Of a stretch of 64,000 bases of DNA, positions 1-64,000 are shown piece by piece. The first letter of the stretch is position 1; every line of letters begins with the position of its first letter. The stretch covers positions 2,047,501 to 2,111,500 of the forward strand of contig JACQXA010000004.1 in assembly GCA_016208975.1 (NCBI GenBank). The letters are read 5' to 3'. The translations under genes were made by a program, and so were the position numbers. Source of the DNA: Nitrospinota bacterium (GTDB lineage Bacteria > Nitrospinota_A > UBA7883 > JACRLM01). Below the pieces are notes generated by a model. It did not search any database and was not told where the DNA came from. It saw only the letters and a program-made list of their open reading frames with translations.

Positions 1-1818
1 GCTCATGGGTTCCGGCATTTCCTGGAGCCATTGCATGTTCGCGGCCCCCCCGGCTCCAATGGGCATGGTTTGATATGGATGCAAATGGAAAGTATGGCCG
101 GGTTTTGCTGAAAAAACCGGAGCCTCTATCGCAATGGGGCCGCTGTTCCGTGGCGTATGGGCCTGGGCTTGCGCATGGCTATTCACCTCCGGCCACCAGC
201 CGCCCCTTTGAAGCAGATATTCCCAGGCTTCTTTCGCAGTAAGGGTTGATGGCGCTCCAGACCATTCATGGCGTAGCTTCTCCACGATCTTCATGACCAT
301 AGCCTCCTGGCTTTCCACCTCCACCGGCAGACCGGCCATTGCGGCGGCCCTGAGCAATGTGTCGCCGGGTTGGGCCGTTGAATAAAGCGGCCTCACCACC
401 GGTTGCCGGGCGTTGAACACCGGAATTCCGCTTGGGGATATGGTTACCTGGGCCGACCATGATTCAAGGAAATGGTTGGAGGGCAGTACGATGTCCGCAT
501 GGCGGGTGGTGTCGTTCAGAAAACATCCGAAAACGGCCACGAACCCTGTTTTTTCCAGCGCTCCGGAACAATTCATGCCTCCAGGCAGGTTATGGGCCGG
601 GTTGGTGTTTAATATCATTCCCAGCGACATCTCACCCCGGGCGGCTTTGGCGATGATTTCTTTCGTCGCGGAATAATCCGTGGCATTAGAGGGAACAGCC
701 GCGAATTCCCTCATCTTACGGTAGATGGGCGGCTCTTCCCGCCACAGGCGCCGCGCGCCGGATAGATGACTCAAAATGCTGTTTAAGAAATCCACGGCTT
801 CAAGCCCCTGCGTTCCGTTGGAGTGGGCCGTTACGTCGTCCCCCGCGATGGCGATGGCCGGGGCGTGATTGAAAAGCTGTGACGCTATTTCCAAAATCGT
901 TTCGGTGGGGACGCCGCTTTTTTCCGAAGCGGATTCCACCGTTAATCCATCGAGCCGTTTCATCCATGAAAGCATGGTTGAATCTGTGGCGGCGTTTTCG
1001 TTTTGCGCCAGATGTATAAGCCTTGCGGCGATACCCAGGGCAAGCGTTCCTAACGAACCGTGTTTCGCGCTCACGAACCGGTCCGCCGAGGCGGCGGTCA
1101 TGGATAACCGCGGCCCGGCGTATATCATCATCCCTCTTCTGGTGGGGTCGCCCCGGCGAAGCTGGCCATAAGCGTGGCCGAAATGCACTTGCGAGAAACC
1201 GTTTTCAAAAATATCCGCCCCAAGCAGAAGCGCGCAGGCGGCTTTGGATAGATCGAAATAAACAGGCGGGCCGTCCGCTGAAATTAGCTTGCCGCCAAGC
1301 ACGGGAACCGCAAAATCATGCGAACCCAACTGTTGCAGAACCCGCGTGGCTATCATAGCCACCACGTCCGAATGGTCATCGGCCATCACGAAGGAGCCTT
1401 TTCCCCTTGCCTTTTCCATGTTTTCCGCCAGCAACCCCAGCGCCTCATCCCATGAGATAGGCGTGAAGATGTTGGAGCCTTTGGCGCCATCGCGTTTCAA
1501 CGGGGTCTTTATTCGCTCAGGGTGGTACAGTTGCCAGACCGCCGCCTGGCCCATGGCGCAAACGCCGCCGTGGTTCACCGGGTGGGATGGATTGCCCTCG
1601 ATTTTTTTCGCGCGGCCCGACACTGTGCGGACCATGATTCCGCAACCGGAGCCGCACATCCCGCACACGGTGTAATAGTATTCCCCCTCGACGGGGTTTA
1701 TCCCTTCATCCGGCGGTGTTACGTAGGGGATGATGGATTGCGCCATCTGCCCGCACCCGCCGGTTATTCCCGCGGTGGCGATGGCCCCACCGATTTTCAG
1801 GAACGAACGTCTGTCCAT
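1..1818 (-). CDS. Molybdopterin-oxidoreductase-fold subunit, ActB/QrcB-like (partial, C-terminus beyond window)
   Basis: Catalytic-fold subunit of a complex-iron-sulfur-molybdoenzyme type respiratory complex. The 606 residues seen begin with a twin-arginine signal (MDRRSFLK) and carry four cysteines for a [4Fe-4S] cluster: C52, C55, C59 and C87 (CGMC-x3-C, then GGVCAMGQ). The GGVCAMGQ form resembles ActB of alternative complex III and QrcB, which in characterised complexes lack the molybdenum cofactor; that this one lacks it too is inference. It lies 12 nt downstream of a pentaheme cytochrome gene, the same order as actA-actB or qrcA-qrcB. The start is ATG after GAGGAA. Because the window edge cuts it, it is not known whether a ferredoxin-like domain is fused at the C-terminus as in ActB. 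An Arr/Psr-type reductase is the alternative. Confidence 0.85.
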   Translation of the reverse strand, partial: MDRRSFLKIGGAIATAGITGGCGQMAQSIIPYVTPPDEGINPVEGEYYYTVCGMCGSGCGIMVRTVSGRAKKIEGNPSHPVNHGGVCAMGQAAVWQLYHPERIKTPLKRDGAKGSNIFTPISWDEALGLLAENMEKARGKGSFVMADDHSDVVAMIATRVLQQLGSHDFAVPVLGGKLISADGPPVYFDLSKAACALLLGADIFENGFSQVHFGHAYGQLRRGDPTRRGMMIYAGPRLSMTAASADRFVSAKHGSLGTLALGIAARLIHLAQNENAATDSTMLSWMKRLDGLTVESASEKSGVPTETILEIASQLFNHAPAIAIAGDDVTAHSNGTQGLEAVDFLNSILSHLSGARRLWREEPPIYRKMREFAAVPSNATDYSATKEIIAKAARGEMSLGMILNTNPAHNLPGGMNCSGALEKTGFVAVFGCFLNDTTRHADIVLPSNHFLESWSAQVTISPSGIPVFNARQPVVRPLYSTAQPGDTLLRAAAMAGLPVEVESQEAMVMKIVEKLRHEWSGAPSTLTAKEAWEYLLQRGGWWPEVNSHAQAQAHTPRNSGPIAIEAPVFSAKPGHTFHLHPYQTMPIGAGGAANMQWLQEMPEPMS

Positions 1819-1830
1819 AAATTCCTCATG

Positions 1831-2397
1831 TCAGGTGTGGCATGTCCAGCAATCGGTGGGGGCGTTTTTCCCCTGATGGCAATCCAGGCAGAACCCCATC
1901 TGGTGGGTTACGGCCTTGTAAGTGACCTCCATGGTCTCAACGGGGCCGTGGCACACGGCGCACTTTATATCTTTTGCGATATGCCGCTTGTGGTTGAACC
2001 ATACGTGGTCTGGGAGTTTATATATCCTTATCCATTGGCCCGAGTCTTTGCTCTCGGCGAGGGTTTTGAGTTTTCGGACGGGCTCTTTTTTGATGGTCAG
2101 GTTTACATGGCAATTCATGCACTTGGTGAGTGGCGGAACCCCCGCGAATTCCGCCTTGGCGGCGTAGATGTGGCAATACTGGCAATCTATCTCCAGATCG
2201 CCGGCGTGAAGCTTGTGGGAAAACCGGATGGGTTGTTCGGGAGGGGAAAAAGAAGGGGGATAAACCGGCGCGTGGTATATAAAGCCCATAACCGCCGCCA
2301 CGGCGAGCGCCCCGGCGAGGCCAGCTCCGGCAAGCCCACGGGCTATGGCGGACCTGGGCCTAAAACGGTAAAGAAACGCCCGGCGCCCCATGCTCAA
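1831..2397 (-). CDS. Pentaheme c-type cytochrome, ActA/QrcA-like
   Basis: Membrane-anchored periplasmic electron-transfer subunit of 188 aa. A basic N-terminus is followed by one hydrophobic segment at about residues 18-42, then five CxxCH haem sites (CQYCH, CMNCH, CAVCH, CLDCH, CWTCH) and extra histidines (FSHKLH, FNHKRH) suitable as distal ligands, as in cytochrome c7/class III proteins. ActA of alternative complex III is also pentaheme, and QrcA is the related six-haem form. It is the first gene of a pair with the molybdopterin-fold gene downstream. The same fold recurs in the hexaheme protein encoded at 50.6-51.5 kb. The role as electron acceptor of a quinol:cytochrome oxidoreductase is inferred from family and context. 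Confidence 0.88.
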   Translation of the reverse strand: MSMGRRAFLYRFRPRSAIARGLAGAGLAGALAVAAVMGFIYHAPVYPPSFSPPEQPIRFSHKLHAGDLEIDCQYCHIYAAKAEFAGVPPLTKCMNCHVNLTIKKEPVRKLKTLAESKDSGQWIRIYKLPDHVWFNHKRHIAKDIKCAVCHGPVETMEVTYKAVTHQMGFCLDCHQGKNAPTDCWTCHT

Positions 2398-2563
2398 TCT
2401 CCCTCAAACAGCGTTACACCGCGAGAGCAAGCGCACATTTACGAAAATAGTATTAAATGTATATCAATGCAAGCTTCTTCTTGCGCCGCTACAATGGATG
2501 GGCTTTGCGGCTTGCAAAGGAGCGTGGCCTACTCTATGATTTTTTTAGTTACCAGGGGGATGT

Positions 2564-3064
2564 ATGAAAACCATCAAGCTATTCGCGTTTCTGGCCCTGG
2601 CCTTCATATCCATGCTTTTCCCGGCCATCTCCGGCGCCGCGTCCAAAGTGGTGGCTGTCACCGTTAAAAAAACATCCATCCGGGCGGATAAACAGTTTTT
2701 TGCGCCCACCGTGGCGGAAGCGGTTTACAAGGACCGGCTGGAAGTTCTGGAGGAAAGCGGCGGATGGATAAAGGTCGCTTTCTCCGGCAAGAACGGTTGG
2801 ATACATAAATCCGCCGTGGGGATGGAGGTTAAGGACAAAGGCCCCTCTCTTTTCGGCGGGGATGACGCCTCCAAGGTTTCCCAGGAAGAGGTGGCCCTGG
2901 CCGGTAAGGGATTCAACTCCCAGGTGGAGAGCGAGTATAAGAAAAAGAACCCATCGCTGGATTTCGCCGCCGTGGACAGGATGGAGAAGATAACGGTGGA
3001 GGATTCCAAAGTTGCCGCCTTCGTGAAGGATGGCAAACTCGCTTCCAGGGAGACGGGCAAATGA
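2564..3064 (+). CDS. Exported SH3-like domain protein
   Basis: A 166-aa protein with a Sec signal peptide (hydrophobic core at residues 5-20, likely cleavage after SGA) and one bacterial SH3-type domain at about residues 30-90: VKKTSIRADK start, SGGWIKVAFSGKNGWIH core. Such domains usually bind peptidoglycan or another protein. The charged C-terminal 75 residues have no recognised motif. Translation starts at ATG after an AGGGGG Shine-Dalgarno. Its stop overlaps the start of the M48 peptidase gene by 4 nt, so the two are co-translated. It may target or regulate that peptidase; this is inference from the overlap only. Confidence 0.75.
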   Translation: MKTIKLFAFLALAFISMLFPAISGAASKVVAVTVKKTSIRADKQFFAPTVAEAVYKDRLEVLEESGGWIKVAFSGKNGWIHKSAVGMEVKDKGPSLFGGDDASKVSQEEVALAGKGFNSQVESEYKKKNPSLDFAAVDRMEKITVEDSKVAAFVKDGKLASRETGK

Positions 3065-3963
3065 AAAAATTTAATTTGCGCCCGCTAGCAGGCATTTTCG
3101 CTGTTGGATTGGCCCTGTTATTGGCAGGCCCGGCGGATTCCCAGGACTGGGGAAGCATCATTATGAAAGGGCTGGAGAAGAAAGACGCCATAATCAAGAC
3201 CGCCACGGCCCTTCGCAAAGGTTTCTCCGAGCTTACGGAGGAGGAGGAATATTACATTGGCCGGTCGGTGGCGGCGAAAATCCTTAGCCAGTACAAACCG
3301 GTGGATGACAAGAGACGGACGGGTTACATAAACACCCTTGGGCAAACGCTGGCGCGGTTCTCCACCCAGCCGGAAACTTTCGGCGGCTACCATTTCATGC
3401 TGATAAATAGCGGCGAGATAAACGCTTTTGCGGCGCCGGGCGGGTTCATTTTCATCACCACGGGGCTTTATTCGCGGGTGAAGTCCGAGGAACAGCTGGC
3501 GGCGGTGCTGGCGCATGAAATTAGTCATGTGACGCTCAAACACGGGTTGTCGGCCATTAAATCCTCTCGCCTCACCGAGGCGTTCACCATAATCGGGACC
3601 GAGGCGGTGAAAGAATATTCCTCGGCGGAGGTGGCCCAGCTTACCGCCGCGTTCGAGGGGACCATAGATGACATCGTGAACAAGATGGTGGTGAACGGAT
3701 ATTCCCGCTCGCAGGAGTTTGAGGCCGATGAGGAGGCGTTGAAAACAACATGGAAGGCTGGCTACAACCCGGCGGGGCTGGCGCAGTTTCTTGCTACGCT
3801 GGCCGAAGAGGCCAAGGGAGCCGGGGAAACGGGATTTTACAAGACGCATCCGCCCGCCGCGGACAGGCTGGCCAGTTGCGAGAAGCTTATAAAGAAAAAC
3901 AAATACGAAGCGGTAGACGAGCCTGCGCGGGAGCAAAGGTTCAAGGCGTTTGCGGCTAAATGA
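3061..3963 (+). CDS. Periplasmic M48-family zinc metallopeptidase
   Basis: A 300-aa exported peptidase, similar in size to the peptidase part of BepA/LoiP-type quality-control proteases. Signal peptide at residues 1-27. Zinc site HEISH at 152-156 (H152, E153 catalytic, H156), with the third ligand in the helix EFEADEEAL at about E221. Unlike BepA there is no TPR tail. ATG overlaps the preceding SH3 gene by 4 nt (ATGA-type junction), and its own stop overlaps the acetolactate decarboxylase start, giving a tight three-gene unit of exported proteins. The family role, degrading misfolded outer-membrane or periplasmic proteins, is known; the substrate here is not. Confidence 0.88.
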   Translation: MKKFNLRPLAGIFAVGLALLLAGPADSQDWGSIIMKGLEKKDAIIKTATALRKGFSELTEEEEYYIGRSVAAKILSQYKPVDDKRRTGYINTLGQTLARFSTQPETFGGYHFMLINSGEINAFAAPGGFIFITTGLYSRVKSEEQLAAVLAHEISHVTLKHGLSAIKSSRLTEAFTIIGTEAVKEYSSAEVAQLTAAFEGTIDDIVNKMVVNGYSRSQEFEADEEALKTTWKAGYNPAGLAQFLATLAEEAKGAGETGFYKTHPPAADRLASCEKLIKKNKYEAVDEPAREQRFKAFAAK

Positions 3964-4772
3964 ACATTGGCTTGACTGGTAATTTAGGGAGGCGCGCCTT
4001 GTCCGCCAAGAAACTGGTCGTCGCGTTAATAATCTGTTTTGGATTATCCGGATATGCCGCCGGGGGCGATAGCGGTGTCTATCAGGTTGGGGTGGTGAAC
4101 GCCCTGTCTGTGGGGGTGCTTGAGGGGGACGTTACTATCGGCGAGTTGAAGAGAGAAGGGGACACAGGCATCGGCACGTTCAACGGGCTGGATGGCGAAA
4201 TGGCCGTGGCGGACGGCGTTGTTTATCAGATTAAAAGCGACGGGGTGGCCATACCCGCTGGTGACACATTGAAAACACCATTCGCCACTGTGACAATGTT
4301 TGCGCCGGACCGGGAGGTGAAGCTTGCCAGTGTGGAGAGTTTCACGAACATGGCCGCCCAGCTGGACAAGGCGTTGCCCACGTTAAACGCCATCTACGCC
4401 GTGCGGATAGACGGCAAGTTCGAATACCTGAAAGCCCGGAGCGTTCCCGGCCAGAAACGGCCATACCCCACGTTGAACGATGTGGTGAAACAGCAGACCG
4501 TATTCACGTATGAAAGCGTGGAGGGGACGCTGGTGGGGTTCAGGTTCCCCTCGTATATGAAGAGCGTGAACGTGCCCGGCTGGCATCTACATTATTTAAC
4601 AAAAGACCGGAAGCGGGGCGGACATGCGCTGGATTTGCGGGCGGTGAGCCTGACGGCCAAACTTTCGACGGCCAGCCGCCACACGGTAAAGTTGTTCTAC
4701 AACGCCGATTTTAACCAGGCGGATTTGGCCGGAGCCGGGGAATACTCAAAAAGTTTCGCGCCGGAGAAGTAG
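3960..4772 (+). CDS. budA: Alpha-acetolactate decarboxylase with N-terminal export signal
   Basis: Predicted to convert (S)-2-acetolactate to (R)-acetoin and CO2. The family signature is clear: GTFNGLDGE at about 72-80, a FAPD motif, and the zinc site H209-x-H211-x10-H222 (WHLHYL...GGHALD), with the same ligand spacing as the characterised Bacillus enzymes. Unusually it begins with a basic stretch and a hydrophobic segment (residues 18-34) that looks like a signal peptide, so it probably acts outside the cytoplasm. ATG overlaps the M48 peptidase stop. A TTG at about residue 14 is an alternative start that would still leave the hydrophobic segment. No acetolactate synthase is nearby. Confidence 0.88.
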   Translation: MNIGLTGNLGRRALSAKKLVVALIICFGLSGYAAGGDSGVYQVGVVNALSVGVLEGDVTIGELKREGDTGIGTFNGLDGEMAVADGVVYQIKSDGVAIPAGDTLKTPFATVTMFAPDREVKLASVESFTNMAAQLDKALPTLNAIYAVRIDGKFEYLKARSVPGQKRPYPTLNDVVKQQTVFTYESVEGTLVGFRFPSYMKSVNVPGWHLHYLTKDRKRGGHALDLRAVSLTAKLSTASRHTVKLFYNADFNQADLAGAGEYSKSFAPEK

Positions 4773-4814
4773 GGCGCATCTCCAGAAAGCTCCCCCTCAA
4801 CCCGACGCTTGGGG

Positions 4815-5033
4815 TTACTTCCCTTTGGCCCCTTCGCGGGAGGCTTCGTCGTTTAGCCGTTTTAGAAACTCGGCGGTATCCAACCCGTGCATCGTGGCGG
4901 CCCATTCCACGGTTTCAAGCTTGGCTCCGCCGCAGGATTTACAGCCCATCCCATAAGAATCAAACACTTTGATGGCGGAAGGGTGTTCCCGCATGAGCTG
5001 ATGCAGTACCGATTCTTTACTTATTTTTTCCAT
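4815..5033 (-). CDS. DUF1858 redox-disulfide domain protein
   Basis: A 72-aa cytoplasmic protein of the DUF1858 / hybrid-cluster-protein-associated disulfide family: about 60 residues with a central CxxC (CKSCGG, C31/C34) after GMG. Members often sit beside nitrogen-oxide stress or Fe-S proteins; function is not established. ATG start, divergent from rpmB with an 85-nt shared promoter region. The gene stands alone on its strand. Confidence 0.8.
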   Translation of the reverse strand: MEKISKESVLHQLMREHPSAIKVFDSYGMGCKSCGGAKLETVEWAATMHGLDTAEFLKRLNDEASREGAKGK

Positions 5034-5051
5034 GACACTTTCAAAAAACAG

Positions 5052-5079
5052 TTGCCAAAGTCACAATACATGCTAACAT
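5052..5079 (+). promoter_or_regulatory. Possible sigma-70 promoter for rpmB
   Basis: TTGCCA and TAACAT separated by 16 bp lie 40 nt before the rpmB start in the short divergent gap with the DUF1858 gene. The match is moderate and rests on position. Confidence 0.35.
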
Positions 5080-5118
5080 TACTATTTTTGATTTTGAACC
5101 GTTTTTTGCGAGCGTTAC

Positions 5119-5313
5119 ATGGCTAAAGAATGTGAGATCTGCGGGAAAAAGCCGATGTTCGGCAACAACGTGAGCCACGCCCATAACGTCACCCGGCGGC
5201 GGTGGAACCCGAACCTTAAATCGGTACGGTCCGTCACGGCCAATGGCGGTGTGAAAAGGGTCACCGTTTGTGTGGACTGCATCACCTCCGGCAAGGTTAA
5301 AAAACCCGCGTAA
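5119..5313 (+). CDS. rpmB: 50S ribosomal protein L28
   Basis: A 64-aa ribosomal protein of the large subunit, typical length. It shows the L28 signature CEICGKKPMFGNNVSHA at the N-terminus, the basic RRRWNPNL motif and the C-terminal CVDCITSGKV. The four cysteines (C5, C8, and the CVDC pair) make this the zinc-ribbon C+ form. ATG with little upstream Shine-Dalgarno. Monocistronic, followed by a GC-rich hairpin in the gap before the GNAT gene. Confidence 0.95.
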   Translation: MAKECEICGKKPMFGNNVSHAHNVTRRRWNPNLKSVRSVTANGGVKRVTVCVDCITSGKVKKPA

Positions 5314-5367
5314 GTTTTTCCGGCCCGGCAAATCAAGCGCGGGCCGGGCCTCACTGGGCTTAAAAAA

Positions 5368-5823
5368 ATGTCCGGTTATCTAATCCGCCAGGCCTCTTTT
5401 GACGACATCCCTGCCATCGTCCGCCTGCTGTGCGAGCTTTATTCCATCGAATCCATGTTCACTCCCCGGCCGGACACGCATTCAGCCGGGTTAAAAATGG
5501 CCCTCGACAACCCGCATTTGTCCCGCCTGTTAGTGGTGGAGCATACAAGTGACGTGGTGGCTTTCGCCAATCTGCAACTTATGGTAAGCACCTATCATGG
5601 CGCCATGACCATACATATAGACGATTTCATCATCACCCGGGCCCACCGGCAAAACGGGGTGGGCCGGATCCTCATGAACGGCGTTTTCGACACGGCCAAA
5701 AAGCTGGGCGCGCCCAGGGTTAGCGTGAACATAGACAAGGCCAACAGCCCCGCCTTCGCCTTCTACGGCAAGATGGGCTTTGTTTCCATGGAACTGGAGC
5801 GGTACCAGCGGCTGGATTTTTAG
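5368..5823 (+). CDS. GNAT-family N-acetyltransferase
   Basis: A 151-aa single-domain acetyl-CoA-dependent transferase. Motif A (residues 90-110) carries the R/Q-x-x-G-x-G/A loop as HRQNGVGRILM for pyrophosphate binding, and the C-terminal AFAFYGKMGF is the usual GNAT motif B. The N-terminal IRQASFDDIPAIVRL is typical. The substrate cannot be told. No operon partner: the upstream rpmB and downstream repeat region are separate units. Confidence 0.88.
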   Translation: MSGYLIRQASFDDIPAIVRLLCELYSIESMFTPRPDTHSAGLKMALDNPHLSRLLVVEHTSDVVAFANLQLMVSTYHGAMTIHIDDFIITRAHRQNGVGRILMNGVFDTAKKLGAPRVSVNIDKANSPAFAFYGKMGFVSMELERYQRLDF

Positions 5824-5856
5824 ATCACAGCCGCTAGCTATTTGGCTACCGCTTAT

Positions 5857-5884
5857 TGTCATGCTGGGCGGAGCGAAACATCTA
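5857..5884. repeat. Dispersed repeat unit of the GTCATGCTG-GCGAAACATCT type
   Basis: A 28-bp stretch (TTGTCATGCTGGGCGG then AGCGAAACATCT) between the GNAT gene and the IS630 remnant. It resembles the short interspersed units with core GTCATGCTGAGC found between genes in many bacteria. Only one copy is seen in this window, so membership of a repeat family is inferred from general recognition. Confidence 0.35.
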
Positions 5885-5932
5885 CCCTGGCGATCCGTTC
5901 CTTCCACAAGGCGCGGCCCTCCTTCACATCGG

Positions 5933-6298
5933 CTAGTTCTTGCTCGCTCGCATGTAGAGACTTTTTTTTCGAGTGAAACCCAGCGCCTTCCGCAGAGTGT
6001 TGTGAACGGCCACAAGCGAAACTTTCAGGCCGCTCCGGTCGCGCAATTCGGCCAGTGTAGCGTCGGGATTGGCCAGAACATCCGCCTCCAGCTTGCTAAG
6101 CGCGTCCCCGGAAAACGCCGGTTTGCGCCCGCAATCAGACGGCTTGGGCTCCAGCGAACCGGTGGCGTGGTAATGTTCTACAAGATGTTGCACTGTGGCC
6201 TTGGGCAATTTATAACGCGCCGCTATTTGCCCCAAGGACTCACCCTCCTTACGCGACTCGATCACCCTCCGGCGCAAATCTATGGATATTGGTTTCAT
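5933..6298 (-). pseudogene. IS630-family transposase, N-terminal HTH part only
   Basis: A 121-aa reading frame matching the first half of IS630-type transposases: SIDLRRRVIE, then an HTH segment (SLGQIAARYKLPKATVQHLVEHY), a SLEPKPSDCGRKP linker and a second winged-HTH-like region ending LGFTRKKSLY. In complete elements this is followed, often by frameshift, by a DDE catalytic domain. Here the next 110 nt downstream reach the GNAT gene, so no catalytic half exists and the element is not autonomous. The ATG chosen follows an earlier in-frame GTG by five codons. No terminal inverted repeats could be matched. Confidence 0.8.
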
Positions 6299-6407
6299 CC
6301 ATAAATTATACACAGTATCTATGAAATATTAAAATGCTCTAGGCGTGACGCTGGGAAGCATATATAGTGTGACCTCGGGGAAGCGGTGGGGAAGGCGTCG
6401 CGCGAAG

Positions 6408-6428
6408 GGGCGGGTTTTAAATCCGCCC
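6408..6428. repeat. Palindrome GGGCGG-n9-CCGCCC
   Basis: Perfect 6-bp inverted repeat around an AT core (GTTTTAAAT), of a different family from its neighbours. No T-run follows, so it reads as a dispersed palindromic unit more than a terminator. Confidence 0.45.
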
Positions 6429-6550
6429 GCGCTACAAGCGGAACCAATGCGGACGCGCCCTGGTCATGGTTCGTGGCTCGACAAGCTACGCCGCCACGCC
6501 TCTATCGTATTGTCAGCGGTAGAACCGCCCCGGCTCAGGCTGAGCCTTCG

Positions 6551-6615
6551 CCACCCCGCCTTGCTAAGGCGGGGAAAAAGAAACCGAGGTCAGGCGACCT
6601 CGGGGAAGCATAAAG
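6551..6615. repeat. Composite palindromic repeat, copy A
   Basis: Two adjacent hairpins: CCCCGCCTT-gct-AAGGCGGGG followed by an A-rich spacer and CCGAGGTC-AGGC-GACCTCGG, then GGAAGCATAAAGG. The same arrangement, more diverged, occurs at 7513-7575, which identifies it as a repeated element of about 65 bp. Confidence 0.65.
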
Positions 6616-6718
6616 GAGCCCGAGGTCAGGCGACTTCGGCGAAGCGTATTTGGCGTGACGCTGGGGAAGCATGTAAAGGGTGTCTTCGGCGAAGCGGTAA
6701 TCACTTGGTGGGCTTGTC

Positions 6719-6739
6719 ATGCCGGACTTGATCCGGCAT
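6719..6739. repeat. Palindrome ATGCCGGA-CTTGA-TCCGGCAT
   Basis: Perfect 8-bp inverted repeat with a 5-nt loop. Sequences of this form (TGTCATGCCGGACTTGATCC) recur between genes in many proteobacterial genomes; that is recalled knowledge and not visible as a second copy here. Confidence 0.5.
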
Positions 6740-6838
6740 CGTGGCCTCTATTCATTTCTGCGTTAAGGTTCTGATGCCTGCTCATGCCGCCGTGTTGCAG
6801 GGATGATATTACCGGGAGCCGCTATTTGCCACCCAAGT

Positions 6839-6858
6839 GGGCAGGGCTTGCCCTGCCC
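6839..6858. repeat. Palindrome GGGCAGGG-CTTG-CCCTGCCC
   Basis: Perfect 8-bp inverted repeat with a CTTG loop, 17 nt beyond the stop codon of the minus-strand Tat-protein gene. On the minus strand it could act as a hairpin terminator for that gene, but no T-run follows it. Confidence 0.5.
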
Positions 6859-6875
6859 CTACAATATGACTCCGT

Positions 6876-7307
6876 TTACGCGCAGGCCACGGTTATGGCG
6901 TGGGTGTGGCCCGTATTGTCCGCATTTGTGGTGATAACTACTGTCGTCCCCGCTTGCAGTGTGTCGAACGATGCGGCGGGAACCGTTACCGAATGCGTAT
7001 GGCCTGCGCTTCCCGCGCCAACCTGATATGTTTTTAGCGTTCCCTCAGTAACGTCGGCGGCTGGGATAGACGGCGAGGGGTGACCATGGTTCGTGCCTAC
7101 CGTTGCCGTGGTTCCGTTTGTTTCGCAGGCGCTTAGCGGTTCCGGTGTGGATGTGTCGCCACCTGTATCCGGCGTTTCGTTGGAGGATGTGTCTGTGGAT
7201 GATGAACCCGATGAGCCTCCACATGCATGAATCAATAATGATAACCCGCCGGTGGTAGCGGCGAGCCCTAAAGCCGTGGTTAGAAACTTTCTTCTTGTGG
7301 GAACCAT
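6876..7307 (-). CDS. Tat-exported HxH-repeat protein of unknown function
   Basis: A 143-aa protein whose function I do not recognise. The N-terminus is a twin-arginine signal (TRRKFLTTALG followed by a hydrophobic run ending LLIHACGG; the Cys could be lipidated though the lipobox is imperfect). A low-complexity Ser/Thr/Gly/Pro linker covers residues 31-58. The C-terminal half has repeated histidine pairs: NHGHPSP, then GHTHSVTVPA and GHTHAITVAC about 30 residues apart. The HxH pairs suggest metal binding (copper, nickel or zinc), and Tat export suggests folding with a cofactor before export; both are inference. ATG follows GGAGGCGG. The gene is isolated within the repeat region. Confidence 0.7.
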   Translation of the reverse strand: MVPTRRKFLTTALGLAATTGGLSLLIHACGGSSGSSSTDTSSNETPDTGGDTSTPEPLSACETNGTTATVGTNHGHPSPSIPAADVTEGTLKTYQVGAGSAGHTHSVTVPAASFDTLQAGTTVVITTNADNTGHTHAITVACA

Positions 7308-7436
7308 ATCCGCCTCCGCTGGTTAAGAGACCAAACAATGTCCCGCATAAGGCGTAAAAAATATGCGCCTTTCCCCTATTGGTAAAATGTATGCCTCAAT
7401 AGTGGAAATAGTCAAATTATGATACTTAGGAGGAAC

Positions 7437-7470
7437 CGTGGTCGGGCGACCACGGGGAAGCATCGTCGTA
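7437..7470. repeat. Palindrome CCGTGGTC-GGGC-GACCACGG repeat unit
   Basis: Perfect 8-bp inverted repeat followed by GGAAGCATCG, the same tail as the units at 6.34-6.70 kb with compensated base changes in the stem (CGTGG in place of CGAGG). The changes on both arms preserve pairing, which supports selection or amplification on the hairpin. Confidence 0.55.
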
Positions 7471-7512
7471 ACGCCGATATTGCGAAACGCCCTGGCTCAT
7501 GCTTTGCCTTGG

Positions 7513-7602
7513 CCACCCCGCCTTCTCAAGGCTGGGAAAGGAACCGTGGCTGGCTACTTCGAGAAACATTTAAGGGGCGTGACCTCAGGGAAGCGTTAAA
7601 GG
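7513..7602. repeat. Composite palindromic repeat, copy B, plus a half unit
   Basis: Diverged copy of the element at 6551: CCACCCCGCCTT, an AAGG arm, A-rich spacer, CCGTGGCTGGCTACTTCG, then AAACATTTAAGG. It is followed by a half unit GTGACCTCAGGGAAGCG that runs over the last codons of uvrC (minus strand, stop at 7596). Confidence 0.55.
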
Positions 7603-9422
7603 TTCTCCCTTATCCTTCTCGCCACGGTTTCGGAAACTTTCAGCGTTTCCATCAAGTCCTCAAGGGCGGCTTCCCGCGCGCGTTTGACGGATCCGAATTT
7701 CGTCAATAACAGTTTTTTGCGCCGGGGGCCTATGCCTGGCACGTTGTCCAATGAAGACTCCCGCGCCGCCGCGTCCCGCGTTTGCCTGTGATAGGCCACG
7801 GCGAACCGGTGCGCCTCGTCCCGCGCCTGTTGCAGTAAAAACCTGCCCGGCGAGGTGGGGGGGAACGGCGCAGGCTCCGCCCGGCCCGGCAATATAAACT
7901 CGTCGCTTTCAGGGTTCTCCCTGTCTGCGCCCTTGGCGATGCCCACCACCGGCGGCGGCGTGATGTTCATGGACCGGAACGCCTCCATCACCGCGTTTAC
8001 CTGCCCCTTGCCGCCATCTATTATCAACAGGTCGGCGAAAGGCTCGCCGGTTTCGGCCAATTTGGAAAACCTCCGCATTATCACCTCGGCCATGGAGGCG
8101 TAATCGTTCGGGCCGGTAACGGATTTAATCTTGTATTTGCGGTAATCATCCTTGGAAGGCGCGCCGTCTTTAAAAACTATCATGGAGCCCACCGCCGAAA
8201 GGCCGCTTGTGTTGGATATATCGTAAGCCTCCATGGTCATTGGCGCGGAAGGAAGGCCAAGGGTGGCCCTGATTTCCTCCAGCGCTTCGCCACGGCTTTT
8301 GGATGTGTTCATTATGGCGCCAAGGTTCATCTTGGCGTTGCGCTCGGCCATGTTAAGAATCTGGCGTTTCCTGCCTTTCACCGGGGTGTATATGCGGGTT
8401 TTGCCGCCCCGTACCGCTGTCAGGCGTTCCTCCAGCGCTTCAACGCCATCAGGCGGCTCCGGCGTCAGGATTTCCGGCGGTATCTCCATGCCTTCCGCAT
8501 AGAACTGGCGGATGAAGGCGCCCAGCGCCTCCGCCCGGTCGGCCCTATCCACCTTGTCGAAAATGAAATGCCGTTCCCCGTTCAGTTTCCCGCGCCGCAC
8601 CTGGAATATCTTTATCATGGCCTTGCCAGCCTCTTCGTAAATCCCCAGCGCGTCCAGGTTGCCCAGATCCGGCGAGGTGATCTTTTGCTTCTCGGCCAGG
8701 GTTTTAATGGCGGCGATCTGGTCGCGATACCTGGCGGCGGTCTCGAAATATTCCTTTTCCGCCGCGGCTAGCATCCCTTTTTCCAGCGCGTCCAACAGCC
8801 CGGCGTTGTTCCCCTTCAGGAACATGGCCACCTCGTTGACAAGCTCCATATACTCCTCGCGGTCCACCAATCCCGCGCAAGGGGCCAGGCATCGTTTCAT
8901 CTGGTAATTCAGGCATGGGCGGCGCAAGGGTTTGCCGTCCAGAATGTCGGTACTCTGGCGCAGTGGGAAAATCCTGTGGATGAGCCGCAGGGTGGAACGC
9001 ACCGCCTTGCCGGAAACGTATGGGCCGAAATACATACCCTTGTCGTTATCCACCCTTCGCACCATGAAGATGCGGGGGAAAGCCTCGTCCAAGGTTATCT
9101 TTATATATGGATAGTTCTTGTCGTCCTTGAGCATCACGTTGTAACGGGGCTGATGCTTTTTGACGAAATTGTCTTCCAGCACCAGCGCCTCCACCTCCGT
9201 GGCGGTCACCATGAAACCGATGCTCCGCACCCGTTCCACCATGTGGGCGATTCTTGGGGTGTGGGTTGCGGATTCCTGGAAATACGAGCGCACACGGTTG
9301 CGCAAGGATTTGGCCTTGCCTATGTAAAGGATTTTGCCATCGGCGTCTTTCATCATGTAAACGCCTGGCTCCTGGGGCATGTTCTCCAGGATTTCTTTTA
9401 GATGCCCAAACCGGTCACTCAT
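7596..9422 (-). CDS. uvrC: Excinuclease ABC subunit C
   Basis: Nucleotide-excision-repair endonuclease that makes both incisions around a UvrB-bound lesion; 608 aa, usual length. Domains in order: GIY-YIG nuclease (GVYMMKDADGKILYIGKAKSL, residues 18-38), a CLNYQMKRCLAPC cysteine motif near 160, the UVR UvrB-binding motif near 200-230, the RNase H-like C-terminal nuclease (EAYDISNTSG; LLIIDGGKGQ), and a C-terminal helix-hairpin-helix pair (NVPGIGPRRKKLL). I chose ATG giving MSDRFG, which aligns with other UvrCs; an ATG five codons upstream is possible. It stands alone, and its 3' end overlaps a dispersed repeat unit. Confidence 0.95.
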   Translation of the reverse strand: MSDRFGHLKEILENMPQEPGVYMMKDADGKILYIGKAKSLRNRVRSYFQESATHTPRIAHMVERVRSIGFMVTATEVEALVLEDNFVKKHQPRYNVMLKDDKNYPYIKITLDEAFPRIFMVRRVDNDKGMYFGPYVSGKAVRSTLRLIHRIFPLRQSTDILDGKPLRRPCLNYQMKRCLAPCAGLVDREEYMELVNEVAMFLKGNNAGLLDALEKGMLAAAEKEYFETAARYRDQIAAIKTLAEKQKITSPDLGNLDALGIYEEAGKAMIKIFQVRRGKLNGERHFIFDKVDRADRAEALGAFIRQFYAEGMEIPPEILTPEPPDGVEALEERLTAVRGGKTRIYTPVKGRKRQILNMAERNAKMNLGAIMNTSKSRGEALEEIRATLGLPSAPMTMEAYDISNTSGLSAVGSMIVFKDGAPSKDDYRKYKIKSVTGPNDYASMAEVIMRRFSKLAETGEPFADLLIIDGGKGQVNAVMEAFRSMNITPPPVVGIAKGADRENPESDEFILPGRAEPAPFPPTSPGRFLLQQARDEAHRFAVAYHRQTRDAAARESSLDNVPGIGPRRKKLLLTKFGSVKRAREAALEDLMETLKVSETVARRIRENL

Positions 9423-9584
9423 ACCCTGATTATACATTCGCAACGAAACAAGCCGAAACCGCGCCGCTCAAAAAAAGGTGGTAACGTCCTACAAAAATTG
9501 GAGTTACGACTGTGAAAAAGAAACGAAAAATTCCACTTGCGTTTTAAACGCATTGAAACTACAATCCTTACCCGTTCAGTCATA

Positions 9585-9601
9585 TTGGCACATCCATTGC
9601 T
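9585..9601 (+). promoter_or_regulatory. Sigma-54 (RpoN) promoter
   Basis: TTGGCAC-ATCCA-TTGCT matches the -24/-12 consensus: invariant GG and GC exactly 10 nt apart, full TGGCAC and TTGC elements. Transcription would begin near 9612, leaving a leader of about 33 nt that includes the AGGAGG of the gene at 9645. The window encodes two sigma-54 activators. Confidence 0.65.
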
Positions 9602-9644
9602 CAACAAACAGTCTAAATACCAGGGGATCATCCAGGAGGCTTAC

Positions 9645-10220
9645 ATGATGGAGGCTTTCCAGATTCCAGTGACCGCGGTGATTTCCATCATCGTCGGTTG
9701 TTCCGCGCTAGCGTTTACCTATTTCGATCCGGCGTTCCACAGCGGCCGGACATCGCTTTACCACGTTGGCGATCATGATGTGCTTCACACCACCGAGGCT
9801 GAAAGGCTTTTCAACCGGCTTGTAAGCGATGAGAAACTGGCCTATGAACTGCTCCCCTTCGAAATGAAGCGGTGGTATGGTGACCGGGCCGGGGAGATAA
9901 TGTTGCAGACTGTGGAACAGGCTTTGGTGGTAAACACGGCCAACCCCGAGATGTTCGACCGGTTACAAACTTTAAAAGGCATGGCGTTCTCGCTGATGGG
10001 CTCCCGAGAGCAAGCATTGACGGCTTATCGCGCCGCGGTGGACTTCAATCCGGGTAATGCAACCGCACGGGAGCGGCTGGACATTATTCAGGCGGAGCTG
10101 GACTCGGAGGCACAAGCCCTGGCGGCCCAGCAGGCGGCGGAATCAGGCGCTGTAACAGAGCAGGCCCAAGGCGAGGGCCCATTGAGCGCCTTGGCCGCCC
10201 CTGTGGGAAGCGCGGGCTAA
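9645..10220 (+). CDS. Membrane-anchored TPR-like protein of unknown function
   Basis: A 191-aa protein with one N-terminal transmembrane segment (about residues 6-26: VTAVISIIVGCSALAFTYF) and a periplasmic or cytoplasmic helical domain. Residues 95-150 (LQTLKGMAFSLMGSREQALTAYRAAVDFNPGN) have the pattern of a TPR unit. The tail is Ala/Gln/Glu rich. I do not recognise the family. ATG was chosen because AGGAGG lies 5 nt upstream; an earlier in-frame start would lie inside the promoter. A sigma-54 promoter precedes it and a hairpin terminator follows, so it is a single-gene transcription unit under RpoN control. Confidence 0.7.
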   Translation: MMEAFQIPVTAVISIIVGCSALAFTYFDPAFHSGRTSLYHVGDHDVLHTTEAERLFNRLVSDEKLAYELLPFEMKRWYGDRAGEIMLQTVEQALVVNTANPEMFDRLQTLKGMAFSLMGSREQALTAYRAAVDFNPGNATARERLDIIQAELDSEAQALAAQQAAESGAVTEQAQGEGPLSALAAPVGSAG

Positions 10221-10229
10221 ATTTCCTTT

Positions 10230-10256
10230 TGGCCGGCTTCCAAACCGGCCATTTGT
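10230..10256 (+). terminator. Hairpin terminator
   Basis: TGGCCGG-n8-CCGGCCA followed by TTTGT, 10 nt after the stop of the TPR-like gene. The stem is perfect; the T-tract is short. Confidence 0.5.
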
Positions 10257-10366
10257 CCATTCAAGTCCCGGATTGTTAAACATTCCGCCTGGCGCCTCCT
10301 CCAAACCGGAATCTTGCATGCATTTGAAATCATCAATCAATTGGAAAAACAATTTTGGGAAAAACA

Positions 10367-11512
10367 ATGCCCGACGCTACGGAAATCTCCCCGGCTGAAC
10401 TGTTGGGCCGGTTGAGAAACGGATTTGAACCGCTACTTCTGGACGTGCGCAATCCTGATGATTACGCAAGCTGGAGGATGGATTTTATAAGGGACCAGGT
10501 GAACATCCCGTATATAGATTTTATCGAGACGCCAGACGAGTCTGCCGGAAAAGTGCCCCAGGGCAGGGAAATCGTGGCCCTTTGCGCCAAGGGTGGCGCC
10601 AGCGCCTATGTTGCGAATATCCTCAAAGACAAAGGCATAACCGCCGTCAACGTGGCTGGAGGCATGAAAGCCTGGGGCAATCTATACGTGAACACACCCG
10701 TTTGGGCCGGAAACGGAGCGGAGGTGATACAGTTCAACCGGGTGGGGAAAGGGTGCCTTTCCTATCTTCTGGTTTCCGGGGCGGAAGCGGTGGTGATAGA
10801 TCCGGCGCGGCATGTGGAACAGTATCTGGCGGCCGCCAAAGAACGGGGCGTGAAAATAAAATACGTGTTCGACACCCATCTGCACGCCGACCACATTTCT
10901 GGCGGACATAGCCTGGCCCAGGTTGCGGGGGCGGAATACCGGGCAGGTTCGGCGGATATGGATTTGGCTACCACGCCGTGCCTGCCCGCCGGGGATGGCG
11001 AAGTTTACACCATCGGCGGAATGACTATCGAGGTGGTGTCGATGGCGTCGCCGGGGCACACGCCGGGCTCCACATGTTTTCTTTTCGCGGATAAACTGCT
11101 TTTCACTGGAGACACACTTTTTCTCTCCAGCATGGGCAGGCCAGACCTGGGGGGCCACGCCTCCGAATGGGTTTACAACCTGTGGGACACCATACGCAAA
11201 TTTGAAAAGCTTGGCGATGATGTGCTAATAGCCCCCTCTCACACCACCGGGACCATGGAGATGGATGAGCGGTGGCGCGTTATAAAGCCGCTGGGCGCGC
11301 TTCGAAAGACCAACCCGCTACTCACCATCGGGGACAAGGAGCGTTTTGCCGCCAAAATTCTTTCGTGCCTTCCAGCGGAGCCGGAGGACTACCAGAACAT
11401 GCGGCACGCCAACCTGGGCCAGGTGGAGCCCGATGAAGAAACCAAGGAACGCTGGGAATTGGGCCGGAACCGTTGCGCCGTTGAATCGGCGGCGGAGGCG
11501 CGTCACCGCTGA
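10367..11512 (+). CDS. Rhodanese-MBL fusion, persulfide-dioxygenase-like
   Basis: A 381-aa two-domain sulfur enzyme. Residues 1-115 form a rhodanese domain with the active-site loop CAKGGAS (cysteine near 70). Residues 125-381 are a metallo-beta-lactamase fold with the metal motif THLHADH (HxHxDH), a distal PGHTPGS histidine, TGDTLF aspartate and SHTTG. The order is reversed relative to the usual ETHE1-rhodanese fusions, where the MBL domain comes first; it matches other bacterial rhodanese-MBL proteins. Family activity is glutathione persulfide oxidation to sulfite or thiol-ester hydrolysis; which applies is not visible. ATG (10367) is preferred over an in-frame TTG four codons earlier. Confidence 0.85.
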   Translation: MPDATEISPAELLGRLRNGFEPLLLDVRNPDDYASWRMDFIRDQVNIPYIDFIETPDESAGKVPQGREIVALCAKGGASAYVANILKDKGITAVNVAGGMKAWGNLYVNTPVWAGNGAEVIQFNRVGKGCLSYLLVSGAEAVVIDPARHVEQYLAAAKERGVKIKYVFDTHLHADHISGGHSLAQVAGAEYRAGSADMDLATTPCLPAGDGEVYTIGGMTIEVVSMASPGHTPGSTCFLFADKLLFTGDTLFLSSMGRPDLGGHASEWVYNLWDTIRKFEKLGDDVLIAPSHTTGTMEMDERWRVIKPLGALRKTNPLLTIGDKERFAAKILSCLPAEPEDYQNMRHANLGQVEPDEETKERWELGRNRCAVESAAEARHR

Positions 11513-11588
11513 TACCGGCGCCCAACCTGGAATGTTGAACAGGCGCCGCTCCGGGGGTATGATGACGCTTATTCAAGAGGGGGGATAG

Positions 11589-12572
11589 ATGAAGGCGGTA
11601 AGGTTCACCGGCGAAGGGGCGCTAAGCTCCATCCGCGTCGAAAACCTTCCAGACCCGCTTCGGGCCGAGCCGGGGCGCGTGGTTGTGCGCGTCATGGCCT
11701 CTTCCCTGAACCATATGGACCTTTACTCCATGAGCCGGGGCGACGGGTTGGCCATACCCGGCTCCGACGGGGCGGGAGTGGTGGAGTATGCCGGGGCAGG
11801 AGTTACGGATTTCGTCCCAGGCGACGAGGTGATAATAAATCCCAATATCGGCGAGCCGGATGAGGATAACTACACCATCCTGGGTTCCGGCGCAAACGGG
11901 ACCCACGCCGAATTCATCTCCCTTCCATCCAGGAATCTATTAAAAAAACCTTCATCGTTAAGTTTCGAGGAAGCCGCGGCGCTTCCCCTGTGCCTTATGA
12001 CCGCATGGCGGCAGGTGGTGGTGAAAGGGGCCGCGCGGCCCGGGGAATGGGTTTTAATCCACGGCGCGGGCGGCGGCGTGTCCGTTTACGCCATGCAGAT
12101 AGCGGCGCTTTGCGGGGCCAGCGTGATAGTGACCTCCGGCGACGAGGCGAAGCTTGGCAAAGCGGCCTTGCTGGGCGCCACGCACACCTTGAACCATCGC
12201 CATACCGACATCGTGGCCGAAGTGGCGGACATCACCGGCGGCCATGGAGCGGATGTGGTGATAGACAACGTGGGGGCCGAAACGTTTCCCACAAGCCTGG
12301 CGGTTGCGGCCACGGGAGGGCGCATTGTGATGTCCGGCAACGTGTCCTCCGAGCAGGTTTCTTTCCATCCTGCGCCGTTATACTGGAAAGGGGTGACGGT
12401 GATGGGTTCGCTTATGGGCCGCACGGAGGAGCTGGAGAAAGCCCTGGCCCTGGCCGCCGAGGGGAAGATAAGACCGGTGATAGACAGCGTTTTCGACCTG
12501 TCCGATTACCGCATGGCCATGGAGCGGATGGTAGAGAACAGGCATTTCGGGAAGATCATCATTGGGCGTTAA
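11589..12572 (+). CDS. MDR-family zinc-type alcohol dehydrogenase / quinone oxidoreductase
   Basis: A 327-aa medium-chain dehydrogenase/reductase. The N-terminal GroES-like domain has LNHMDLYSMSRG and GSDGAGVVEYAG, and the Rossmann NAD(P) site is LIHGAGGGVSVYAMQIA (GAGGGV). HTDIVAEVADITGGHGADVVIDNVG is typical of the family. The structural-zinc cysteine cluster is absent, as in quinone oxidoreductase and crotonyl-CoA-type branches, so a catalytic zinc is doubtful. ATG follows GAGGGGGG. The substrate is unknown. Confidence 0.85.
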   Translation: MKAVRFTGEGALSSIRVENLPDPLRAEPGRVVVRVMASSLNHMDLYSMSRGDGLAIPGSDGAGVVEYAGAGVTDFVPGDEVIINPNIGEPDEDNYTILGSGANGTHAEFISLPSRNLLKKPSSLSFEEAAALPLCLMTAWRQVVVKGAARPGEWVLIHGAGGGVSVYAMQIAALCGASVIVTSGDEAKLGKAALLGATHTLNHRHTDIVAEVADITGGHGADVVIDNVGAETFPTSLAVAATGGRIVMSGNVSSEQVSFHPAPLYWKGVTVMGSLMGRTEELEKALALAAEGKIRPVIDSVFDLSDYRMAMERMVENRHFGKIIIGR

Positions 12573-12586
12573 CCGCCCGGTTTTTT
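12564..12586 (+). terminator. Rho-independent terminator overlapping the stop codon
   Basis: GGGCG-TTAAC-CGCCC followed by GG and six T. The stem includes the last codons and stop of the MDR gene and also the stop of the convergent minus-strand gene. Confidence 0.55.
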
Positions 12587-13252
12587 GCCCGCCATTTTGA
12601 TCATCCAGCGGTATCCGGAAAGTTCCGACAACGCCAACGCGCCGAAATAAAGAAAACCGAACGCCACAACCCTTTGCGGCTCATCCACCCAAAGCCCGCT
12701 GGAGGTAAACTCCTGCGCCCGGGCCACATCGCTGGTTATTCCAAGTTCCGGCACCGGAAGCAGGGTTGTGGCGAAAACGAATAGCAGGTAGAACAGGGCG
12801 CTGGCGGCCCATGAATGGTTCGCGGCGGACTTGCGGACCTCCCCGGCCTCCGCCGTCAGCACGGTGATAACGCGGTTGGCTATCATCCCGGCGAAAATAA
12901 GGGCGGGCAACCAATCTGAAAACGAAAGGGAAATGCCCAAAATGAAAAGGCTGTAAAAAAGGCCGATCCCCAATATGTTCAGGCTTTTTTTACCCCTGCT
13001 TACATTCGCCGCCATGGCCGTGGCGAGAAACGCCCCCGAATGCATAACGATGAATTCCAGCAACATCATCATGGTTAGGTATGACACGGTTTTCAACCCA
13101 AAGGTATATGGGCTTATCCAGGTGATGATGAACATGGCGGAGAAAGCGGCGTAACCCAGGCCAGATATGGCGCTACCTTCCGACGGGTATTTTTCGGGGC
13201 TGTAAGGATCCATTCCTTCCGATGGGCCGGTTATGTTGCGCGACCTTGTCAT
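12569..13252 (-). CDS. Integral membrane protein of unknown function
   Basis: A 227-aa protein with about six hydrophobic segments (roughly residues 30-50, 56-78, 90-112, 114-135, 148-168, 195-215) and a soluble N-terminal 25 residues. I do not recognise the family. It lies 9 nt downstream of the CHASE2 cyclase gene and is surely co-transcribed with it, so it may be connected to that sensor. Its stop codon overlaps that of the convergent MDR gene (shared TTAA). Confidence 0.6.
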   Translation of the reverse strand: MTRSRNITGPSEGMDPYSPEKYPSEGSAISGLGYAAFSAMFIITWISPYTFGLKTVSYLTMMMLLEFIVMHSGAFLATAMAANVSRGKKSLNILGIGLFYSLFILGISLSFSDWLPALIFAGMIANRVITVLTAEAGEVRKSAANHSWAASALFYLLFVFATTLLPVPELGITSDVARAQEFTSSGLWVDEPQRVVAFGFLYFGALALSELSGYRWMIKMAGKKPGG

Positions 13253-13261
13253 GATTCCCGC

Positions 13262-15418
13262 CTATTTGCTGGTGTGCCTGAAAGCGCCGTCCCATTCCGG
13301 GGGAGGCGGCGTTCGCATATAATGTTCCGCCCGCTCTAAAAGTGTTTTGGACGGCAGGTCGTCATATCTTTCGATAAGAGTCTTGCACATTGCGACAGCC
13401 CCGCTCCAGTCCCTGTTCGAGTATCTTTCAAAAGCCTCTTCGTACATTGCGGCCTGTTCAACCATTGCGCCGGTCTCCTCACCCCTTCTTGCCATTATCT
13501 CGTAAACCAGCGTAGGTTTCTCCTTCCCTTTCACCACGAGCAGGTCTATTTTCCTGCCGAATACCACTGGTTGCGCGGCCAGGTAAGTGACCTCCGCCGC
13601 CAGTATCCGGGTGTTATAAGCCTTGTTGAGCCCCTCCAGCCGGGAAGACTGGTTCACCGCGTCGCCTATGGCGGTGTAGTCGAACCGGTCGCGGGAGCCC
13701 ATGTTGCCCACCACGCAAAGGCCGCTGTTGAGCCCCACACGCATGTTTATCTCCGGCAAACCCTGCTTGGCCAGCTGGGCGCGGAACCGGTCCAGCCGCG
13801 CAAGACATTCCAGCGCCGAAAGGCAGGCCAGTTCCGCATGCCGTTCCTGCTCCACCGGGGCGCCCCAGAAGGCCATCACCGCGTCGCCAATGTATTTGTC
13901 CACAGTGCCGTCCCGTTGGGTGATGGTCTCGGCCATAAGGGTTGTGTAGCCGTTTAGTATCCCCACCAACGCCGAGGCTTCTAACCGTTCCGATAAAGTT
14001 GTAAAACCCACCAGGTCGGAGAAAAGCACGGTTATCTCCCGCTTCTCGCCGCCCAGTTGAAGCCGCTCGGGCTCTTTAATTATCTGGCTCACCACCGAGG
14101 GTGACACATAATGCTGGAACGCCCGCTGGATGAACCGCCTTTGCCTCCCCTCCACCTGGTACTTGTACCCGGCGGCAAGAATCAGCGAAACCGTGGCCGA
14201 TGTAAAAAGCGTCAGCAGGCTCATCCACTGGCCGGATTTGAAAAAGGCGCCGGATGTGGCGAACAGGGCTCCCAAGGTCAACGACGTTATCGCCCCCGCC
14301 CAGTAAACCGAATTGATGAACACAACGCTAAAGGCTATAAACAGCGCTCCGGCTAAAGCCGCCAACGCTGTGAGCCAAAGGGGGGCCTCCCGCAGGAACC
14401 TGGCGTTTAAAAGGTTGTCCAGCGCCGCCGCGTGGATCTCCATCCCAGGCGACACGGCGGAAAGAGGCGTGGGCTTCAAATCAAACAAGCCAGGCGCTGT
14501 GTAGCCTATAATGACGTAGGCGTCGTTAAAAACTTCCGGCGCTATGGCTGGCTCCACCCCTTGAGAAGCGGCCAGGGCCGACGATATAACCCCGGCGGCG
14601 GAATATCGCTTATAGGCATTCCGCCCGCCGTGATAGTAAATCCACATGCGCCCATCGCCGTCCAGCGGGATGTCAAGCCCGTTTACGGCCAAGGCTCTGT
14701 TGTCGAACCTGGCGGTCTTTTCACTGGAGAATACTGGAGCCGCGAACAGGGCGGGGATGAGCCCGCCGTTGAAAACTATGGCCGGGGGAACCCGGCGGTA
14801 AACCCCGTCGTTGTCCGGTCTGAACGTCACCGATGCCAACCCCCGGGCGGCGGCGGCCAACTGCGGGAGGGGGAGCGACGCGCCATTTTTCACCAACGCC
14901 ATGGGCGCGGCGCCTTCGAAACCGATTCCCGATTTTTGCGTGGCCTTCATGACCTCCCCGCTGGCGGAGCCGCCGGTGGTGAAAGCCGCCGCCAGGAATA
15001 CGTTGCCAGCCTTTTGCATGGCGCCGGCGAATTGTTCGTCGGTCTCCTCGCCGTATGGCGATATGTTGTTGAACAAAATATCGAACATCACCGCGCGGGC
15101 TCCGTTTTTGGCGCAATATTCGATTATGGGGTTATAAAGGCTTCGCGGCCAGGGGAAGGGGATGTTGTCCCGCTCGAAATGGTCCAGGCTATGCTGGTCC
15201 ACCTCCACAAGTATTATGCGTTTGTCGGCCAGGGCCGGGTTTGCGTACGCCCGGAACTGGGCGTCCAGCGATTTTAGCGCGAAGGACTCCATAAAAGGCG
15301 CGCGGCCAGCGACAACGGCAAGAATGGAGGCCAGCATGGAAATGCCCAGCGCCGCCGCGGTTTTTTTCATGGTTATCAGCCCGTGATGGTCGAATCCCGT
15401 TGGCTTTTCCGTCATCAT
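13262..15418 (-). CDS. CHASE2-sensor class III adenylate/guanylate cyclase
   Basis: A 718-aa transmembrane cyclase. TM1 (about 18-36) is followed by a periplasmic CHASE2 domain (40-330; KSLDAQFRAYANP, PWPRSLYNPIIEY, GARAVMFDILF), then three TM segments (345-425) and a cytoplasmic class III catalytic domain at about 470-630. Metal aspartates are in FSDLVGFT and the DKYIGDAVMAFWG motif, and the transition-state Asn/Arg in GDAVNQSSRLEG, so it should be active. The C-terminal 80 residues are TPR-like. cAMP is the usual product. ATG 15418 or the next codon; a shorter form beginning MKKTAAALG is possible. It heads a two-gene unit with the membrane protein downstream. Confidence 0.9.
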   Translation of the reverse strand: MMTEKPTGFDHHGLITMKKTAAALGISMLASILAVVAGRAPFMESFALKSLDAQFRAYANPALADKRIILVEVDQHSLDHFERDNIPFPWPRSLYNPIIEYCAKNGARAVMFDILFNNISPYGEETDEQFAGAMQKAGNVFLAAAFTTGGSASGEVMKATQKSGIGFEGAAPMALVKNGASLPLPQLAAAARGLASVTFRPDNDGVYRRVPPAIVFNGGLIPALFAAPVFSSEKTARFDNRALAVNGLDIPLDGDGRMWIYYHGGRNAYKRYSAAGVISSALAASQGVEPAIAPEVFNDAYVIIGYTAPGLFDLKPTPLSAVSPGMEIHAAALDNLLNARFLREAPLWLTALAALAGALFIAFSVVFINSVYWAGAITSLTLGALFATSGAFFKSGQWMSLLTLFTSATVSLILAAGYKYQVEGRQRRFIQRAFQHYVSPSVVSQIIKEPERLQLGGEKREITVLFSDLVGFTTLSERLEASALVGILNGYTTLMAETITQRDGTVDKYIGDAVMAFWGAPVEQERHAELACLSALECLARLDRFRAQLAKQGLPEINMRVGLNSGLCVVGNMGSRDRFDYTAIGDAVNQSSRLEGLNKAYNTRILAAEVTYLAAQPVVFGRKIDLLVVKGKEKPTLVYEIMARRGEETGAMVEQAAMYEEAFERYSNRDWSGAVAMCKTLIERYDDLPSKTLLERAEHYMRTPPPPEWDGAFRHTSK

Positions 15419-15451
15419 ACCAGAACAACATTAAAGATAGGTTTTTGAAGG

Positions 15452-15775
15452 ATGGGCATGAGTTTCGCCGAAATGATGGAATCCGTAAAGGCGTTTCATC
15501 TCAAACACGATTTCGCCAACAAAGGTGGCGAGGAGATGAAATACCGCGTGTGCCTGATGGCCGAGGAGTTGGGGGAGATTTCATCGGCGGTCACCAAGGG
15601 CAAGGCGAAAGAGGAACTGGCGGAGGAGATAGCAGACCTTCTGATCCTCGTGATGGGTTGCGCGATAGCTTTGGATTTTGACATGGAGACGGAGTTCAAC
15701 AAAAAGATGGAGAAGATAATGGACCGCCCCTCAAAGCTTGTGAACGGCGTTATCCGGGTGACGGAACACCAGTGA
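15452..15775 (+). CDS. MazG-like nucleotide pyrophosphohydrolase
   Basis: A 107-aa all-alpha NTP pyrophosphatase of the MazG/iMazG type. The metal motif is MAEELGEISSA (ExxE) with EELAEEIADLLI (ExxD) 20 residues later. This is the short single-domain form and not the two-domain housekeeping MazG. It probably clears aberrant or excess nucleotides; the substrate is unknown. The start is ATG, with a second ATG two codons on. Divergent from the CHASE2 cyclase. Confidence 0.82.
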   Translation: MGMSFAEMMESVKAFHLKHDFANKGGEEMKYRVCLMAEELGEISSAVTKGKAKEELAEEIADLLILVMGCAIALDFDMETEFNKKMEKIMDRPSKLVNGVIRVTEHQ

Positions 15776-15842
15776 GGCGGTTATAGGCGGCTCCGAAAGG
15801 GGATGTAATGATGAGTTTGTCGAACTATGACCCCAATGTTGG

Positions 15843-15873
15843 TTGTCACCCTTCGACGGGCTCAGGGTGACAA
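15843..15873. repeat. Palindrome TTGTCACCCT-n11-AGGGTGACAA between convergent genes
   Basis: Perfect 10-bp inverted repeat in the gap between the MazG-like gene (+) and trmFO (-). The unit GTCACCCTTCGACGGGCTCAG is of a kind dispersed in many bacterial genomes. It could stop transcription from both sides, although no T-run is present. Confidence 0.5.
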
Positions 15874-15925
15874 ATCACCTCTTGCCATTGCCTGTTGAGC
15901 AATCTGACCCGGTATAATTCCGGGG

Positions 15926-17293
15926 TTAGCGCTCCGTTTGCCTTAATGTTTCAATCCACCCTGCAAACTCCTCATTGGCCCGTTCCAGAATTAAAGCGCG
16001 GCGTTCTTTTCTGCCCCTGGTCTTTTTCTCCAACGGCGGGAACAGCGCGAAGTTAATGTTAGTAGGCTGGAAATTGTCCGCCCGCGCAGGGTCGGTAATG
16101 TAATGGAGCAGGGCGCCCAGGGTTGTGGCATGCGGAGGCGGCGGCATGTCCATTCCCAACAACTCCCATGCGGTAAAAGCGCCCGCCAGAAAACCCATGG
16201 CCACCGCTTCCACATAACCCTCCACGCCGGTTATCTGGCCCGCCAGCCGGACCCGATGATCATTTTTCAGCGTCAACCCGGCGCTCAACGCTCTTGGGGA
16301 ATTAATATAAGTGTTCCTGTGCAGCGAGCCGAACCGGAGGAAATGGGCTTCTTTCAACCCCGGTAACGTTCTGAAAATGCGCTCCTGCTCGGGGTAGGTA
16401 AGCTTGGTCTGGAACCCCACCAGGTTATATGCGTTCCCTTCCGCGTTTTCCTTCCTCAACTGGATTACGGCGTATGGCCTCTCCCCGGTGGCAGGATTGG
16501 TGATACCCACCGGTTTCATGGGCCCGAACGATAAAGCCTCGCGCCCCCGGGAGGCTATTTCCTCTATGGGCAGGCATCCCTCGAAATAATATTCCTTCTC
16601 GAAATTTTCGAATCTCACCGTTTGGGCGGACAGAAGACTGTCTATAAAGCTCTCATATTCGTTGCGATTAAGCGGGATGTTCAGATAATCCCCGGCGCCC
16701 GGTTCGGCGTACCTGTCCTGCTCGAAAACCATGCTTCTGTCCAAAGAATCGGCCTCCACGATGGGCGCTATGGCGTCGTAAAAATATAGCCCATCGCCTC
16801 CGATCAACTCCTTGAGCCGCTCCGCCAAAGCGTTTGAGGTAAGAGGGCCTGTGGATACGATCACCGCGTCGTAACCCTCGGGGATATCCGTCACTTCCTC
16901 ACGGATGAGTCGTATGTTCTGGCGTGACTGGATGGCCTTTGTCACCGCCTTCCCCAACAACTCCCTGTCCACCGCCAGCGCTTTGCCGGCTGGCACACGG
17001 CATTTGCGGGCCATTTCCATGATGAGCGACCCGGCTTTCGAAAGGTTTTCCTTTAGCATGCCGGTGGGCGAAGATAGCTCTTCGGACTTGAGCGAGTTGG
17101 AGCACACAAGTTCCCCCAGCCATGCGGTGGCGTGGGCGGGGGTGGATTTTACCGGCCGCATCTCGTAAAGGTCCACGCGGCCGTTCTCGCCCAGGATACG
17201 GGACAACTGCCAGGCCGCTTCCGGCCCGGCCAGCCCGCCGCCGATAACGGCTACCTGGAAGGCTCTTCTTCCAGCTGTTTCTTGTAGCCGCAT
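15926..17293 (-). CDS. trmFO: Methylenetetrahydrofolate--tRNA-(uracil-5-)-methyltransferase
   Basis: Folate- and FAD-dependent enzyme forming m5U54 in the tRNA T-loop; 455 aa, usual length. The FAD-binding GGGLAG motif is at about residues 18-23, then VDLYEMRPVK and the signature SNSLKSEEL; NSPRALSAGL and GQITGVEGYVEAVAMG follow near the C-terminus. The only plausible start is an ATG inside topA (MRLQETAG), giving a 43-nt overlap with that gene, so translation is probably coupled. Last gene of the ntrC-like/glnE/dprA/topA run. An earlier in-frame start would extend further into topA and add residues without family similarity. Confidence 0.92.
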   Translation of the reverse strand: MRLQETAGRRAFQVAVIGGGLAGPEAAWQLSRILGENGRVDLYEMRPVKSTPAHATAWLGELVCSNSLKSEELSSPTGMLKENLSKAGSLIMEMARKCRVPAGKALAVDRELLGKAVTKAIQSRQNIRLIREEVTDIPEGYDAVIVSTGPLTSNALAERLKELIGGDGLYFYDAIAPIVEADSLDRSMVFEQDRYAEPGAGDYLNIPLNRNEYESFIDSLLSAQTVRFENFEKEYYFEGCLPIEEIASRGREALSFGPMKPVGITNPATGERPYAVIQLRKENAEGNAYNLVGFQTKLTYPEQERIFRTLPGLKEAHFLRFGSLHRNTYINSPRALSAGLTLKNDHRVRLAGQITGVEGYVEAVAMGFLAGAFTAWELLGMDMPPPPHATTLGALLHYITDPARADNFQPTNINFALFPPLEKKTRGRKERRALILERANEEFAGWIETLRQTER

Positions 17294-19521
17294 TCCTTGT
17301 TGGGGCATTTGAGGAATACGCCCGACTTTAACGATTTTTTCACGAGGAAGGGGTGCTTGCAATCCGGGCAGGCCTCGGCCACCGGCTCGTCCCATGTGGC
17401 GAAATCGCACTTGGGATAATTATCGCAACCGTAGAAGGTCTTTCCGGTCTTGGTGCGTTTGCGGGTAAGCTCGCCGCCGCAATCCGGCTTGGGGCATTTA
17501 ATGCCTATGCCTATTTGCTTTGTGGTCTTGCACTCCGGATAGCGGGAGCATGCCATGTACCGTCCGAACCTGCCGGTCTTTATCACCATGGGGGATCCGC
17601 ACTTCTCGCATTTCAAATCCGTCGGCTCGTCTGGCGGCGCCTCTTTTTTCTCCATCGGGATTCCGCTGGCGTCCAGTTTCTTGGTGGTTTTGCATTCCGG
17701 GTAGCCGGAGCAAGCCAGGAATTTTCCGAACCGTCCGAACTTTATCACCATGGGTTTGCCGCAGTTGTCGCAGACAAATTCCGTCACTTCGGCTTCGGCC
17801 TTCACGTTGCGCATCTGTTCGCGCGCCTTGTTCAGGTCCGCTTCAAAGGGCTTGTAAAAATCGTCCAGCGCCAGGGTCCAATTTTTCTGGCCATCTTCCA
17901 CCTGGTCCAGCTCGTTCTCCATCTGGGCGGTGAACTCCACGTTTATTATGTCGGGGAAATTCTCCACCAGAAGGTCGGTAACCAGTATGCCCAACTCCGA
18001 AGGGATAAGCTTGCGGTCCTCCGCCTGGCAGTATTCCCTCTCCTGGATGACGCCCACGATGCCCGCGTAGGTGGACGGCCTGCCGATGCCCCGCTCCTCC
18101 AGCTCCCGGATAAGCGACGCTTCGGTGTATCTTGGCGGCGGTTGGGTAAAATGCTGGTTCTCCTTAAGCTCCGCAAGTTTCAGCCGCTGGCCCTCGGCCA
18201 GGTCCGCCGGGAGGCGTTTGTCCGAATCGTCAGCGCTTTCATCCGCGTTCTCTTTGGTCTCCTCGTAAACCTTCAGGAACCCGGCGAATTTCATTATGGA
18301 GCCGGTGGCCCGCATAGTGTACTCCCCGGCGGTGATGTCCACCGAAGTCACGTCGAACACGGCCTGGGCCATCTGCGAGGCCACGAACCGTTTCCATATC
18401 AATTCATATATGGCCAGGTCTTCCTTCGAAAGATGTTTTTTCATCTTCTCCGGCGTCCGCTCCACCGAGGTGGGGCGGATGGCCTCGTGGGCGTCCTGCG
18501 CCGATTTCCCGGTCTTGTAAACGTTGGGGCTGGCGGGCATGTATTGGCCGCCGAATTCTTTTTCGATGAAGCCGCGCACGTCGGTGATGGCTTCGGCGGA
18601 TACCCTGGTGGAGTCAGTCCTCATATAGGTTATAAGACCCACCGGTCCCTCTTCACCCACATCCAAACCCTCGTATAGCCTTTGGGCCACCGACATGGTG
18701 CGCCGGGCGTTATAACGAAGCTTGCGCGAGGCCTCCTGCTGGAGTGTGGAGGTGATGAACGGCGCGTAAGGGTTCCGCTTCCGCTCTTTCTTCTCTATCT
18801 TCTTTATTACAAGCTCCGCGGCGCGGATGGCGGCGCCTATTTTAGCGGCGTCCTCGCCGGAGCCAATTTCTATCTTTTCGCCCTTGAACTGGGCCAGCTT
18901 AACCTCGAACGGCGGCGGGGACGAGCCTTCCACAACTCCGTCTATGGTCCAGTACTCCTGCGGGACGAAGGCGCGGACCTCTTTTTCCCGCTCCACCAAT
19001 ATCCTCATGGCCACCGACTGAACCCTGCCCGCCGAAAGCCCCTTTCTAACCTTCTCCCAAAGGAGCGGCGAAAGTTTATAGCCCATGAGCCTGTCCAGAA
19101 TCCTGCGGGCCATCTGGGCGTTCACCTTGTTCAGGTTTATCTCGCCCACGTTCTTTATGGCTTCGGTGACGGCTTTCTTGGTGATCTCGTTGAACAGCAC
19201 CCGGTATATTTTTTTGCCTTTGCCGGAAATTTCCTCCGCCAGATGGGCGGCTATGGCCTCCCCTTCGCGGTCCGGGTCGGGCGCCAGGTATATTATCTCG
19301 GCGCTTTTGGCGGCGCTTTTCAGGTCTTTTAAGACGCTGGCCTTGCCCTTGATGGTGACAAACTCCGGTTTGTAACCATTCACAATGTCCACGCCCAGCT
19401 TGGACTTGGGCAAATTTTTGATGTGCCCCATGGAGGCCATCACATTAAAATCCTTGCCCAGATACCGCTTCAACGTGGCCGCCTTCGCCGGCGACTCCAC
19501 CACTAAAAGACCCTTGGCCAT
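17251..19521 (-). CDS. topA: DNA topoisomerase I
   Basis: Type IA topoisomerase that relaxes negative supercoils; 756 aa. The Toprim domain is at the N-terminus (LLVVESPAKAATLKRYLG; APDPDREGEAIA with DxDxE), the gate domains follow, and the active-site tyrosine is in GLITYMRTDSTRVS near 295-308. The C-terminus has four zinc-ribbon units (CDNCGKPM...CSGYPEC; CEKCGSPM...CSRYPEC; CPKPDCGG...CDNYPKC; CPDC...CPNKEC). It begins 27 nt after dprA and overlaps trmFO by 43 nt. Confidence 0.96.
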   Translation of the reverse strand: MAKGLLVVESPAKAATLKRYLGKDFNVMASMGHIKNLPKSKLGVDIVNGYKPEFVTIKGKASVLKDLKSAAKSAEIIYLAPDPDREGEAIAAHLAEEISGKGKKIYRVLFNEITKKAVTEAIKNVGEINLNKVNAQMARRILDRLMGYKLSPLLWEKVRKGLSAGRVQSVAMRILVEREKEVRAFVPQEYWTIDGVVEGSSPPPFEVKLAQFKGEKIEIGSGEDAAKIGAAIRAAELVIKKIEKKERKRNPYAPFITSTLQQEASRKLRYNARRTMSVAQRLYEGLDVGEEGPVGLITYMRTDSTRVSAEAITDVRGFIEKEFGGQYMPASPNVYKTGKSAQDAHEAIRPTSVERTPEKMKKHLSKEDLAIYELIWKRFVASQMAQAVFDVTSVDITAGEYTMRATGSIMKFAGFLKVYEETKENADESADDSDKRLPADLAEGQRLKLAELKENQHFTQPPPRYTEASLIRELEERGIGRPSTYAGIVGVIQEREYCQAEDRKLIPSELGILVTDLLVENFPDIINVEFTAQMENELDQVEDGQKNWTLALDDFYKPFEADLNKAREQMRNVKAEAEVTEFVCDNCGKPMVIKFGRFGKFLACSGYPECKTTKKLDASGIPMEKKEAPPDEPTDLKCEKCGSPMVIKTGRFGRYMACSRYPECKTTKQIGIGIKCPKPDCGGELTRKRTKTGKTFYGCDNYPKCDFATWDEPVAEACPDCKHPFLVKKSLKSGVFLKCPNKECGYKKQLEEEPSR

Positions 19522-19548
19522 TAGAGCAACACCATAAAAAATATAGAT

Positions 19549-20658
19549 TTACGCAAGCATGAAAAGCTTGCCGGGCATCTGTTTCACCTTGCCCTTCAGT
19601 TCAAGGGTGAGAAGTATAGCAGACAGCATTGGGGTTGGCAAACCGCTGGACTGGGCGATTATGTCAATATGCCGTTCGGTATGGTCCATGGCCTCCAATG
19701 CCATTTGCTCCTCCGGCGTAAGGGGAATGGGGGTTTCCAGGGGCAGTTGGGCTTGCCGGGCCTTCAGTTTTCCCAATACATACTCGGGCAATTCCTCAAG
19801 GATATCTTCCACCGACTGGACCAGCTTAGCGTGCCCTTTCTTAATGAGGCGGTTGGGGCCTTCGCTTTTCGGAGAGTTCACCGGGCCGGGCAGGGCGAAC
19901 ACGTCCCGGTTGTCATCCAAAGCGGCGTAGGCAGTTATCAACGCTCCACTTTTCTCGGCGGCCTCTATAACCAGCACCCCGAGACATAATCCGCTGACAA
20001 CCCGGTTGCGCATGGGGAAATGTATCTTGTCCGGCCCGGCGATGAATGGAAACTGGCTTATCACGGCTCCGGTGTCGGGTATCTTCTTCTGAATGTCCCG
20101 GTGCTCGGCCGGGTAATATATGTTCAGCCCGCATCCCAGCACCGCCGCCGTCCTTCCCCCGGCGTTCATTGCGCCCCGGTGCGCCAGGCCATCCACCCCC
20201 CTCGCCAGCCCCGACACCACCATTACGCCAAGTTCCGCCAGGGCTCCTGCCAGTTTTTCGGCCATCATCTTGCCGTAGCTTGTGGGCGCGCGCGTCCCCA
20301 CCACGCCTATCGCAAGCTCGTCCTCCTCCCGCCAATCCCCGGCGATGGATAACACGGGCGGGGGGGAATAAATGTTCTCCAGAGGTTTTGGGTAACCATC
20401 TTCACCGAGCAGGTTGATGCTGGCGCCCAGCTTTTCGGCCATTTGGGTTTCCCTGGCGGAGACTTTCAAAGGGTCTGTCCCGCTGATTTTTTTCGCCAGC
20501 GCCTCGGACACCCCCTCCACTTCGGCAAGCCGCGCCACTGGAGTTTGAAAAACCTCCATGGCCGAGCCGAACGCCGCCACGAGCCGGTGGAATATCACAG
20601 GCCCGATGAACGGCACTGCGTTCAACGCTATGCGGTAGTCGCGGTCATCACCTGGCAT
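19549..20658 (-). CDS. dprA: DNA-processing protein DprA (Smf)
   Basis: RecA loader for incoming single-stranded DNA in natural transformation; 369 aa. A SAM-like N-terminal domain is followed by the Rossmann-like DprA core (GVVGTRAPTSYG, VVSGLARGVDGLAHRGA, AVLGCGLNIYYPAEH, FPMRNRVVSGL, SGALITA) and a C-terminal winged-helix domain (residues 310-369). It is 12 nt downstream of glnE. Its presence is compatible with competence, but DprA is also kept in bacteria not known to be transformable. Confidence 0.95.
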   Translation of the reverse strand: MPGDDRDYRIALNAVPFIGPVIFHRLVAAFGSAMEVFQTPVARLAEVEGVSEALAKKISGTDPLKVSARETQMAEKLGASINLLGEDGYPKPLENIYSPPPVLSIAGDWREEDELAIGVVGTRAPTSYGKMMAEKLAGALAELGVMVVSGLARGVDGLAHRGAMNAGGRTAAVLGCGLNIYYPAEHRDIQKKIPDTGAVISQFPFIAGPDKIHFPMRNRVVSGLCLGVLVIEAAEKSGALITAYAALDDNRDVFALPGPVNSPKSEGPNRLIKKGHAKLVQSVEDILEELPEYVLGKLKARQAQLPLETPIPLTPEEQMALEAMDHTERHIDIIAQSSGLPTPMLSAILLTLELKGKVKQMPGKLFMLA

Positions 20659-20670
20659 TTATGCTTTTCC

Positions 20671-23562
20671 TTATTGCGCCCGTTGCGAGACAAAATCCAG
20701 ATAAACCGCCCTTACTTTCGCCATGGTCTCCTTTACCTCCCCCAACAACCTTTCAGGCCCCACGCCGGGAAGAGCAACCATCCGCGCCAGCCGCCGCAAC
20801 GCCGCAACATCCAGCGGGATCACATTTAACGCCTGTTCCCGGTCCATCCTCAAAGCGTCTTCCAGGGAGCGGTATAGGACATACGCTTTTTCCAGCTCCA
20901 CGGTGTCTTGGGCGGAAATGATTTTGCGGGCTCTAGCCCTTGCCAGGGTGGACATGGTGAACGGCTCTTCCTTCTCCGGCGGGGAGCCCAGCGACGGTTC
21001 CTCCAGCGCCAGCCATTGCAGGATGAACTCTATTTCAATCAGCCCGCCCCGGCCGAACTTTATGTCCACCGCGCCAGTCCTCACCTTTTCGTCGGCTATG
21101 CGTTCCCGGATCTCGGCAATGCGGGCCGATTCCTGCGGGGTAAGGGGTGGGTGAGTTATAAACCTGTCCATCGTTTCCATCACCATGGCCCCCACAGCCT
21201 CATCTCCGGCGATGGGGCGGGCGCCCACCAGCGCCAGCCGTTCCCACGCGTCGGCTTTGCCGCCGTAATATTCTTCCGCCGCGTTGATGGAGGGCACAAG
21301 CTCTCCTTTCTCGCCATAGGGGCGCAGACGCATGTCCAGCGCGTATCCGGAACCGTATGGAGTATATGCCCCGCAAAGCCTGATAGCATGTTGAGTCAAT
21401 AACGTTACCCCGGCCCTGTCCATTTCCCGGTCGTCCACGAACACTATAAGGTCCATGTCCGACCCGTAGTTCATCTCCCGGCGGCCCAGTTTTCCCGCCG
21501 CCAGAACAGCCCAGCCCTTTTCGCCGCAACCGGTTTCAAAGGCCGCCAGGGAGAATGAGGCCTTCAAAAACTCCTCGGCAAGTTTTGTAAGACCCTCCAT
21601 CAGCTCGAACCTGTCCGATAAGCCCAATAACCTGCGCAAACCCAGCCGCAGGCTTTCGGCGGAGCGGAACATGTTCAGTGACGACATTTTGTTTTCGGCG
21701 GTTCCGCCGCCATCCAGCGCCGAGCGGAACTCCCCCCGGTAACGGAACCTGTCGGCGGGCCTTTCCAATGGGTCGGCCACCAGCATGCGGTCTAGAACAT
21801 CGGGCTGGCGGATGAGTGTGGCCGTGAGCCGCTCCGATTGGGAGAAGATGGCCGACAGGAGTTTTATTATGGGTCTGGTCTCGTCCAGAAGCTCATATAG
21901 CATGTCGCGCCCGCCCCTTGCCTCCACGAAACGCTCGAAACCCACAAGCACATGGTCGGGCCATGGGGTAGCCTGGGCTTCCCTTATTATCTCCGGCCCG
22001 AACCTGTCGAAAGCCAGCCTGCTCCTTTCAGACGGATGGGTGAAGGGTTTGCCGTTACGCAAGGTGTTCAGCGCCCGGGCCGATTCTTCAGGTTTGTCGA
22101 AGCTCAAGGAATCCAGCCATGCGGTGATGGTCTCAACATCATCGGTGGGGGCCGGGAAAGAGTCCGCCGCCTTTTTTTCCTCTTCCTTCTTGAAAAACAA
22201 GTCAAAGATGTTCCGCACCCGTTTTTGGCGTTTTTTGGTCTCTTCCAATAGCGTGGCCGCCGGATCCTCAGAGTCAAAACCCATCAGCTTGCCAAGTACT
22301 TTGAGCCGCTCGGGGTATTCAGGCATGGAATGGGTCTGGAGCAACTGATGATACTGGATACGGTTCTCCAGCCGCCTGTAGAATAGATATGATTCCCTCA
22401 AGTCCCGGTGATGTGGAGCGGAGAGAAGCCCCAGGGTCCGGCACGCGTCCAGGGCTTTTAGCGTATTCTGCGTCCTCAGTTCCGGATAACGCGCCGCGTA
22501 AAGCAACTGCATGGCCTGGGTCACAAACTCTATCTCCCGGATGCCGCCATGGCCGAGCTTTATGTTCCTTTCGGCGTTTCTTACCCCTTTTTTCGACTGA
22601 AGCTGAAGATCTATCTTGCCTTTCATGGCGGCGATTTCATCTATGGCGCGCTGGTCCAGGTATTTCCTGTACATGAACGGGTAGAGCCTGCGGAGGGTCT
22701 CATCGCCCACTTGTTTTGAGCCGCCGCAAACCCGGGCCTTTAACAAGGCCTGGCGCTCCCATTGCTGGCCCCATGACTCGTAATAAACCTCCATGGCCCC
22801 TATGGAGTTTGTAATCTCCCCCCGGGTCCCTTCCGGGCGCAGGTCCAGGTCCACCCGGAAAACGGAGCCATCCTCGGTGGATTCCCCCAACAGCCTGGTC
22901 ACCTCCCGCGCCACCATTACAAAATGCTGGTGGAGGGGCGTGATGGCGGAGCCATCCTCTTTGCCGGTGGTGGAGCCGTTGTTCGACGAATGTACATATA
23001 TAAGATCCACGTCCGACGATATGTTCAACTCCTCACCGCCCAGCTTCCCCATGCCCAGGCAGGCGAATCTGGCCGGAAGCTCCTCTTTCCCCTCAAAAGG
23101 GGTATAAAAAGGCTGGCCATGAAGCTTAAGAAACTTCGTTTCGGCGATTGTTATGGCGGTGTCTATGGCGATGTCGGCCACGGTGGACCATTCGGCCAGC
23201 GCCTCGGTGACTTCGCACAGGCCCGCCAGTTCCCGGGCGGCGATGCGGGCCAGTTCCCGGTGCTTGAACCTTCGCAGGGCGGGCATTGGCTCCATTGCCG
23301 TCAGTAGCATTTCGATATGCCCCTGCATGGATTCTTTGCCTCGTGACGAAAGCAGAATCTCCCCGGTGGTGAGCCAGTCCAGGTCATTGGGCCGGGCAAG
23401 GATGTAGTTGGTAAGGTAATCGCTTCCGGCGAACAACCCGGCCAGCGGAGTGAAAATTTCCGGGAAGGAGGCCAGTTGGGGCCTTGTTTCAAAAAGCCGG
23501 TTGAACCCGGAGGCCACGGTGTCCGGATCGGCTGATGATAGGACGATTTCTTCCGGTGTCAT
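20671..23562 (-). CDS. glnE: Glutamine synthetase adenylyltransferase / adenylyl-removing enzyme
   Basis: Two-headed enzyme that adenylylates and deadenylylates glutamine synthetase in response to PII and glutamine; 963 aa from the ATG chosen. Two nucleotidyltransferase domains, each with a G-G/S-D-x-D site: the removing domain has GKLGGEELNISSDVDLIY near residue 190, and the adenylylating domain has GKLGRREMNYGSDMDLIVF near 700. A helical regulatory part follows each (RRLENRIQYHQL; FGRGGLIEIEF). An in-frame TTG seven codons upstream is possible. It follows an NtrC-type regulator by 67 nt, which fits nitrogen control. Confidence 0.95.
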   Translation of the reverse strand: MTPEEIVLSSADPDTVASGFNRLFETRPQLASFPEIFTPLAGLFAGSDYLTNYILARPNDLDWLTTGEILLSSRGKESMQGHIEMLLTAMEPMPALRRFKHRELARIAARELAGLCEVTEALAEWSTVADIAIDTAITIAETKFLKLHGQPFYTPFEGKEELPARFACLGMGKLGGEELNISSDVDLIYVHSSNNGSTTGKEDGSAITPLHQHFVMVAREVTRLLGESTEDGSVFRVDLDLRPEGTRGEITNSIGAMEVYYESWGQQWERQALLKARVCGGSKQVGDETLRRLYPFMYRKYLDQRAIDEIAAMKGKIDLQLQSKKGVRNAERNIKLGHGGIREIEFVTQAMQLLYAARYPELRTQNTLKALDACRTLGLLSAPHHRDLRESYLFYRRLENRIQYHQLLQTHSMPEYPERLKVLGKLMGFDSEDPAATLLEETKKRQKRVRNIFDLFFKKEEEKKAADSFPAPTDDVETITAWLDSLSFDKPEESARALNTLRNGKPFTHPSERSRLAFDRFGPEIIREAQATPWPDHVLVGFERFVEARGGRDMLYELLDETRPIIKLLSAIFSQSERLTATLIRQPDVLDRMLVADPLERPADRFRYRGEFRSALDGGGTAENKMSSLNMFRSAESLRLGLRRLLGLSDRFELMEGLTKLAEEFLKASFSLAAFETGCGEKGWAVLAAGKLGRREMNYGSDMDLIVFVDDREMDRAGVTLLTQHAIRLCGAYTPYGSGYALDMRLRPYGEKGELVPSINAAEEYYGGKADAWERLALVGARPIAGDEAVGAMVMETMDRFITHPPLTPQESARIAEIRERIADEKVRTGAVDIKFGRGGLIEIEFILQWLALEEPSLGSPPEKEEPFTMSTLARARARKIISAQDTVELEKAYVLYRSLEDALRMDREQALNVIPLDVAALRRLARMVALPGVGPERLLGEVKETMAKVRAVYLDFVSQRAQ

Positions 23563-23629
23563 AATCAGGATTCGCCGAGCCAAATGAGCAGGTTAATCCA
23601 ACATGGGAACTTTGCGCGAGGCGTCGGTT

Positions 23630-25048
23630 TCACTCCTCGGCCTTGATATGGTATTCCCCGATCTTTTTCATAAGCGTGTTCCGGTTCACGCCCAAAAGCT
23701 TTGCCGCGTGGGTCTGCACGCCATCGGCCTTCTTTAGCGCGTGTTCTATAAGCGTCTTCTCCACAAGGCTTATCACGGTGTCGTAAACCTGGCCTTCCGG
23801 GGCGGATTCCATAAGTTCCATGGTGAGCCGCGAAAGGCTCTCTTCCGGTTTCCTGCCATCCTTGGCGCCGGTGATCTCCGGCGGCAGGTCTTCCACGGTG
23901 ATGGTGTCTCCGGGGGCCATCAGGGCGCCCCGGCGGATGACGTTTTCAAGCTCCCTCACGTTTCCGGGCCAGTTGTAGCGCGTAAGGGCATCCATGGCCG
24001 CCGGGGCCAGCATCTTCTGTTTTTCGTTAAAGGTGCGGGCTATCTTGGACAAAAAATGCCTGGCCAGCGCCGGTATGTCCGGTAGCCGCTCAGACAGGGG
24101 AGGCAGGGCTATCCGCACAACGTTGAGACGGTGGTACAGGTCTTCACGGAACTTCCCCTCGGCCACTTCCGTGGCCAGGTTCCTGTTGGTGGAGGCTATC
24201 ACCCTTACATCTATTTTTACGGGGCGCGTGGCGCCTACCGGGTAAAACTCCCGCTCCTGCAGTACCCGTAGCATCTTGGCCTGGAGAGACAGGGGCATCT
24301 CCCCCACCTCGTCCAGCAGGATGGCCCCGCCGTTTGCGGCCAGGAATTTCCCTTTTTGATCTTCCACCGCGCCGGTGAATGCCCCTTTAACATGGCCGAA
24401 AAGCTCCGACTCCAGAAGGTCGTGAGGGATGGCCGCGCAGTTTACCGTGATGAACGGCTCCCGCGCCCGGGCCGAGTTTTGATGGAGCGCCCTGGCCACC
24501 AGTTCCTTACCGGAGCCGGTGGGGCCGGTGATTAATACCGTGGCGTCGGAATTGGCCGCCCGGCCGATAAGCTTGAACACGTCCTGCATGGAAGGAGCCC
24601 GGCCGATTATTTCGTCCGGCGACGATTTTACCGGCTCCGCGGACTTTAGCTGGGCCAGCTCCCCGGCCATTTTGCGATACTCGCCCACCCTCTGGGCCAG
24701 CAGGGCAACCTCGTTCAGGTCGAAAGGTTTCGTCAAGTAATCGAACGCCCCTTTCTGCATGGCCTCTATGGCGTTTTTCATGGTGGCCTCGGCGGTCATC
24801 ACCACCACAGACGGGGCGTTGGGCCGCCGCTTGATGCTCTCCAGCAGGTCCAACCCCGAGCCGTCTGGCATCATAATGTCCACAAAGGCCAGGAAATAGG
24901 GATATTCGTTGAGAAATTCACCGGCTTCGGCCACGGTGGAGGCGGCGTCCACCACGTATCCTTTGCGGGTCAACCCACGGGAAAGCACGAAACGCAGACT
25001 GCTTTCGTCGTCCACCACCAGTATCCGGTTAAACTTTTCTTCAGCCAT
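23630..25048 (-). CDS. Sigma-54-dependent response regulator, NtrC/AtoC type
   Basis: A 472-aa activator of RpoN promoters. Receiver domain 1-120 with the phosphorylatable Asp in FVDIMMPDGSG; AAA+ domain with Walker A GPTGSGKE, the sigma-54 contact loop GAFTGA and LDEVGEMPL; C-terminal Fis-type HTH (HAAKLLGVNRNTLMKKI). ATG giving MAEEKFNRIL was chosen because the receiver begins there; earlier in-frame starts would add 33 unrelated residues. It lies upstream of glnE and may be its regulator. No partner kinase gene is adjacent. It cannot be named NtrC with certainty. Confidence 0.9.
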   Translation of the reverse strand: MAEEKFNRILVVDDESSLRFVLSRGLTRKGYVVDAASTVAEAGEFLNEYPYFLAFVDIMMPDGSGLDLLESIKRRPNAPSVVVMTAEATMKNAIEAMQKGAFDYLTKPFDLNEVALLAQRVGEYRKMAGELAQLKSAEPVKSSPDEIIGRAPSMQDVFKLIGRAANSDATVLITGPTGSGKELVARALHQNSARAREPFITVNCAAIPHDLLESELFGHVKGAFTGAVEDQKGKFLAANGGAILLDEVGEMPLSLQAKMLRVLQEREFYPVGATRPVKIDVRVIASTNRNLATEVAEGKFREDLYHRLNVVRIALPPLSERLPDIPALARHFLSKIARTFNEKQKMLAPAAMDALTRYNWPGNVRELENVIRRGALMAPGDTITVEDLPPEITGAKDGRKPEESLSRLTMELMESAPEGQVYDTVISLVEKTLIEHALKKADGVQTHAAKLLGVNRNTLMKKIGEYHIKAEE

Positions 25049-25155
25049 AATCAAAAAGGTACAGGTTTCCAACTGTAAAATCAATTCCGTTAACATAACG
25101 GATAAGGTAGGATTTATGCCTTGGACAATCGTTAGTGTAGAGGTCATAACGCCAG

Positions 25156-26196
25156 ATGGACGATTCGGTAACGTATAAAACCGCCGGGGTGGACATAGAC
25201 GCGGGCATGGAAAGCCTGCGCAGGATTAAAAAAGCCGCCGCCGCCACCCACAATACTTCCGTGCTTACCGGGCTGGGCTCTTTCGGCTCCCTTTTCGATA
25301 TGGGAGCCACGCTGAAAGAATTTCAAGAGCCGGTGCTGGTGCAGAGCGTGGACGGGGTTGGCACAAAGCTTATGGTGGCCCGCATGATGGGCCGGTACGA
25401 CACCGTGGGCGTTGACCTGGTGAACCACTGTTGCAACGACATTCTCTGCCAGGGCGCGCGGGGGCTTACGTTCCTGGACTACATAGCGGTGGACGTGCTG
25501 AAGCCGGAACAGATAGAAGCGCTTGTAACCGGCATGGCCAAAGCCTGCGCCGCCAACGGCGTGGCCCTGGTGGGAGGGGAGACGGCGGAGCTTCCTGGAG
25601 TTTATGCCGCAGGGGAGTATGACCTGGTGGGGCTTATCACAGGGGTGGTTGATAAATCAAAAATAATCACCGGCAGGGACATAAAAAAAGGTGATGTGAT
25701 AATCGGGCTTAAATCATCCGGCCTGCACACCAACGGCTACACCCTGGCCCGGAAAGTTTTATTCGACCGCATGGGATTTGGTGTGGACAGCCATCACCCC
25801 GAACTTGGAACGACGGTGGGGGAGGCCCTACTGGCTTCACATAGGGATTATTCCCGTCCTCTTCTTCCGGTTTTTGAAAAGCGCCGTGTGAAGGGTGTGG
25901 CCCACATCACCGGCGGCGGACTTATAGACAACGTGCCCAGGATTCTCCCATCCAATGTGGACGCGGTATTCAAAACCTCATCATGGACGGTTCCGGCGCT
26001 GTTCCGGCTCATAGCGCAGGGAGGGGCCGTTCCCAAGGATGACATGTACCGCTCCACGAACATGGGGGTGGGGATAATACTGGTGGTCTCGCCCGAAGAA
26101 GCTTCCGCCGTGGCTGGCGACCTGAAAGATGCGGGGGAAGAGCCGATGTTCATCGGGGAGATAGCCGAGGGAAGCGGCGCGACCCGGCTTGAGTAA
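25156..26196 (+). CDS. purM: Phosphoribosylformylglycinamidine cyclo-ligase (AIR synthetase)
   Basis: Purine biosynthesis step 5, converting FGAM and ATP to AIR; 346 aa, normal length. Family signatures: YKTAGVDIDAG at the N-terminus, DGVGTKLM, VNDILCQGA-like DLVNHCCNDILCQGA, GGETAELPGVY, GLKSSGLHTNGYTLAR and HITGGGLIDNVPR. Divergent from the sigma-54 activator gene with a 107-nt gap; GAGG upstream of ATG is spaced more widely than usual. Confidence 0.96.
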   Translation: MDDSVTYKTAGVDIDAGMESLRRIKKAAAATHNTSVLTGLGSFGSLFDMGATLKEFQEPVLVQSVDGVGTKLMVARMMGRYDTVGVDLVNHCCNDILCQGARGLTFLDYIAVDVLKPEQIEALVTGMAKACAANGVALVGGETAELPGVYAAGEYDLVGLITGVVDKSKIITGRDIKKGDVIIGLKSSGLHTNGYTLARKVLFDRMGFGVDSHHPELGTTVGEALLASHRDYSRPLLPVFEKRRVKGVAHITGGGLIDNVPRILPSNVDAVFKTSSWTVPALFRLIAQGGAVPKDDMYRSTNMGVGIILVVSPEEASAVAGDLKDAGEEPMFIGEIAEGSGATRLE

Positions 26197-26204
26197 GGCC
26201 GTGA

Positions 26205-26831
26205 TCAGTCCTTCTTGGGGGCTGTCTCCATCATGTCCCGGAAGAACTTGACCATCTCCGGGTTGTCCCACTCCCGGGCGCCCTGGGCCTGAGCCACTAC
26301 CAATCCATCAGGATTTACCACAAAAGTGGCGGGTATGCTGGTAACGCCATATTCCCTGGCCACATTGGCCGTGTCCATCAGCACACTGAACGACACACCC
26401 AATTCCTTCGCGAACTGGCGGATTTTAACGGGTTCGGCGTCGTCCAGGCTGATGGCCAGCATCACGAATGGGTCGTTCTTCATGGTCTGGTTCAGTTTTT
26501 CCATGAGCGGCATTTCCACAACGCAGGGGCCGCACCAGGACGCCCAGAAATTAATGAACACCCATTTTCCCCTGAAGTCCGTTAAAGAAACGGACCTGCC
26601 GTTCACATCGCTAAGGGTGAACAGGGGGGCTGGAGGGTCTATGACTTTCTCCGCCGGTTTGGCTTCCGACTCGGCCAGTAAAGCGTTCTCCACCCCTTGG
26701 CGCACATATGGCGTTCCGGCCACAACAGCTACCACCACGAACAGGGCTAAAATACCAAGTATGGCGGCCAGACGCGGAGAACCCGGCAATTTGGGGGCTT
26801 TGAACGAAGGCAAGACTGATAACGCTTTCAA
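26205..26831 (-). CDS. TlpA/ResA-like membrane-tethered thioredoxin
   Basis: A 208-aa periplasmic thiol-disulfide protein. One TM segment (about residues 20-40) precedes a thioredoxin fold with the redox motif WCGPC (C100/C103), NFWASWCGPC, LRQFAKELGV-like helix and cis-proline in TSIPATFVV. Such proteins reduce apocytochrome cysteines for haem attachment, which suits the many CxxCH proteins in this genome; the specific role is inference. No ATG fits the N-terminus, so a TTG start is proposed. Converges with purM, 8 nt apart. Confidence 0.85.
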   Translation of the reverse strand: MKALSVLPSFKAPKLPGSPRLAAILGILALFVVVAVVAGTPYVRQGVENALLAESEAKPAEKVIDPPAPLFTLSDVNGRSVSLTDFRGKWVFINFWASWCGPCVVEMPLMEKLNQTMKNDPFVMLAISLDDAEPVKIRQFAKELGVSFSVLMDTANVAREYGVTSIPATFVVNPDGLVVAQAQGAREWDNPEMVKFFRDMMETAPKKD

Positions 26832-26873
26832 ATACTCATATATACTTGGAATTATATACGCTTGGGCCGCCTC

Positions 26874-26922
26874 CCAGTCAAACCCTAATTTGATTGACTG
26901 GCCTTTGGGGACGTGTTATAAA
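26874..26922 (+). promoter_or_regulatory. Sigma-70 promoter with overlapping palindrome upstream of sucC
   Basis: TTGACT (26894-26899) and TATAAA (26917-26922) are 17 bp apart, about 70 nt before sucC. A perfect inverted repeat CCAGTCAA-n12-TTGACTGG (26874-26901) includes the -35 hexamer, so a repressor binding there would block polymerase. The regulator is not identifiable. Confidence 0.5.
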
Positions 26923-26990
26923 AACCAACTTGCCAATCGGCATGAGACGTTCCAAAGCGCCGGTGTGCGCCGCTACATAGAGGATAGTTT

Positions 26991-28163
26991 ATGAAAATCC
27001 ACGAGTTCCAGGCAAAAGAAATACTGAGAAATTTCGGCGTCCCCACGCCCAAGGGCAAAGTTGCCACACGGGTTGAGGAGATTGACGCGATTGTGAGCGA
27101 ACTGGGCCTGCCGGTGGTGGTAAAGGCCCAGATTCACGCCGGTGGCCGTGGCAAAGCTGGTGGAGTGAAACTGGCTAAAACCCTGGAAGACGCCCGTTCC
27201 ATAGCCAAAGAGCTGATAGGCAAAACCCTGGTGACCCATCAGACCGGCCCTGAAGGCCGCGAGGTTAAAACACTTCTGGTGGAAGAGGGGATGACCATAG
27301 TAAGGGAGCTTTACATGGGCATAGTGGTGGATCGTGAAACATCGCGCCCCTGTTTCATGGTCTCCGAAGAGGGTGGTATGGAGATAGAGGAAGTGGCCGC
27401 CAAAACCCCCGAAAAGATAATGAAAGTATGGATAGACCCGGCGGTGGGCCTTATGCCCAGCCAGGCGCGGGACATGGCTTTCTTCCTGAACCTGCCGCAA
27501 GAAGTTTTCAAACCGGGGGTGGATTTCATCCTGAAACTTTACAAGGCGTTCGAGGCTAAAGACTGCTCCATGGCCGAGATAAACCCCCTGGTCATCACCG
27601 GGGACAACCGGGTGCTAGCCCTGGACTGCAAGATGAATTTCGACGACAACGCCCTGTTCCGGCAGAAAGACGTGGTGGCCTACCGCGACCTCAACGAAGA
27701 GGCGGAGCTGGAGATAGAGGCTTCCAAGTATTCCCTCAACTATATTAAGCTGGACGGCAACATAGGTTGCATGGTCAACGGCGCCGGGCTTGCCATGGCC
27801 ACCATGGACATCATAAAGCTGGCCGGCGGCGAGCCCGCCAACTTCCTGGACGTGGGCGGCGGCGCCACGGAGGAACAGATAGAGAACGCCTTCCGCATAA
27901 TTTTGGCCGACCCGCACGTTAAGGGCATCTTCATAAACATTTTCGGCGGCATCCTGCGGTGCGACAGGCTGGCCAACGGCGTGGTGAGCGCCGCCAGGAA
28001 GATAAACGTGTCGGCTCCGGTGGTTATCCGGATGGAAGGCACCAACGTGGCCGAAGGGAAAAAGATACTGGAAGAGAGCGGGTTTAACTTCATAGTGGCC
28101 GAAGGGATGCGCGATGGCGCGGCGAAAGCCGTGGCCGCCATCGGGGCCGCTGTTAACGCGTAG
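26991..28163 (+). CDS. sucC: Succinyl-CoA synthetase (ADP-forming) beta subunit
   Basis: ATP-grasp subunit of the enzyme interconverting succinyl-CoA, ADP and Pi with succinate, CoA and ATP; 390 aa. N-terminal [22 protein letters not shown], the [14 protein letters not shown] nucleotide-binding loop, [10 protein letters not shown], and the C-terminal ligase domain [15 protein letters not shown] and [11 protein letters not shown]. It heads the sucC-sucD-korA-korB run, separated from sucD by 8 nt. Confidence 0.97.
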
Positions 28164-28171
28164 GTGTAAAA

Positions 28172-29047
28172 ATGAGCGTGCTGGTTGACGAGAACACAAA
28201 GCTTATAGTTCAGGGTATCACGGGCAAGGAGGGCTCCTTCCACGCCCTGGGATGCAAAAATTACGGCACCAACGTGGTTGGCGGCGTTACCCCCGGCAAG
28301 GAAGGGCAGGACATGGAGGGCATCCCGGTGTTCAACACCGTCCAGCGGGCGGTGGACGCCACCGGAGCCAACGCCACCATGATTTTCGTGCCGCCCCCAT
28401 TCGCGGCGGACGCCATTTTCGAGGCGGCGGAGGCCGGTATTAGCCTTATCGTGTGCATAACCGAGGGTATCCCGGTGTATGATATGATAAAAATAAAGCG
28501 TTACATGCAGGGGCGGAAGAACCGGCTTATCGGCCCCAACTGTCCGGGAATAATCACCCCTGGCAAAGCCAAGATAGGCATCATGCCGGGTCACATACAC
28601 AGGCCCGGTCCGGTGGGGGTCGTTTCCCGGTCCGGCACGCTTACCTACGAGGTGGTGGGCCAGCTTACGGCCTTGGGCATTGGCCAGTCCACTTGCATCG
28701 GAATCGGGGGAGACCCTGTTAACGGCACCAACTTCGTGGACGCGCTGGAGTTGTTCAACAGCGACACTCAGACTAAAGCCATCTGCATGATTGGCGAAAT
28801 CGGCGGTTCGGCTGAGGAAGAGGCCGCCGGGTACGTGAAAGCCAAGGTTAAAAAACCGGTTGTGGGTTTTATAGCCGGGCAAACCGCGCCCCCGGGTCGC
28901 AGAATGGGGCATGCCGGGGCGATAATTTCCGGCGGACACGGAACAGCGGAAGAGAAAATGAAGGTGATGGCCGCTTGTGGCGTCACCGTTTGCAAGTCCC
29001 CCGCGGATCTGGGCGAAACCATCAAGGGGGTTCTTGAATCCAACTAA
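28172..29047 (+). CDS. sucD: Succinyl-CoA synthetase (ADP-forming) alpha subunit
   Basis: CoA-binding and phosphohistidine subunit; 291 aa. [19 protein letters not shown], the CoA-binding Rossmann part, [21 protein letters not shown], and the active-site histidine in [17 protein letters not shown]. Co-transcribed with sucC. Followed after 126 nt by korAB, the enzyme that makes or uses succinyl-CoA. Confidence 0.97.
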
Positions 29048-29173
29048 GGGTCTTTATCATTGAGCGGTTGGGCCGCCACGGAAGCATCCGCCAAAAGCGG
29101 GGCGGATGTTGCCGCGGCGACCTTTCCGTTTGGAACACGGACGCGTGAAAACGCGCTTTGAAAGGCAAGGACG

Positions 29174-30907
29174 GTGGCAGAAAAAAAGACTGATCTCATC
29201 ATCAGGTTCGGCGGAGAGGGTGGCGAAGGCATCATCTCCTCCGGCGACATGGTGGCCCAGGCCGCGGTGCGCTCCGGTCTTGAGGTCCTGACATTCAAGA
29301 CCTTCCCGGCGGAGATCAAGGGCGGCTACGCCATGTATCAAACCAGGTTCGCCCACGACAAGATTCTTTCCGAAGGCTCCGGGTTCGACGTTATGGTGGC
29401 CTTCAACCAGGAGGCGCTGGAGCTTAACAAGAAGTTCCTGAAGGAAGGCAACGCGCTCATTTACGACTACCCTGGCGGAGACATAACCGAGGAGCAGAAC
29501 ATCCCGGGCGTCCACTGCTATCCGGTCCCCATGAGCAAAATATCAAAAGAGGACATCGGCAATTACCGCTCCAAGAACATGGTTTGCATGGGCGCGGTGG
29601 CGGAGCTTTTCTCCATATCCATGGAGCAGATCCGGGGTACCATCCAGTCCAAGTTCGGCAAGAAGGGCGCCGACATCGTTGAGATGAACTTCAAGGCCCT
29701 GGACGCCGGGCGCGACCATGTGCGCTCCAACATCAAGAAGACAGACTCTTACAAGATGGACTCGGGCAAGACCGCCGAGAACACCATAATAATTTCCGGT
29801 AACGACGCGGTGGGGCTGGGCGCTCTGATGGCCGGGGTCCAGTATTTCTCGGCCTATCCCATAACCCCCGCCACCGAGGTTGCCTATTTCCTGGCGCGCC
29901 ACCTGCCAAAAGCCAACGGCAACCTGGTGCAGGCCGAGGACGAAATAGCCTCTATCGCCAATGTTATCGGCGCCTCGTACGCGGGCTTGAAGGCCATGAC
30001 GTCCACGTCGGGCCCCGGCCTGTCGCTGATGCAGGAGCTTATCGGCATGGCCTCCATGATGGAGGTGCCGGTGGTGATATGCGACGTCCAGCGCGGCGGC
30101 CCTTCCACTGGCTTGCCGACCAAGCATGAGCAGTCGGACCTGTTCCTGGCGGCCCACGGCTGTCATGGCGACGCCCCCAGGGTGGTGTTAAGCCCCGAAG
30201 GGGTGGAAGATTGCGTGTACCTTACGGTGGAGGCTTTCAATATCGCCGAAAAGTACCAGCTTCCGGTGATGGTCCTCTCCGACGGCTCACTGGGTTTCCG
30301 CACCGCTTCCATGAAGAAACCGGATCCTTCGAAACTGCGCCTGGTGACCCGCGAAAAGTACGAGGGCAACGGGGGCGATTTCAAACGGTACAAGCTTACC
30401 GAAAGCGGGGTTTCGCCAATGTCCATCCCCGGCACGCCCGGCGGCGCGTACATATCCACCGGCCTGGAGCACGCGGAATCTTCCGCGCCACGCTACACGG
30501 CGGACAATCGCACGGCCATGATGGACAAACGGTTCAAGAAACTCGACAACCTGGAAGATTTCTTCCAGCCCACCGAGGCGGATTACCAGGATGGGGCGGA
30601 AATAGGCGTCATCGCCTGGGGCTCCACCATTGGTGTGGCCCGCGAGGCTGTGAACGAAGCCAGGGCCGCCGGGTTGAAAGTTTCTGCGCTTTATCCGAAG
30701 CTTGTATGGCCGTTGCCTTTGAAGGCCATAAACAAGTTCATCGGCAAGCACAAAAAGATACTCATACCCGAGGTGAACAAGCAGGGCCAGCTGGCCAAGC
30801 TTATAACCGGCGAGACCGGCTGTGTCCCCATAAGCTACACCATCTACGGCGGCATGCCCTTCACCCCGGCCATGATCGCCGAGAAGATAAAGGAGATATC
30901 CAAATGA
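29174..30907 (+). CDS. korA: 2-oxoacid:ferredoxin oxidoreductase, fused gamma-alpha subunit (KorA type)
   Basis: A 577-aa protein with the gamma domain first (residues 1-190; IRFGGEGGEGIISSGDMVAQ, EIKGGYAMYQTRF) and the alpha domain after (200-577; GNDAVGLGALMAGVQYFSAYPITPATEVA, TSTSGPGLSLMQE). This is the two-subunit form typical of 2-oxoglutarate:ferredoxin oxidoreductases: 2-oxoglutarate, CoA and oxidised ferredoxin with succinyl-CoA and CO2. The neighbouring sucCD supports 2-oxoglutarate as substrate. GTG start after AAGGAC; the stop overlaps the korB ATG. Confidence 0.92.
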   Translation: MAEKKTDLIIRFGGEGGEGIISSGDMVAQAAVRSGLEVLTFKTFPAEIKGGYAMYQTRFAHDKILSEGSGFDVMVAFNQEALELNKKFLKEGNALIYDYPGGDITEEQNIPGVHCYPVPMSKISKEDIGNYRSKNMVCMGAVAELFSISMEQIRGTIQSKFGKKGADIVEMNFKALDAGRDHVRSNIKKTDSYKMDSGKTAENTIIISGNDAVGLGALMAGVQYFSAYPITPATEVAYFLARHLPKANGNLVQAEDEIASIANVIGASYAGLKAMTSTSGPGLSLMQELIGMASMMEVPVVICDVQRGGPSTGLPTKHEQSDLFLAAHGCHGDAPRVVLSPEGVEDCVYLTVEAFNIAEKYQLPVMVLSDGSLGFRTASMKKPDPSKLRLVTREKYEGNGGDFKRYKLTESGVSPMSIPGTPGGAYISTGLEHAESSAPRYTADNRTAMMDKRFKKLDNLEDFFQPTEADYQDGAEIGVIAWGSTIGVAREAVNEARAAGLKVSALYPKLVWPLPLKAINKFIGKHKKILIPEVNKQGQLAKLITGETGCVPISYTIYGGMPFTPAMIAEKIKEISK

Positions 30908-31779
30908 CGACCACCGCCACCGAACCTTTGAAATCGAAAGATTACAAGAGCGAAGTTCCGCCCACATGGTGCCCCGGTTGTGGCGACTATGGCGTGCTCA
31001 ACGCTCTTCTTAAGTCGTACGCAGACCTTCAGCTGGACATCAACAATACAGTGATGGTGTCGGGCATCGGCTGTTCGTCGCGGATACCCTATTTCGTGAA
31101 GACCTACGGCATGCACACCGCCCACGGGCGTGTTCTGCCAGTGGCCTCTGGCGTAAAAGTCGCCCGGCCCGACCTGGAGGTTATAGCATTCGGCGGCGAC
31201 GGGGACGGGTTCTCCATCGGTGGCGGGCATGTGCCCCACGTGGCCCGGAAGAACACCGACATCACCTATATCGTTATGGACAACTCCATATACGGCCTTA
31301 CCAAGGGGCAGATGTCGCCCACCAGCCCGCTGGGCATGGTGACCTCCACCACGCCCTACGGTGTGCCGGACAATCCCTTGAACCCCCTGTCGTTCTGCCT
31401 TACATACGGCGCCACTTTCGTGGCCCAGGCTTACAGCTCACAGGGCAAGGTTCTTACGGACCTCATAACCAAGGCTATCAAGCACAAAGGATTCGCCTTC
31501 ATAGACGTGGTGAGCCCATGCCCCACGTTCAACAAGGTGAACACTTTCGACTCTTACAAGGGCCATGTGGAGGACGTGCCTGCGGACCACGACGTGACGG
31601 ACGTGAACGCCGCCATTAAGCTGGCCAACCAGAGCCGGGCAGAGGGCAAGGTGCTTACCGGCGTGTTTTACCAGGTGGAGAAACCCACCCTGCTGGACAG
31701 GCTGGGAGAGATCCGCAAGAAAGCTGGCGGGTCGGCTGATTTTGACGTGAACAGCGTCATCAACGGTTACGTTCCGTAA
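30904..31779 (+). CDS. korB: 2-oxoacid:ferredoxin oxidoreductase, beta subunit (KorB type)
   Basis: Thiamine diphosphate-binding subunit of 291 aa. [14 protein letters not shown] holds the first cluster cysteines, then [11 protein letters not shown] and the TPP-Mg motif [11 protein letters not shown] with [17 protein letters not shown], which is diagnostic of KorB. A long open extension upstream of this ATG lies inside korA in another frame and is not coding. ATGA overlap with korA ensures equimolar translation. Followed by a strong terminator. Confidence 0.93.
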
Positions 31780-31796
31780 AGAGTCTAGAGGCAAGC

Positions 31797-31845
31797 AAAG
31801 CGCCGGCGGATGGCCGAAAGTCCAACCGGCGCTTTTTATTTTTTT
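31797..31845 (+). terminator. Rho-independent terminator after korB
   Basis: AAAGCGCCGG-n19-CCGGCGCTTT with a following TTATTTTTTT tract; perfect 10-bp stem. It ends the sucCD-korAB unit 20 nt after korB, immediately before the ndk ribosome binding site (AAGGAG), so some read-through into ndk is likely. Confidence 0.8.
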
Positions 31846-31861
31846 AAGGAGAGCTAGAAAG

Positions 31862-32275
31862 ATGTCACGCACGTTCGCAATTGTGAAGCCCGACGCCGTG
31901 GAGCGGGGCCTTACCGGAAGGATTTTAAGCAGGATTGAGAGCGAGGGGCTGAAAGTTGTTGCCCTGAAACGCATCCACATGACCAAATCACAGGCCGAGG
32001 GGTTTTACATCGAGCATCAGGCGCGGCCCTTCTTTGCCTCGCTGACCGGCTACATGAGCTCCGGCCCCTGCGTGGTTGCGGTGCTGGAAGGGGAGAACGC
32101 CCAGCCCAAATGGCGCGACATCATGGGGGCCACTAACCCGGCCAACGCCGCCCCAGGCACCATAAGGAAAGAGCTGGCGGTGGATTTGGAGAAAAACTCC
32201 GTCCACGGGTCCGACTCCGAGACTTCCGCCGCGCGGGAGATAGGCTATTTCTTCTCCGAGACGGAGATAGTGTAA
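31862..32275 (+). CDS. ndk: Nucleoside diphosphate kinase
   Basis: Transfers gamma-phosphate from ATP to other NDPs; 137 aa, normal length. [19 protein letters not shown] at the N-terminus and the phosphohistidine in NSVHGSDS (H115). Strong AAGGAGAG Shine-Dalgarno. It directly follows the korB terminator, so it either has its own promoter or depends on read-through. Confidence 0.97.
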
Positions 32276-32276
32276 G

Positions 32277-32322
32277 GCGGGGTTTCCGCTAAATCGGTAA
32301 TCCGCAAAGCCGGAATCCCCGC
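32277..32322 (+). terminator. Hairpin after ndk
   Basis: GCGGGGTTTCCG pairs with CGGAATCCCCGC, an 11 of 12 bp stem, immediately after the ndk stop. There is no T-tract, so it may be a mRNA-stabilising structure instead of a terminator. Confidence 0.4.
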
Positions 32323-32387
32323 TGGGCGTTAAAGCCATGCAGGGTGGTAAGAAAGCGGAAGGTCACTTGCCGGTGAGAACTATTTTA

Positions 32388-32415
32388 TTGAAAAATAACC
32401 GGCAGGTGATAGTAT
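32388..32415 (+). promoter_or_regulatory. Sigma-70 promoter for tRNA-Pro
   Basis: TTGAAA and TAGTAT separated by 16 bp, with the -10 ending 31 nt before the tRNA. An imperfect 11-bp inverted repeat (CACTTGCCGGT / ACCGGCAGGTG) flanks the -35. Confidence 0.5.
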
Positions 32416-32446
32416 TTTAGTTTCTTTGGAATAGCCCTTTTGCAGT

Positions 32447-32523
32447 CGGGATGTGGCTCAGCCTGGTAGAGCACTCGCTTCGGGAGCGAGGGGTCGGAGG
32501 TTCAAATCCTCTCATCCCGACCA
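32447..32523 (+). tRNA. tRNA-Pro (anticodon CGG)
   Basis: A 77-nt cloverleaf with encoded CCA. Acceptor CGGGATG pairs with CATCCCG; D-arm GGCTCAGCCTGGTAGAGC; anticodon stem CTCGC/GCGAG with loop TTCGGGA giving CGG; T-arm with GGTTCAAATCC. The 3' end is the junction with an integrase remnant, so the gene was used as an integration site. Confidence 0.95.
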
Positions 32524-32616
32524 TTTAAAATCAAACAAATCCCTTGATAATAGCCACGATGGACGCGGTTTCTCTCGCATAGTACAATCCATCACAACAC
32601 GCACAATCAACACCTG

Positions 32617-32663
32617 AACACCCCACAAAACACCCCATTAGGTGGGGAGTACGGTGGGGAGTA
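32617..32663 (+). repeat. Symmetric CCCCA/TGGGG iteron array upstream of the integrase remnant
   Basis: CCCCA occurs at 32621 and 32633 within two copies of AACACCCCA, and the inverted TGGGG at 32643 and 32655 within two perfect copies of GGTGGGGAGTA. Spacing within each pair is 12 bp. Position between the tRNA and the integrase start suggests integrase arm sites or an operator. Confidence 0.55.
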
Positions 32664-32676
32664 AGGGGAGGGAGAA

Positions 32677-32880
32677 ATGCCGGATTTCAAACGCCACACC
32701 ACGGCTTACCCAGGCGTCTGCTACATCTTAGCCAAGGACGGTTCCAAAATCTTTTATCTGCGCTACAAACGCGGCGGTAAATCGGTGGAGGAAAAGCCTG
32801 GCACTCCGTGCGCGACGCCATGACGGCGGCCAAGGCGGCCCAGATAAGAGCCCGGCGCTACCCCATATATGCGCCACAGA
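32677..32880 (+). pseudogene. Tyrosine-recombinase integrase, N-terminal remnant with frameshift
   Basis: The first 40 codons read MPDFKRHTTAYPGVCYILA...FYLRYKRGGKSVEEK, which is the N-terminal arm-binding segment of phage-type integrases. Reading then moves to another frame (DAMTAAKAAQIRARR), which continues the family motif, so a frameshift occurred near 32800. No catalytic domain follows. Together with the tRNA-Pro 3' end this marks the decayed end of an integrated element. Confidence 0.7.
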
Positions 32881-33318
32881 AAATAGTGATAAAAGTTTCT
32901 TACGGAGTTTATCGCAAAGCCAGCATTATCCCCCCTTGCGCGCAAGAATGCCGGTGGTGAAGGGATGCGGCTAAAAATACCAGCATCGTTGGAAACTGGA
33001 GCGGGATTTTTAAGGAAGGATCCGGGTGAGGTCTTGTCTTCCCCACCCGGAAACCTGAAGGCTGTCCGGATAGGGGGATCCGCCAGCCCTTTTGAGGCAT
33101 AAAAAAAGTAGGACGAAACAAACCGGCCAATAGCCTCCGAAAGCTCCGCTTCCACAAGGCTCCGGCAAAACCGGCGAAGAATAGGGATGGTTACTGCTTT
33201 AACCCCCTGCCGTGTTCCGTCCACATAAAGGCTCATCACCTTCACGCTAATTTAGATGCCGGTATAGCGCTAAAAGATTCAAGCGTGGCCGGAAAAGAGG
33301 TTTCGGATAGGCGATAAA
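32881..33318. other. Non-coding remnant region
   Basis: About 440 bp between the integrase fragment and the DUF3187 gene. A minus-strand open frame (up to 160 codons, beginning MKVMSLYVDGTRQG) crosses it but also runs through the integrase remnant and has no recognisable motif or good ribosome binding site. I see no convincing gene; it may be decayed element DNA. Confidence 0.4.
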
Positions 33319-34302
33319 TCAGTTAAAAACAACGTGTTCCAGCGACAGGTGAAAGGTGAAATCGGGCGCGGTCTGGTTCAGGTTTTCCGACAAGCCAAAG
33401 CTTGCCACATATCCCCCCGCAATCAGGTATTTTAATCCGAGTGTAACTTCTATCCATTCGCGGCTGAACTGGTAAATGTCCGCCGATTTTAGGGGGGAGG
33501 TGTTGAACATGCTTTGTCCTATAAGGTGTAAATCGCCGGTTACCGGAATCTCCAGCGCCACAAAGCCCGCGTACATTGGCTCCATCGGGATGCCCTGGCC
33601 GCCGCTGTTCAACTGGCCTGGGAATGTCACTCCTCCTCCGGCGTGGGCGATTATGGATTCCGATTCCATTGACGCCAGTATCCTCCCACCCCATTCCCAG
33701 GTGGACGAGCCGGTTCCGGTATTCGGGGACCCCGTGGGAGCCTGGGCAAGCAACTGTCCAGCCACTTTCACTTTTTCCCCGTCATGCAGAATGGTTTTCA
33801 GCCACAAGCCGGTATCGCCAAACATGGCGCCTTTTTCCCCCGAAACGATTTTTTCGCCGTCGTGGTAAATAGCGTCTTCGTAGCGGTAATCTCCCGTTTC
33901 AGCCTGGCCTCGATAGCCTCTCACGCCAAGTCTGCCGTGCCACCAGCGTATCAGCCCGTCCAGAAAACCCTCGGAAGAGCCATACACCGCCGCGTTGAAC
34001 CCCACTTCCAGTTTTCCCGGAGTTATGGGGACAGACAGGTTCACATCCGCTTCGGTCAGTTCCCTGTCAATTGCCGCAAGCCATCGTTTGCCGCCGTTAT
34101 AAAGATAGATGTTGGTGTGGTTCACATCTATCCGCCAGCGGAAAGATTGCGCTGTCAGCGCGGATTCCGGAGAGGGGTAGAGAAGCGACACGTATAACGG
34201 ATGGTGGTTCTTCATGGGTATTGGGCCCATATAAGCCGGTTCCGCCGCCGCCGTGGCCGCGGAGAGGAGGATTATAAAATGGAGACCCCAAAAGCCACGC
34301 AA
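33319..34302 (-). CDS. DUF3187-family exported protein
   Basis: A 327-aa protein with a signal peptide (residues 1-20, cleavage near AAAEP) and a body rich in alternating aromatic/polar beta-strand patterns ending in a C-terminal Phe-containing strand (SLEHVVFN), as expected for an outer-membrane beta-barrel. The opening PIPMKNHHPLYVSLLYPSPESA resembles DUF3187 members. Function unknown. The only fitting start is TTG immediately after the ABC permease stop, so the two genes are translationally linked. Confidence 0.6.
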   Translation of the reverse strand: MRGFWGLHFIILLSAATAAAEPAYMGPIPMKNHHPLYVSLLYPSPESALTAQSFRWRIDVNHTNIYLYNGGKRWLAAIDRELTEADVNLSVPITPGKLEVGFNAAVYGSSEGFLDGLIRWWHGRLGVRGYRGQAETGDYRYEDAIYHDGEKIVSGEKGAMFGDTGLWLKTILHDGEKVKVAGQLLAQAPTGSPNTGTGSSTWEWGGRILASMESESIIAHAGGGVTFPGQLNSGGQGIPMEPMYAGFVALEIPVTGDLHLIGQSMFNTSPLKSADIYQFSREWIEVTLGLKYLIAGGYVASFGLSENLNQTAPDFTFHLSLEHVVFN

Positions 34303-35097
34303 TCAGATCTCTTCCGCGAAAGTTTCCTTGCCCTGGTCAAACCAGTACAGCCCCAAAAAGGAAAGGGCCATTCCTGTAATGGCAATCACCGCCACCACCA
34401 AAAGGTCGGGCGTTTTGCCATATAAGAACATGTCCTGATAACTCACCGCCAGCATGGCCATGGGATTTATATAGAACACGAAACGCCAGTCTTCCGGCGT
34501 TTGGCTGATGGGATAAAGTATGGGGCTTACGAAGAACCAGAGCGTTATGAAGTTGCCCAGAATGTGCTGGGTGTCCCGGAACTTCACGTTGAGCGCCGCC
34601 AGAATATAGACCGGCCCAAGGGTGAAAAGCGTCTGCGATATCATAACTATTGGAAGCCACAGCGCGGCCCAGCGGAGAGGCACCCCGTAGGCGAACATGA
34701 ATATCAGCAGAAGCGGCAGGCTCAGCGCGTAATTGGCCAGGTTGGAGAGGATCTTCACCATGGGCAGTATCTCCGCGGGGAACATGGACTTTGTTATAAG
34801 GTTCCCGGCGCTGGTGATGCTGTTCACCCCGTCCAGAAGCGAGGATGAGAACCATATCCAAGGCAGAAGCCCGGCGAACACGAACACGGCGTAGTTTTCC
34901 ACTTGCGCCCGCATGTACACGGAGAATACCAGTGAATATACCAGCAGTAACAGAAGGGGATTCAGGAACGTCCACACCACGCCAAAGAAAGAGCCCCGGT
35001 AGCGCGCCTTCAACTCTTTTACCACCAGCGCCCATATAAGCTCCCGGCGGCGGTAGAGGGTCTTGATATTGTCCAGAACCTGTCCTTTCATGATCAT
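34303..35097 (-). CDS. ABC-2 type polysaccharide-export permease
   Basis: A 264-aa membrane protein of the TagG/KpsM/Wzm family: ELIWALVVKELKARYRGSFFGVVW at the cytoplasmic N-terminus is the signature, followed by six hydrophobic segments and the LWFFVSPILYPIS and YINPMA motifs. It should export lipid-linked glycan together with an ATP-binding partner (KpsT/Wzt), but none is encoded nearby; the following gene is a DUF3187 barrel. ATG 35097 chosen; a TTG six codons upstream and an ATG two codons downstream are alternatives. Confidence 0.88.
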   Translation of the reverse strand: MIMKGQVLDNIKTLYRRRELIWALVVKELKARYRGSFFGVVWTFLNPLLLLLVYSLVFSVYMRAQVENYAVFVFAGLLPWIWFSSSLLDGVNSITSAGNLITKSMFPAEILPMVKILSNLANYALSLPLLLIFMFAYGVPLRWAALWLPIVMISQTLFTLGPVYILAALNVKFRDTQHILGNFITLWFFVSPILYPISQTPEDWRFVFYINPMAMLAVSYQDMFLYGKTPDLLVVAVIAITGMALSFLGLYWFDQGKETFAEEI

Positions 35098-35188
35098 CGG
35101 ATTTTGACGGATCAAAAGTCAAAACGGGGTTTATTATAACAGGCCCGTGGCGTGTGTTGGCCGGGCTTTTATTTTTATGGAGTGGCGC

Positions 35189-35650
35189 TCAGCCGCCGAT
35201 GAGGGCGTTGTGCTCGATCTTTATGCACTTGTCCTGGACCACGGTTATCCCAGCCTTGCGGAGGATGGCCGCCACCGGATTATTCACTATCCCCAGTTGA
35301 AGCCAAACTACCCGGGGTTTTTTAGCGAGGATATCTGCGGCCAGTTCGCCTATGGAGTCCGCCCGGCGGAAAAGGTCTATTATGTCCACCTCACCGGGTA
35401 CCTGGGCGATTGTGTTGTACGCTTTAATACCCTCCCAGCCCTTTTCTTCCAGGGCAGGGTTTACAGGGATAACCTTGTAACCATGGTCGGCGAGATATAA
35501 GGCCACCCGGTATGAGTCGCGATTAGGTTTGTTGGAAAGCCCAACAACCGCCACAGTTCTGCAATTTTCCAGAATCCCCCTTATCTCCTCGGGAGATGGA
35601 TTGCCTTCAGGCTTTTCGGGCCGTTGGCTTATGTCGCATGCGTCGTTCAT
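35189..35650 (-). CDS. CoA-binding domain protein (YccU-like)
   Basis: A 153-aa protein with a single Rossmann-type CoA-binding domain: VAVVGLSNKPNRDSYRVA, YKVIPVNPALEE, VDIIDLFRRAD, VWLQLGIVNN and VVQDKCIKIEH. These match the YccU family, also fused in ADP-forming acyl-CoA synthetases. Role unknown. It is downstream of the sigma/anti-sigma pair by 9 nt and likely in the same operon. Confidence 0.85.
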   Translation of the reverse strand: MNDACDISQRPEKPEGNPSPEEIRGILENCRTVAVVGLSNKPNRDSYRVALYLADHGYKVIPVNPALEEKGWEGIKAYNTIAQVPGEVDIIDLFRRADSIGELAADILAKKPRVVWLQLGIVNNPVAAILRKAGITVVQDKCIKIEHNALIGG

Positions 35651-35659
35651 GGGACAGCC

Positions 35660-35908
35660 TCATTCGGCCCCGGTTTTGAGCTCTTTCTTTAGAAATTCCA
35701 TAAGGTTTGAGGATACTGCCCCTGGAATAGACTTGGCAGTGGTGTCCTCCACTTTCCTGAACACCTCCACAGTTTTCCGCAAGGTGTTCAAAAAGGCCAC
35801 GCAAGGCTCGCAATCCTTGAAGTGGGCTTCTATCTCGTGGCAGATGGATGGATCCAGCTCCCTGTCTATATATTCGCTGATCCGATCAAATATTTCATGG
35901 CATTTCAT
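35660..35908 (-). CDS. Zinc-finger anti-sigma factor
   Basis: An 82-aa protein of the zf-HC2/ZAS type: HFKDCEPC gives H29-x3-C33-x2-C36, with an upstream Cys/His at 23-24. It has no transmembrane segment, so it is a soluble anti-sigma that probably senses redox or metal in the cytoplasm. It starts 4 nt after the ECF sigma gene and should bind that sigma factor. Confidence 0.85.
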   Translation of the reverse strand: MKCHEIFDRISEYIDRELDPSICHEIEAHFKDCEPCVAFLNTLRKTVEVFRKVEDTTAKSIPGAVSSNLMEFLKKELKTGAE

Positions 35909-35912
35909 GGTG

Positions 35913-36581
35913 TTATCCCCGGCCCTTCAAGGTTTTGGATGCCCCTACAATCCCGTTGAAGTAGTTTGTTAGTTCCTCTCGCATTATCAGCCTTGCCCTG
36001 TGCAGGCGCGATTTTACCGCCGCCACCGACATGTTCAGGATTTGCCCTATCTCTATGTTGGAGAAGCCCTCCACGTCTTTCATTATTAGGACGATCTTTT
36101 TGTCCTCCGGCAGTTCCGATATTATCCTGTCCAAAACCGTCCGTATCTCCTCGTTTCCATGCATAAGCGCCGGGTTTTTGGACCAGTCCACAATTTCCCT
36201 TTGAATGGATGACCCGTCAAACTCCATCGGTTTGTCTATGGATACAAGGTCCACCTTCTTCTTCTTCCTTATCCTCATAAGACAGCCGTTGGTGGCTATC
36301 TTGAACAGCCAGGTCGAGAAGGCCGAATCTCCCCGGAACGAGTCCAGCGAGCGATAGACCTGAAGGAATGTTTCCTGCAACACGTCCTCGGCATCCTCCT
36401 GGCTATTGAGGAATTTCAAGCAGTGATTGTAAATGCGCGACTCGTACTTCTTGACAATCCGCTCAAATGCGCCAAACGAGCCTCCTTTGACCTGTTCTAT
36501 TAAAGACAGGTCCTCGCTCTTGCTTTCCTCGCCGTATAAGGGCGATTCGGCGTTGTCCCCCGTGACTTTTTCAGCTGTCAT
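35913..36581 (-). CDS. ECF-type RNA polymerase sigma factor
   Basis: A 222-aa sigma-70 family factor. Region 2 (YESRIYNHCLKFLNSQEDAEDVLQETFLQVYRSL, residues 45-78; FSTWLFKIATN) and region 4 (FSNIEIGQILNMSVAAVKSRLHRARLIMREEL) are present, region 3 is absent. The 30-residue N-terminal extension is acidic. Operon with its zinc anti-sigma and a CoA-binding protein. The promoter lies in the 166-nt gap shared with the divergent NtrC-type gene. Confidence 0.92.
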   Translation of the reverse strand: MTAEKVTGDNAESPLYGEESKSEDLSLIEQVKGGSFGAFERIVKKYESRIYNHCLKFLNSQEDAEDVLQETFLQVYRSLDSFRGDSAFSTWLFKIATNGCLMRIRKKKKVDLVSIDKPMEFDGSSIQREIVDWSKNPALMHGNEEIRTVLDRIISELPEDKKIVLIMKDVEGFSNIEIGQILNMSVAAVKSRLHRARLIMREELTNYFNGIVGASKTLKGRG

Positions 36582-36747
36582 TTAGATGTCAAGGCTTTAA
36601 GAAAGGTTCCTTGGTGGATTCTGGCTACATGCTACCAACAGCCGGAGCCCCGTGGCAACACCCTAATTAATGATTCTTTCGGGACTCCTCTTTTAAATGG
36701 CTGAATTTTATGGCGCCCAAACAGCTCTTTAATGCAAAATTGAGCCC

Positions 36748-38220
36748 ATGAGTGAAAGAAAGATACTGATTGTTGACGATAACAGGGAAAACCTGGAGTT
36801 CCTCGGCGTACTGCTGGAGCGGTACGGATGGGAAAGCGACCCGGCCGACAGTGGCGCCGCCGCCCTCAGGATGCTGGAAAAAACCCATTACGACATCGTG
36901 ATAACAGACCTCATGATGCCCGCCATGAACGGCATCGAACTGCTGGGCCGTATCAAGGAGGAATTCCCAGGGGTGGAGGTGGTGATTGTCACCGCCTACG
37001 GCTCCATACCCACGGCCATAGAGGCCATAAAAAGGGGAGCGTACACCTATCTTCTCCGGCCCTTCGAGCCGGAAGAGGTGGCCCTTACCGTAAAGAAGAT
37101 TTTCGAGCTTATAGATATCCGGTCGCAAAACAGCCTGCTCAAAGAAGAGCTTAGCAAGGCGTTAAAATATGACAAGCTTGTTGGCTCCGGACTGGCAATG
37201 CAGAAAGTGTACAGACTGATAGACAGCGTGGCCGTCACTAACTCCACGGTGCTTGTGATGGGGGAGTCCGGTTGCGGCAAGGAACTGATCGCCCGGGCAA
37301 TCCACATGAAAAGCCAGCGGGCCGAAGGGCCTTTCGTTAAAGTATCCTGCGCCGCCTTACCGGAGACACTGTTGGAAGCCGAGCTTTTCGGTCACGAAAA
37401 AGGGGCCTTCACCGGCGCGGTGGCCCAGCGCAAGGGAAGGTTTGAACTGGCCGACAGGGGAACGCTTTTTTTAGACGAGATAGGCGAGATACCGCTATCC
37501 ATCCAGGTAAAACTGCTCCGGGTCATTCAGGAGCGGGAGTTTGAAAGGCTCGGCGGGACCAAGACCATAAAGACAGACACCCGCATCATTTCCGCCACCA
37601 ACCGCAACTTGAAGGAAGAGGTGGAGAAAGGCAATTTCCGGGAAGACCTTTACTACCGCCTGAACGTTATTACCATAGAAGCCCCCACGCTCCGGGAACA
37701 CAAACAGGACATACCCACCCTGGCCTACCATTTTCTCAACAGGGCCGCCGCCGAGGCCGGCAAGGAGATAAACAGCGTTTCAGACACAGCCCTGGCGGCG
37801 CTGGCCGCGTATGACTGGCCTGGCAACGTGCGGGAACTGCAAAACATCATGGAAAGGGCGGTGGTGCTTTGCCGGGGAGTTGCCATTGAAATGCCAGACC
37901 TGCCCGATTTCGTCCGTGAACCCGAAGGCGCCCCCTTTGTTCCGGAGGAACTGGAGCCCCGGGAGCCAGAAGCAAAACGCGCCGCAACGGATTACGTTGT
38001 TACCGATGAACCAGATTCCGGGGAATACCTCCTTCCCCTCCGGGTGGCCAAGGGCGCATGGGAGAAAAACTATATTGAGCGCGCGCTGGCCAAATTCTCG
38101 GGAAACATCTCCCACACCGCCGACGCCATAGAGATAGCCAGGAAAAATTTGCAGGAAAAGATAAAGGCCTATGATATAGACACTCAGAAATTCCTTGGCC
38201 GCAAGACCGCTGGCGATTGA
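36748..38220 (+). CDS. Sigma-54-dependent response regulator (second copy)
   Basis: A 490-aa RpoN activator: receiver 1-120 ([12 protein letters not shown] phospho-Asp), AAA+ with Walker [15 protein letters not shown] and LDEIGEIPL, and a C-terminal Fis-type HTH ([20 protein letters not shown]). A proline/glutamate-rich linker (residues 390-430) precedes the HTH, longer than usual. The HTH is a diverged form (EIARKNL in place of the usual LGISRRTL). No kinase adjacent; divergent from the ECF sigma gene. Confidence 0.9.
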
Positions 38221-38336
38221 CCTCTTTCTTCCCCGTATGATAGCTTAATTACGGCCTTAAGCCGGAAATTGGCTGGCCGGAGGGCGGTAACGCCCCTAAA
38301 AATTAAAAAAATTTTGGCTAATGGGGAATTTTTATC

Positions 38337-39407
38337 ATGATTAAAGTAATGGTTTTCATAGATGGAACCTGGCTTTACTCCAACCTCCGCCACCTCGCCA
38401 AGGAATCCAACCAGCCAGGCTTTTATATAGATTACGGCTTGCTTCCCCAGGCTCTTATGCGCGAGCTGGAAAGACGGGAGAAGTTAAAAGAACTGGATCT
38501 GGCGCGCACTTTCCTCTTCGGCAGTTATCCGGTTAACTATGACGTTATAGACGAGGACCGGGCCAAACGCCGCAAGGATTTCTTCGCCCTGCTAAGGGAG
38601 GATTACCATTACGAGGTGGAGTCTTTCCCCATCGACTATCAACGCAGGAGGATCCTGCACGACGACCGGAGCGGTGAAGACACCTTCTCCCCCCGTGAAA
38701 AATGTGTGGATATCGCCTTGGCCTCCTCAATGCTCTACTACACGGCAATCCCCGACGGGTTTGACATCGCCATAGCCGTCATCGGAGACAAAGACTATTT
38801 CCCGCTCCTGCAAAAGGTGCGGATGCTGGGCAAGAGGGTTGCGGTGGCTTCAATCCGCCAGTCTTGCGCCAAGGTGTACGCCGACAGGCAGGACGACAAC
38901 CGGCTGAAGGATTATCACATCATGTGGCTCAACGACATGATCGAGGCCATCGCGTGGAAACCGGAGGAGTGGCTGGTGGAATGCAAGTCCCCCCTCCATG
39001 AAGGGCCCCGCGAAAGGATAACCACCGTGCGCTTGCGGGAAGGCCAGCCCTTCTTTTGCGACGAGTGCCGCGCCAAGTTCGCCGAACAAAAGGCCGAGCA
39101 GATGCGTGAATATACCAGCGCCGGGCTGGAGAATACGAATGGAACCTCCGCCGGGGTGGAAGACGTGGAGCGGTTCGAGGGAAAGATGTTTGATGGGATT
39201 ATAGACAACCTCAAGCCCGATAGGGGGTTTGGTTTCATCCGCCGGGAAGACGGGCAGAGCTTCTTCTTCCACGTTACCCATCTTACAAACGCCGAGTGGT
39301 CGTCTCTACAGACAGGCCTTAAGGTGCGGTTCGCCATTACCAAGCTTCCTGCGGGGGCAAAAGCCGGATCCGCCACCGAAGTGGCGGTAATGATGGAAGA
39401 GGAATAA
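38337..39407 (+). CDS. NYN-domain nuclease with C-terminal cold-shock domain
   Basis: A 356-aa fusion. The N-terminal NYN (PIN-like, LabA/DUF88) domain has the acidic residues in VMVFIDGTWLYSNL, VDIALASSMLYY and IAVIGDKDYFPLL, consistent with a metal-dependent RNase. A short CxxC segment (FFCDECRAKF, about 235) is followed by a linker and a cold-shock OB-fold at about 280-350, with the RNA-binding RGFGFIRRED and SFFFHVTHL motifs. The pairing suggests a nuclease aimed at structured or specific RNA. ATG after GGGGAA. Single gene, convergent with DUF2851. Confidence 0.82.
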   Translation: MIKVMVFIDGTWLYSNLRHLAKESNQPGFYIDYGLLPQALMRELERREKLKELDLARTFLFGSYPVNYDVIDEDRAKRRKDFFALLREDYHYEVESFPIDYQRRRILHDDRSGEDTFSPREKCVDIALASSMLYYTAIPDGFDIAIAVIGDKDYFPLLQKVRMLGKRVAVASIRQSCAKVYADRQDDNRLKDYHIMWLNDMIEAIAWKPEEWLVECKSPLHEGPRERITTVRLREGQPFFCDECRAKFAEQKAEQMREYTSAGLENTNGTSAGVEDVERFEGKMFDGIIDNLKPDRGFGFIRREDGQSFFFHVTHLTNAEWSSLQTGLKVRFAITKLPAGAKAGSATEVAVMMEEE

Positions 39408-39410
39408 GGT

Positions 39411-40943
39411 TTAATCCAGCTTCGCCAGGTATTTTGCGAACCGGCAATCCTCGCAACCTTTTTCGTTAGCCGAGCAAAAATCGGTATGGATCTGAATCAA
39501 CCCCTGCTGGCGCGGCGCGGTTTTCACCAGCGCCCTTGCCTGGACGGGCGCCGGGGCCAGTCTTTGGGCCATGAACCGGGCGATGGAGTTTGGTTGGCCG
39601 GGAGGGATGGAATGGTATAGCTCCCTGACCCGCTCCTCCAACTGGCGGTTACTGTTGCGCCGGGCTTTAGCCAGAAAATATGGCGCCACCACGTTTATCA
39701 ATATCGCCGCCACCCGTTCGGGACCAATCAGTTTTCTCGGCTGGGCAAGCCTCCTGCCGCCGAAGGTGTACCTGGTGGTGAAATAACCCCCTTCTTTGGA
39801 CTGGAAAAGTCCCATCGCTTTTTCAAACTTCCCTTGCGCCCCGTTTTCCCCGGCGGAATCGGTAAGCCTGGCCAACAGCGCCTCCAGGTCGCTATCCAGA
39901 TGGATGGATAGAAAATCCGCCACCCCCGCAAGCCTGCCCATGGGGTAGTTGGCGGGACGGGTACCAGCCAGACGCCAGTCCTGGACGGAAAACCCGGGGC
40001 TAACCGGCAGGGTTGAAGACGCACGGCTCCAGGCTTCGCTTAACTTGCCTATGTATTCTACGGTTTCCGCGTCCCAGTTTTTTTCCCTACGCAGTGAAGG
40101 CTCCGGCAACAGCCCGGCCACACCGAAAAAAGCTCCTTGAAGGGCCATGGAACGGTTCCGCCATTCCACACCATCCAGAACGCTCTTTAACCTATCCAGC
40201 GAAAGCCAGCCCGCAAGCCTTGCGAAATTGGTTTTGAACGCGCTGTAACCCAACGCCTCCAGTATCCCCCGGTACAGCTCCTCGGGGCCGGATTCATGGG
40301 CCATGGCCGTGGCGTATCTGCCGGATTTTAATTCGCACCGCCCTTCACCAGCCGCCTCCAGAACCTCTATTCCCTTTTCAGGCCCAAGCCGCTCGAACTG
40401 ACCGCCACAACGCCCCGTCACCTTGGCAGGATCCACGGCCAACGATGGGGAGGTCACCTCCGCCCTTATCCTATCTATAAAAGAAGCGCATACAGGAGCA
40501 AGCTCTATCTCAATGAGCGCCGCGCCGGAGTGTTTGGAGGGCCGGGTTTTTTGACCAAGGTCGCTGTAAAGGGATACGTGTAGCCTGGTTTTATCGTAAC
40601 CAGGGTCCAGATGGTGTTTGTGGGCCATCCAGTCCGACGATCGTACGTGGATCTCCACATCCCCTTTCTCAACAGGGCCGCCGTTTAGCCTGAAAAGGGC
40701 GTCCTTAAAATCCGGGCCGAAGGATCCGTTAAGCCAGCCCGGAGAAATTATCTCTATCAAGTTCCCGGCGATGTCCCGTATGGGGCTTGCGCCCCAGGGT
40801 TGTTCCATCCACAGGGCTTTAACCATGTCTTCCCTGACGCGAGGGGAATGGCGCTGGGGAACAGGCTTGTCCCCACGGTTCTCCTTTTCCCTTACGAAAA
40901 GGGATATGGAGCTTGTCATGTCCAGGTAGAGTCTGGAAAACAT
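39411..40943 (-). CDS. DUF2851 family protein
   Basis: A 510-aa protein matching DUF2851: residues 70-115 read SPGWLNGSFGPDFKDALFRLNG, GDVEIHVRSSDW and HHLDPGYDKTRLHV, the characteristic core. The GDVEIH/SDW region resembles a nuclease-like fold, but no activity is known. The C-terminal CSANEKGCEDC-RFAK has three cysteines. The start is uncertain: ATG eight codons later (MTSSIS) is equally plausible, and neither has a clear Shine-Dalgarno. Confidence 0.8.
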   Translation of the reverse strand: MFSRLYLDMTSSISLFVREKENRGDKPVPQRHSPRVREDMVKALWMEQPWGASPIRDIAGNLIEIISPGWLNGSFGPDFKDALFRLNGGPVEKGDVEIHVRSSDWMAHKHHLDPGYDKTRLHVSLYSDLGQKTRPSKHSGAALIEIELAPVCASFIDRIRAEVTSPSLAVDPAKVTGRCGGQFERLGPEKGIEVLEAAGEGRCELKSGRYATAMAHESGPEELYRGILEALGYSAFKTNFARLAGWLSLDRLKSVLDGVEWRNRSMALQGAFFGVAGLLPEPSLRREKNWDAETVEYIGKLSEAWSRASSTLPVSPGFSVQDWRLAGTRPANYPMGRLAGVADFLSIHLDSDLEALLARLTDSAGENGAQGKFEKAMGLFQSKEGGYFTTRYTFGGRRLAQPRKLIGPERVAAILINVVAPYFLAKARRNSNRQLEERVRELYHSIPPGQPNSIARFMAQRLAPAPVQARALVKTAPRQQGLIQIHTDFCSANEKGCEDCRFAKYLAKLD

Positions 40944-41172
40944 CGGGATATTGTATTTCCAGCAATGAGGCTGGTAAAGGTATTTATACCGGAGGAATCC
41001 GGAATATGTGAGGGCAATGAAGGGTTTTTAGCTTTTGCAAGCCTGCGGATGATTTATAATGGAGGTTGACAACTGTGTCGCTTTCAGACGGGCCTGCCGA
41101 CAAGTTTGTCAGAAAAATCTTTGTTGATATTGGCAACGCCAGTAAAATCAGCCTGTTTTTGCAAGGCTTATA

Positions 41173-41189
41173 TTGGCCCGTTTGTTGCT
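41173..41189 (+). promoter_or_regulatory. Possible sigma-54 promoter for the NifU-like gene
   Basis: TTGGCCC-GTTTG-TTGCT has the invariant GG and GC 10 nt apart and TTGCT intact; one position departs from TGGCAC (C for A). The start codon lies 47 nt downstream. RpoN control is common for nif-type genes. Confidence 0.45.
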
Positions 41190-41236
41190 GTCATACAGCC
41201 AAAAGGCTTATGGCTCAATTATATAGGAGTGTTTTC

Positions 41237-41854
41237 GTGAGTATGGATACCAATTTCGGGTATAGCGATACGGTGATGGATCATTTCTCCAACCCCCGCA
41301 ACGTGCTAAAGACGGCGGAGGAGGAGTATGAGCCCAGCGGCGTGGGTATGGTTGGAAACCCCACCTGCGGCGACATGATGAAGGTTTGGATAAAGGTGGA
41401 TGAGCAGGAGCGCATTTACGACCTGAAATGGAAAACTTTCGGATGCGCCTCGGCCATTGGCTCCACCTCCATGATGTCCGTGATGGTCACCGAAAACGGC
41501 GGCATGCGAATAGACGACGCCTTAAAGCTCAAACCCGACGATATTATGGACAGGCTCGGTGGCCTTCCCTCCATAAAAATCCACTGCTCGGTGCTGGGGG
41601 ACAAGGCCCTGCGCGCCGCCATATACGACTATTTCGCCAAAACCGGCCAGGAGCACAGGATTGTGGAGAAAAAGGCCGTGCTGATTTGCGAATGTCTCAA
41701 CGTCACCGACCATGAGATAGAAGAGCAGGTGCTGGAGGGTGTGGCCGATTTTGACACCCTACAGGAGCGCACGAAAATATCCACCGGTTGCGGCAGGTGC
41801 AGAACCCGCGCCATTGAGACCCTGGAGCATTACCGGGCCAAGTATTTCGGTTGA
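41237..41854 (+). CDS. NifU-like Fe-S scaffold with BFD-type [2Fe-2S] domain
   Basis: A 205-aa Fe-S assembly scaffold. Residues 1-130 are an IscU/NifU N-terminal domain with its three cysteines in NPTCGD, FGCASAI and IHCSVLG; residues 140-205 are a BFD-like domain with ICECLNVTDHEIE and STGCGRCRTRA (four cysteines for a [2Fe-2S] cluster). The third domain of full NifU (Nfu-like) is missing. No cysteine desulfurase lies nearby. GTG is chosen as start because GGAG sits 7 nt upstream; an ATG two codons later is possible. Followed 7 nt later by def. Confidence 0.88.
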   Translation: MSMDTNFGYSDTVMDHFSNPRNVLKTAEEEYEPSGVGMVGNPTCGDMMKVWIKVDEQERIYDLKWKTFGCASAIGSTSMMSVMVTENGGMRIDDALKLKPDDIMDRLGGLPSIKIHCSVLGDKALRAAIYDYFAKTGQEHRIVEKKAVLICECLNVTDHEIEEQVLEGVADFDTLQERTKISTGCGRCRTRAIETLEHYRAKYFG

Positions 41855-41861
41855 TCCGGCT

Positions 41862-42416
41862 ATGGCCATTCTAAAAGTAGCCCAGCTTGGCAACCCCGTG
41901 CTAAGGCTCAAGGCAGAAGCGATACCTCAGGATGTAATCCGTTCCGCCGACGCCCAGTCGCTGATAGATGACATGATCGAGACTATGCGCGAATATAACG
42001 GCGTGGGGCTGGCGGCGCCGCAGGTTCACGAGTCTGTCCAGCTTATCGTGGTGGAGGCGGACGTGAACCCCCGCTATAAGGACGCCCACTCCATACCCCA
42101 GACGGTAATAATAAATCCGAAGATTGCAAGCTTCTCCGATGAAATGGAGGAGGGGTGGGAAGGGTGCCTTTCCCTGACAGACCTTTGGGGCAAAGTGCGC
42201 CGGGCCAAAAACGTTCGGGTGACGGGGCTGGACCGGAACGCAGAGCCTTTAACCCTGGACGCCGAGGGTTTTTTCGCCCGGGCGTTACAGCACGAGATAG
42301 ACCATCTCCACGGAAAAGTGTTTATAGACAGGATGAAAGACCTGGCCACACTGTCTTTCGGCAAGGAATACGCCCGTTACGGGCATTTGCACGAGGAAGA
42401 CGGCGAGGCGTTGTAA
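41862..42416 (+). CDS. def: Peptide deformylase
   Basis: Removes the formyl group from nascent N-terminal Met; 184 aa. All three motifs are intact: GVGLAAPQV, EGCLSL (metal Cys) and QHEIDHLHG (two His ligands and catalytic Glu). It starts 7 nt after the NifU-like gene and overlaps no other gene. Confidence 0.96.
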   Translation: MAILKVAQLGNPVLRLKAEAIPQDVIRSADAQSLIDDMIETMREYNGVGLAAPQVHESVQLIVVEADVNPRYKDAHSIPQTVIINPKIASFSDEMEEGWEGCLSLTDLWGKVRRAKNVRVTGLDRNAEPLTLDAEGFFARALQHEIDHLHGKVFIDRMKDLATLSFGKEYARYGHLHEEDGEAL

Positions 42417-42437
42417 CGCCTCGCGGCCGCGACACGG

Positions 42438-42875
42438 TCAGTCTTTTTTCCCGTATTCGGCCTTTGGCCAGAATGAAATGCCACCCCTGGGGGTGAACCG
42501 GCCCTCAACCTTCAGCCAGCGTGGTTTTAAAAGGCTCGCCAGGTCGTTGGCGATCCTGTTTACGCATTCCTCGTGGAACCCGCCGAACATCCGGTATCCG
42601 GTGAGATAAAGCTTCAGGGATTTGCTCTCCACCAGTTTCCTGTCCGGCGTGTAATCTATCACTATGGTGGCGAAATCCGGCTGGCCCGTAACGGGGCAGA
42701 GGGTAGTAAACTCCGGCGCTTCGATGTGGATTGTCCCTGTCGCCCCGTTGGGATTTTTCGAAGGGTCGGCGAAAGGATTATCGAACGCCTCCAGGACGCC
42801 CGCGTCCGGCGAGACATAATTATATTGTGTGGCCCTTCCCTGGCCCAGGGCCTTTAATCTGTATTCTTCCGTCAA
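42438..42875 (-). CDS. queF: NADPH-dependent 7-cyano-7-deazaguanine reductase (short form)
   Basis: Reduces preQ0 to preQ1 in queuosine synthesis. 145 aa, the unimodular YkvM-like form. The thioimide cysteine lies in [15 protein letters not shown], with the QueF signature ESKSLKLYL and GGFHEE after it. TTG is the only start that fits, because an in-frame stop precedes it by four codons. Convergent with def, divergent from thpR. No other queuosine genes are in the window. Confidence 0.93.
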
Positions 42876-43072
42876 TTTCAGTTCACCTTATGGTTTCAGC
42901 GCCTCCGAAGCGGAGCTGGGGCTATTGTAACGGCGCCGGATTCATATTACTATAAAACCCGGTGGGATTATCAGGGTGCGCGCGTCATGATTTGTCCCTT
43001 TTCTTCTCTCAACAGTCACCGCGCCATTTATGCTGGGCTTAACGCGGAATTACGGGTTTTAGCGGGCGGAAC

Positions 43073-43732
43073 ATGGGCGTTGTCATGGTTTCTAAAATGA
43101 GGCCCGGCTTTAAAGACGAGAGCCTGGCCGGGGCCGGTGGAGCCCCTGATGAACAAACACGCCGCATCTTCTTCGCCATAGACCTTCCAGATGAGCTTAC
43201 AACCCGCGCGGAAAACGTCATAAGCGGGTTTGGCGTGCCTTCGGGGCAGGTGCGGTGGGCCCGGGCGGGGAACATGCACATCACCATGAGGTTTTTGGGA
43301 GACGTCAGCGAAAAGGCCATTCCCGGCCTTTGTGACGCCGCTGGCCAGATAGCCGCTACTTTCCGCCCGTTCCGGATAACGGTGGAAGGGCTTGGCGTGT
43401 TTCCCAATCAGGAACGCCCCAGGGTGGTGTGGTTCGGCGTGGGCGGGGATGTGGAGAATCTAAAAAATATCGAAACAGCACTGTCGGCGAGGCTTGAGGG
43501 CATGGGTTTCCCCCCCGAAGAGCGGGCCTTCAGCGCGCACCTCACCATCGGCCGGGTGAAGAGCGACAACGCCCGGGGGAAAATAGCCCGGCTTGTGCGG
43601 CAGTACCGAAGATATTACATCGGTGACGCCCCGGTGACCGAGATAGCGTTGTACGAAAGCAAGCTCAACCCCCAGGGTTCCATATACACCAAACTTGGCT
43701 CCTTCAAGCTGTTGAAGGCGGCCAAACCGTAA
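43073..43732 (+). CDS. thpR: RNA 2',3'-cyclic phosphodiesterase (2H family)
   Basis: A 219-aa 2H phosphoesterase. Two HxT motifs form the active site: MHITMRFLG near residue 68 and AHLTIGRVK near 150. PRVVWFGVG between them is typical of the LigT/ThpR branch. An extra 30 residues precede the usual FFAIDLP beginning, so the start may be downstream. The physiological substrate is uncertain. First gene of a likely unit with lepB, pabB and pabC. Confidence 0.88.
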   Translation: MGVVMVSKMRPGFKDESLAGAGGAPDEQTRRIFFAIDLPDELTTRAENVISGFGVPSGQVRWARAGNMHITMRFLGDVSEKAIPGLCDAAGQIAATFRPFRITVEGLGVFPNQERPRVVWFGVGGDVENLKNIETALSARLEGMGFPPEERAFSAHLTIGRVKSDNARGKIARLVRQYRRYYIGDAPVTEIALYESKLNPQGSIYTKLGSFKLLKAAKP

Positions 43733-43789
43733 GGCCGCCCGCTTTGTGGTATCATTTCCGTTAGCCATGAAAGTTGCCGGGATTCCCAA

Positions 43790-44446
43790 ATGATTGCTTT
43801 GGAAAAAATTGGCGCCGCCGCCTTCGAGATGTTCAAGGGCGCCATTGTGGCCTTGCTTCTGGTGGTGTTCCTCAAAGGCTCCATGGTGGAAGCCAACCAG
43901 ATAGTTTCAGGCTCCATGATCCCCACCCTGATGGAAGGGGATTTCATAATCGTAAACAAGATAAAGTACGGTTTGCATCTGCCTTTCGTGGGCAAGATGG
44001 TTTACGTATGGTCAAGCCCCGACAGGGGTGACGTGGTGACATTCCAGCCCCCGGCCGGCTCCTTCGACGGCATAGGCAAGATATTCGTAAAGCGCATCGT
44101 GGCCATTCCCGGCGACAGGGTGGAAATTGTGGACTCCCGCCTGTACATCAACGGCCAGCCTGTGGAAACCAGCAGGTCGCTGAACCATACGGGAGAATAC
44201 CTGGAGTCCATGGGCGACAAGAAATATAAAGTAATCAAGCGTGACCCTCATTACTTTTTCGGCCCGGTGGTGGTGCCCGAGGGTTATGTTTTCGCCGTTG
44301 GCGACAACCGGGACAACAGCCTGGATTCCCGCTCCTGGGGCCCTCTGCCCATAGAGAACATAGAGGGTAAAGCCGTGTTCATATATTTTAGCAGGGCTTG
44401 GGACGCGGGCGTTTCGGCTATCGAACGAATAGGAAGCCTGCTATAA
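43790..44446 (+). CDS. lepB: Signal peptidase I
   Basis: Cleaves Sec signal peptides; 218 aa. One N-terminal TM segment (about 17-30), catalytic Ser42 in SGSMIPTL and Lys101 in VKRIVAIPGD, then FAVGDNRDNSLDSR (box E). Active site faces the periplasm. It serves the many exported proteins of this genome. The following pabB reading frame may overlap its 3' end. Confidence 0.95.
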   Translation: MIALEKIGAAAFEMFKGAIVALLLVVFLKGSMVEANQIVSGSMIPTLMEGDFIIVNKIKYGLHLPFVGKMVYVWSSPDRGDVVTFQPPAGSFDGIGKIFVKRIVAIPGDRVEIVDSRLYINGQPVETSRSLNHTGEYLESMGDKKYKVIKRDPHYFFGPVVVPEGYVFAVGDNRDNSLDSRSWGPLPIENIEGKAVFIYFSRAWDAGVSAIERIGSLL

Positions 44447-45855
44447 CGTTTCCCCGCCGTCCGGTCAGCATCCTTGAAAGACCATGGGTGGAGCCCTCAT
44501 CCATTTTCCGCGCCCATGGCAATGGAGAGGGTTTTGTGTGGCTGGACAGCTCGCTTGAATCCGGCCCTTACGCCAACTGGTCGTTCATCATGAATGAGCC
44601 TTCGTTCCTCATAAAGGGCGGTGGCGGCTCTTTTGTCTTTACCGGCGCTGATGGAAAGAAAACCGCCATTGACGGCAATCCTCTGGGTTTCATCGAAAAA
44701 ATACTGGCGCGGTATAAAACTGAAAAGAGCCCTAGTGTGAAGTATCCACCCTTCACCGGCGGGATGGCCGGGTTTTTCGGTTACGGTCTCACACGATACA
44801 CGGAGCCTTCGGCGCGGATAAACTGGGACAGGGATTTTGCGCCCGAAGGCGACTTGTGGCTGGGATGTTATTTGCGCCTTATTGCTTTCGACCACGCCCG
44901 TAAAAAAACATTCCTGGTGGTAAACCATGCCCATGATGAAAGCCCCGAACCGGCTTTAGAAGAGCTGGAGCGGTTAATGGGGCCTTCTCAAGCCTATGGG
45001 GCCGGGGCTCCGGTATCCGTGGAAAATCCATTGGACATAGCTCCCGTCAAGGAATTCACCCGGGAAGAATACATCGAATCGGTGGAAAAAATCAGAGAGT
45101 ACATCGCCGATGGCGATTGTTATCAGGTGAACCTTTCACAAGCCTTTGAGTCGGCCATGGGGGCGGACGCCAAAACCATTTACGAAAAACTCCGCGTATT
45201 AAGCCCGGCCCCCTTCGCCTCATATCTGGACTGTGGCCGGTTCCAGATCCTTTCCTCCTCGCCGGAGCGGTTTGTAAGCGTCCGTGATGGATCGGCCCAA
45301 ACCAGGCCCATAAAAGGCACCCGGCCCCGGGGAGCCACCGAAGAGGAAGACCAGCGCATGCGTGGCAACCTTTCGGCCAGCCAGAAAGACCGGGCGGAGA
45401 ACGTGATGATAGTAGATTTGATGCGCAACGACCTTTCGAAAGTGTGCGAGCCATTCTCGGTGACTGTCCCGGAAATTTGCGCCGTGGAGGAATACGCCAC
45501 GGTGTATCATTTAACATCCACCGTGGAGGGAAGGATAAAAGAGGGCGTAGGGCCAATCGGAGTTTTAAATGCCGTATTCCCTCCGGGCTCCGTTACCGGG
45601 GCTCCCAAAACCAGGGCGCTGGAGATTATAGACGAACTGGAGCCAACCCCGCGCGGCGCCTATTGCGGCGCCATCGGCTATGTTGGGTTCGACGGCGATA
45701 TGGATTTGAGTGTGGCCATCCGCATAATGGTATGCTCGGGCCGCCAGGCTCGGTTCCATGCGGGGGGTGGCGTTACATATTCCTCCAGCGCGGTAAAAGA
45801 ATACGAGGAGACGTTGCACAAAGCCAAAGCAATCATGGAAGCGTTGAACCGGTGA
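44398..45855 (+). CDS. pabB: Aminodeoxychorismate synthase component I
   Basis: Chorismate-binding enzyme making 4-amino-4-deoxychorismate for folate. The PIKGTRPRG motif with lysine marks PabB instead of TrpE (PIAGTR), with FSPEKF-like SSSPERF, DLMRNDLSKVC and FPPGSVTGAPK also present. Start is uncertain: TTG 44398 (485 aa, overlapping lepB by 49 nt) keeps the conserved N-terminal segment; GTG 44488 avoids the overlap but may cut that segment. No PabA glutaminase is adjacent. Overlaps pabC by 4 nt. Confidence 0.9.
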   Translation: MGRGRFGYRTNRKPAITFPRRPVSILERPWVEPSSIFRAHGNGEGFVWLDSSLESGPYANWSFIMNEPSFLIKGGGGSFVFTGADGKKTAIDGNPLGFIEKILARYKTEKSPSVKYPPFTGGMAGFFGYGLTRYTEPSARINWDRDFAPEGDLWLGCYLRLIAFDHARKKTFLVVNHAHDESPEPALEELERLMGPSQAYGAGAPVSVENPLDIAPVKEFTREEYIESVEKIREYIADGDCYQVNLSQAFESAMGADAKTIYEKLRVLSPAPFASYLDCGRFQILSSSPERFVSVRDGSAQTRPIKGTRPRGATEEEDQRMRGNLSASQKDRAENVMIVDLMRNDLSKVCEPFSVTVPEICAVEEYATVYHLTSTVEGRIKEGVGPIGVLNAVFPPGSVTGAPKTRALEIIDELEPTPRGAYCGAIGYVGFDGDMDLSVAIRIMVCSGRQARFHAGGGVTYSSSAVKEYEETLHKAKAIMEALNR

Positions 45856-46691
45856 AAGCCATTCTAAACGGCGTCGTGACGGAGAACCCGGCCGTTTCAG
45901 TTATGGACAGGGGGTTTACCCTGGGAGACGGCCTGTTCGAGACCATACCTCTATATGGTGGCAAACCGTTCCTGCTGGAAAAACATCTGGAGCGGATACG
46001 CCAGGCATCGGAGGTTATCGGTCTTCAAATTACCTTTGTGGACGCCGCCGTGGCCGGAGGGATAGCCTTTCTGGCGAAGGAGGCTGGCGTTAGCCGGGGT
46101 GTAGCGCGGCTCACCGTAACCCGGGGTGAGGGGCCCAGAGGGTATGGTTATTCCGGGGCCGTGAACCCTACGTGGGTTCTCACGGTCGAGATGTATGAGC
46201 CCATGGCGGAGTCCAAACGGCAAATCGGTTTTACGCTGGCTCCGTCATCAATTATCAAGAACAGCCGCTCGCCGTTGTCGGGCGTAAAATCCACCAGCGC
46301 GCTGGAGCGGGTGATGATGAAAGCTGAAGCGGAACGGGCTGGCGCTGACGAGGCTTTTACATTGTCCGACGCGGGACATGTGGCTTGCGGCGCGGCGGTG
46401 AACATTTTCTGGGCGCGCCAGGGCAGGCTTGAAACTCCGTCAATAAATTGCGGCATACTTCCGGGCGTCACCAGGGGCGCCATAATATCCCTGGCCAGGC
46501 AAAACGGGATGGAAGTGGCCGAAGGCAGTTTCGAGCCATCAAGTCTGGCGGAGGCGGACGAGGTATTCGTCACCAACTCGCTTTTAGAGATTGTCTCGGT
46601 GAGACAGATAACAGGCTTGGGCCGATGGGATAAAACACATGGCCCGGTGGTTGAGCGGTTGACCGCCTCATACCGGGCCTTGATACGCTGA
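45852..46691 (+). CDS. pabC: Aminodeoxychorismate lyase-like class IV aminotransferase
   Basis: PLP enzyme of fold type IV, 279 aa, expected to release 4-aminobenzoate and pyruvate. SVMDRGFTLGDGLFET at the N-terminus, the PLP lysine in GVKSTSALERVMMKAEA, and GADEAFTLSDAGHVACG with GILPGVTRGAII. A branched-chain or D-amino acid aminotransferase would look similar, but coupling to pabB favours PabC. GTG start overlapping the pabB stop (GTGA). Confidence 0.87.
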   Translation: MKAILNGVVTENPAVSVMDRGFTLGDGLFETIPLYGGKPFLLEKHLERIRQASEVIGLQITFVDAAVAGGIAFLAKEAGVSRGVARLTVTRGEGPRGYGYSGAVNPTWVLTVEMYEPMAESKRQIGFTLAPSSIIKNSRSPLSGVKSTSALERVMMKAEAERAGADEAFTLSDAGHVACGAAVNIFWARQGRLETPSINCGILPGVTRGAIISLARQNGMEVAEGSFEPSSLAEADEVFVTNSLLEIVSVRQITGLGRWDKTHGPVVERLTASYRALIR

Positions 46692-46699
46692 CTTTACCG

Positions 46700-47209
46700 C
46701 TATTCTTTAGTGAAAGCCCACTGGGCCGCTATTATCAACGCCCCCAATATACCCAACAGACCGAACATTGCCCCGGCCTGGGCCATGATAGCCAGCGACT
46801 CCTTGGCCGCATGCCCGCCCATTCCCGCCGCCCGTATGGCGGTAAGCGTCCAGAACAAAGGGTAGAGGACGGCGCCCAGCCCCGCCGATGTGGAGGCGGC
46901 GGTTTTCAACCATGGCGCGACGGGAGACAGGCCAATGAAAAGGCACAATCCCAAGGCCACTGCCCCAAGCCCCATGAAATGCTCATGGGCGCGTTTTAAA
47001 TATTTCCAGGCGTCCTCTTGGGCTTTTATAACTTTTTCAGGCCCGCCCAAGGCCGCTTCAGCCGCTTCGGAAGAGGCTTTAAAAGATTGCTTTATGGCGT
47101 CTTCTTTGGCGCCGAAAGCCATTCCGTGCAGTTCCCCGGTTAGAAGCGCTAAAAGAGCAAGAAAAACGCCGAAAATCACCTGTTTAAAAGCAAAAGCGTT
47201 TCTATCCAT
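46700..47209 (-). CDS. Small integral membrane protein of unknown function
   Basis: A 169-aa protein with four hydrophobic segments (about 10-28, 78-95, 102-125, 142-163). Histidines sit at the ends of the first two (GELHGMAF, AHEHFMGLG) and in GGHAAKE, a pattern that could bind haem or a quinone. I do not recognise the family. Convergent with pabC (8 nt apart) and divergent from the OmpA porin; the electron-transfer cluster begins beyond it, which is only suggestive. Confidence 0.55.
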   Translation of the reverse strand: MDRNAFAFKQVIFGVFLALLALLTGELHGMAFGAKEDAIKQSFKASSEAAEAALGGPEKVIKAQEDAWKYLKRAHEHFMGLGAVALGLCLFIGLSPVAPWLKTAASTSAGLGAVLYPLFWTLTAIRAAGMGGHAAKESLAIMAQAGAMFGLLGILGALIIAAQWAFTKE

Positions 47210-47394
47210 GCCCGTCTTCCTTTCTGATACAGCCTAATGTTATGAAGATGTCCGCGAAGATAGAGATTAAATGTTGCAAATGGGATTTCGTTTGGTATTA
47301 TACCCTAAAAAAAGAGGAAGTTAGGCAGGGGGCGGCCGCTTTTTCCTGGCTGTCCACGCGGCAACATATATTTCCAATCCGGATCGGAGGCTGT

Positions 47395-48660
47395 ATGTTT
47401 AACGGCAGGCGGTTTTTGGCATGTCTCGTGGCGATGGTTTTCGCCGCTGTTTTCCCTGTAAGCGCTTCCGCTCAGGTTGCGATTGACGGAGGGAGCGGCC
47501 TTTTCCACATGCAAAAGGCGAGAACCCTGGGGCATCTGAACTTTGGCGTCGGGCTTTATTACGAAAGCGACAATCACGACCTCACCGCGCCCACCGGCAA
47601 AGGGAACGAAACCGATTTCGGTTACATGCCCATTTCGGCCACTTTAGGCGTGGGGGATAATCTGGAGTTCTCCGTTTCGGCCCCTTACAGCCGGGTGGAA
47701 GTTAAAAAAGGAACCAGCGAGTCTGGCATGGGCGACGGCATAGGCCGCGTTAAGTGGAACTTTTTAACCTCCGAGAATTTCGGCGTGCGCATGTCCGCGC
47801 TGGCGTTTACCACCCTGCCTTTTGGCGACAAAGACAAAGGGCTGGGGACCGGCAAGACCAATCCCGGCGCGGGCCTTGCCCTGGATAAAGAATATGAGAG
47901 CGTAACCTGGCACGCCAGCGTTGGGTATCAATCCCGCCAGGAAGATGGGCTGGATCCGCAGGTGCAATATGGCGCCGGGGTGGAATACATGCCCATGGAC
48001 AACCTAAGCTTCATCGCCGAAGTGGGCGGCTACAACTGGACTAAACAGGTGGCCGGAAGGGATGACCAGACCATGGTCACCGGCGGCGTAAGATATTACA
48101 TAAGCGACTGGGCCAGCCTGACCGTGGGTTACAGCTCCTGGGGTGGCGGCACAGGTGAATCCAGCCCGAACTACATGTATCTTGCAGGCATCACCGTTGG
48201 CTCGGGGCTTGGCCAGCCGCGAGGGAAGCTGGGTGTTAAGGAAGCGGCGGCAATGCCGGGCGCTGGCGAGGCTGGCGCAGGTGAAGCTGGCGCCGGGGAA
48301 GCCGCAGGCGGCGAGAAAGTCACCATTGTCCTTGAAAGCATACATTTCGAGTTCGACAAATCGCGTCTTACCAAGGAAGCCCAGGAGATCCTGGTGGGCA
48401 CCGCCGAGAAACTCAACGCCAACCCGAATGTGGAATTGGTCATTGAAGGGCACACCTGCTCCATAGGCTCCAACGGTTACAACCAGGCCTTGGGCATGCG
48501 CAGGGCCAACTCCGCCCGGAAATTCCTGGTGGAGCATGGGGTGAAAGGCGAGAGGATCGACGTTATAAGCTACGGAGAAGAAAAGCCTGCCCACACCAAC
48601 AAGACAAGGGAAGGCAGGAAGATGAATCGAAGGGCTGATTTCGTCATCAAAGTGAAATAA
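47395..48660 (+). CDS. OmpA-family outer-membrane porin
   Basis: A 421-aa protein: signal peptide (cleavage after SASA near 26), an N-terminal beta-barrel of about 270 residues, a Gly/Ala/Glu linker made of GAGEA repeats (three tandem), and a C-terminal OmpA peptidoglycan-binding domain (IHFEFDKSRLTKEAQEIL, VIEGHTCSIG, NQALGMRRANSARKFL, GEEKPAHTN). The barrel is unusually long for OmpA. ATG after GGAGG was preferred to an earlier in-frame ATG. It precedes the cytochrome cluster. Confidence 0.9.
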   Translation: MFNGRRFLACLVAMVFAAVFPVSASAQVAIDGGSGLFHMQKARTLGHLNFGVGLYYESDNHDLTAPTGKGNETDFGYMPISATLGVGDNLEFSVSAPYSRVEVKKGTSESGMGDGIGRVKWNFLTSENFGVRMSALAFTTLPFGDKDKGLGTGKTNPGAGLALDKEYESVTWHASVGYQSRQEDGLDPQVQYGAGVEYMPMDNLSFIAEVGGYNWTKQVAGRDDQTMVTGGVRYYISDWASLTVGYSSWGGGTGESSPNYMYLAGITVGSGLGQPRGKLGVKEAAAMPGAGEAGAGEAGAGEAAGGEKVTIVLESIHFEFDKSRLTKEAQEILVGTAEKLNANPNVELVIEGHTCSIGSNGYNQALGMRRANSARKFLVEHGVKGERIDVISYGEEKPAHTNKTREGRKMNRRADFVIKVK

Positions 48661-48897
48661 ATTTGATGGCGGGGTTTTTCCCGGAAGTCTTTCTGACCGT
48701 TTGAGGAAGGCCGCCATATTTGGATCGGCCAATCGGTATTCATGATCCGGCGTTGCCCCCTGTCCGGGGGCGCGCCGGATTGTCTATGAAAAGCCTTTCT
48801 GGGTTTTTCCGGGCAAATGCCGTGGAGCCGGGGGAAGTCGGGTTCGCTCGTTTTAGGGGCGCTCCCGGGGGGACAAATAGACGGAGTAGCGGCTAAA

Positions 48898-50241
48898 ATG
48901 ATCCAGTTACGCGCCAGCGGCCTGAAAGATACGTCAAAAATTATCCCATCGTTATTTATCGCTATTTCGGCGGTTCTCTCCCTGCCCACAAGCCTTTGGG
49001 CCCAGGCCGCCCCGGCGTCCGCCCAGGTACAGTTTTTGGCGGGGGACAAAGCGGCCATCCCGCCAAATTATCTCTGTGTTAATTGCCATCTGGAAATGGC
49101 CGATGAGCGATTGACCCCGCCTGTCAATGATTGGATGGATTCGGTCCATCGCCAGGCCGGGGTGCGTTGCGCCGACTGCCACGGGGGGGATCCGTTCGAC
49201 GAGGCCATGATAAAAGAGCCTTCGGCGGGGTATATAGGCAAACCAAAGACGGAAGACATACCCAAGCTTTGCTCCAAATGCCATTCCGACCACACCAAAA
49301 TGCGCGAGTACAACCTTCGGGCGGACCAGTTCACGCTTTATTCCGACAGCGTCCACGGCCGCAAACTGCAGGAAGGGGATACCGAAGCGCCCACCTGCGT
49401 CAGTTGTCATGGCATGCACAAAATTTTGAAGGTCAAAGACCCCAACTCCCCCACCGCCCGGAAGAACATTCCCGAAACCTGCGGCCAGTGCCACGCGAAA
49501 AAAGAGGTGTTCGAGAAGCGGGGCAGGCGGTTCGACCAGCTGGCGCTATACAAAACCAGCAGGCATTACGAGCTATACGCCAAGGGCGATCTTCTGGTGC
49601 CGACCTGTTTCGACTGTCATGGCAACCATGGCATCCAGCCGGTGATGAACGAGCGCACACAGACAGTGTGCTTCAACTGCCATGCCCAGCAGGCGGAATA
49701 TTACAAGGCCAGCAAACACTACGACGCTTTCAAGCGGTCAGGCTCGCCGGTGTGCCTGCATTGCCATAGCAACCACGGCATATTAAGGCCCACCCCGGCG
49801 GATTTTACCGGAGACAGGGATTTAGATTGCGTGGGGTGCCATGAGGAGGGTTCGGCGGCCTATTTGCTGGGCAAGGATATCCAGCAGGTGGCTGTGGCGG
49901 CCACCACCGCAGTGGAATCGGCCATGCGCGGGTTGGAAGATATCGAGAACAACGCCCATGGCGGGTTTGAGATAGGCGAGCTGAAAGAGAGGATGGCCAA
50001 GGCCTCCGACGGGTTGAAAGAGCTTCACTCCCTCACCCACAAAATGGACATCGAGGCGCTCAAGAAACAGTCGGAAGGGTTGATCCAGATATCCCAGTCG
50101 GTCAGCGCCCAGGTGGACCAGATGTGGGGTGAGGTGCGTAAACGCCGTATCGGGCTTGTGATGGCGTGGCTTGTGTTCATTGGTTTCATGACTGCCCTGT
50201 GGTATAAGTCCAAGGAATTGGAAAAAGGGCGGGAGGATTGA
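48898..50241 (+). CDS. Nonaheme c-type cytochrome with C-terminal membrane anchor
   Basis: A 447-aa periplasmic cytochrome. Signal peptide at 15-36, then nine CxxCH sites with first Cys at 60, 91, 125, 167, 195, 237, 258, 286 and 311, many in the paired form SVHG...CxxCHGxH typical of doubled-CxxCH and c554-like proteins. A helical, possibly coiled-coil region (330-410) leads to one TM segment at about 415-433. This resembles the quinol-linked or nitrogen/sulfur-oxyanion multiheme proteins, but no catalytic haem (CxxCK) is present, so electron transfer is the likely task. GGAG lies 11 nt before the ATG. Followed after 1 nt by a small gene and then a hexaheme gene. Confidence 0.9.
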   Translation: MIQLRASGLKDTSKIIPSLFIAISAVLSLPTSLWAQAAPASAQVQFLAGDKAAIPPNYLCVNCHLEMADERLTPPVNDWMDSVHRQAGVRCADCHGGDPFDEAMIKEPSAGYIGKPKTEDIPKLCSKCHSDHTKMREYNLRADQFTLYSDSVHGRKLQEGDTEAPTCVSCHGMHKILKVKDPNSPTARKNIPETCGQCHAKKEVFEKRGRRFDQLALYKTSRHYELYAKGDLLVPTCFDCHGNHGIQPVMNERTQTVCFNCHAQQAEYYKASKHYDAFKRSGSPVCLHCHSNHGILRPTPADFTGDRDLDCVGCHEEGSAAYLLGKDIQQVAVAATTAVESAMRGLEDIENNAHGGFEIGELKERMAKASDGLKELHSLTHKMDIEALKKQSEGLIQISQSVSAQVDQMWGEVRKRRIGLVMAWLVFIGFMTALWYKSKELEKGRED

Positions 50242-50242
50242 T

Positions 50243-50542
50243 TTGGAGAGCCAGTCGGATGCGATCCGGAGGATAGACTCGGAATCGGCCATGGCGGCGC
50301 GGGATGCGCAAGCGGCGCCGGGGCGGGGCGCGTTGGTTTATGAGTTACTGGTACCTCCCGTTGCAGTTTTGTTCAGGGTACTGTTTTCTCAAGGCTCCGT
50401 CTTCAAGGGCGCAAGCGGCCTGAAAGATGCGGTAAACGCCTGGGCTGGCGCGTTTGCCCCCGCCGCCAAGCGATACGAGAAGTTCTACGCGTCCAGCGAA
50501 GCTTTAAACGCCAAGGCCAGGGATTTCATTGGCGGTTCATGA
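50243..50542 (+). CDS. Small protein of unknown function in the cytochrome cluster
   Basis: A 99-aa protein from a TTG start (ATG at residue 17 is an alternative). It has one amphipathic or weakly hydrophobic segment (LVYELLVPPVAVLFRVLFSQ, about 31-50) and then a helical GLKDAVNAWAGAFA stretch. The latter half resembles the membrane-associated C-terminal tail of some family-2 glycosyltransferases, but no catalytic domain is present. It sits between two cytochrome genes and overlaps the usable region of the next, so it is probably translated with them. Confidence 0.5.
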   Translation: MESQSDAIRRIDSESAMAARDAQAAPGRGALVYELLVPPVAVLFRVLFSQGSVFKGASGLKDAVNAWAGAFAPAAKRYEKFYASSEALNAKARDFIGGS

Positions 50543-50573
50543 TGTCCCTCCTGCGGAGCGCGGGTTGTTGGAA

Positions 50574-51470
50574 ATGCGCTACTGTCATGGTGTTGTCAAA
50601 GTGATGGGGGGCAACCGGGGCTCGGCCCCTCTTATCCTGGTGCTTGTCATTGGCGCGGCGCTGGCGCTGTATTATGTTGTTAAAGCCATGGCGCCAGCCA
50701 TATTCGGCGGCGCCCAGCCGGTGGAGTTCTCCCACAAAACCCATGCTGGTAGCATGGGCATTTCATGCCTGTATTGCCATTATGAGGCCAGGTTTTCATC
50801 CCAGGCTTACATTCCCCAGGCGGCGGCCTGTTTAAATTGCCATTCCAGCGTGGCGGTTCAATCCCCCGAGGTCCAGAAACTGGGTGTGTATGTGGCCGCG
50901 GGGATGGAAATTAAGTGGAGAAGATTGTCCACCCTGCCGCCCACTGCCCGGTTTACCCATAAACCGCATGTGGACAACGCCACCTCCTGCCAAATATGCC
51001 ATGGCAAGGTGGAGGAGCTGGAAAACACCATATCGCCCGGCCCGTTCAGGATGGACGCTTGCTTGAAGTGCCACAACGGTAAAGCCGCATCGGCCGAATG
51101 CCTTACGTGTCACGACAAGAATTTCGCTCCGGCGGCGTCTGCAACCGCCAAGAGCGGTATAAAAGCCAAACCGGCGGCAAAACCTTTGGAGTCGGAGCCG
51201 CAGTCTGGGCGGACAAAAACCGCTCCGGCCAGGCTATATAACATTTACTGCGCCAACTGCCACGGCGCCACGGGTTTAACCGCCTCCGCCCCGGTGGGCG
51301 CAAAGTTCAATCCGCCGCCGCCGGATCTTGCCGGTTCCGCCATCAGGGACGAGAAGGAAATTGTAAACAGGATTATGAACGGGGGGACGCTGATGCCATC
51401 TTATCAAGAGGAGCTAACAGAACAGGAAGCGGCGGATGTGGCGGCTTACGCCCTGTCGCTGATGAAATGA
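50574..51470 (+). CDS. Hexaheme cytochrome: ActA-like pentaheme domain fused to cytochrome c
   Basis: A membrane-anchored electron-transfer protein of 298 aa. TM segment at about 20-42; a pentaheme domain with CLYCH, CLNCH, CQICH, CLKCH and CLTCH and histidines FSHKTH, FTHKPH; a Pro/Ala/Lys linker; and a C-terminal class I monoheme domain with CANCH and the Met-ligand region GGTLMPSY. The pentaheme part has the same layout as the cytochrome at 1831-2397. In alternative complex III these are separate proteins (ActA and ActE). The start is uncertain: ATG 50574 taken, ATG ten codons later or an upstream TTG also possible. Confidence 0.87.
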   Translation: MRYCHGVVKVMGGNRGSAPLILVLVIGAALALYYVVKAMAPAIFGGAQPVEFSHKTHAGSMGISCLYCHYEARFSSQAYIPQAAACLNCHSSVAVQSPEVQKLGVYVAAGMEIKWRRLSTLPPTARFTHKPHVDNATSCQICHGKVEELENTISPGPFRMDACLKCHNGKAASAECLTCHDKNFAPAASATAKSGIKAKPAAKPLESEPQSGRTKTAPARLYNIYCANCHGATGLTASAPVGAKFNPPPPDLAGSAIRDEKEIVNRIMNGGTLMPSYQEELTEQEAADVAAYALSLMK

Positions 51471-51549
51471 CCTATATTTAATGTGTATTGCCCGGGGATG
51501 CGGTGGATTGTATCGTCACTCCGGCAAGGGCTGGATTAAGGAGGTACAT

Positions 51550-52032
51550 ATGAACAAACTCATTATTGCGTTTGCGCTGGTTGGAGCCGCCATCTTTGTT
51601 TCAAAACCGTCAGGGGCGCAAATGATGCCTATGCATGATGGGATGCATGATGGAATGCATATGGGGCAGGGCGCTTCGGGCCCAGACGAAAGGGTGAAAC
51701 TGGACGCGCCACCGATGATGAAAACCCATCTCAAGCAGAACATGCGGGAACATCTTAAGGCCGTAAACGAAACGTTGCGCGAAATGGGCAAGGGGGATTA
51801 TAAAGCCGCGTCCAAAATTCTCCGGGAAAAGCTGGGCCTAACCGAGCAGATGAAGAAGATGTGCGGCATGATGGGCAACGACACCTACCGCCAGATGGGC
51901 ATCGCGTTCCATGAAAGCGCGGACAAAGCCGCCGGCGTGGTAGCTGGAGGCGACGCAATAAAATCCGCCGCCGCCATCAGCTCGGTTCTGGAAAAATGCG
52001 TAACCTGCCACGAAGCTTTCAGGGTGGAGTGA
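51550..52032 (+). CDS. Cytochrome c'-like monohaem protein with Met/His-rich N-terminus
   Basis: A 160-aa exported protein. Signal peptide at 1-23 (SGA), then a run of Met/His (MMPMHDGMHDGMHMGQG) suitable for copper binding, then a four-helix-bundle-like domain ending in a single CVTCH at about 152-156, the C-terminal haem position of cytochrome c'. Known cytochromes c' bind NO or CO at a five-coordinate haem. Very strong AGGAGGT Shine-Dalgarno. It follows the hexaheme gene by 79 nt and may share its transcript. Confidence 0.8.
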   Translation: MNKLIIAFALVGAAIFVSKPSGAQMMPMHDGMHDGMHMGQGASGPDERVKLDAPPMMKTHLKQNMREHLKAVNETLREMGKGDYKAASKILREKLGLTEQMKKMCGMMGNDTYRQMGIAFHESADKAAGVVAGGDAIKSAAAISSVLEKCVTCHEAFRVE

Positions 52033-52061
52033 GCGGGGGGGCTTTGGGCGCGCCGGATATG

Positions 52062-54065
52062 CTAAAAACCTCCGGTGCGGGGCAGATACAAGGTAACAGA
52101 GGTTCCCTTTCCGGGGTTGCTTTTTACCGCGATAGCGCCGTTCAGTTTTAAAATCACGCCATGCGCTATGGCCAGCCCCATGCCGTTACCTTCTCCCAAT
52201 GGCTTGGTGGTAAAGAACGGTTCAAAAATCCGTTCCATTACCTCCCCAGTCATTCCGCAACCGGTATCAGACACGGTAAGCTCCGCATAAAAATTACTAC
52301 GCACCGCTCCAGCCAGCACATTAGGCTGGATCCTGACGGATTCGGGATCCATTTCCCTGGATATAAGGGTTACAGCAAGCTCTCCACCATTAGGTTTCAT
52401 TGCGTAAATGGCGTTGGAAAAAAGACTGATGAGAACCTGCATTAGGATTAGCGGGTCAGCGTAAATTCCCCAAATGGTTTTTTCCATGATGGTTTTTACG
52501 CTGATTGATGGCGGCATGGTCCGCTTCACCTCGTTCAGGGCCGTTTCAATTATGGCTGGCAGGTCAATTTCCTTATATTCGAAAACTCTTTCCTGGCTGA
52601 AAGTTAGAATCTGCTGAATAAGGTCGCTGGCCCGCTGACCAGCTGTTAGCGCTTGCTTTAAATAGTTGCGCGATTCATTTACTTCAGGAGTGGAAAGTCT
52701 GGCAAGCTCAATCAGTCCCATCATCGAGTGGAGGATATTGTTGAAATCGTGCGCCACTCCTTTCGCCAAAGCTCCCACAGCTTCCATTTTATGGGTCTGT
52801 ACCAAACGTGTCTCCAGGGCCCGCCTTTCCGTAATGTCCTGCATCATGAGAATAGCGCCGTTGAAACCGTCGCTGTTAATGATTGGGGCTCCCTTTACGG
52901 AAACATGCCTGGGCATGCCAATATCCTGCCGCAACATCCTTTCAAATGACAGGGTGGAGCCCTCGGCGAGCCGCGAGAGATCCTGTGGCCCGCCTAAAGG
53001 CTGGAATGGTTTTAATGCCGTTATTTTGACCCTGGTAGCGTCTGGCCCAGGATTAAGAGAATCCCCCAGTATTTCCCGGATTTCATGGTTGGCGTACACC
53101 ACATTGAAATCCTTGTCCAGCGCGGCGATTCCAAGAGGAGCTTTTTCAAGGAGGTTATTGTTGAATTCCAGCAGTTCCCTGTATTTTTCCTCCATCTCCT
53201 TTCGTTCTGTAATGTCGAACGCCATTTCCATCCTCACAAGGCGTCCATCAACCCACTGGATGGCCCTATCCACAATGTGAAACCAGCGGTTCGTAACCGT
53301 GTTTCTAAACTCCCAAATATAAGGCTCCGCGGGAGCGCCCTGCGGTGTTATAAGCTTGCCGTTGGTGCAAAATTCACAAGGGCCCGTTTGTCCAGATTGA
53401 AAAACCTTCCAACATGTTTTCCCCACGGCTTCACCCAGAATCCTCACCCCGGCGGCGTTCACATAAAGGACTTCGTATGTATTCATGTCGGCCACATAAA
53501 CCACAGCCTCCAAGGAGTCCAGAATCGTAAGAAGCCTTTCATGATCGCCCTGGTTTTCCGTTGATGCCTTGGCTGAAACGGGACGTTCTTTGCCGGTTAG
53601 CAGAAAGCTTTCCATCTGGCCACTGGCGTGATGAATAGGCTCTATGGTTATGTCCCATAAGCTTTCGGGATGATCTGGAGAATTCTTGTCAAAATGGGGC
53701 AATCCGATGCAAGCCGCCATTTCTCCGGCCTCAAGTTTTTCCCTTAACAGGGCCACCATTTCTATATTGAGCGTGAAATCCCAAAGACATTTTCCAACCA
53801 AGTTATCCGGAGCCAAGCCGCAGGACTTGGCCAAGGCATCGTTGACGAAGGTGAAACTGAAATGATGGTCTATTAAGGCGGCCAGTATTTTTGAGGGAGA
53901 ACTTACTTTCCCAGGAGTTTTCTGGTTTGAAAGACCATGTCCTTCAAAAGCAAAACCCCGTCCATCTTTGAGGTTATCGATCGCTATATCTATGTGAGCC
54001 AATTCAGTCTTTGGGTAAATTTGTGAAGTCTTACCCCCTCTCCCCCAGCAAATATAGAAAGGCAT
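52062..54065 (-). CDS. Orphan PAS-domain sensor histidine kinase
   Basis: A 667-aa soluble kinase; no TM segment. Three PAS units at roughly 60-170, 190-300 and 315-435, a HisKA dimerisation helix with the phospho-acceptor in GVAHDFNNILHS (about 450), and a HATPase_c domain with SNAIYAM (N box), DTGCGM (G1) and GEGNGMGLA (G2). The second PAS has CWKVF...GPCEFCTNG cysteines that could be a redox or metal sensor. No receiver domain is attached and no regulator gene adjoins. ATG 54065 is chosen since upstream in-frame codons lie in the tRNA-Arg copy. Confidence 0.88.
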   Translation of the reverse strand: MPFYICWGRGGKTSQIYPKTELAHIDIAIDNLKDGRGFAFEGHGLSNQKTPGKVSSPSKILAALIDHHFSFTFVNDALAKSCGLAPDNLVGKCLWDFTLNIEMVALLREKLEAGEMAACIGLPHFDKNSPDHPESLWDITIEPIHHASGQMESFLLTGKERPVSAKASTENQGDHERLLTILDSLEAVVYVADMNTYEVLYVNAAGVRILGEAVGKTCWKVFQSGQTGPCEFCTNGKLITPQGAPAEPYIWEFRNTVTNRWFHIVDRAIQWVDGRLVRMEMAFDITERKEMEEKYRELLEFNNNLLEKAPLGIAALDKDFNVVYANHEIREILGDSLNPGPDATRVKITALKPFQPLGGPQDLSRLAEGSTLSFERMLRQDIGMPRHVSVKGAPIINSDGFNGAILMMQDITERRALETRLVQTHKMEAVGALAKGVAHDFNNILHSMMGLIELARLSTPEVNESRNYLKQALTAGQRASDLIQQILTFSQERVFEYKEIDLPAIIETALNEVKRTMPPSISVKTIMEKTIWGIYADPLILMQVLISLFSNAIYAMKPNGGELAVTLISREMDPESVRIQPNVLAGAVRSNFYAELTVSDTGCGMTGEVMERIFEPFFTTKPLGEGNGMGLAIAHGVILKLNGAIAVKSNPGKGTSVTLYLPRTGGF

Positions 54066-54115
54066 TATACTCCCTATTGAAGAGATTCGATGAATTTTGC
54101 GGGGAAAGTGTTTTA

Positions 54116-54163
54116 TGGTGCCCTCGGCGAGATTCGAACTCACGGCCTACGGATTAGGAATTC
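54116..54163 (-). repeat. attL: 3' half of tRNA-Arg (CCT)
   Basis: On the minus strand the segment reads, from the anticodon loop, TTCCTAATCCGT (anticodon CCT), TAGGC variable region, T-arm GTGAG-TTCGAAT-CTCGC, acceptor CGAGGGC, A, CCA. The 5' half (acceptor strand, D-arm, 5' anticodon stem) is missing: the 5' stem base ACGAA no longer pairs fully with TCCGT and beyond it the sequence is unrelated. This is the copy left on the chromosome side when an element integrates into a tRNA 3' half. Confidence 0.85.
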
Positions 54164-54188
54164 GTTTAAATGCCTTTTAGCCTGTTTT

Positions 54189-54286
54189 AAGACCTTTGCG
54201 GTCGTCACTAAGACCTTTGATATATAAGGATAATATGCTATAAGAAGTCCGAAGGCCGCCTAGTGAGTTTTAATTCTAGTGACGAC
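54189..54286. repeat. Direct and inverted repeats between att site and integrase
   Basis: AAGACCTTTG occurs at 54189-54198 and 54210-54219 (21 bp apart, two helical turns). GTCGTCACTA at 54201-54210 is matched by its exact complement TAGTGACGAC at 54277-54286. The position suits integrase arm-type or excisionase sites, or autoregulation of the integrase promoter. Confidence 0.55.
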
Positions 54287-54317
54287 CCGGCGACTACCAC
54301 GGAGGCTAAGGCATAGC

Positions 54318-55559
54318 ATGAAAACCAAACTCACCAAGTCCGTAATTGACAAAATTCCATTCTCGAACGATGGCCGTTTGATGCTCATTGATACCGAGCT
54401 CAAAGGTTTCGGTTGTCGTGTGGGGAAATCGTCGAAGGTCTATTTCGCTGAAAAGCGGGTCAATGGTAAACCTGTTCGTGTCACCATCGGCAAGCATGGC
54501 CAAATCACTCCTGAACAGGCCAGAGAGGAAGCCAAAGCGATTTTAGGGCAAATGTCTGGCCGAACCGCTTCTAATCCCAATGAGGAGAAGAAACAGGAAC
54601 GTATCAAGGGGATAACGCTTGCCGAAGCCTTGGAGGAATTCAAGCGGGCCAGAAGTTATCTGAAAGCCAGAACCATCAAGGATTACGAATACGCGCTTCA
54701 AAAATACTTTTCCGATTGGCGGGGGAAGCCATTAACCGCAATTACGCGGGAAATGGTTGATAGCCGTCATAAGCTTATTGGTAATGGAAATGGTGGCGCG
54801 GCTCAGGCGAATCAGGCTATGCGCTTTCTGCGGTCGCTTTATAACTACGCCATTGGGAAATACGGGCGGGAAGTCGTTTCAGTCAATCCAGTGGAAGGAT
54901 TAACTCTGACCCGCTCCTGGTTCAAGGTAAAGAGAAAGCAATCCATAATTCGGCCCCACGAGTTGCCAGCGTTGTTTGAGGCGTTGGAAAAGCTGGTTGC
55001 TGAAAGCCCTTATGAAAGCACGCGGACGTTTCGGGATTACATTCTTCTTTTACTGTTTACCGGCTTGAGGCGAAACGAGGCTTTAAAGCTGACCTGGGAT
55101 ATGGTGGATTTCGAGGGGAAGACCTTCAAAATCGCCGACACAAAGAACAACGAGCCTTTGATTCTGCCCTTGTCCAGTTACCTTTTCGATTTGCTGAACG
55201 AGAGAAGCAAAAACAGGAATGGCAGTGATTACGTTTTCCCCGGAAGGAATCCAGAGTTGCCATACGCCGATCCCACGCGGCAACTGGACAACCTGAAAAA
55301 ACTCTCCGGCCTTGAATTTGCCCTTCATGATTTCCGGCGGACGTTCATCACGATTGCCGAAAGTATAGATTTGCCTTATTATGCGCTTAAACGGCTGGTG
55401 AATCACAAGATGGGAAACGATGTGACTGCGGGATATATCGTTCACGACGTGGAGCGGTTGCGAAGACCGATGCAACAGATCACGGACAAGATACTGTTCG
55501 AGGCAAAGCAAATTGGAATCGGCAACGTCATCGAATTCAAGAAGGGAACTAGAAAATAG
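54318..55559 (+). CDS. int: Tyrosine recombinase (island/prophage integrase)
   Basis: A 413-aa integrase of the P4/DUF4102 type. N-terminal arm-binding domain (residues 1-90; LTKSVIDK, GFGCRVG, GKHGQITPEQAREEA), core-binding SAM-like domain (100-185) and catalytic domain with the full set R251 (TGLRRNE), K276, H337-x2-R340 (LHDFRRTF), H363 and nucleophile Y373 (TAGYI). It should be active. It lies 155 nt inside the attL copy of tRNA-Arg and reads into the island. ATG after GGAGG with wide spacing; earlier in-frame codons lie in the repeat cluster. Confidence 0.94.
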   Translation: MKTKLTKSVIDKIPFSNDGRLMLIDTELKGFGCRVGKSSKVYFAEKRVNGKPVRVTIGKHGQITPEQAREEAKAILGQMSGRTASNPNEEKKQERIKGITLAEALEEFKRARSYLKARTIKDYEYALQKYFSDWRGKPLTAITREMVDSRHKLIGNGNGGAAQANQAMRFLRSLYNYAIGKYGREVVSVNPVEGLTLTRSWFKVKRKQSIIRPHELPALFEALEKLVAESPYESTRTFRDYILLLLFTGLRRNEALKLTWDMVDFEGKTFKIADTKNNEPLILPLSSYLFDLLNERSKNRNGSDYVFPGRNPELPYADPTRQLDNLKKLSGLEFALHDFRRTFITIAESIDLPYYALKRLVNHKMGNDVTAGYIVHDVERLRRPMQQITDKILFEAKQIGIGNVIEFKKGTRK

Positions 55560-55562
55560 CGT

Positions 55563-56153
55563 ATGAAAAAACACAAATTGGAAAAAACACCAATAGTTGA
55601 TTATGCATATTGTGATTATACTAATGCTTTTATATTTGAAGAAATACCTTGGTATTGGGCGGGTTATATACCTCCACATGAAAGTATAGAATACGATCCA
55701 TTAGTGATCCCGCCAGAAATTCGGATGAATGAAAGTTTAATTGAAAGAGGGATTAGGATGGGTTTTCTTCAGTGGTATACTGAATCTGTAGAAAAAATTG
55801 ATGATGAAGGCGGGCGCTCAAAATTGGAATACATGTATATTCCTAAATATGATCTCATTGCGCTGGCTGAAAAAATTAATGTTAAACCTGCTTTTCTATT
55901 TCCTGAAGTAAGAGGAATTTCTTCTTTATCGGATAAGCCACTTCGGAATAACCAACGACACCGCGAGCGTTCCAGGGCAATTGCACAGTTGCTCTGGAAG
56001 CAAAATCTAAAAATAAAAATTGAAGACATGATTCATAGTGACGAGATTAACGGCATTGCTTGCGAAGGCAAAATATATGGCCCCAAAACTCTTCGAAACT
56101 GGGTAAACGATCTTTGTCCAAACCGGAATCCTGGTCGAAGACCTAAGGAATAA
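55563..56153 (+). CDS. Island protein of unknown function
   Basis: A 196-aa protein starting 3 nt after the integrase stop, so translated with it. AT-rich codons. The N-terminal 120 residues are aromatic-rich (EIPWYWAGYIPP) and unrecognised. The C-terminal 65 residues (RERSRAIAQLLWKQNLKIKIEDM... TLRNWVNDL ... NPGRRPKE) form a basic helical segment like the small DNA-binding tails common in proteobacterial island genes. A role in integration or element regulation is a guess from position. Confidence 0.65.
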   Translation: MKKHKLEKTPIVDYAYCDYTNAFIFEEIPWYWAGYIPPHESIEYDPLVIPPEIRMNESLIERGIRMGFLQWYTESVEKIDDEGGRSKLEYMYIPKYDLIALAEKINVKPAFLFPEVRGISSLSDKPLRNNQRHRERSRAIAQLLWKQNLKIKIEDMIHSDEINGIACEGKIYGPKTLRNWVNDLCPNRNPGRRPKE

Positions 56154-56257
56154 ACTCCCGTTTTCGCTGGAAAACCGTTTTTTACGCAGTATAGGAATTT
56201 TCTTGCTCGACTAATTCTTTCAAAATCCCTCTGAAAGTATCCAACTTAGGAGGGTTT

Positions 56258-56446
56258 ATGAAAAGTCTTCTTACTACCCAGGAAGCCGCCGATTTTATCG
56301 GCATGTCACGCCAGTTCTTGGAACGGGATCGTTGGAAAGGGGCGACTATCCCGTTTATCAGGGTAGGGGAGCGGGCGGTTCGATATCGCCTTGATGATTT
56401 GGAGGCGTACCTGGCCTCCAGAATTACCAAAGCCGTAACCATTTAG
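56258..56446 (+). CDS. Excisionase/AlpA-like HTH protein
   Basis: A 62-aa MerR-like winged HTH of the excisionase family: LLTTQEAADFIGMSRQFLER (recognition helix), then IPFIRVGERAVRYRLDDLEAYL. Such proteins direct excision or activate integrase. ATG after AGGAGGG. An inverted repeat CTTTCA-n9-TGAAAG lies just upstream and could be its operator. Thirteen nt precede the replication gene. Confidence 0.85.
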   Translation: MKSLLTTQEAADFIGMSRQFLERDRWKGATIPFIRVGERAVRYRLDDLEAYLASRITKAVTI

Positions 56447-56459
56447 CCAGAGCCAACCC

Positions 56460-57617
56460 ATGATTGATTGGGTGACGGCGGTGGTTCCATGTTTCAGCGC
56501 TGACCCGGATAAGCTGAACGATGGCTTGATATGCCGCATCCGGCCTGATGGTGAATATGAATGGGCCAAGCACGTTCCCATATCCGTTGTCGGCTCCCAT
56601 GACGCCAACATGCGCGTTAGTTACCATCCCATAAGCAAAGGTTCCGGTTATATAGGCCCCGCGCTTCGTATTGATGGCAATCCCGCGAAATGGCTTCAAG
56701 GTCACAATATCTTCGGTTCAAGTGACCTAAGTGGCCTTATTTACGCCGTACTTGAAAGGCTTGTCGCAATTCTGGAATTACAGCCAGACGAGCAAGAAAC
56801 AGATTCCTGGAAAAGGGGCATGTATCATATTTATCGCGTTGATTGCACGGAAATGTGGGAATTTCCAACTCACGCCGATGTGCTGGCATGGCTGAACGCG
56901 GCTCAGTTTCAATCGAAAAGCCGCCACGGTAAGCCGATTATGACTGGCGGAACGCTATATTTCGGCAAGAACTCACGACGCTGGTCATTAAAGTTTTACA
57001 GCAAGGGAGAAGAAGTCAACCGACGAGATAATCCCTTGCCGGCATCTCTCCCGTTCAGAAATATGTTGCTTGAATTCGCGGACAACAAACTCAGAGCCGA
57101 ACTGGTTCTAAGAAGACCCCAGCTGGAAAAACTGAACATAAACATGGCGTTCATCTGGAAGCTTGAAACACCGAAACAACAACTTCTTGAGCATCTTGCG
57201 ACGCTGGATATGGCGGATCAATTTCTGCTTACAACCAAGCAGATTGATGGATTATTGCCGAGGCTTCAGCTTGCCTACAAATCTTGGCAACGTGGGGAAG
57301 ACTTGCGTTCTATGTTCGGCAAAAGCACTTTCTACAGATACAGGCGTGAAATGCTAAAACATGGGATAGATATCAGCGCTTCTTGTGAAGATAGGCAAGA
57401 GAAGAAAATGGCTCTACGGGAAATTTTCAAGAATGAACCGGCGCAAATTCCAGAGTGGGCAATTAGAACGGAGATTTTGTTTCAGCCTCTATTGTCAGAA
57501 AGTTCTGTGGGAGACAGCGGCCACGACGCAATGGCGATGGGCGAGCCGCATGGCCGCCCTAGCCATGCGCCCGGCGCCGCCTCCTCCGAGTGCGGGCATA
57601 GTAATACCGCACTTTAG
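56460..57617 (+). CDS. Filamentous-phage-like replication initiator (gene II/X family)
   Basis: A 385-aa protein with the features of phage CRI/G2P replication proteins: MIDWVTAVVPC at the N-terminus, VDCTEMWEF, YFGKNSRRWSLKFYSKGEEV in the centre, LRAELVLRRPQL, and a C-terminal helical X-domain (FYRYRREMLKHGID). The family nicks double-stranded DNA and starts rolling-circle replication. No inovirus morphogenesis gene (Zot/pI, coat protein) is present in the island part seen. The last 50 residues are low complexity (GEPHGRPSHAPGAAS) and may be a composition-shifted extension. Confidence 0.8.
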   Translation: MIDWVTAVVPCFSADPDKLNDGLICRIRPDGEYEWAKHVPISVVGSHDANMRVSYHPISKGSGYIGPALRIDGNPAKWLQGHNIFGSSDLSGLIYAVLERLVAILELQPDEQETDSWKRGMYHIYRVDCTEMWEFPTHADVLAWLNAAQFQSKSRHGKPIMTGGTLYFGKNSRRWSLKFYSKGEEVNRRDNPLPASLPFRNMLLEFADNKLRAELVLRRPQLEKLNINMAFIWKLETPKQQLLEHLATLDMADQFLLTTKQIDGLLPRLQLAYKSWQRGEDLRSMFGKSTFYRYRREMLKHGIDISASCEDRQEKKMALREIFKNEPAQIPEWAIRTEILFQPLLSESSVGDSGHDAMAMGEPHGRPSHAPGAASSECGHSNTAL

Positions 57618-57681
57618 TGCCAAAATGGATCCTTGATGAAAAATAAGAGCAAATAATATGAAATATCGCTATTCCAATATA

Positions 57682-57710
57682 TTGACAGACGCTATGGATG
57701 GCTATATTAT
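57682..57710 (+). promoter_or_regulatory. Consensus sigma-70 promoter of the cargo operon
   Basis: TTGACA and TATTAT with the optimal 17-bp spacing, 43 nt before the 57-aa gene and 65 nt after the replication gene. It is the best promoter match in the window and gives the defence-type cargo its own transcription. Confidence 0.65.
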
Positions 57711-57753
57711 TGATTTATGAAGTTGGAAATAAATTATAACAGAAGGAAGTCCG

Positions 57754-57927
57754 ATGGCAAAGAATAAGCCGTACGGTGATAACGCAAGAATTGGGGCTGT
57801 AACTGGCCGTTCGCAGGTGTTCAATCCACATAACGAAAAGTGGACGAAACGGGATACGGAAAGCGGGCGGTTCATGGATCAAAAGGCTGATGACAAGCCA
57901 TTCAAAGGCGTTAGCAAGGAGAAGTAG
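57754..57927 (+). CDS. 57-aa basic protein of unknown function
   Basis: A short gene with a good AAGGA ribosome binding site 6 nt upstream of ATG. The product is hydrophilic and charged (MAKNKPYGDNARIGAV, RSQVFNPHNEKWTKRD, GRFMDQKADDKPFKGV), with no Cys, TM or HTH. The composition and the KPFKGV end look like a conserved family of small proteins seen in proteobacterial genomes, function unknown to me. First gene after the consensus promoter and 14 nt before the AlbA_2 gene. Confidence 0.7.
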   Translation: MAKNKPYGDNARIGAVTGRSQVFNPHNEKWTKRDTESGRFMDQKADDKPFKGVSKEK

Positions 57928-57941
57928 GCTGATAGCTCTTT

Positions 57942-59222
57942 ATGATCTATTCTAAGACGATTGAGGATTTGACTTGGAATGATGTCGAATCCTTTTGTTC
58001 CCGTGGTGTCGCGGAAAACGCTTATCTTGATTACAAAGAGAGCTTTCCAAAAAATCTTGAAAAGACTATTGCCGCCATGGCGAACACCTTCGGTGGAATC
58101 ATACTGGTTGGGATTGAAGAAGACAAGAATAATAAGCCGGTACAGCCAATAAAAGGCATTGAGTTAGAACGCGGGCTGGAGGAAAAAGTAATCAGTATCA
58201 TCCTTTCCAACATTACTCCACCCATTATCCCTGAAATAAAGGTGTGTCCTGACGGTGAGGCTCAAAAGGCCGTGGTTGTTATTCGAATTCCACAAAGCCA
58301 GCAAACACCCCATGCCATAAATCGGAATACTAAAGTTTACATCCGGACTGGAAATAGAAATGAAGCGAAGGAACTTGAAGACTTGGCGACTCTGGATAGA
58401 ATAGATTGGTTAAAGGAACATCGGAAGAAAAGCGAAGAATTAAAAATATTTCTCTATCAACAGGCAGAGCGTAGGGTTGAAAAGTCATATTCTGACAAAA
58501 AAGTAGAAAATGACGAAAGCGCCAAACGTTTAAAAGCAATGTACGGACGGTTATCCGCTCCGCTGGCGTTGTTTACGCTTTCAATGTGTCCTGTTTTTCC
58601 ACAAGAGCCATTCCTTAATCCGCCTGCAATTGATAAGCTTTATTCAAAGATTCGAATCCGTGATTATTATGGAAGTAGTGATGGCGGATTTCCATTGCCT
58701 GGGCGTTCGATGGGATTAATAGTAAATGATGGAAGCATAAACACCTTGGTATTTAAAGATAGAGACGGTTTTTGGCACACTGAACTGAATATTTTCGGAT
58801 TGTATTTTTATAGGCAGTCTCTTTTGCATGGTACAAAGAGAATCGAGGGTAAGGAATATTCCGTTATTCGAACAAGCGAGGTGCTCTGCCGTCTTGATGA
58901 ATATATTGACTCGGCAGCGCTCTTTTACAAGGAAATTGGATTCCAAGGATTATTGGAATTTCGCGTAAACTTGGAAAACTTATTTGATCATGGGAGAATC
59001 GCATACCTTGGGAAATATCCGGATGATGGATGCTGGTCTTCAGGGCCTATTTCCACCTCACTGGATCAATCTGTTTATTTTTCCGATATAGTTCAGGCGG
59101 GGGTGTTACACGATATTAAAATGCCTCTTATCTATAATGCCGCCAAGAAAATTGCATGGGCGTTTGGCTGGGATTTAATAGAGACTGCAATTGATAAATA
59201 TTATGAAAAAGAGAAGCGTTAA
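57942..59222 (+). CDS. AlbA_2/Schlafen-like putative DNA- or RNA-binding protein
   Basis: A 426-aa protein. Residues 5-135 are an AlbA_2 (Schlafen-fold) domain: YLDYKESFPKNL with the E-x-K of the nucleic-acid/nuclease site, then IAAMANTFGGIILVGIEED and a VYIRTGNRNEA end. The remaining 290 residues have no recognised domain, show no helicase or ATPase motif, and are aromatic and AT-rich. Schlafen-fold proteins include tRNA nucleases and phage-defence components. It is 26 nt upstream of the mod gene, in one operon, so an accessory or separate defence role is inferred. Confidence 0.75.
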   Translation: MIYSKTIEDLTWNDVESFCSRGVAENAYLDYKESFPKNLEKTIAAMANTFGGIILVGIEEDKNNKPVQPIKGIELERGLEEKVISIILSNITPPIIPEIKVCPDGEAQKAVVVIRIPQSQQTPHAINRNTKVYIRTGNRNEAKELEDLATLDRIDWLKEHRKKSEELKIFLYQQAERRVEKSYSDKKVENDESAKRLKAMYGRLSAPLALFTLSMCPVFPQEPFLNPPAIDKLYSKIRIRDYYGSSDGGFPLPGRSMGLIVNDGSINTLVFKDRDGFWHTELNIFGLYFYRQSLLHGTKRIEGKEYSVIRTSEVLCRLDEYIDSAALFYKEIGFQGLLEFRVNLENLFDHGRIAYLGKYPDDGCWSSGPISTSLDQSVYFSDIVQAGVLHDIKMPLIYNAAKKIAWAFGWDLIETAIDKYYEKEKR

Positions 59223-59248
59223 AACGGAAAGCGTTGGGGGATTTGGGA

Positions 59249-61213
59249 ATGACTGAACAACCGAAGTATGGGCCGGGGAATCCGCACCCGCTTTCCACAA
59301 TGAAGACGGAACTTGTGTGGGAAGGGAAGTATGACGAGTACGGAAACAAGCGGGAGGTGGATATTTCCGGCTCCGCCATGCCTATGCAGAGGATAGAGAC
59401 CATTGATGAGCCCAGGAGCAGGCTGGAATCCCAAGGGGAGCTTTTCAACGCCAAGAAAGCGCATACCGATGATTTTAGAAACCGGCTTATTTGGGGTGAT
59501 AACAAGCTGGTAATGGCTTCCCTCCTGAAAGAATTCAAGGGAAAGATTGACCTTATCTATATTGACCCTCCATTCGATGTTGGCGCTGATTTCACGATGG
59601 ATATTCCCATCGGCGATGAAAAAGAAACCATCGAGAAAGACCAGTCAACCCTTGAAATGGTTGCCTATCGTGATATGTGGGGGAAAGGAACGGATTCTTA
59701 CCTACATATGATGTATGAGCGACTTTCTCTAATGAAGGCTCTACTAAGCGAGAAAGGCAGTATTTACATCCATATAGATTATAGAGTAGCAAGTTTTATT
59801 CGCCTCATAATGGATGAGTTGTTCACTAAGGATAATTTTCAGAACCAAATTATGTGGTGCTATAAAGAGAGAGAAAGAGTTCTGGATAAATACAATCCAA
59901 AGCATGACGTAATTCTTTTTTACTCAAGAACAGATTCTAAGCTAAGGCCATTCAATTGGAAGTTTGCAGCTGAAGAATATTCTGAGATAACTAGAAAGAA
60001 ATTTAAGTATCAAGATGAAACGGGATGGTACCAAATTCGTGGTAAGAACAGAAAAGATAGTCCAGTGCAGGCCGCAGATGGACTTACACCGGAGCATGAA
60101 GCGAAATACCCAGGTTTAACCTTTAGAGATTACTTGCACGACAGAGAAGGGGTTCCCCCACGTGATTGGTGGACGATTGGAATTATTAATAAGGCGGCTG
60201 ATGAAAGATTGGGATATAGCACTCAAAAACCAGAAGAATTGATTGAGAGGATAATTCAGGTATCCTCCAACGAAGGCGATCTTGTTGCTGATTTCTTCTG
60301 TGGATCAGGGACAACTGGCGCAGTCGCAGAGAAGCTGGGGCGGCGCTGGATAATGAGCGACTTGGGGCGGTTTGCCATCCACACTTCCCGCAAGAGGATG
60401 ATAGAAATACAGCGGGACGCTCATGTGAGCGATAAACCTTATCGAGCCTTCGACGTTTACAACCTTGGACGGTACGAACGTCAATGGTGGCAAAAAGAGC
60501 GGCTCAACGGGGCGGATGAAGAGCATCGGCGGGTGGTGCTTGAATTCTTCAAAGCCGAAGTATTGACCAAGACACCATCACCTCTTATTCATGGAAAAAA
60601 GTCTGGCGATTTTTGCCACGTTGACGGGATAGACAGTATCTTTACCCGTGAAGAGGCCAAGGAAGTTGCCAAGGCCGTTCAACAGGCTGGCGGGAAAGAG
60701 TGCTATTGCCTGGCATGGGAATTTGAAATGGACTTGCGGCTTGCCACCGCCGCGCTGGAAAAGGAGTTTGGCGTAAAGCTTAAACTAATCCCCATCCCGC
60801 GCGAGATAATGGAGAAGAACCGAAAGGAGCCGCCACCATTCCTTGAAATGGCCGTGCTGGAAGCCGAACCAGTTTATAAAGGCGATGGCAAAGAAAGAAC
60901 TGTGGACATCAAGATCACCAAGTTCATGCCCTCTTTGCAGGAAGTGCCCAGCAAGGAACTGGAAGCCCTGAAAGAACGGGCTATAAAAAGCGGAATAGAT
61001 TTTATAGATTTCTGGGCGGTGGATTTTGCATGGGAGCCGGGCAAGCCGTTCAACCACCATTGGCAGGATTACCGCACACGAAAAGACCGGAGCCTTAAGA
61101 CCGTGAGCGACGCTACCCATAAATACGAAACGAAAGGCAAATACACCGCCTGCGTGAAAGTGGTGGATACTTTTGGGTGTGACACCAGCGTTACGGTGGA
61201 AATAACTATATGA
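59249..61213 (+). CDS. mod: Type III restriction-modification DNA methyltransferase (Mod)
   Basis: A 654-aa adenine-N6 methyltransferase. Motif IV is DPPF (residues 106-109) and motif I FCGSGTTG (350-357) comes later, the beta-class order of type III Mod enzymes; the stretch between holds the target-recognition region (200-320). The last 50 residues (KYETKGKYTACVKVVDTFGCD) have a PKD/Ig-like look found in several such Mods. ATG after GGGA; an in-frame TTG five codons upstream is possible. Res follows, but an NYN gene is inserted between them. Confidence 0.92.
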   Translation: MTEQPKYGPGNPHPLSTMKTELVWEGKYDEYGNKREVDISGSAMPMQRIETIDEPRSRLESQGELFNAKKAHTDDFRNRLIWGDNKLVMASLLKEFKGKIDLIYIDPPFDVGADFTMDIPIGDEKETIEKDQSTLEMVAYRDMWGKGTDSYLHMMYERLSLMKALLSEKGSIYIHIDYRVASFIRLIMDELFTKDNFQNQIMWCYKERERVLDKYNPKHDVILFYSRTDSKLRPFNWKFAAEEYSEITRKKFKYQDETGWYQIRGKNRKDSPVQAADGLTPEHEAKYPGLTFRDYLHDREGVPPRDWWTIGIINKAADERLGYSTQKPEELIERIIQVSSNEGDLVADFFCGSGTTGAVAEKLGRRWIMSDLGRFAIHTSRKRMIEIQRDAHVSDKPYRAFDVYNLGRYERQWWQKERLNGADEEHRRVVLEFFKAEVLTKTPSPLIHGKKSGDFCHVDGIDSIFTREEAKEVAKAVQQAGGKECYCLAWEFEMDLRLATAALEKEFGVKLKLIPIPREIMEKNRKEPPPFLEMAVLEAEPVYKGDGKERTVDIKITKFMPSLQEVPSKELEALKERAIKSGIDFIDFWAVDFAWEPGKPFNHHWQDYRTRKDRSLKTVSDATHKYETKGKYTACVKVVDTFGCDTSVTVEITI

Positions 61214-61322
61214 AAATGCAATGGTTATTGATATTATGCTAACAATTATTGAATGGGAAAGCGCATTCTCATATAATAAACGCAGGGAAGAGGATCAATA
61301 TCCCATAAAAAGCGCAATTGCT

Positions 61323-61381
61323 CCCCGTTCGACTTGTTTGAAGGCTGAAAGGCTGGATAACCTCGGACGGGGTTATTTTTT
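61323..61381 (+). terminator. Hairpin with T-run between mod and the NYN gene
   Basis: CCCCGTTC (61323-61330) pairs with GGACGGGG (61365-61372), one G-T type mismatch, followed by TTATTTTTT. It ends only 10 nt before the ATG of the NYN gene, so it acts as a partial terminator or attenuator separating mod from NYN-res expression. Confidence 0.6.
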
Positions 61382-61390
61382 GGGGCCCCT

Positions 61391-61969
61391 ATGGTAACTG
61401 AACCTACAGTTAAACGGGCAATCGTATTCTTCGATGGGCAAAACCTTTATCACTCCGCCAGAGAAGCATTCAACCGTTCTTATCCAGACTTCGATCCTTT
61501 GAAGCTCGCAAAGAAGATTTGCGAGATGAAAGGATGGCAACTGCATCAGGTTCGTTTCTATACAGGCATTCCCGATGAACAGGATAATGCCCATTGGCAT
61601 CATTTCTGGATGGCAAAACTTGCCAGCATGGGCAAGCGAAGGATTTTTACTTTTTCAAGGCCGATCAGGAACGGCAAGGAAAAAGGAATTGATATACGGA
61701 TCGCCCTTGATATGGTGCGGCTTGCCAGGCATGGCAATTATGACGTGGGAGTTGTATTCAGCCAGGATCAGGATTTGACGGAAGCCGTTCAGGAAATAAA
61801 AGAACAGGCGTTCATTTCCGACAAGTGGATAAAAATCGCTTCCGCGTTTCCAGATAGTTCTGTTTCCAAAAATAAAAGAGGAATTAACGGGACAGATTGG
61901 ATACGTATTGATTCCGCCCTTTATACATCGTGCCTTGATCCCAACGATTACAGAAAGCCGGGAGTATAG
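61391..61969 (+). CDS. NYN-domain (PIN-like) nuclease inside the type III RM locus
   Basis: A 192-aa single-domain protein of the NYN/DUF88 (LabA-like) family. Acidic and polar active-site residues are present: IVFFDGQNLYHS (D15, N18), GIDIRIALDMVRLA and VVFSQDQDLTEAV. Members are metal-dependent RNases. The gene ends directly before the res ATG (stop and start adjacent), with GGAG inside its last codons, so the two are translated together. It lacks the cold-shock domain of the other NYN protein in this window. A role in defence is inferred from position. Confidence 0.85.
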   Translation: MVTEPTVKRAIVFFDGQNLYHSAREAFNRSYPDFDPLKLAKKICEMKGWQLHQVRFYTGIPDEQDNAHWHHFWMAKLASMGKRRIFTFSRPIRNGKEKGIDIRIALDMVRLARHGNYDVGVVFSQDQDLTEAVQEIKEQAFISDKWIKIASAFPDSSVSKNKRGINGTDWIRIDSALYTSCLDPNDYRKPGV

Positions 61970-64000
61970 ATGAGCGAAATAATAATCAACAAGTCGGCGC
62001 TGGCTCCGCTTTATAAATCATGGGAAGAGCCGAATGCTCATAGGGTGCGGTCTAAAGATAAGGACGCCCCGGCGGAAATAGCCAAAGGACGGAGGCCATC
62101 ATCCATTGTTATCGCTCATAACCTTAGAGCGATGATCAAGGAGTGGCGGGAAAATGGATATTTTGGCGCAAGCGATACCACCCGGCATCTTTTGAACCAC
62201 TGGTTTGGCAGAAGCCATATCCGCTCCACTCCCGCTGGGGAGGAATTTGAGTTTCGTTATTACTTCTGTCAGCGTGAGGCGATTGAAACGCTGATCTATC
62301 TCAAGGAAGTCAGGAAACTTGAATATCTTTCCCAGCTTTATGACGAATTTGGCGGCGAGAACAGGGAAATTGCCGCATTAGGTATTACCGAAGAAGAAGA
62401 CGCATGGAGCCGATATGCCTTCAAACTAGCCACAGGTTCGGGCAAAACGAAAGTAATGAGCCTTGCTATCGTATGGAGTTATTTTCATGCCTTGCGTGAA
62501 TCTGATTCACCAATGGCGAAGCATTTTGTTGTGATAGCCCCGAACATCACTGTTTTTGAGCGGCTGAAGGAAGACTTTGGCAACGGGAAAATATTTGATG
62601 AAGATCCACTTATCCCTGTCGAATGGAAGGGAGACTGGAACCTTTCAACCGTTTTACAGGATGAGGCGGGGCAATCCGTAACAGGAGGGACGCTTTATCT
62701 CACCAATATTCACCGCCTTTACGACTTGGAAAAGCGAAAGAAAAAGCAGGAAGATGAAATGTATTCATGGGCCGGACCTCACGTCTCGAAGGCAAAGGCG
62801 CTGGATACCGGAGCCTTGTTGCGTGACAGGATAACCAGCCATCGTAATGTGATGGTGCTAAATGACGAAGCTCACCATGTATGGGATCCAGATTCGGCTT
62901 GGAATGAAGCAATTAAATACATACATGAGACAGTTAGGAAAAAGACGGGCGGAGGAATAGTCTCCCAACTTGATTTCAGCGCAACGCCAAAAGATAACAA
63001 GGGGAATATTTTTAAGCATGTCGTTTGCGATGCGCCGCTGGGCGAAGCGGTTGACGGTGGGATTGTAAAAACCCCTGTTATCGGCAGAGGAGGAGAATTA
63101 AAAGAAGTCGCCAATGACAGCGCGGCTTATAAATTCGAGCATCATTTGCGAATTGGTTATGAACGGTGGCTTAAAAGCTGTGAGGAGTGGCAACCTAGTG
63201 GCAAGAAACCACTGATGTTCGTGATGTGTGATGATACGAAAGCCGCTGATGAAATCGCCCAACGCTTGAACAGTGATGTTATTTTCAAAGATTTGAACGG
63301 TCTCGCAATAAACCTGCATACCAATCTCAAAGGAAAGATCAAGAACGTTGGCAAGGGGGCCACAAAGCATCAAGTGTTTGAGGAGAGTGAAAAGGAAATC
63401 AGCGATGAGGATTTGAAAGAACTCCGCAAATTGAGCCGGGAGCTGGATTCAAATACCAGCCCTTATAAGTGCATTGTTTCAGTCCTTATGCTTCGAGAAG
63501 GTTGGGACGTGAGAAACGTAACAACAATAATTCCATTGCGCCCTTATAGTTCAAAGGCAAATATTTTGCCAGAACAAACGCTTGGGCGCGGTTTGCGGCG
63601 AATGACCCCACCAGGGCAGGCAGAAGAACTTGTGACGATTGTGGAACATCCCGCCTTCGCTAGCCTGTATCAGCAGGAATTGGCTCAAGAAGGTGTTTTG
63701 GTGGATGTAGTGGATGTTGATGACGTGCCGCAAACTACAATTTCCATTTTCCCGGACGCGGGCAATAAAGATTTAAAAGCGTTGGACATCAAGATTCCAG
63801 TTCTTGCCGCCGCCCATAGACCCGTTCCCAAGATTGAGAATCTTTCTATCGAAGACATTAAAAAGAAGTTTGCGGGATTATCCAAACTTCCATTGGGGCG
63901 CAAGGGTAAGACCGAGATTGAGTATGAGGGCAGGGCGCTTTTCACTAATGAAGTTGTGGAAAGAATGAAAGTGAATATTCAGCTTTTGGAAAGCGGCCCC
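61970..64000 (+). CDS. res: Type III restriction enzyme, Res subunit (partial, C-terminus beyond window)
   Basis: The 677 codons seen encode a superfamily 2 helicase: Walker A ATGSGKT (156-160 GSGKT), DEAH box NDEAHHVW (299-302), motif III FSATP (337-339), and motif VI QTLGRGLRRM near 525. The nuclease (PD-D/ExK) domain expected at the C-terminus lies outside the window. With Mod it forms the ATP-dependent type III complex that cleaves after finding two unmodified inverted sites. ATG directly follows the NYN stop with GGAG 5 nt upstream. Confidence 0.93.
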   Translation, partial: MSEIIINKSALAPLYKSWEEPNAHRVRSKDKDAPAEIAKGRRPSSIVIAHNLRAMIKEWRENGYFGASDTTRHLLNHWFGRSHIRSTPAGEEFEFRYYFCQREAIETLIYLKEVRKLEYLSQLYDEFGGENREIAALGITEEEDAWSRYAFKLATGSGKTKVMSLAIVWSYFHALRESDSPMAKHFVVIAPNITVFERLKEDFGNGKIFDEDPLIPVEWKGDWNLSTVLQDEAGQSVTGGTLYLTNIHRLYDLEKRKKKQEDEMYSWAGPHVSKAKALDTGALLRDRITSHRNVMVLNDEAHHVWDPDSAWNEAIKYIHETVRKKTGGGIVSQLDFSATPKDNKGNIFKHVVCDAPLGEAVDGGIVKTPVIGRGGELKEVANDSAAYKFEHHLRIGYERWLKSCEEWQPSGKKPLMFVMCDDTKAADEIAQRLNSDVIFKDLNGLAINLHTNLKGKIKNVGKGATKHQVFEESEKEISDEDLKELRKLSRELDSNTSPYKCIVSVLMLREGWDVRNVTTIIPLRPYSSKANILPEQTLGRGLRRMTPPGQAEELVTIVEHPAFASLYQQELAQEGVLVDVVDVDDVPQTTISIFPDAGNKDLKALDIKIPVLAAAHRPVPKIENLSIEDIKKKFAGLSKLPLGRKGKTEIEYEGRALFTNEVVERMKVNIQLLESGP

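Follow-up and report, generated by a model that had tools for sequence, protein, structure and literature searches.

The window analysed here, a stretch of 64,000 nucleotides (bases 2047501-2111500 of its contig, in a 2.97-Mb genome) from a Nitrospinota bacterium, runs at its right-hand end into an integrated element. This element is a tRNA-Arg island of 14.9 kb with a 47-bp direct repeat at both ends and a GC content of 45%, against 56% for the part of the window to its left. The closest public locus, with an NYN protein 93% identical, belongs to a Nitrospinota MAG. The features of the locus are as follows, the last of them lying beyond the window.

54115-54161, no strand assigned: attL, the 3' end of tRNA-Arg(CCT), 47 identical bases, direct repeat
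54279-55559, + strand: tyrosine integrase of the island (Pfam Phage_integrase, E 5e-20)
56460-57617, + strand: G2P/Phage_CRI-type rolling-circle Rep of a mobile element (PF05144, E 4e-54; TIGR01629, E 3e-52)
57682-57710, + strand: promoter-like site of the 57-aa, AlbA_2 and mod unit (TTGACA-17-TATTAT, 11/12 matches)
57754-57927, + strand: 57-aa protein, PADLOC candidate PDC-S38 (E 7e-32, residues 1-57, full length)
57942-59222, + strand: AlbA_2/Schlafen-type protein, 426 aa (PF04326, E 1.9e-18)
59234-61213, + strand: type III Mod, DNA adenine methyltransferase (PF01555, E 2e-42; PADLOC MTase_III, E 5e-235)
61249-61277, + strand: sigma70-like promoter-like site of the NYN gene's own (TTGAAT-17-TATAAT)
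61310-61386, + strand: conserved leader RNA hairpin with T-rich tail (cmsearch with model R1, 60 bits, E 5e-13)
61391-61969, + strand: NYN ribonuclease, 192 aa (PF01936, E 2.4e-14, 54.5 bits against a cut-off of 24.2)
61970-64000 (window end), + strand: Res, type III restriction subunit, BPTD_3080-like (ResIII, E 1e-14)
69001-69047 (window-equivalent): attR, the partner repeat, at the 3' end of the tRNA-Arg(CCT) gene (L018:15002-15078)

The genes of the island run in the order integrase, a 196-aa protein, HTH_17, G2P-type Rep, the 57-aa protein (PDC-S38), AlbA_2, Mod, NYN and Res. Res is followed by a 77-aa gene with a PemK-like toxin, a 485-aa protein without a Pfam match, and Fic (window-equivalent 65525-68807; L018:11525-14807). 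An Actinomycetes MAG locus (L068) combines an integrase, an RNA-NYN cassette, a Mod-like methylase and a G2P-type Rep resembling the one on the window's island, possibly on the same kind of mobile element. The 57-aa protein is common on plasmids, by a divergent WYL-domain regulator (Klebsiella, Marinobacter), and is also found within defence islands (Phocaeicola); a literature search found no account of PDC-S38.

A preliminary description had placed the 57-aa gene, AlbA_2, mod, NYN and res in that order on one strand, behind a consensus promoter and with NYN abutting res, and had read the whole as one operon. Open reading frame coordinates and profile matches confirm the order, a good promoter-like site does lie at 57682-57710, and the ATG of res at 61970 directly follows the NYN stop codon with 0 nt between them (...GTATAG/ATGAGC...). 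A single simple operon does not describe the locus, as the 177-nt gap between mod and NYN contains a second, internal promoter-like site and a conserved leader hairpin with a U-rich tail, the leader being missed in that description. Mod and a ResIII-helicase Res on one strand, with the NYN cassette between them, constitute a type III restriction-modification (RM) gene pair. This much is common to type III RM systems with a Res of the BPTD_3080 family, from which the window locus differs in its longer Res C-terminus and in the inserted cassette. The full Res of 1145 aa ends at about 65407, beyond the window (L018:7970-11407), and its match to NF046055 (E 1e-67) falls below the cut-off. For a PD-(D/E)xK nuclease in its C-terminal part, the signs are a TnsA-like match at 824-879, below threshold, and an ETKG motif that can be read in the residues.

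The NYN protein also matches PADLOC HEC-09 (E 1e-13). Both PDC-S38 and HEC-09 are profile candidates only, and the leader RNA is part of neither as far as the library shows. No sequence relatives of NYN were found among solved structures at E 0.01. An AF2 model (pLDDT 95.9) is closest to VPA0982/2qip (Z 16.1), followed by the NYN domain of MARF1 (Z 13.4). The active site is predicted to consist of D15, D101 and D126; among 48 NYN sequences D15 is nearly invariant, and D101, D126 and D128 are invariant. These three predicted residues match the Asp triad needed in the CRISPR-associated NYN of B. fragilis (PMC11346440), so that, judged from sequence and model, the protein is likely to be an active RNase. 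Although it has the fold and the triad in common with MARF1 NYN, VPA0982/2QIP and the B. fragilis enzyme (PMC11346440), it belongs to a subfamily of its own, with extra invariant residues and a conserved leader RNA, and is not CRISPR-associated here. Profile searches for PrrC homology (ABC ATPase plus anticodon nuclease) gave NYN-type matches only, and the protein is an NYN rather than a member of the ToxN/CptN/TenpN family.

The leader immediately 5' of NYN has a stem in which CCCCGTTCGA (61323-61332) pairs with TCGGACGGGG (61363-61372) and is followed by TTATTTTTT (61373-61381); the U-rich tail stops 9 nt 5' of the NYN start codon. When the 5' flanks of NYN homologues were taken from many phyla, the same element was present almost everywhere, with the consensus A-YTTGCTCCCCGYYCGACAYGCCGNAAGGCCTCGGGCGGGGTTATTTTTT. 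The evidence for the leader is comparative, as the folding energy of the window hairpin by itself is unremarkable (z -0.6). In a 43-row alignment 95.6% of cells are paired, and double-sided changes occur in 8 of the 13 pairs. The covariation score is 0.361 against 0.170 +/- 0.012 in shuffles, none of 500 of which reach the observed value, and slid controls score no higher than 0.112. Inner loops swap GNAA- and UUCG-type tetraloops, and U-G pairs in the outer stem are in keeping with transcription in the NYN sense. Searches of 13 loci against Rfam 15 returned nothing at the leader's position up to E 5, and the window locus gave no match at the gathering threshold; no Rfam identity was found for the leader. 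Elsewhere, a near-threshold match to the Rfam Acido-Lenti-1 RNA lies 3' of an NYN gene (L047:4078-4122).

Sigma70-like sites stand 5' of the hairpin more often than expected: of 61 sites, 79% reach a score of 9/12 or more, compared with 9% of shuffles (mean 9.2 of 12 against 7.3). The -10 box most often lies 12-17 nt from the stem, as it does at about half of the 61 sites, and the transcript is thus predicted to begin about at the hairpin. After the stem at least six of nine bases are T in 41 of 47 loci. The tail is weak in some lineages (e.g. L055, L059, L066 and L070), which means that termination does not hold throughout; a simple terminator scan omitted the window leader because of its long loop. 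The distance between start codon and stem is 9-46 nt for nearly all loci. In the interval between hairpin and start codon a canonical Shine-Dalgarno sequence is absent in 34 of 47 loci, and Shine-Dalgarno-like sites occur in the other 13. Given these varying distances and the 13 loci with sites of their own, Shine-Dalgarno sequestration is not uniformly supported as a general mechanism.

The association of the leader with NYN was followed with R1, a covariance model of the leader; about 16 of the loci that it matched lay outside its training set. R1 matches 53 of 56 public loci fetched by the NYN protein, from at least 14 phylum-level groups, and the matches lie nearly always within about 100 nt 5' of NYN. 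The sole exception (L072) has its leader 1.4 kb from NYN with an opposite-strand gene between, yet the leader is conserved. The window's own genome contains exactly two strong matches, one before each NYN paralog, the second paralog being solitary, between proA and a sensor kinase. In 289 other genomes, R1 matches at E<1e-8 precede NYN or an NYN remnant; of the weak matches inspected (E 1e-7 to 1e-3), which were left out of the counts, the majority are not before NYN. RNA and NYN distances are correlated across 41 loci (Mantel r 0.47, 0/5000 permutations). One close match on plasmids (Methylobacterium) has the leader, and in viral sequence NYN was found on one viral contig and in the phage collection not at all.

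A few loci depart from the common layout. At L036:3701-3861 the whole unit of promoter, hairpin and T-tail is present as a tandem duplicate before a single NYN gene. A similar promoter, hairpin and GGGGTTTTG leader precedes a 289-aa STAS-like protein, not NYN, at L104 (G143:C51:61740-61812), a possible reuse of the leader before another gene. In a distant NYN relative (L216, G346:C113:67485-67991) a TTGACA promoter-like site is likewise present, and a large GC-rich hairpin of another kind lies directly 5' of the start codon; leaders of their own may therefore exist in other NYN subfamilies too.

Leaders also outlast the gene. In one phylum, 13 of 95 genomes carry 16 copies of the RNA, and NYN is deleted or broken in 10 of the 16. 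In the same phylum every close NYN with a readable 5' flank has the leader hairpin; the NYN of G292 has no R1 match but a diverged leader hairpin like that of L075. Copies lacking an intact NYN include L192, L193, L194, L200, L202, L203 and L206. A nucleotidyltransferase-like gene follows the leader in L200 and L202, and a type I methylase-like fragment in L193 and L200. This pattern is compatible with frequent loss of a costly RNase, and also with an RNA antitoxin that is necessarily lost last; the asymmetry is partly one of ascertainment, since the survey started from the RNA.

The order mod-NYN-res occurs in three genomes only, those of the window, of its family relative and of one member of the same class (L018, L027 and L022). 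In the NYN tree their NYN proteins form one clade, to which the solitary paralog is sister. Recurrence of this order in unrelated islands had been put forward as the mark of a real system, and restriction to a single lineage as its refutation; the order is confined to this one lineage, and phylogeny and distribution together argue against a dedicated mod-NYN-res system. Nor are the 57-aa and AlbA_2 genes constant parts, both being missing in the third locus (L022). Outside the clade the RNA-NYN cassette is mostly solitary, and a minority of NYN-RNA loci lie beside recognised defence genes. The cassette is found within type I RM operons (L028, L074, L056, L059 and L064), where NYN lies between hsdM and hsdS or between hsdS and hsdR, and within one BREX-like operon (L046). 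These embedded cassettes sit on different branches of the NYN tree; the cassette has entered RM operons repeatedly and independently. Before hsdS in G052, all that is left is the leader with the final codons of NYN, which makes NYN dispensable for the operon. Tallies of PADLOC families list type I methylase and specificity subunits for the near neighbours and HsdR for the far neighbours; as both come partly from the same operons, these are family counts and not a formal enrichment.

The majority of NYN homologues are not adjacent to res, and the majority of Res relatives are without NYN. Outside the clade, the nearest long Res (L142, 60% identity) comes from an empty, NYN-free site, and is one of about ten Res relatives in which mod directly adjoins res. 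In others the gap carries a nucleotidyltransferase (with a HEPN-like partner, judged by eye), AbiEi/AbiEii, BRO-N, GIY-YIG, DUF3800 or unassigned genes: in this Res family the junction of mod and res serves recurrently as a slot for cargo. Cargo-bearing gaps were seen at L144, L150, L151, L153, L154, L156, L158, L159 and L088, with an MBL-like gene among the cargo. The DUF3800 gene in the slot lies on a Thermus plasmid; an Rfam search of that locus gave no match, and a literature search on DUF3800 together with RM found nothing helpful. The DUF3800 RNA motifs are structured RNAs upstream of DUF3800 genes. Like the NYN leader they tie a structured RNA to one protein family, but both protein and RNA differ.

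The main finding is the leader RNA, which has no counterpart in Rfam 15 and is strictly linked to NYN. What the sequences show is the anatomy of the cassette, the covarying hairpin, its near-exclusive place before this NYN subfamily, the co-divergence of RNA and protein, repeated and independent entry into RM operons, and frequent loss of NYN while the RNA stays. Because the same pair of hairpin and NYN occurs in many phyla, the RNA is probably a built-in control element of NYN. The explanation that we prefer, with a probability of roughly 0.55 as a whole, is that of an inserted promoter-RNA-NYN cassette, its RNase restrained by the leader, which serves as defence cargo and has brought res under the leader as well. 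The mobile tRNA-Arg island carries the type III RM operon, and a self-contained cassette, comprising a promoter, a structured RNA at the 5' terminus with its U-rich tail and the gene for the NYN RNase, would have been inserted precisely between mod and res. NYN would be an active metal-dependent endoribonuclease whose output the leader RNA holds down, the hairpin being placed where it could attenuate transcription, cover the start region, or both. NYN probably binds or cuts the hairpin, so that its expression would be self-limited. The cassette would act as accessory defence cargo, a growth-arresting RNase. As res starts right at the NYN stop codon, it is probably under the same leader in this lineage and separate from mod, which would split restriction from methylation.

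A rival reading, tentative at best, makes the hairpin a trans-acting RNA antitoxin: freed by the terminator-like tail, it would inhibit NYN until phage takeover depletes the RNA and unleashes the RNase. RNA and NYN would then be a new RNA-protein toxin-antitoxin or abortive-infection module, horizontally spread across many phyla and taken up more than once by type I, type III and BREX-like operons, to which it would add another layer of defence, a proposal that we likewise hold to be possible rather than probable. The layout of promoter, RNA, terminator-like tail and RNase gene is that described for type III toxin-antitoxin systems (PMC5086642), and such systems (ToxIN, CptIN, AbiQ) resemble RNA-NYN also in their association with defence. 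The T-rich tails of most loci, the conserved RNA of L072, split from its gene, and the occurrence of toxin-antitoxin modules in the same mod-res slot point the same way, as does the rarity of NYN without a leader hairpin beside the ten orphaned RNAs of the phylum surveyed. RNA-NYN nevertheless has one hairpin per locus, two promoter-hairpin units being found only at L036, where type III systems have a repeat array; no pseudoknot was seen, the toxin fold is NYN and not ToxN, and tails are poor as terminators in several lineages. Retention of the RNA may stem from its small target size as well as from searching with an RNA query. Control in cis is favoured over a trans antitoxin by about two to one, since nearly all loci have one hairpin only and it lies against the start codon; what keeps the trans reading alive is the unit duplicated in L036, together with the orphan RNAs.

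It is unlikely that the locus is a composite type III defence system in which NYN, in physical association with Res and Mod, would be the dedicated effector. The 0-nt junction of NYN and res favours this, and PrrC, an RNase whose gene lies within a type IC operon (PMC3874165), sets a precedent. NYN resembles PrrC of EcoprrI in being an RNase gene within RM operons (type I and type III), but it is an unrelated protein with its own promoter and RNA leader, and it occurs not only in RM operons of several types but also in a BREX-like one and by itself. Mod-NYN-res is moreover a single clade, Res and NYN mostly occur without each other, the junction at 60% identity is NYN-free, and the leader belongs to NYN in particular. 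What stands of the original view of NYN as a defence RNase is the accessory role, made plausible by the MARF1/VPA0982 fold, the Asp triad and several independent insertions into RM operons; the role of dedicated type III partner does not. Slightly less probable still is a hairpin that here serves mainly to insulate, as a terminator or regulator uncoupling res from mod (methylase first, restriction later), with NYN having little to do with defence: the window tail is TTATTTTTT, res needs transcription through it and the geometry is the same in type I operons, but the hairpin is also kept before solitary NYN genes with no restriction gene 3' of them, and its conserved sequence (GAC bulge, GGGGTTATT) is more than a terminator needs.

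A conserved RNA that has no Rfam entry and goes with a single RNase family offers a direct and cheap test of RNA control of NYN nucleases, and the mod-res junction, as a cargo slot, is a place to seek further defence modules. Control of NYN by its leader, if true, would give bacterial defence a new RNase, one gated by RNA, and would explain how restriction operons can acquire an RNase gene while the host survives.
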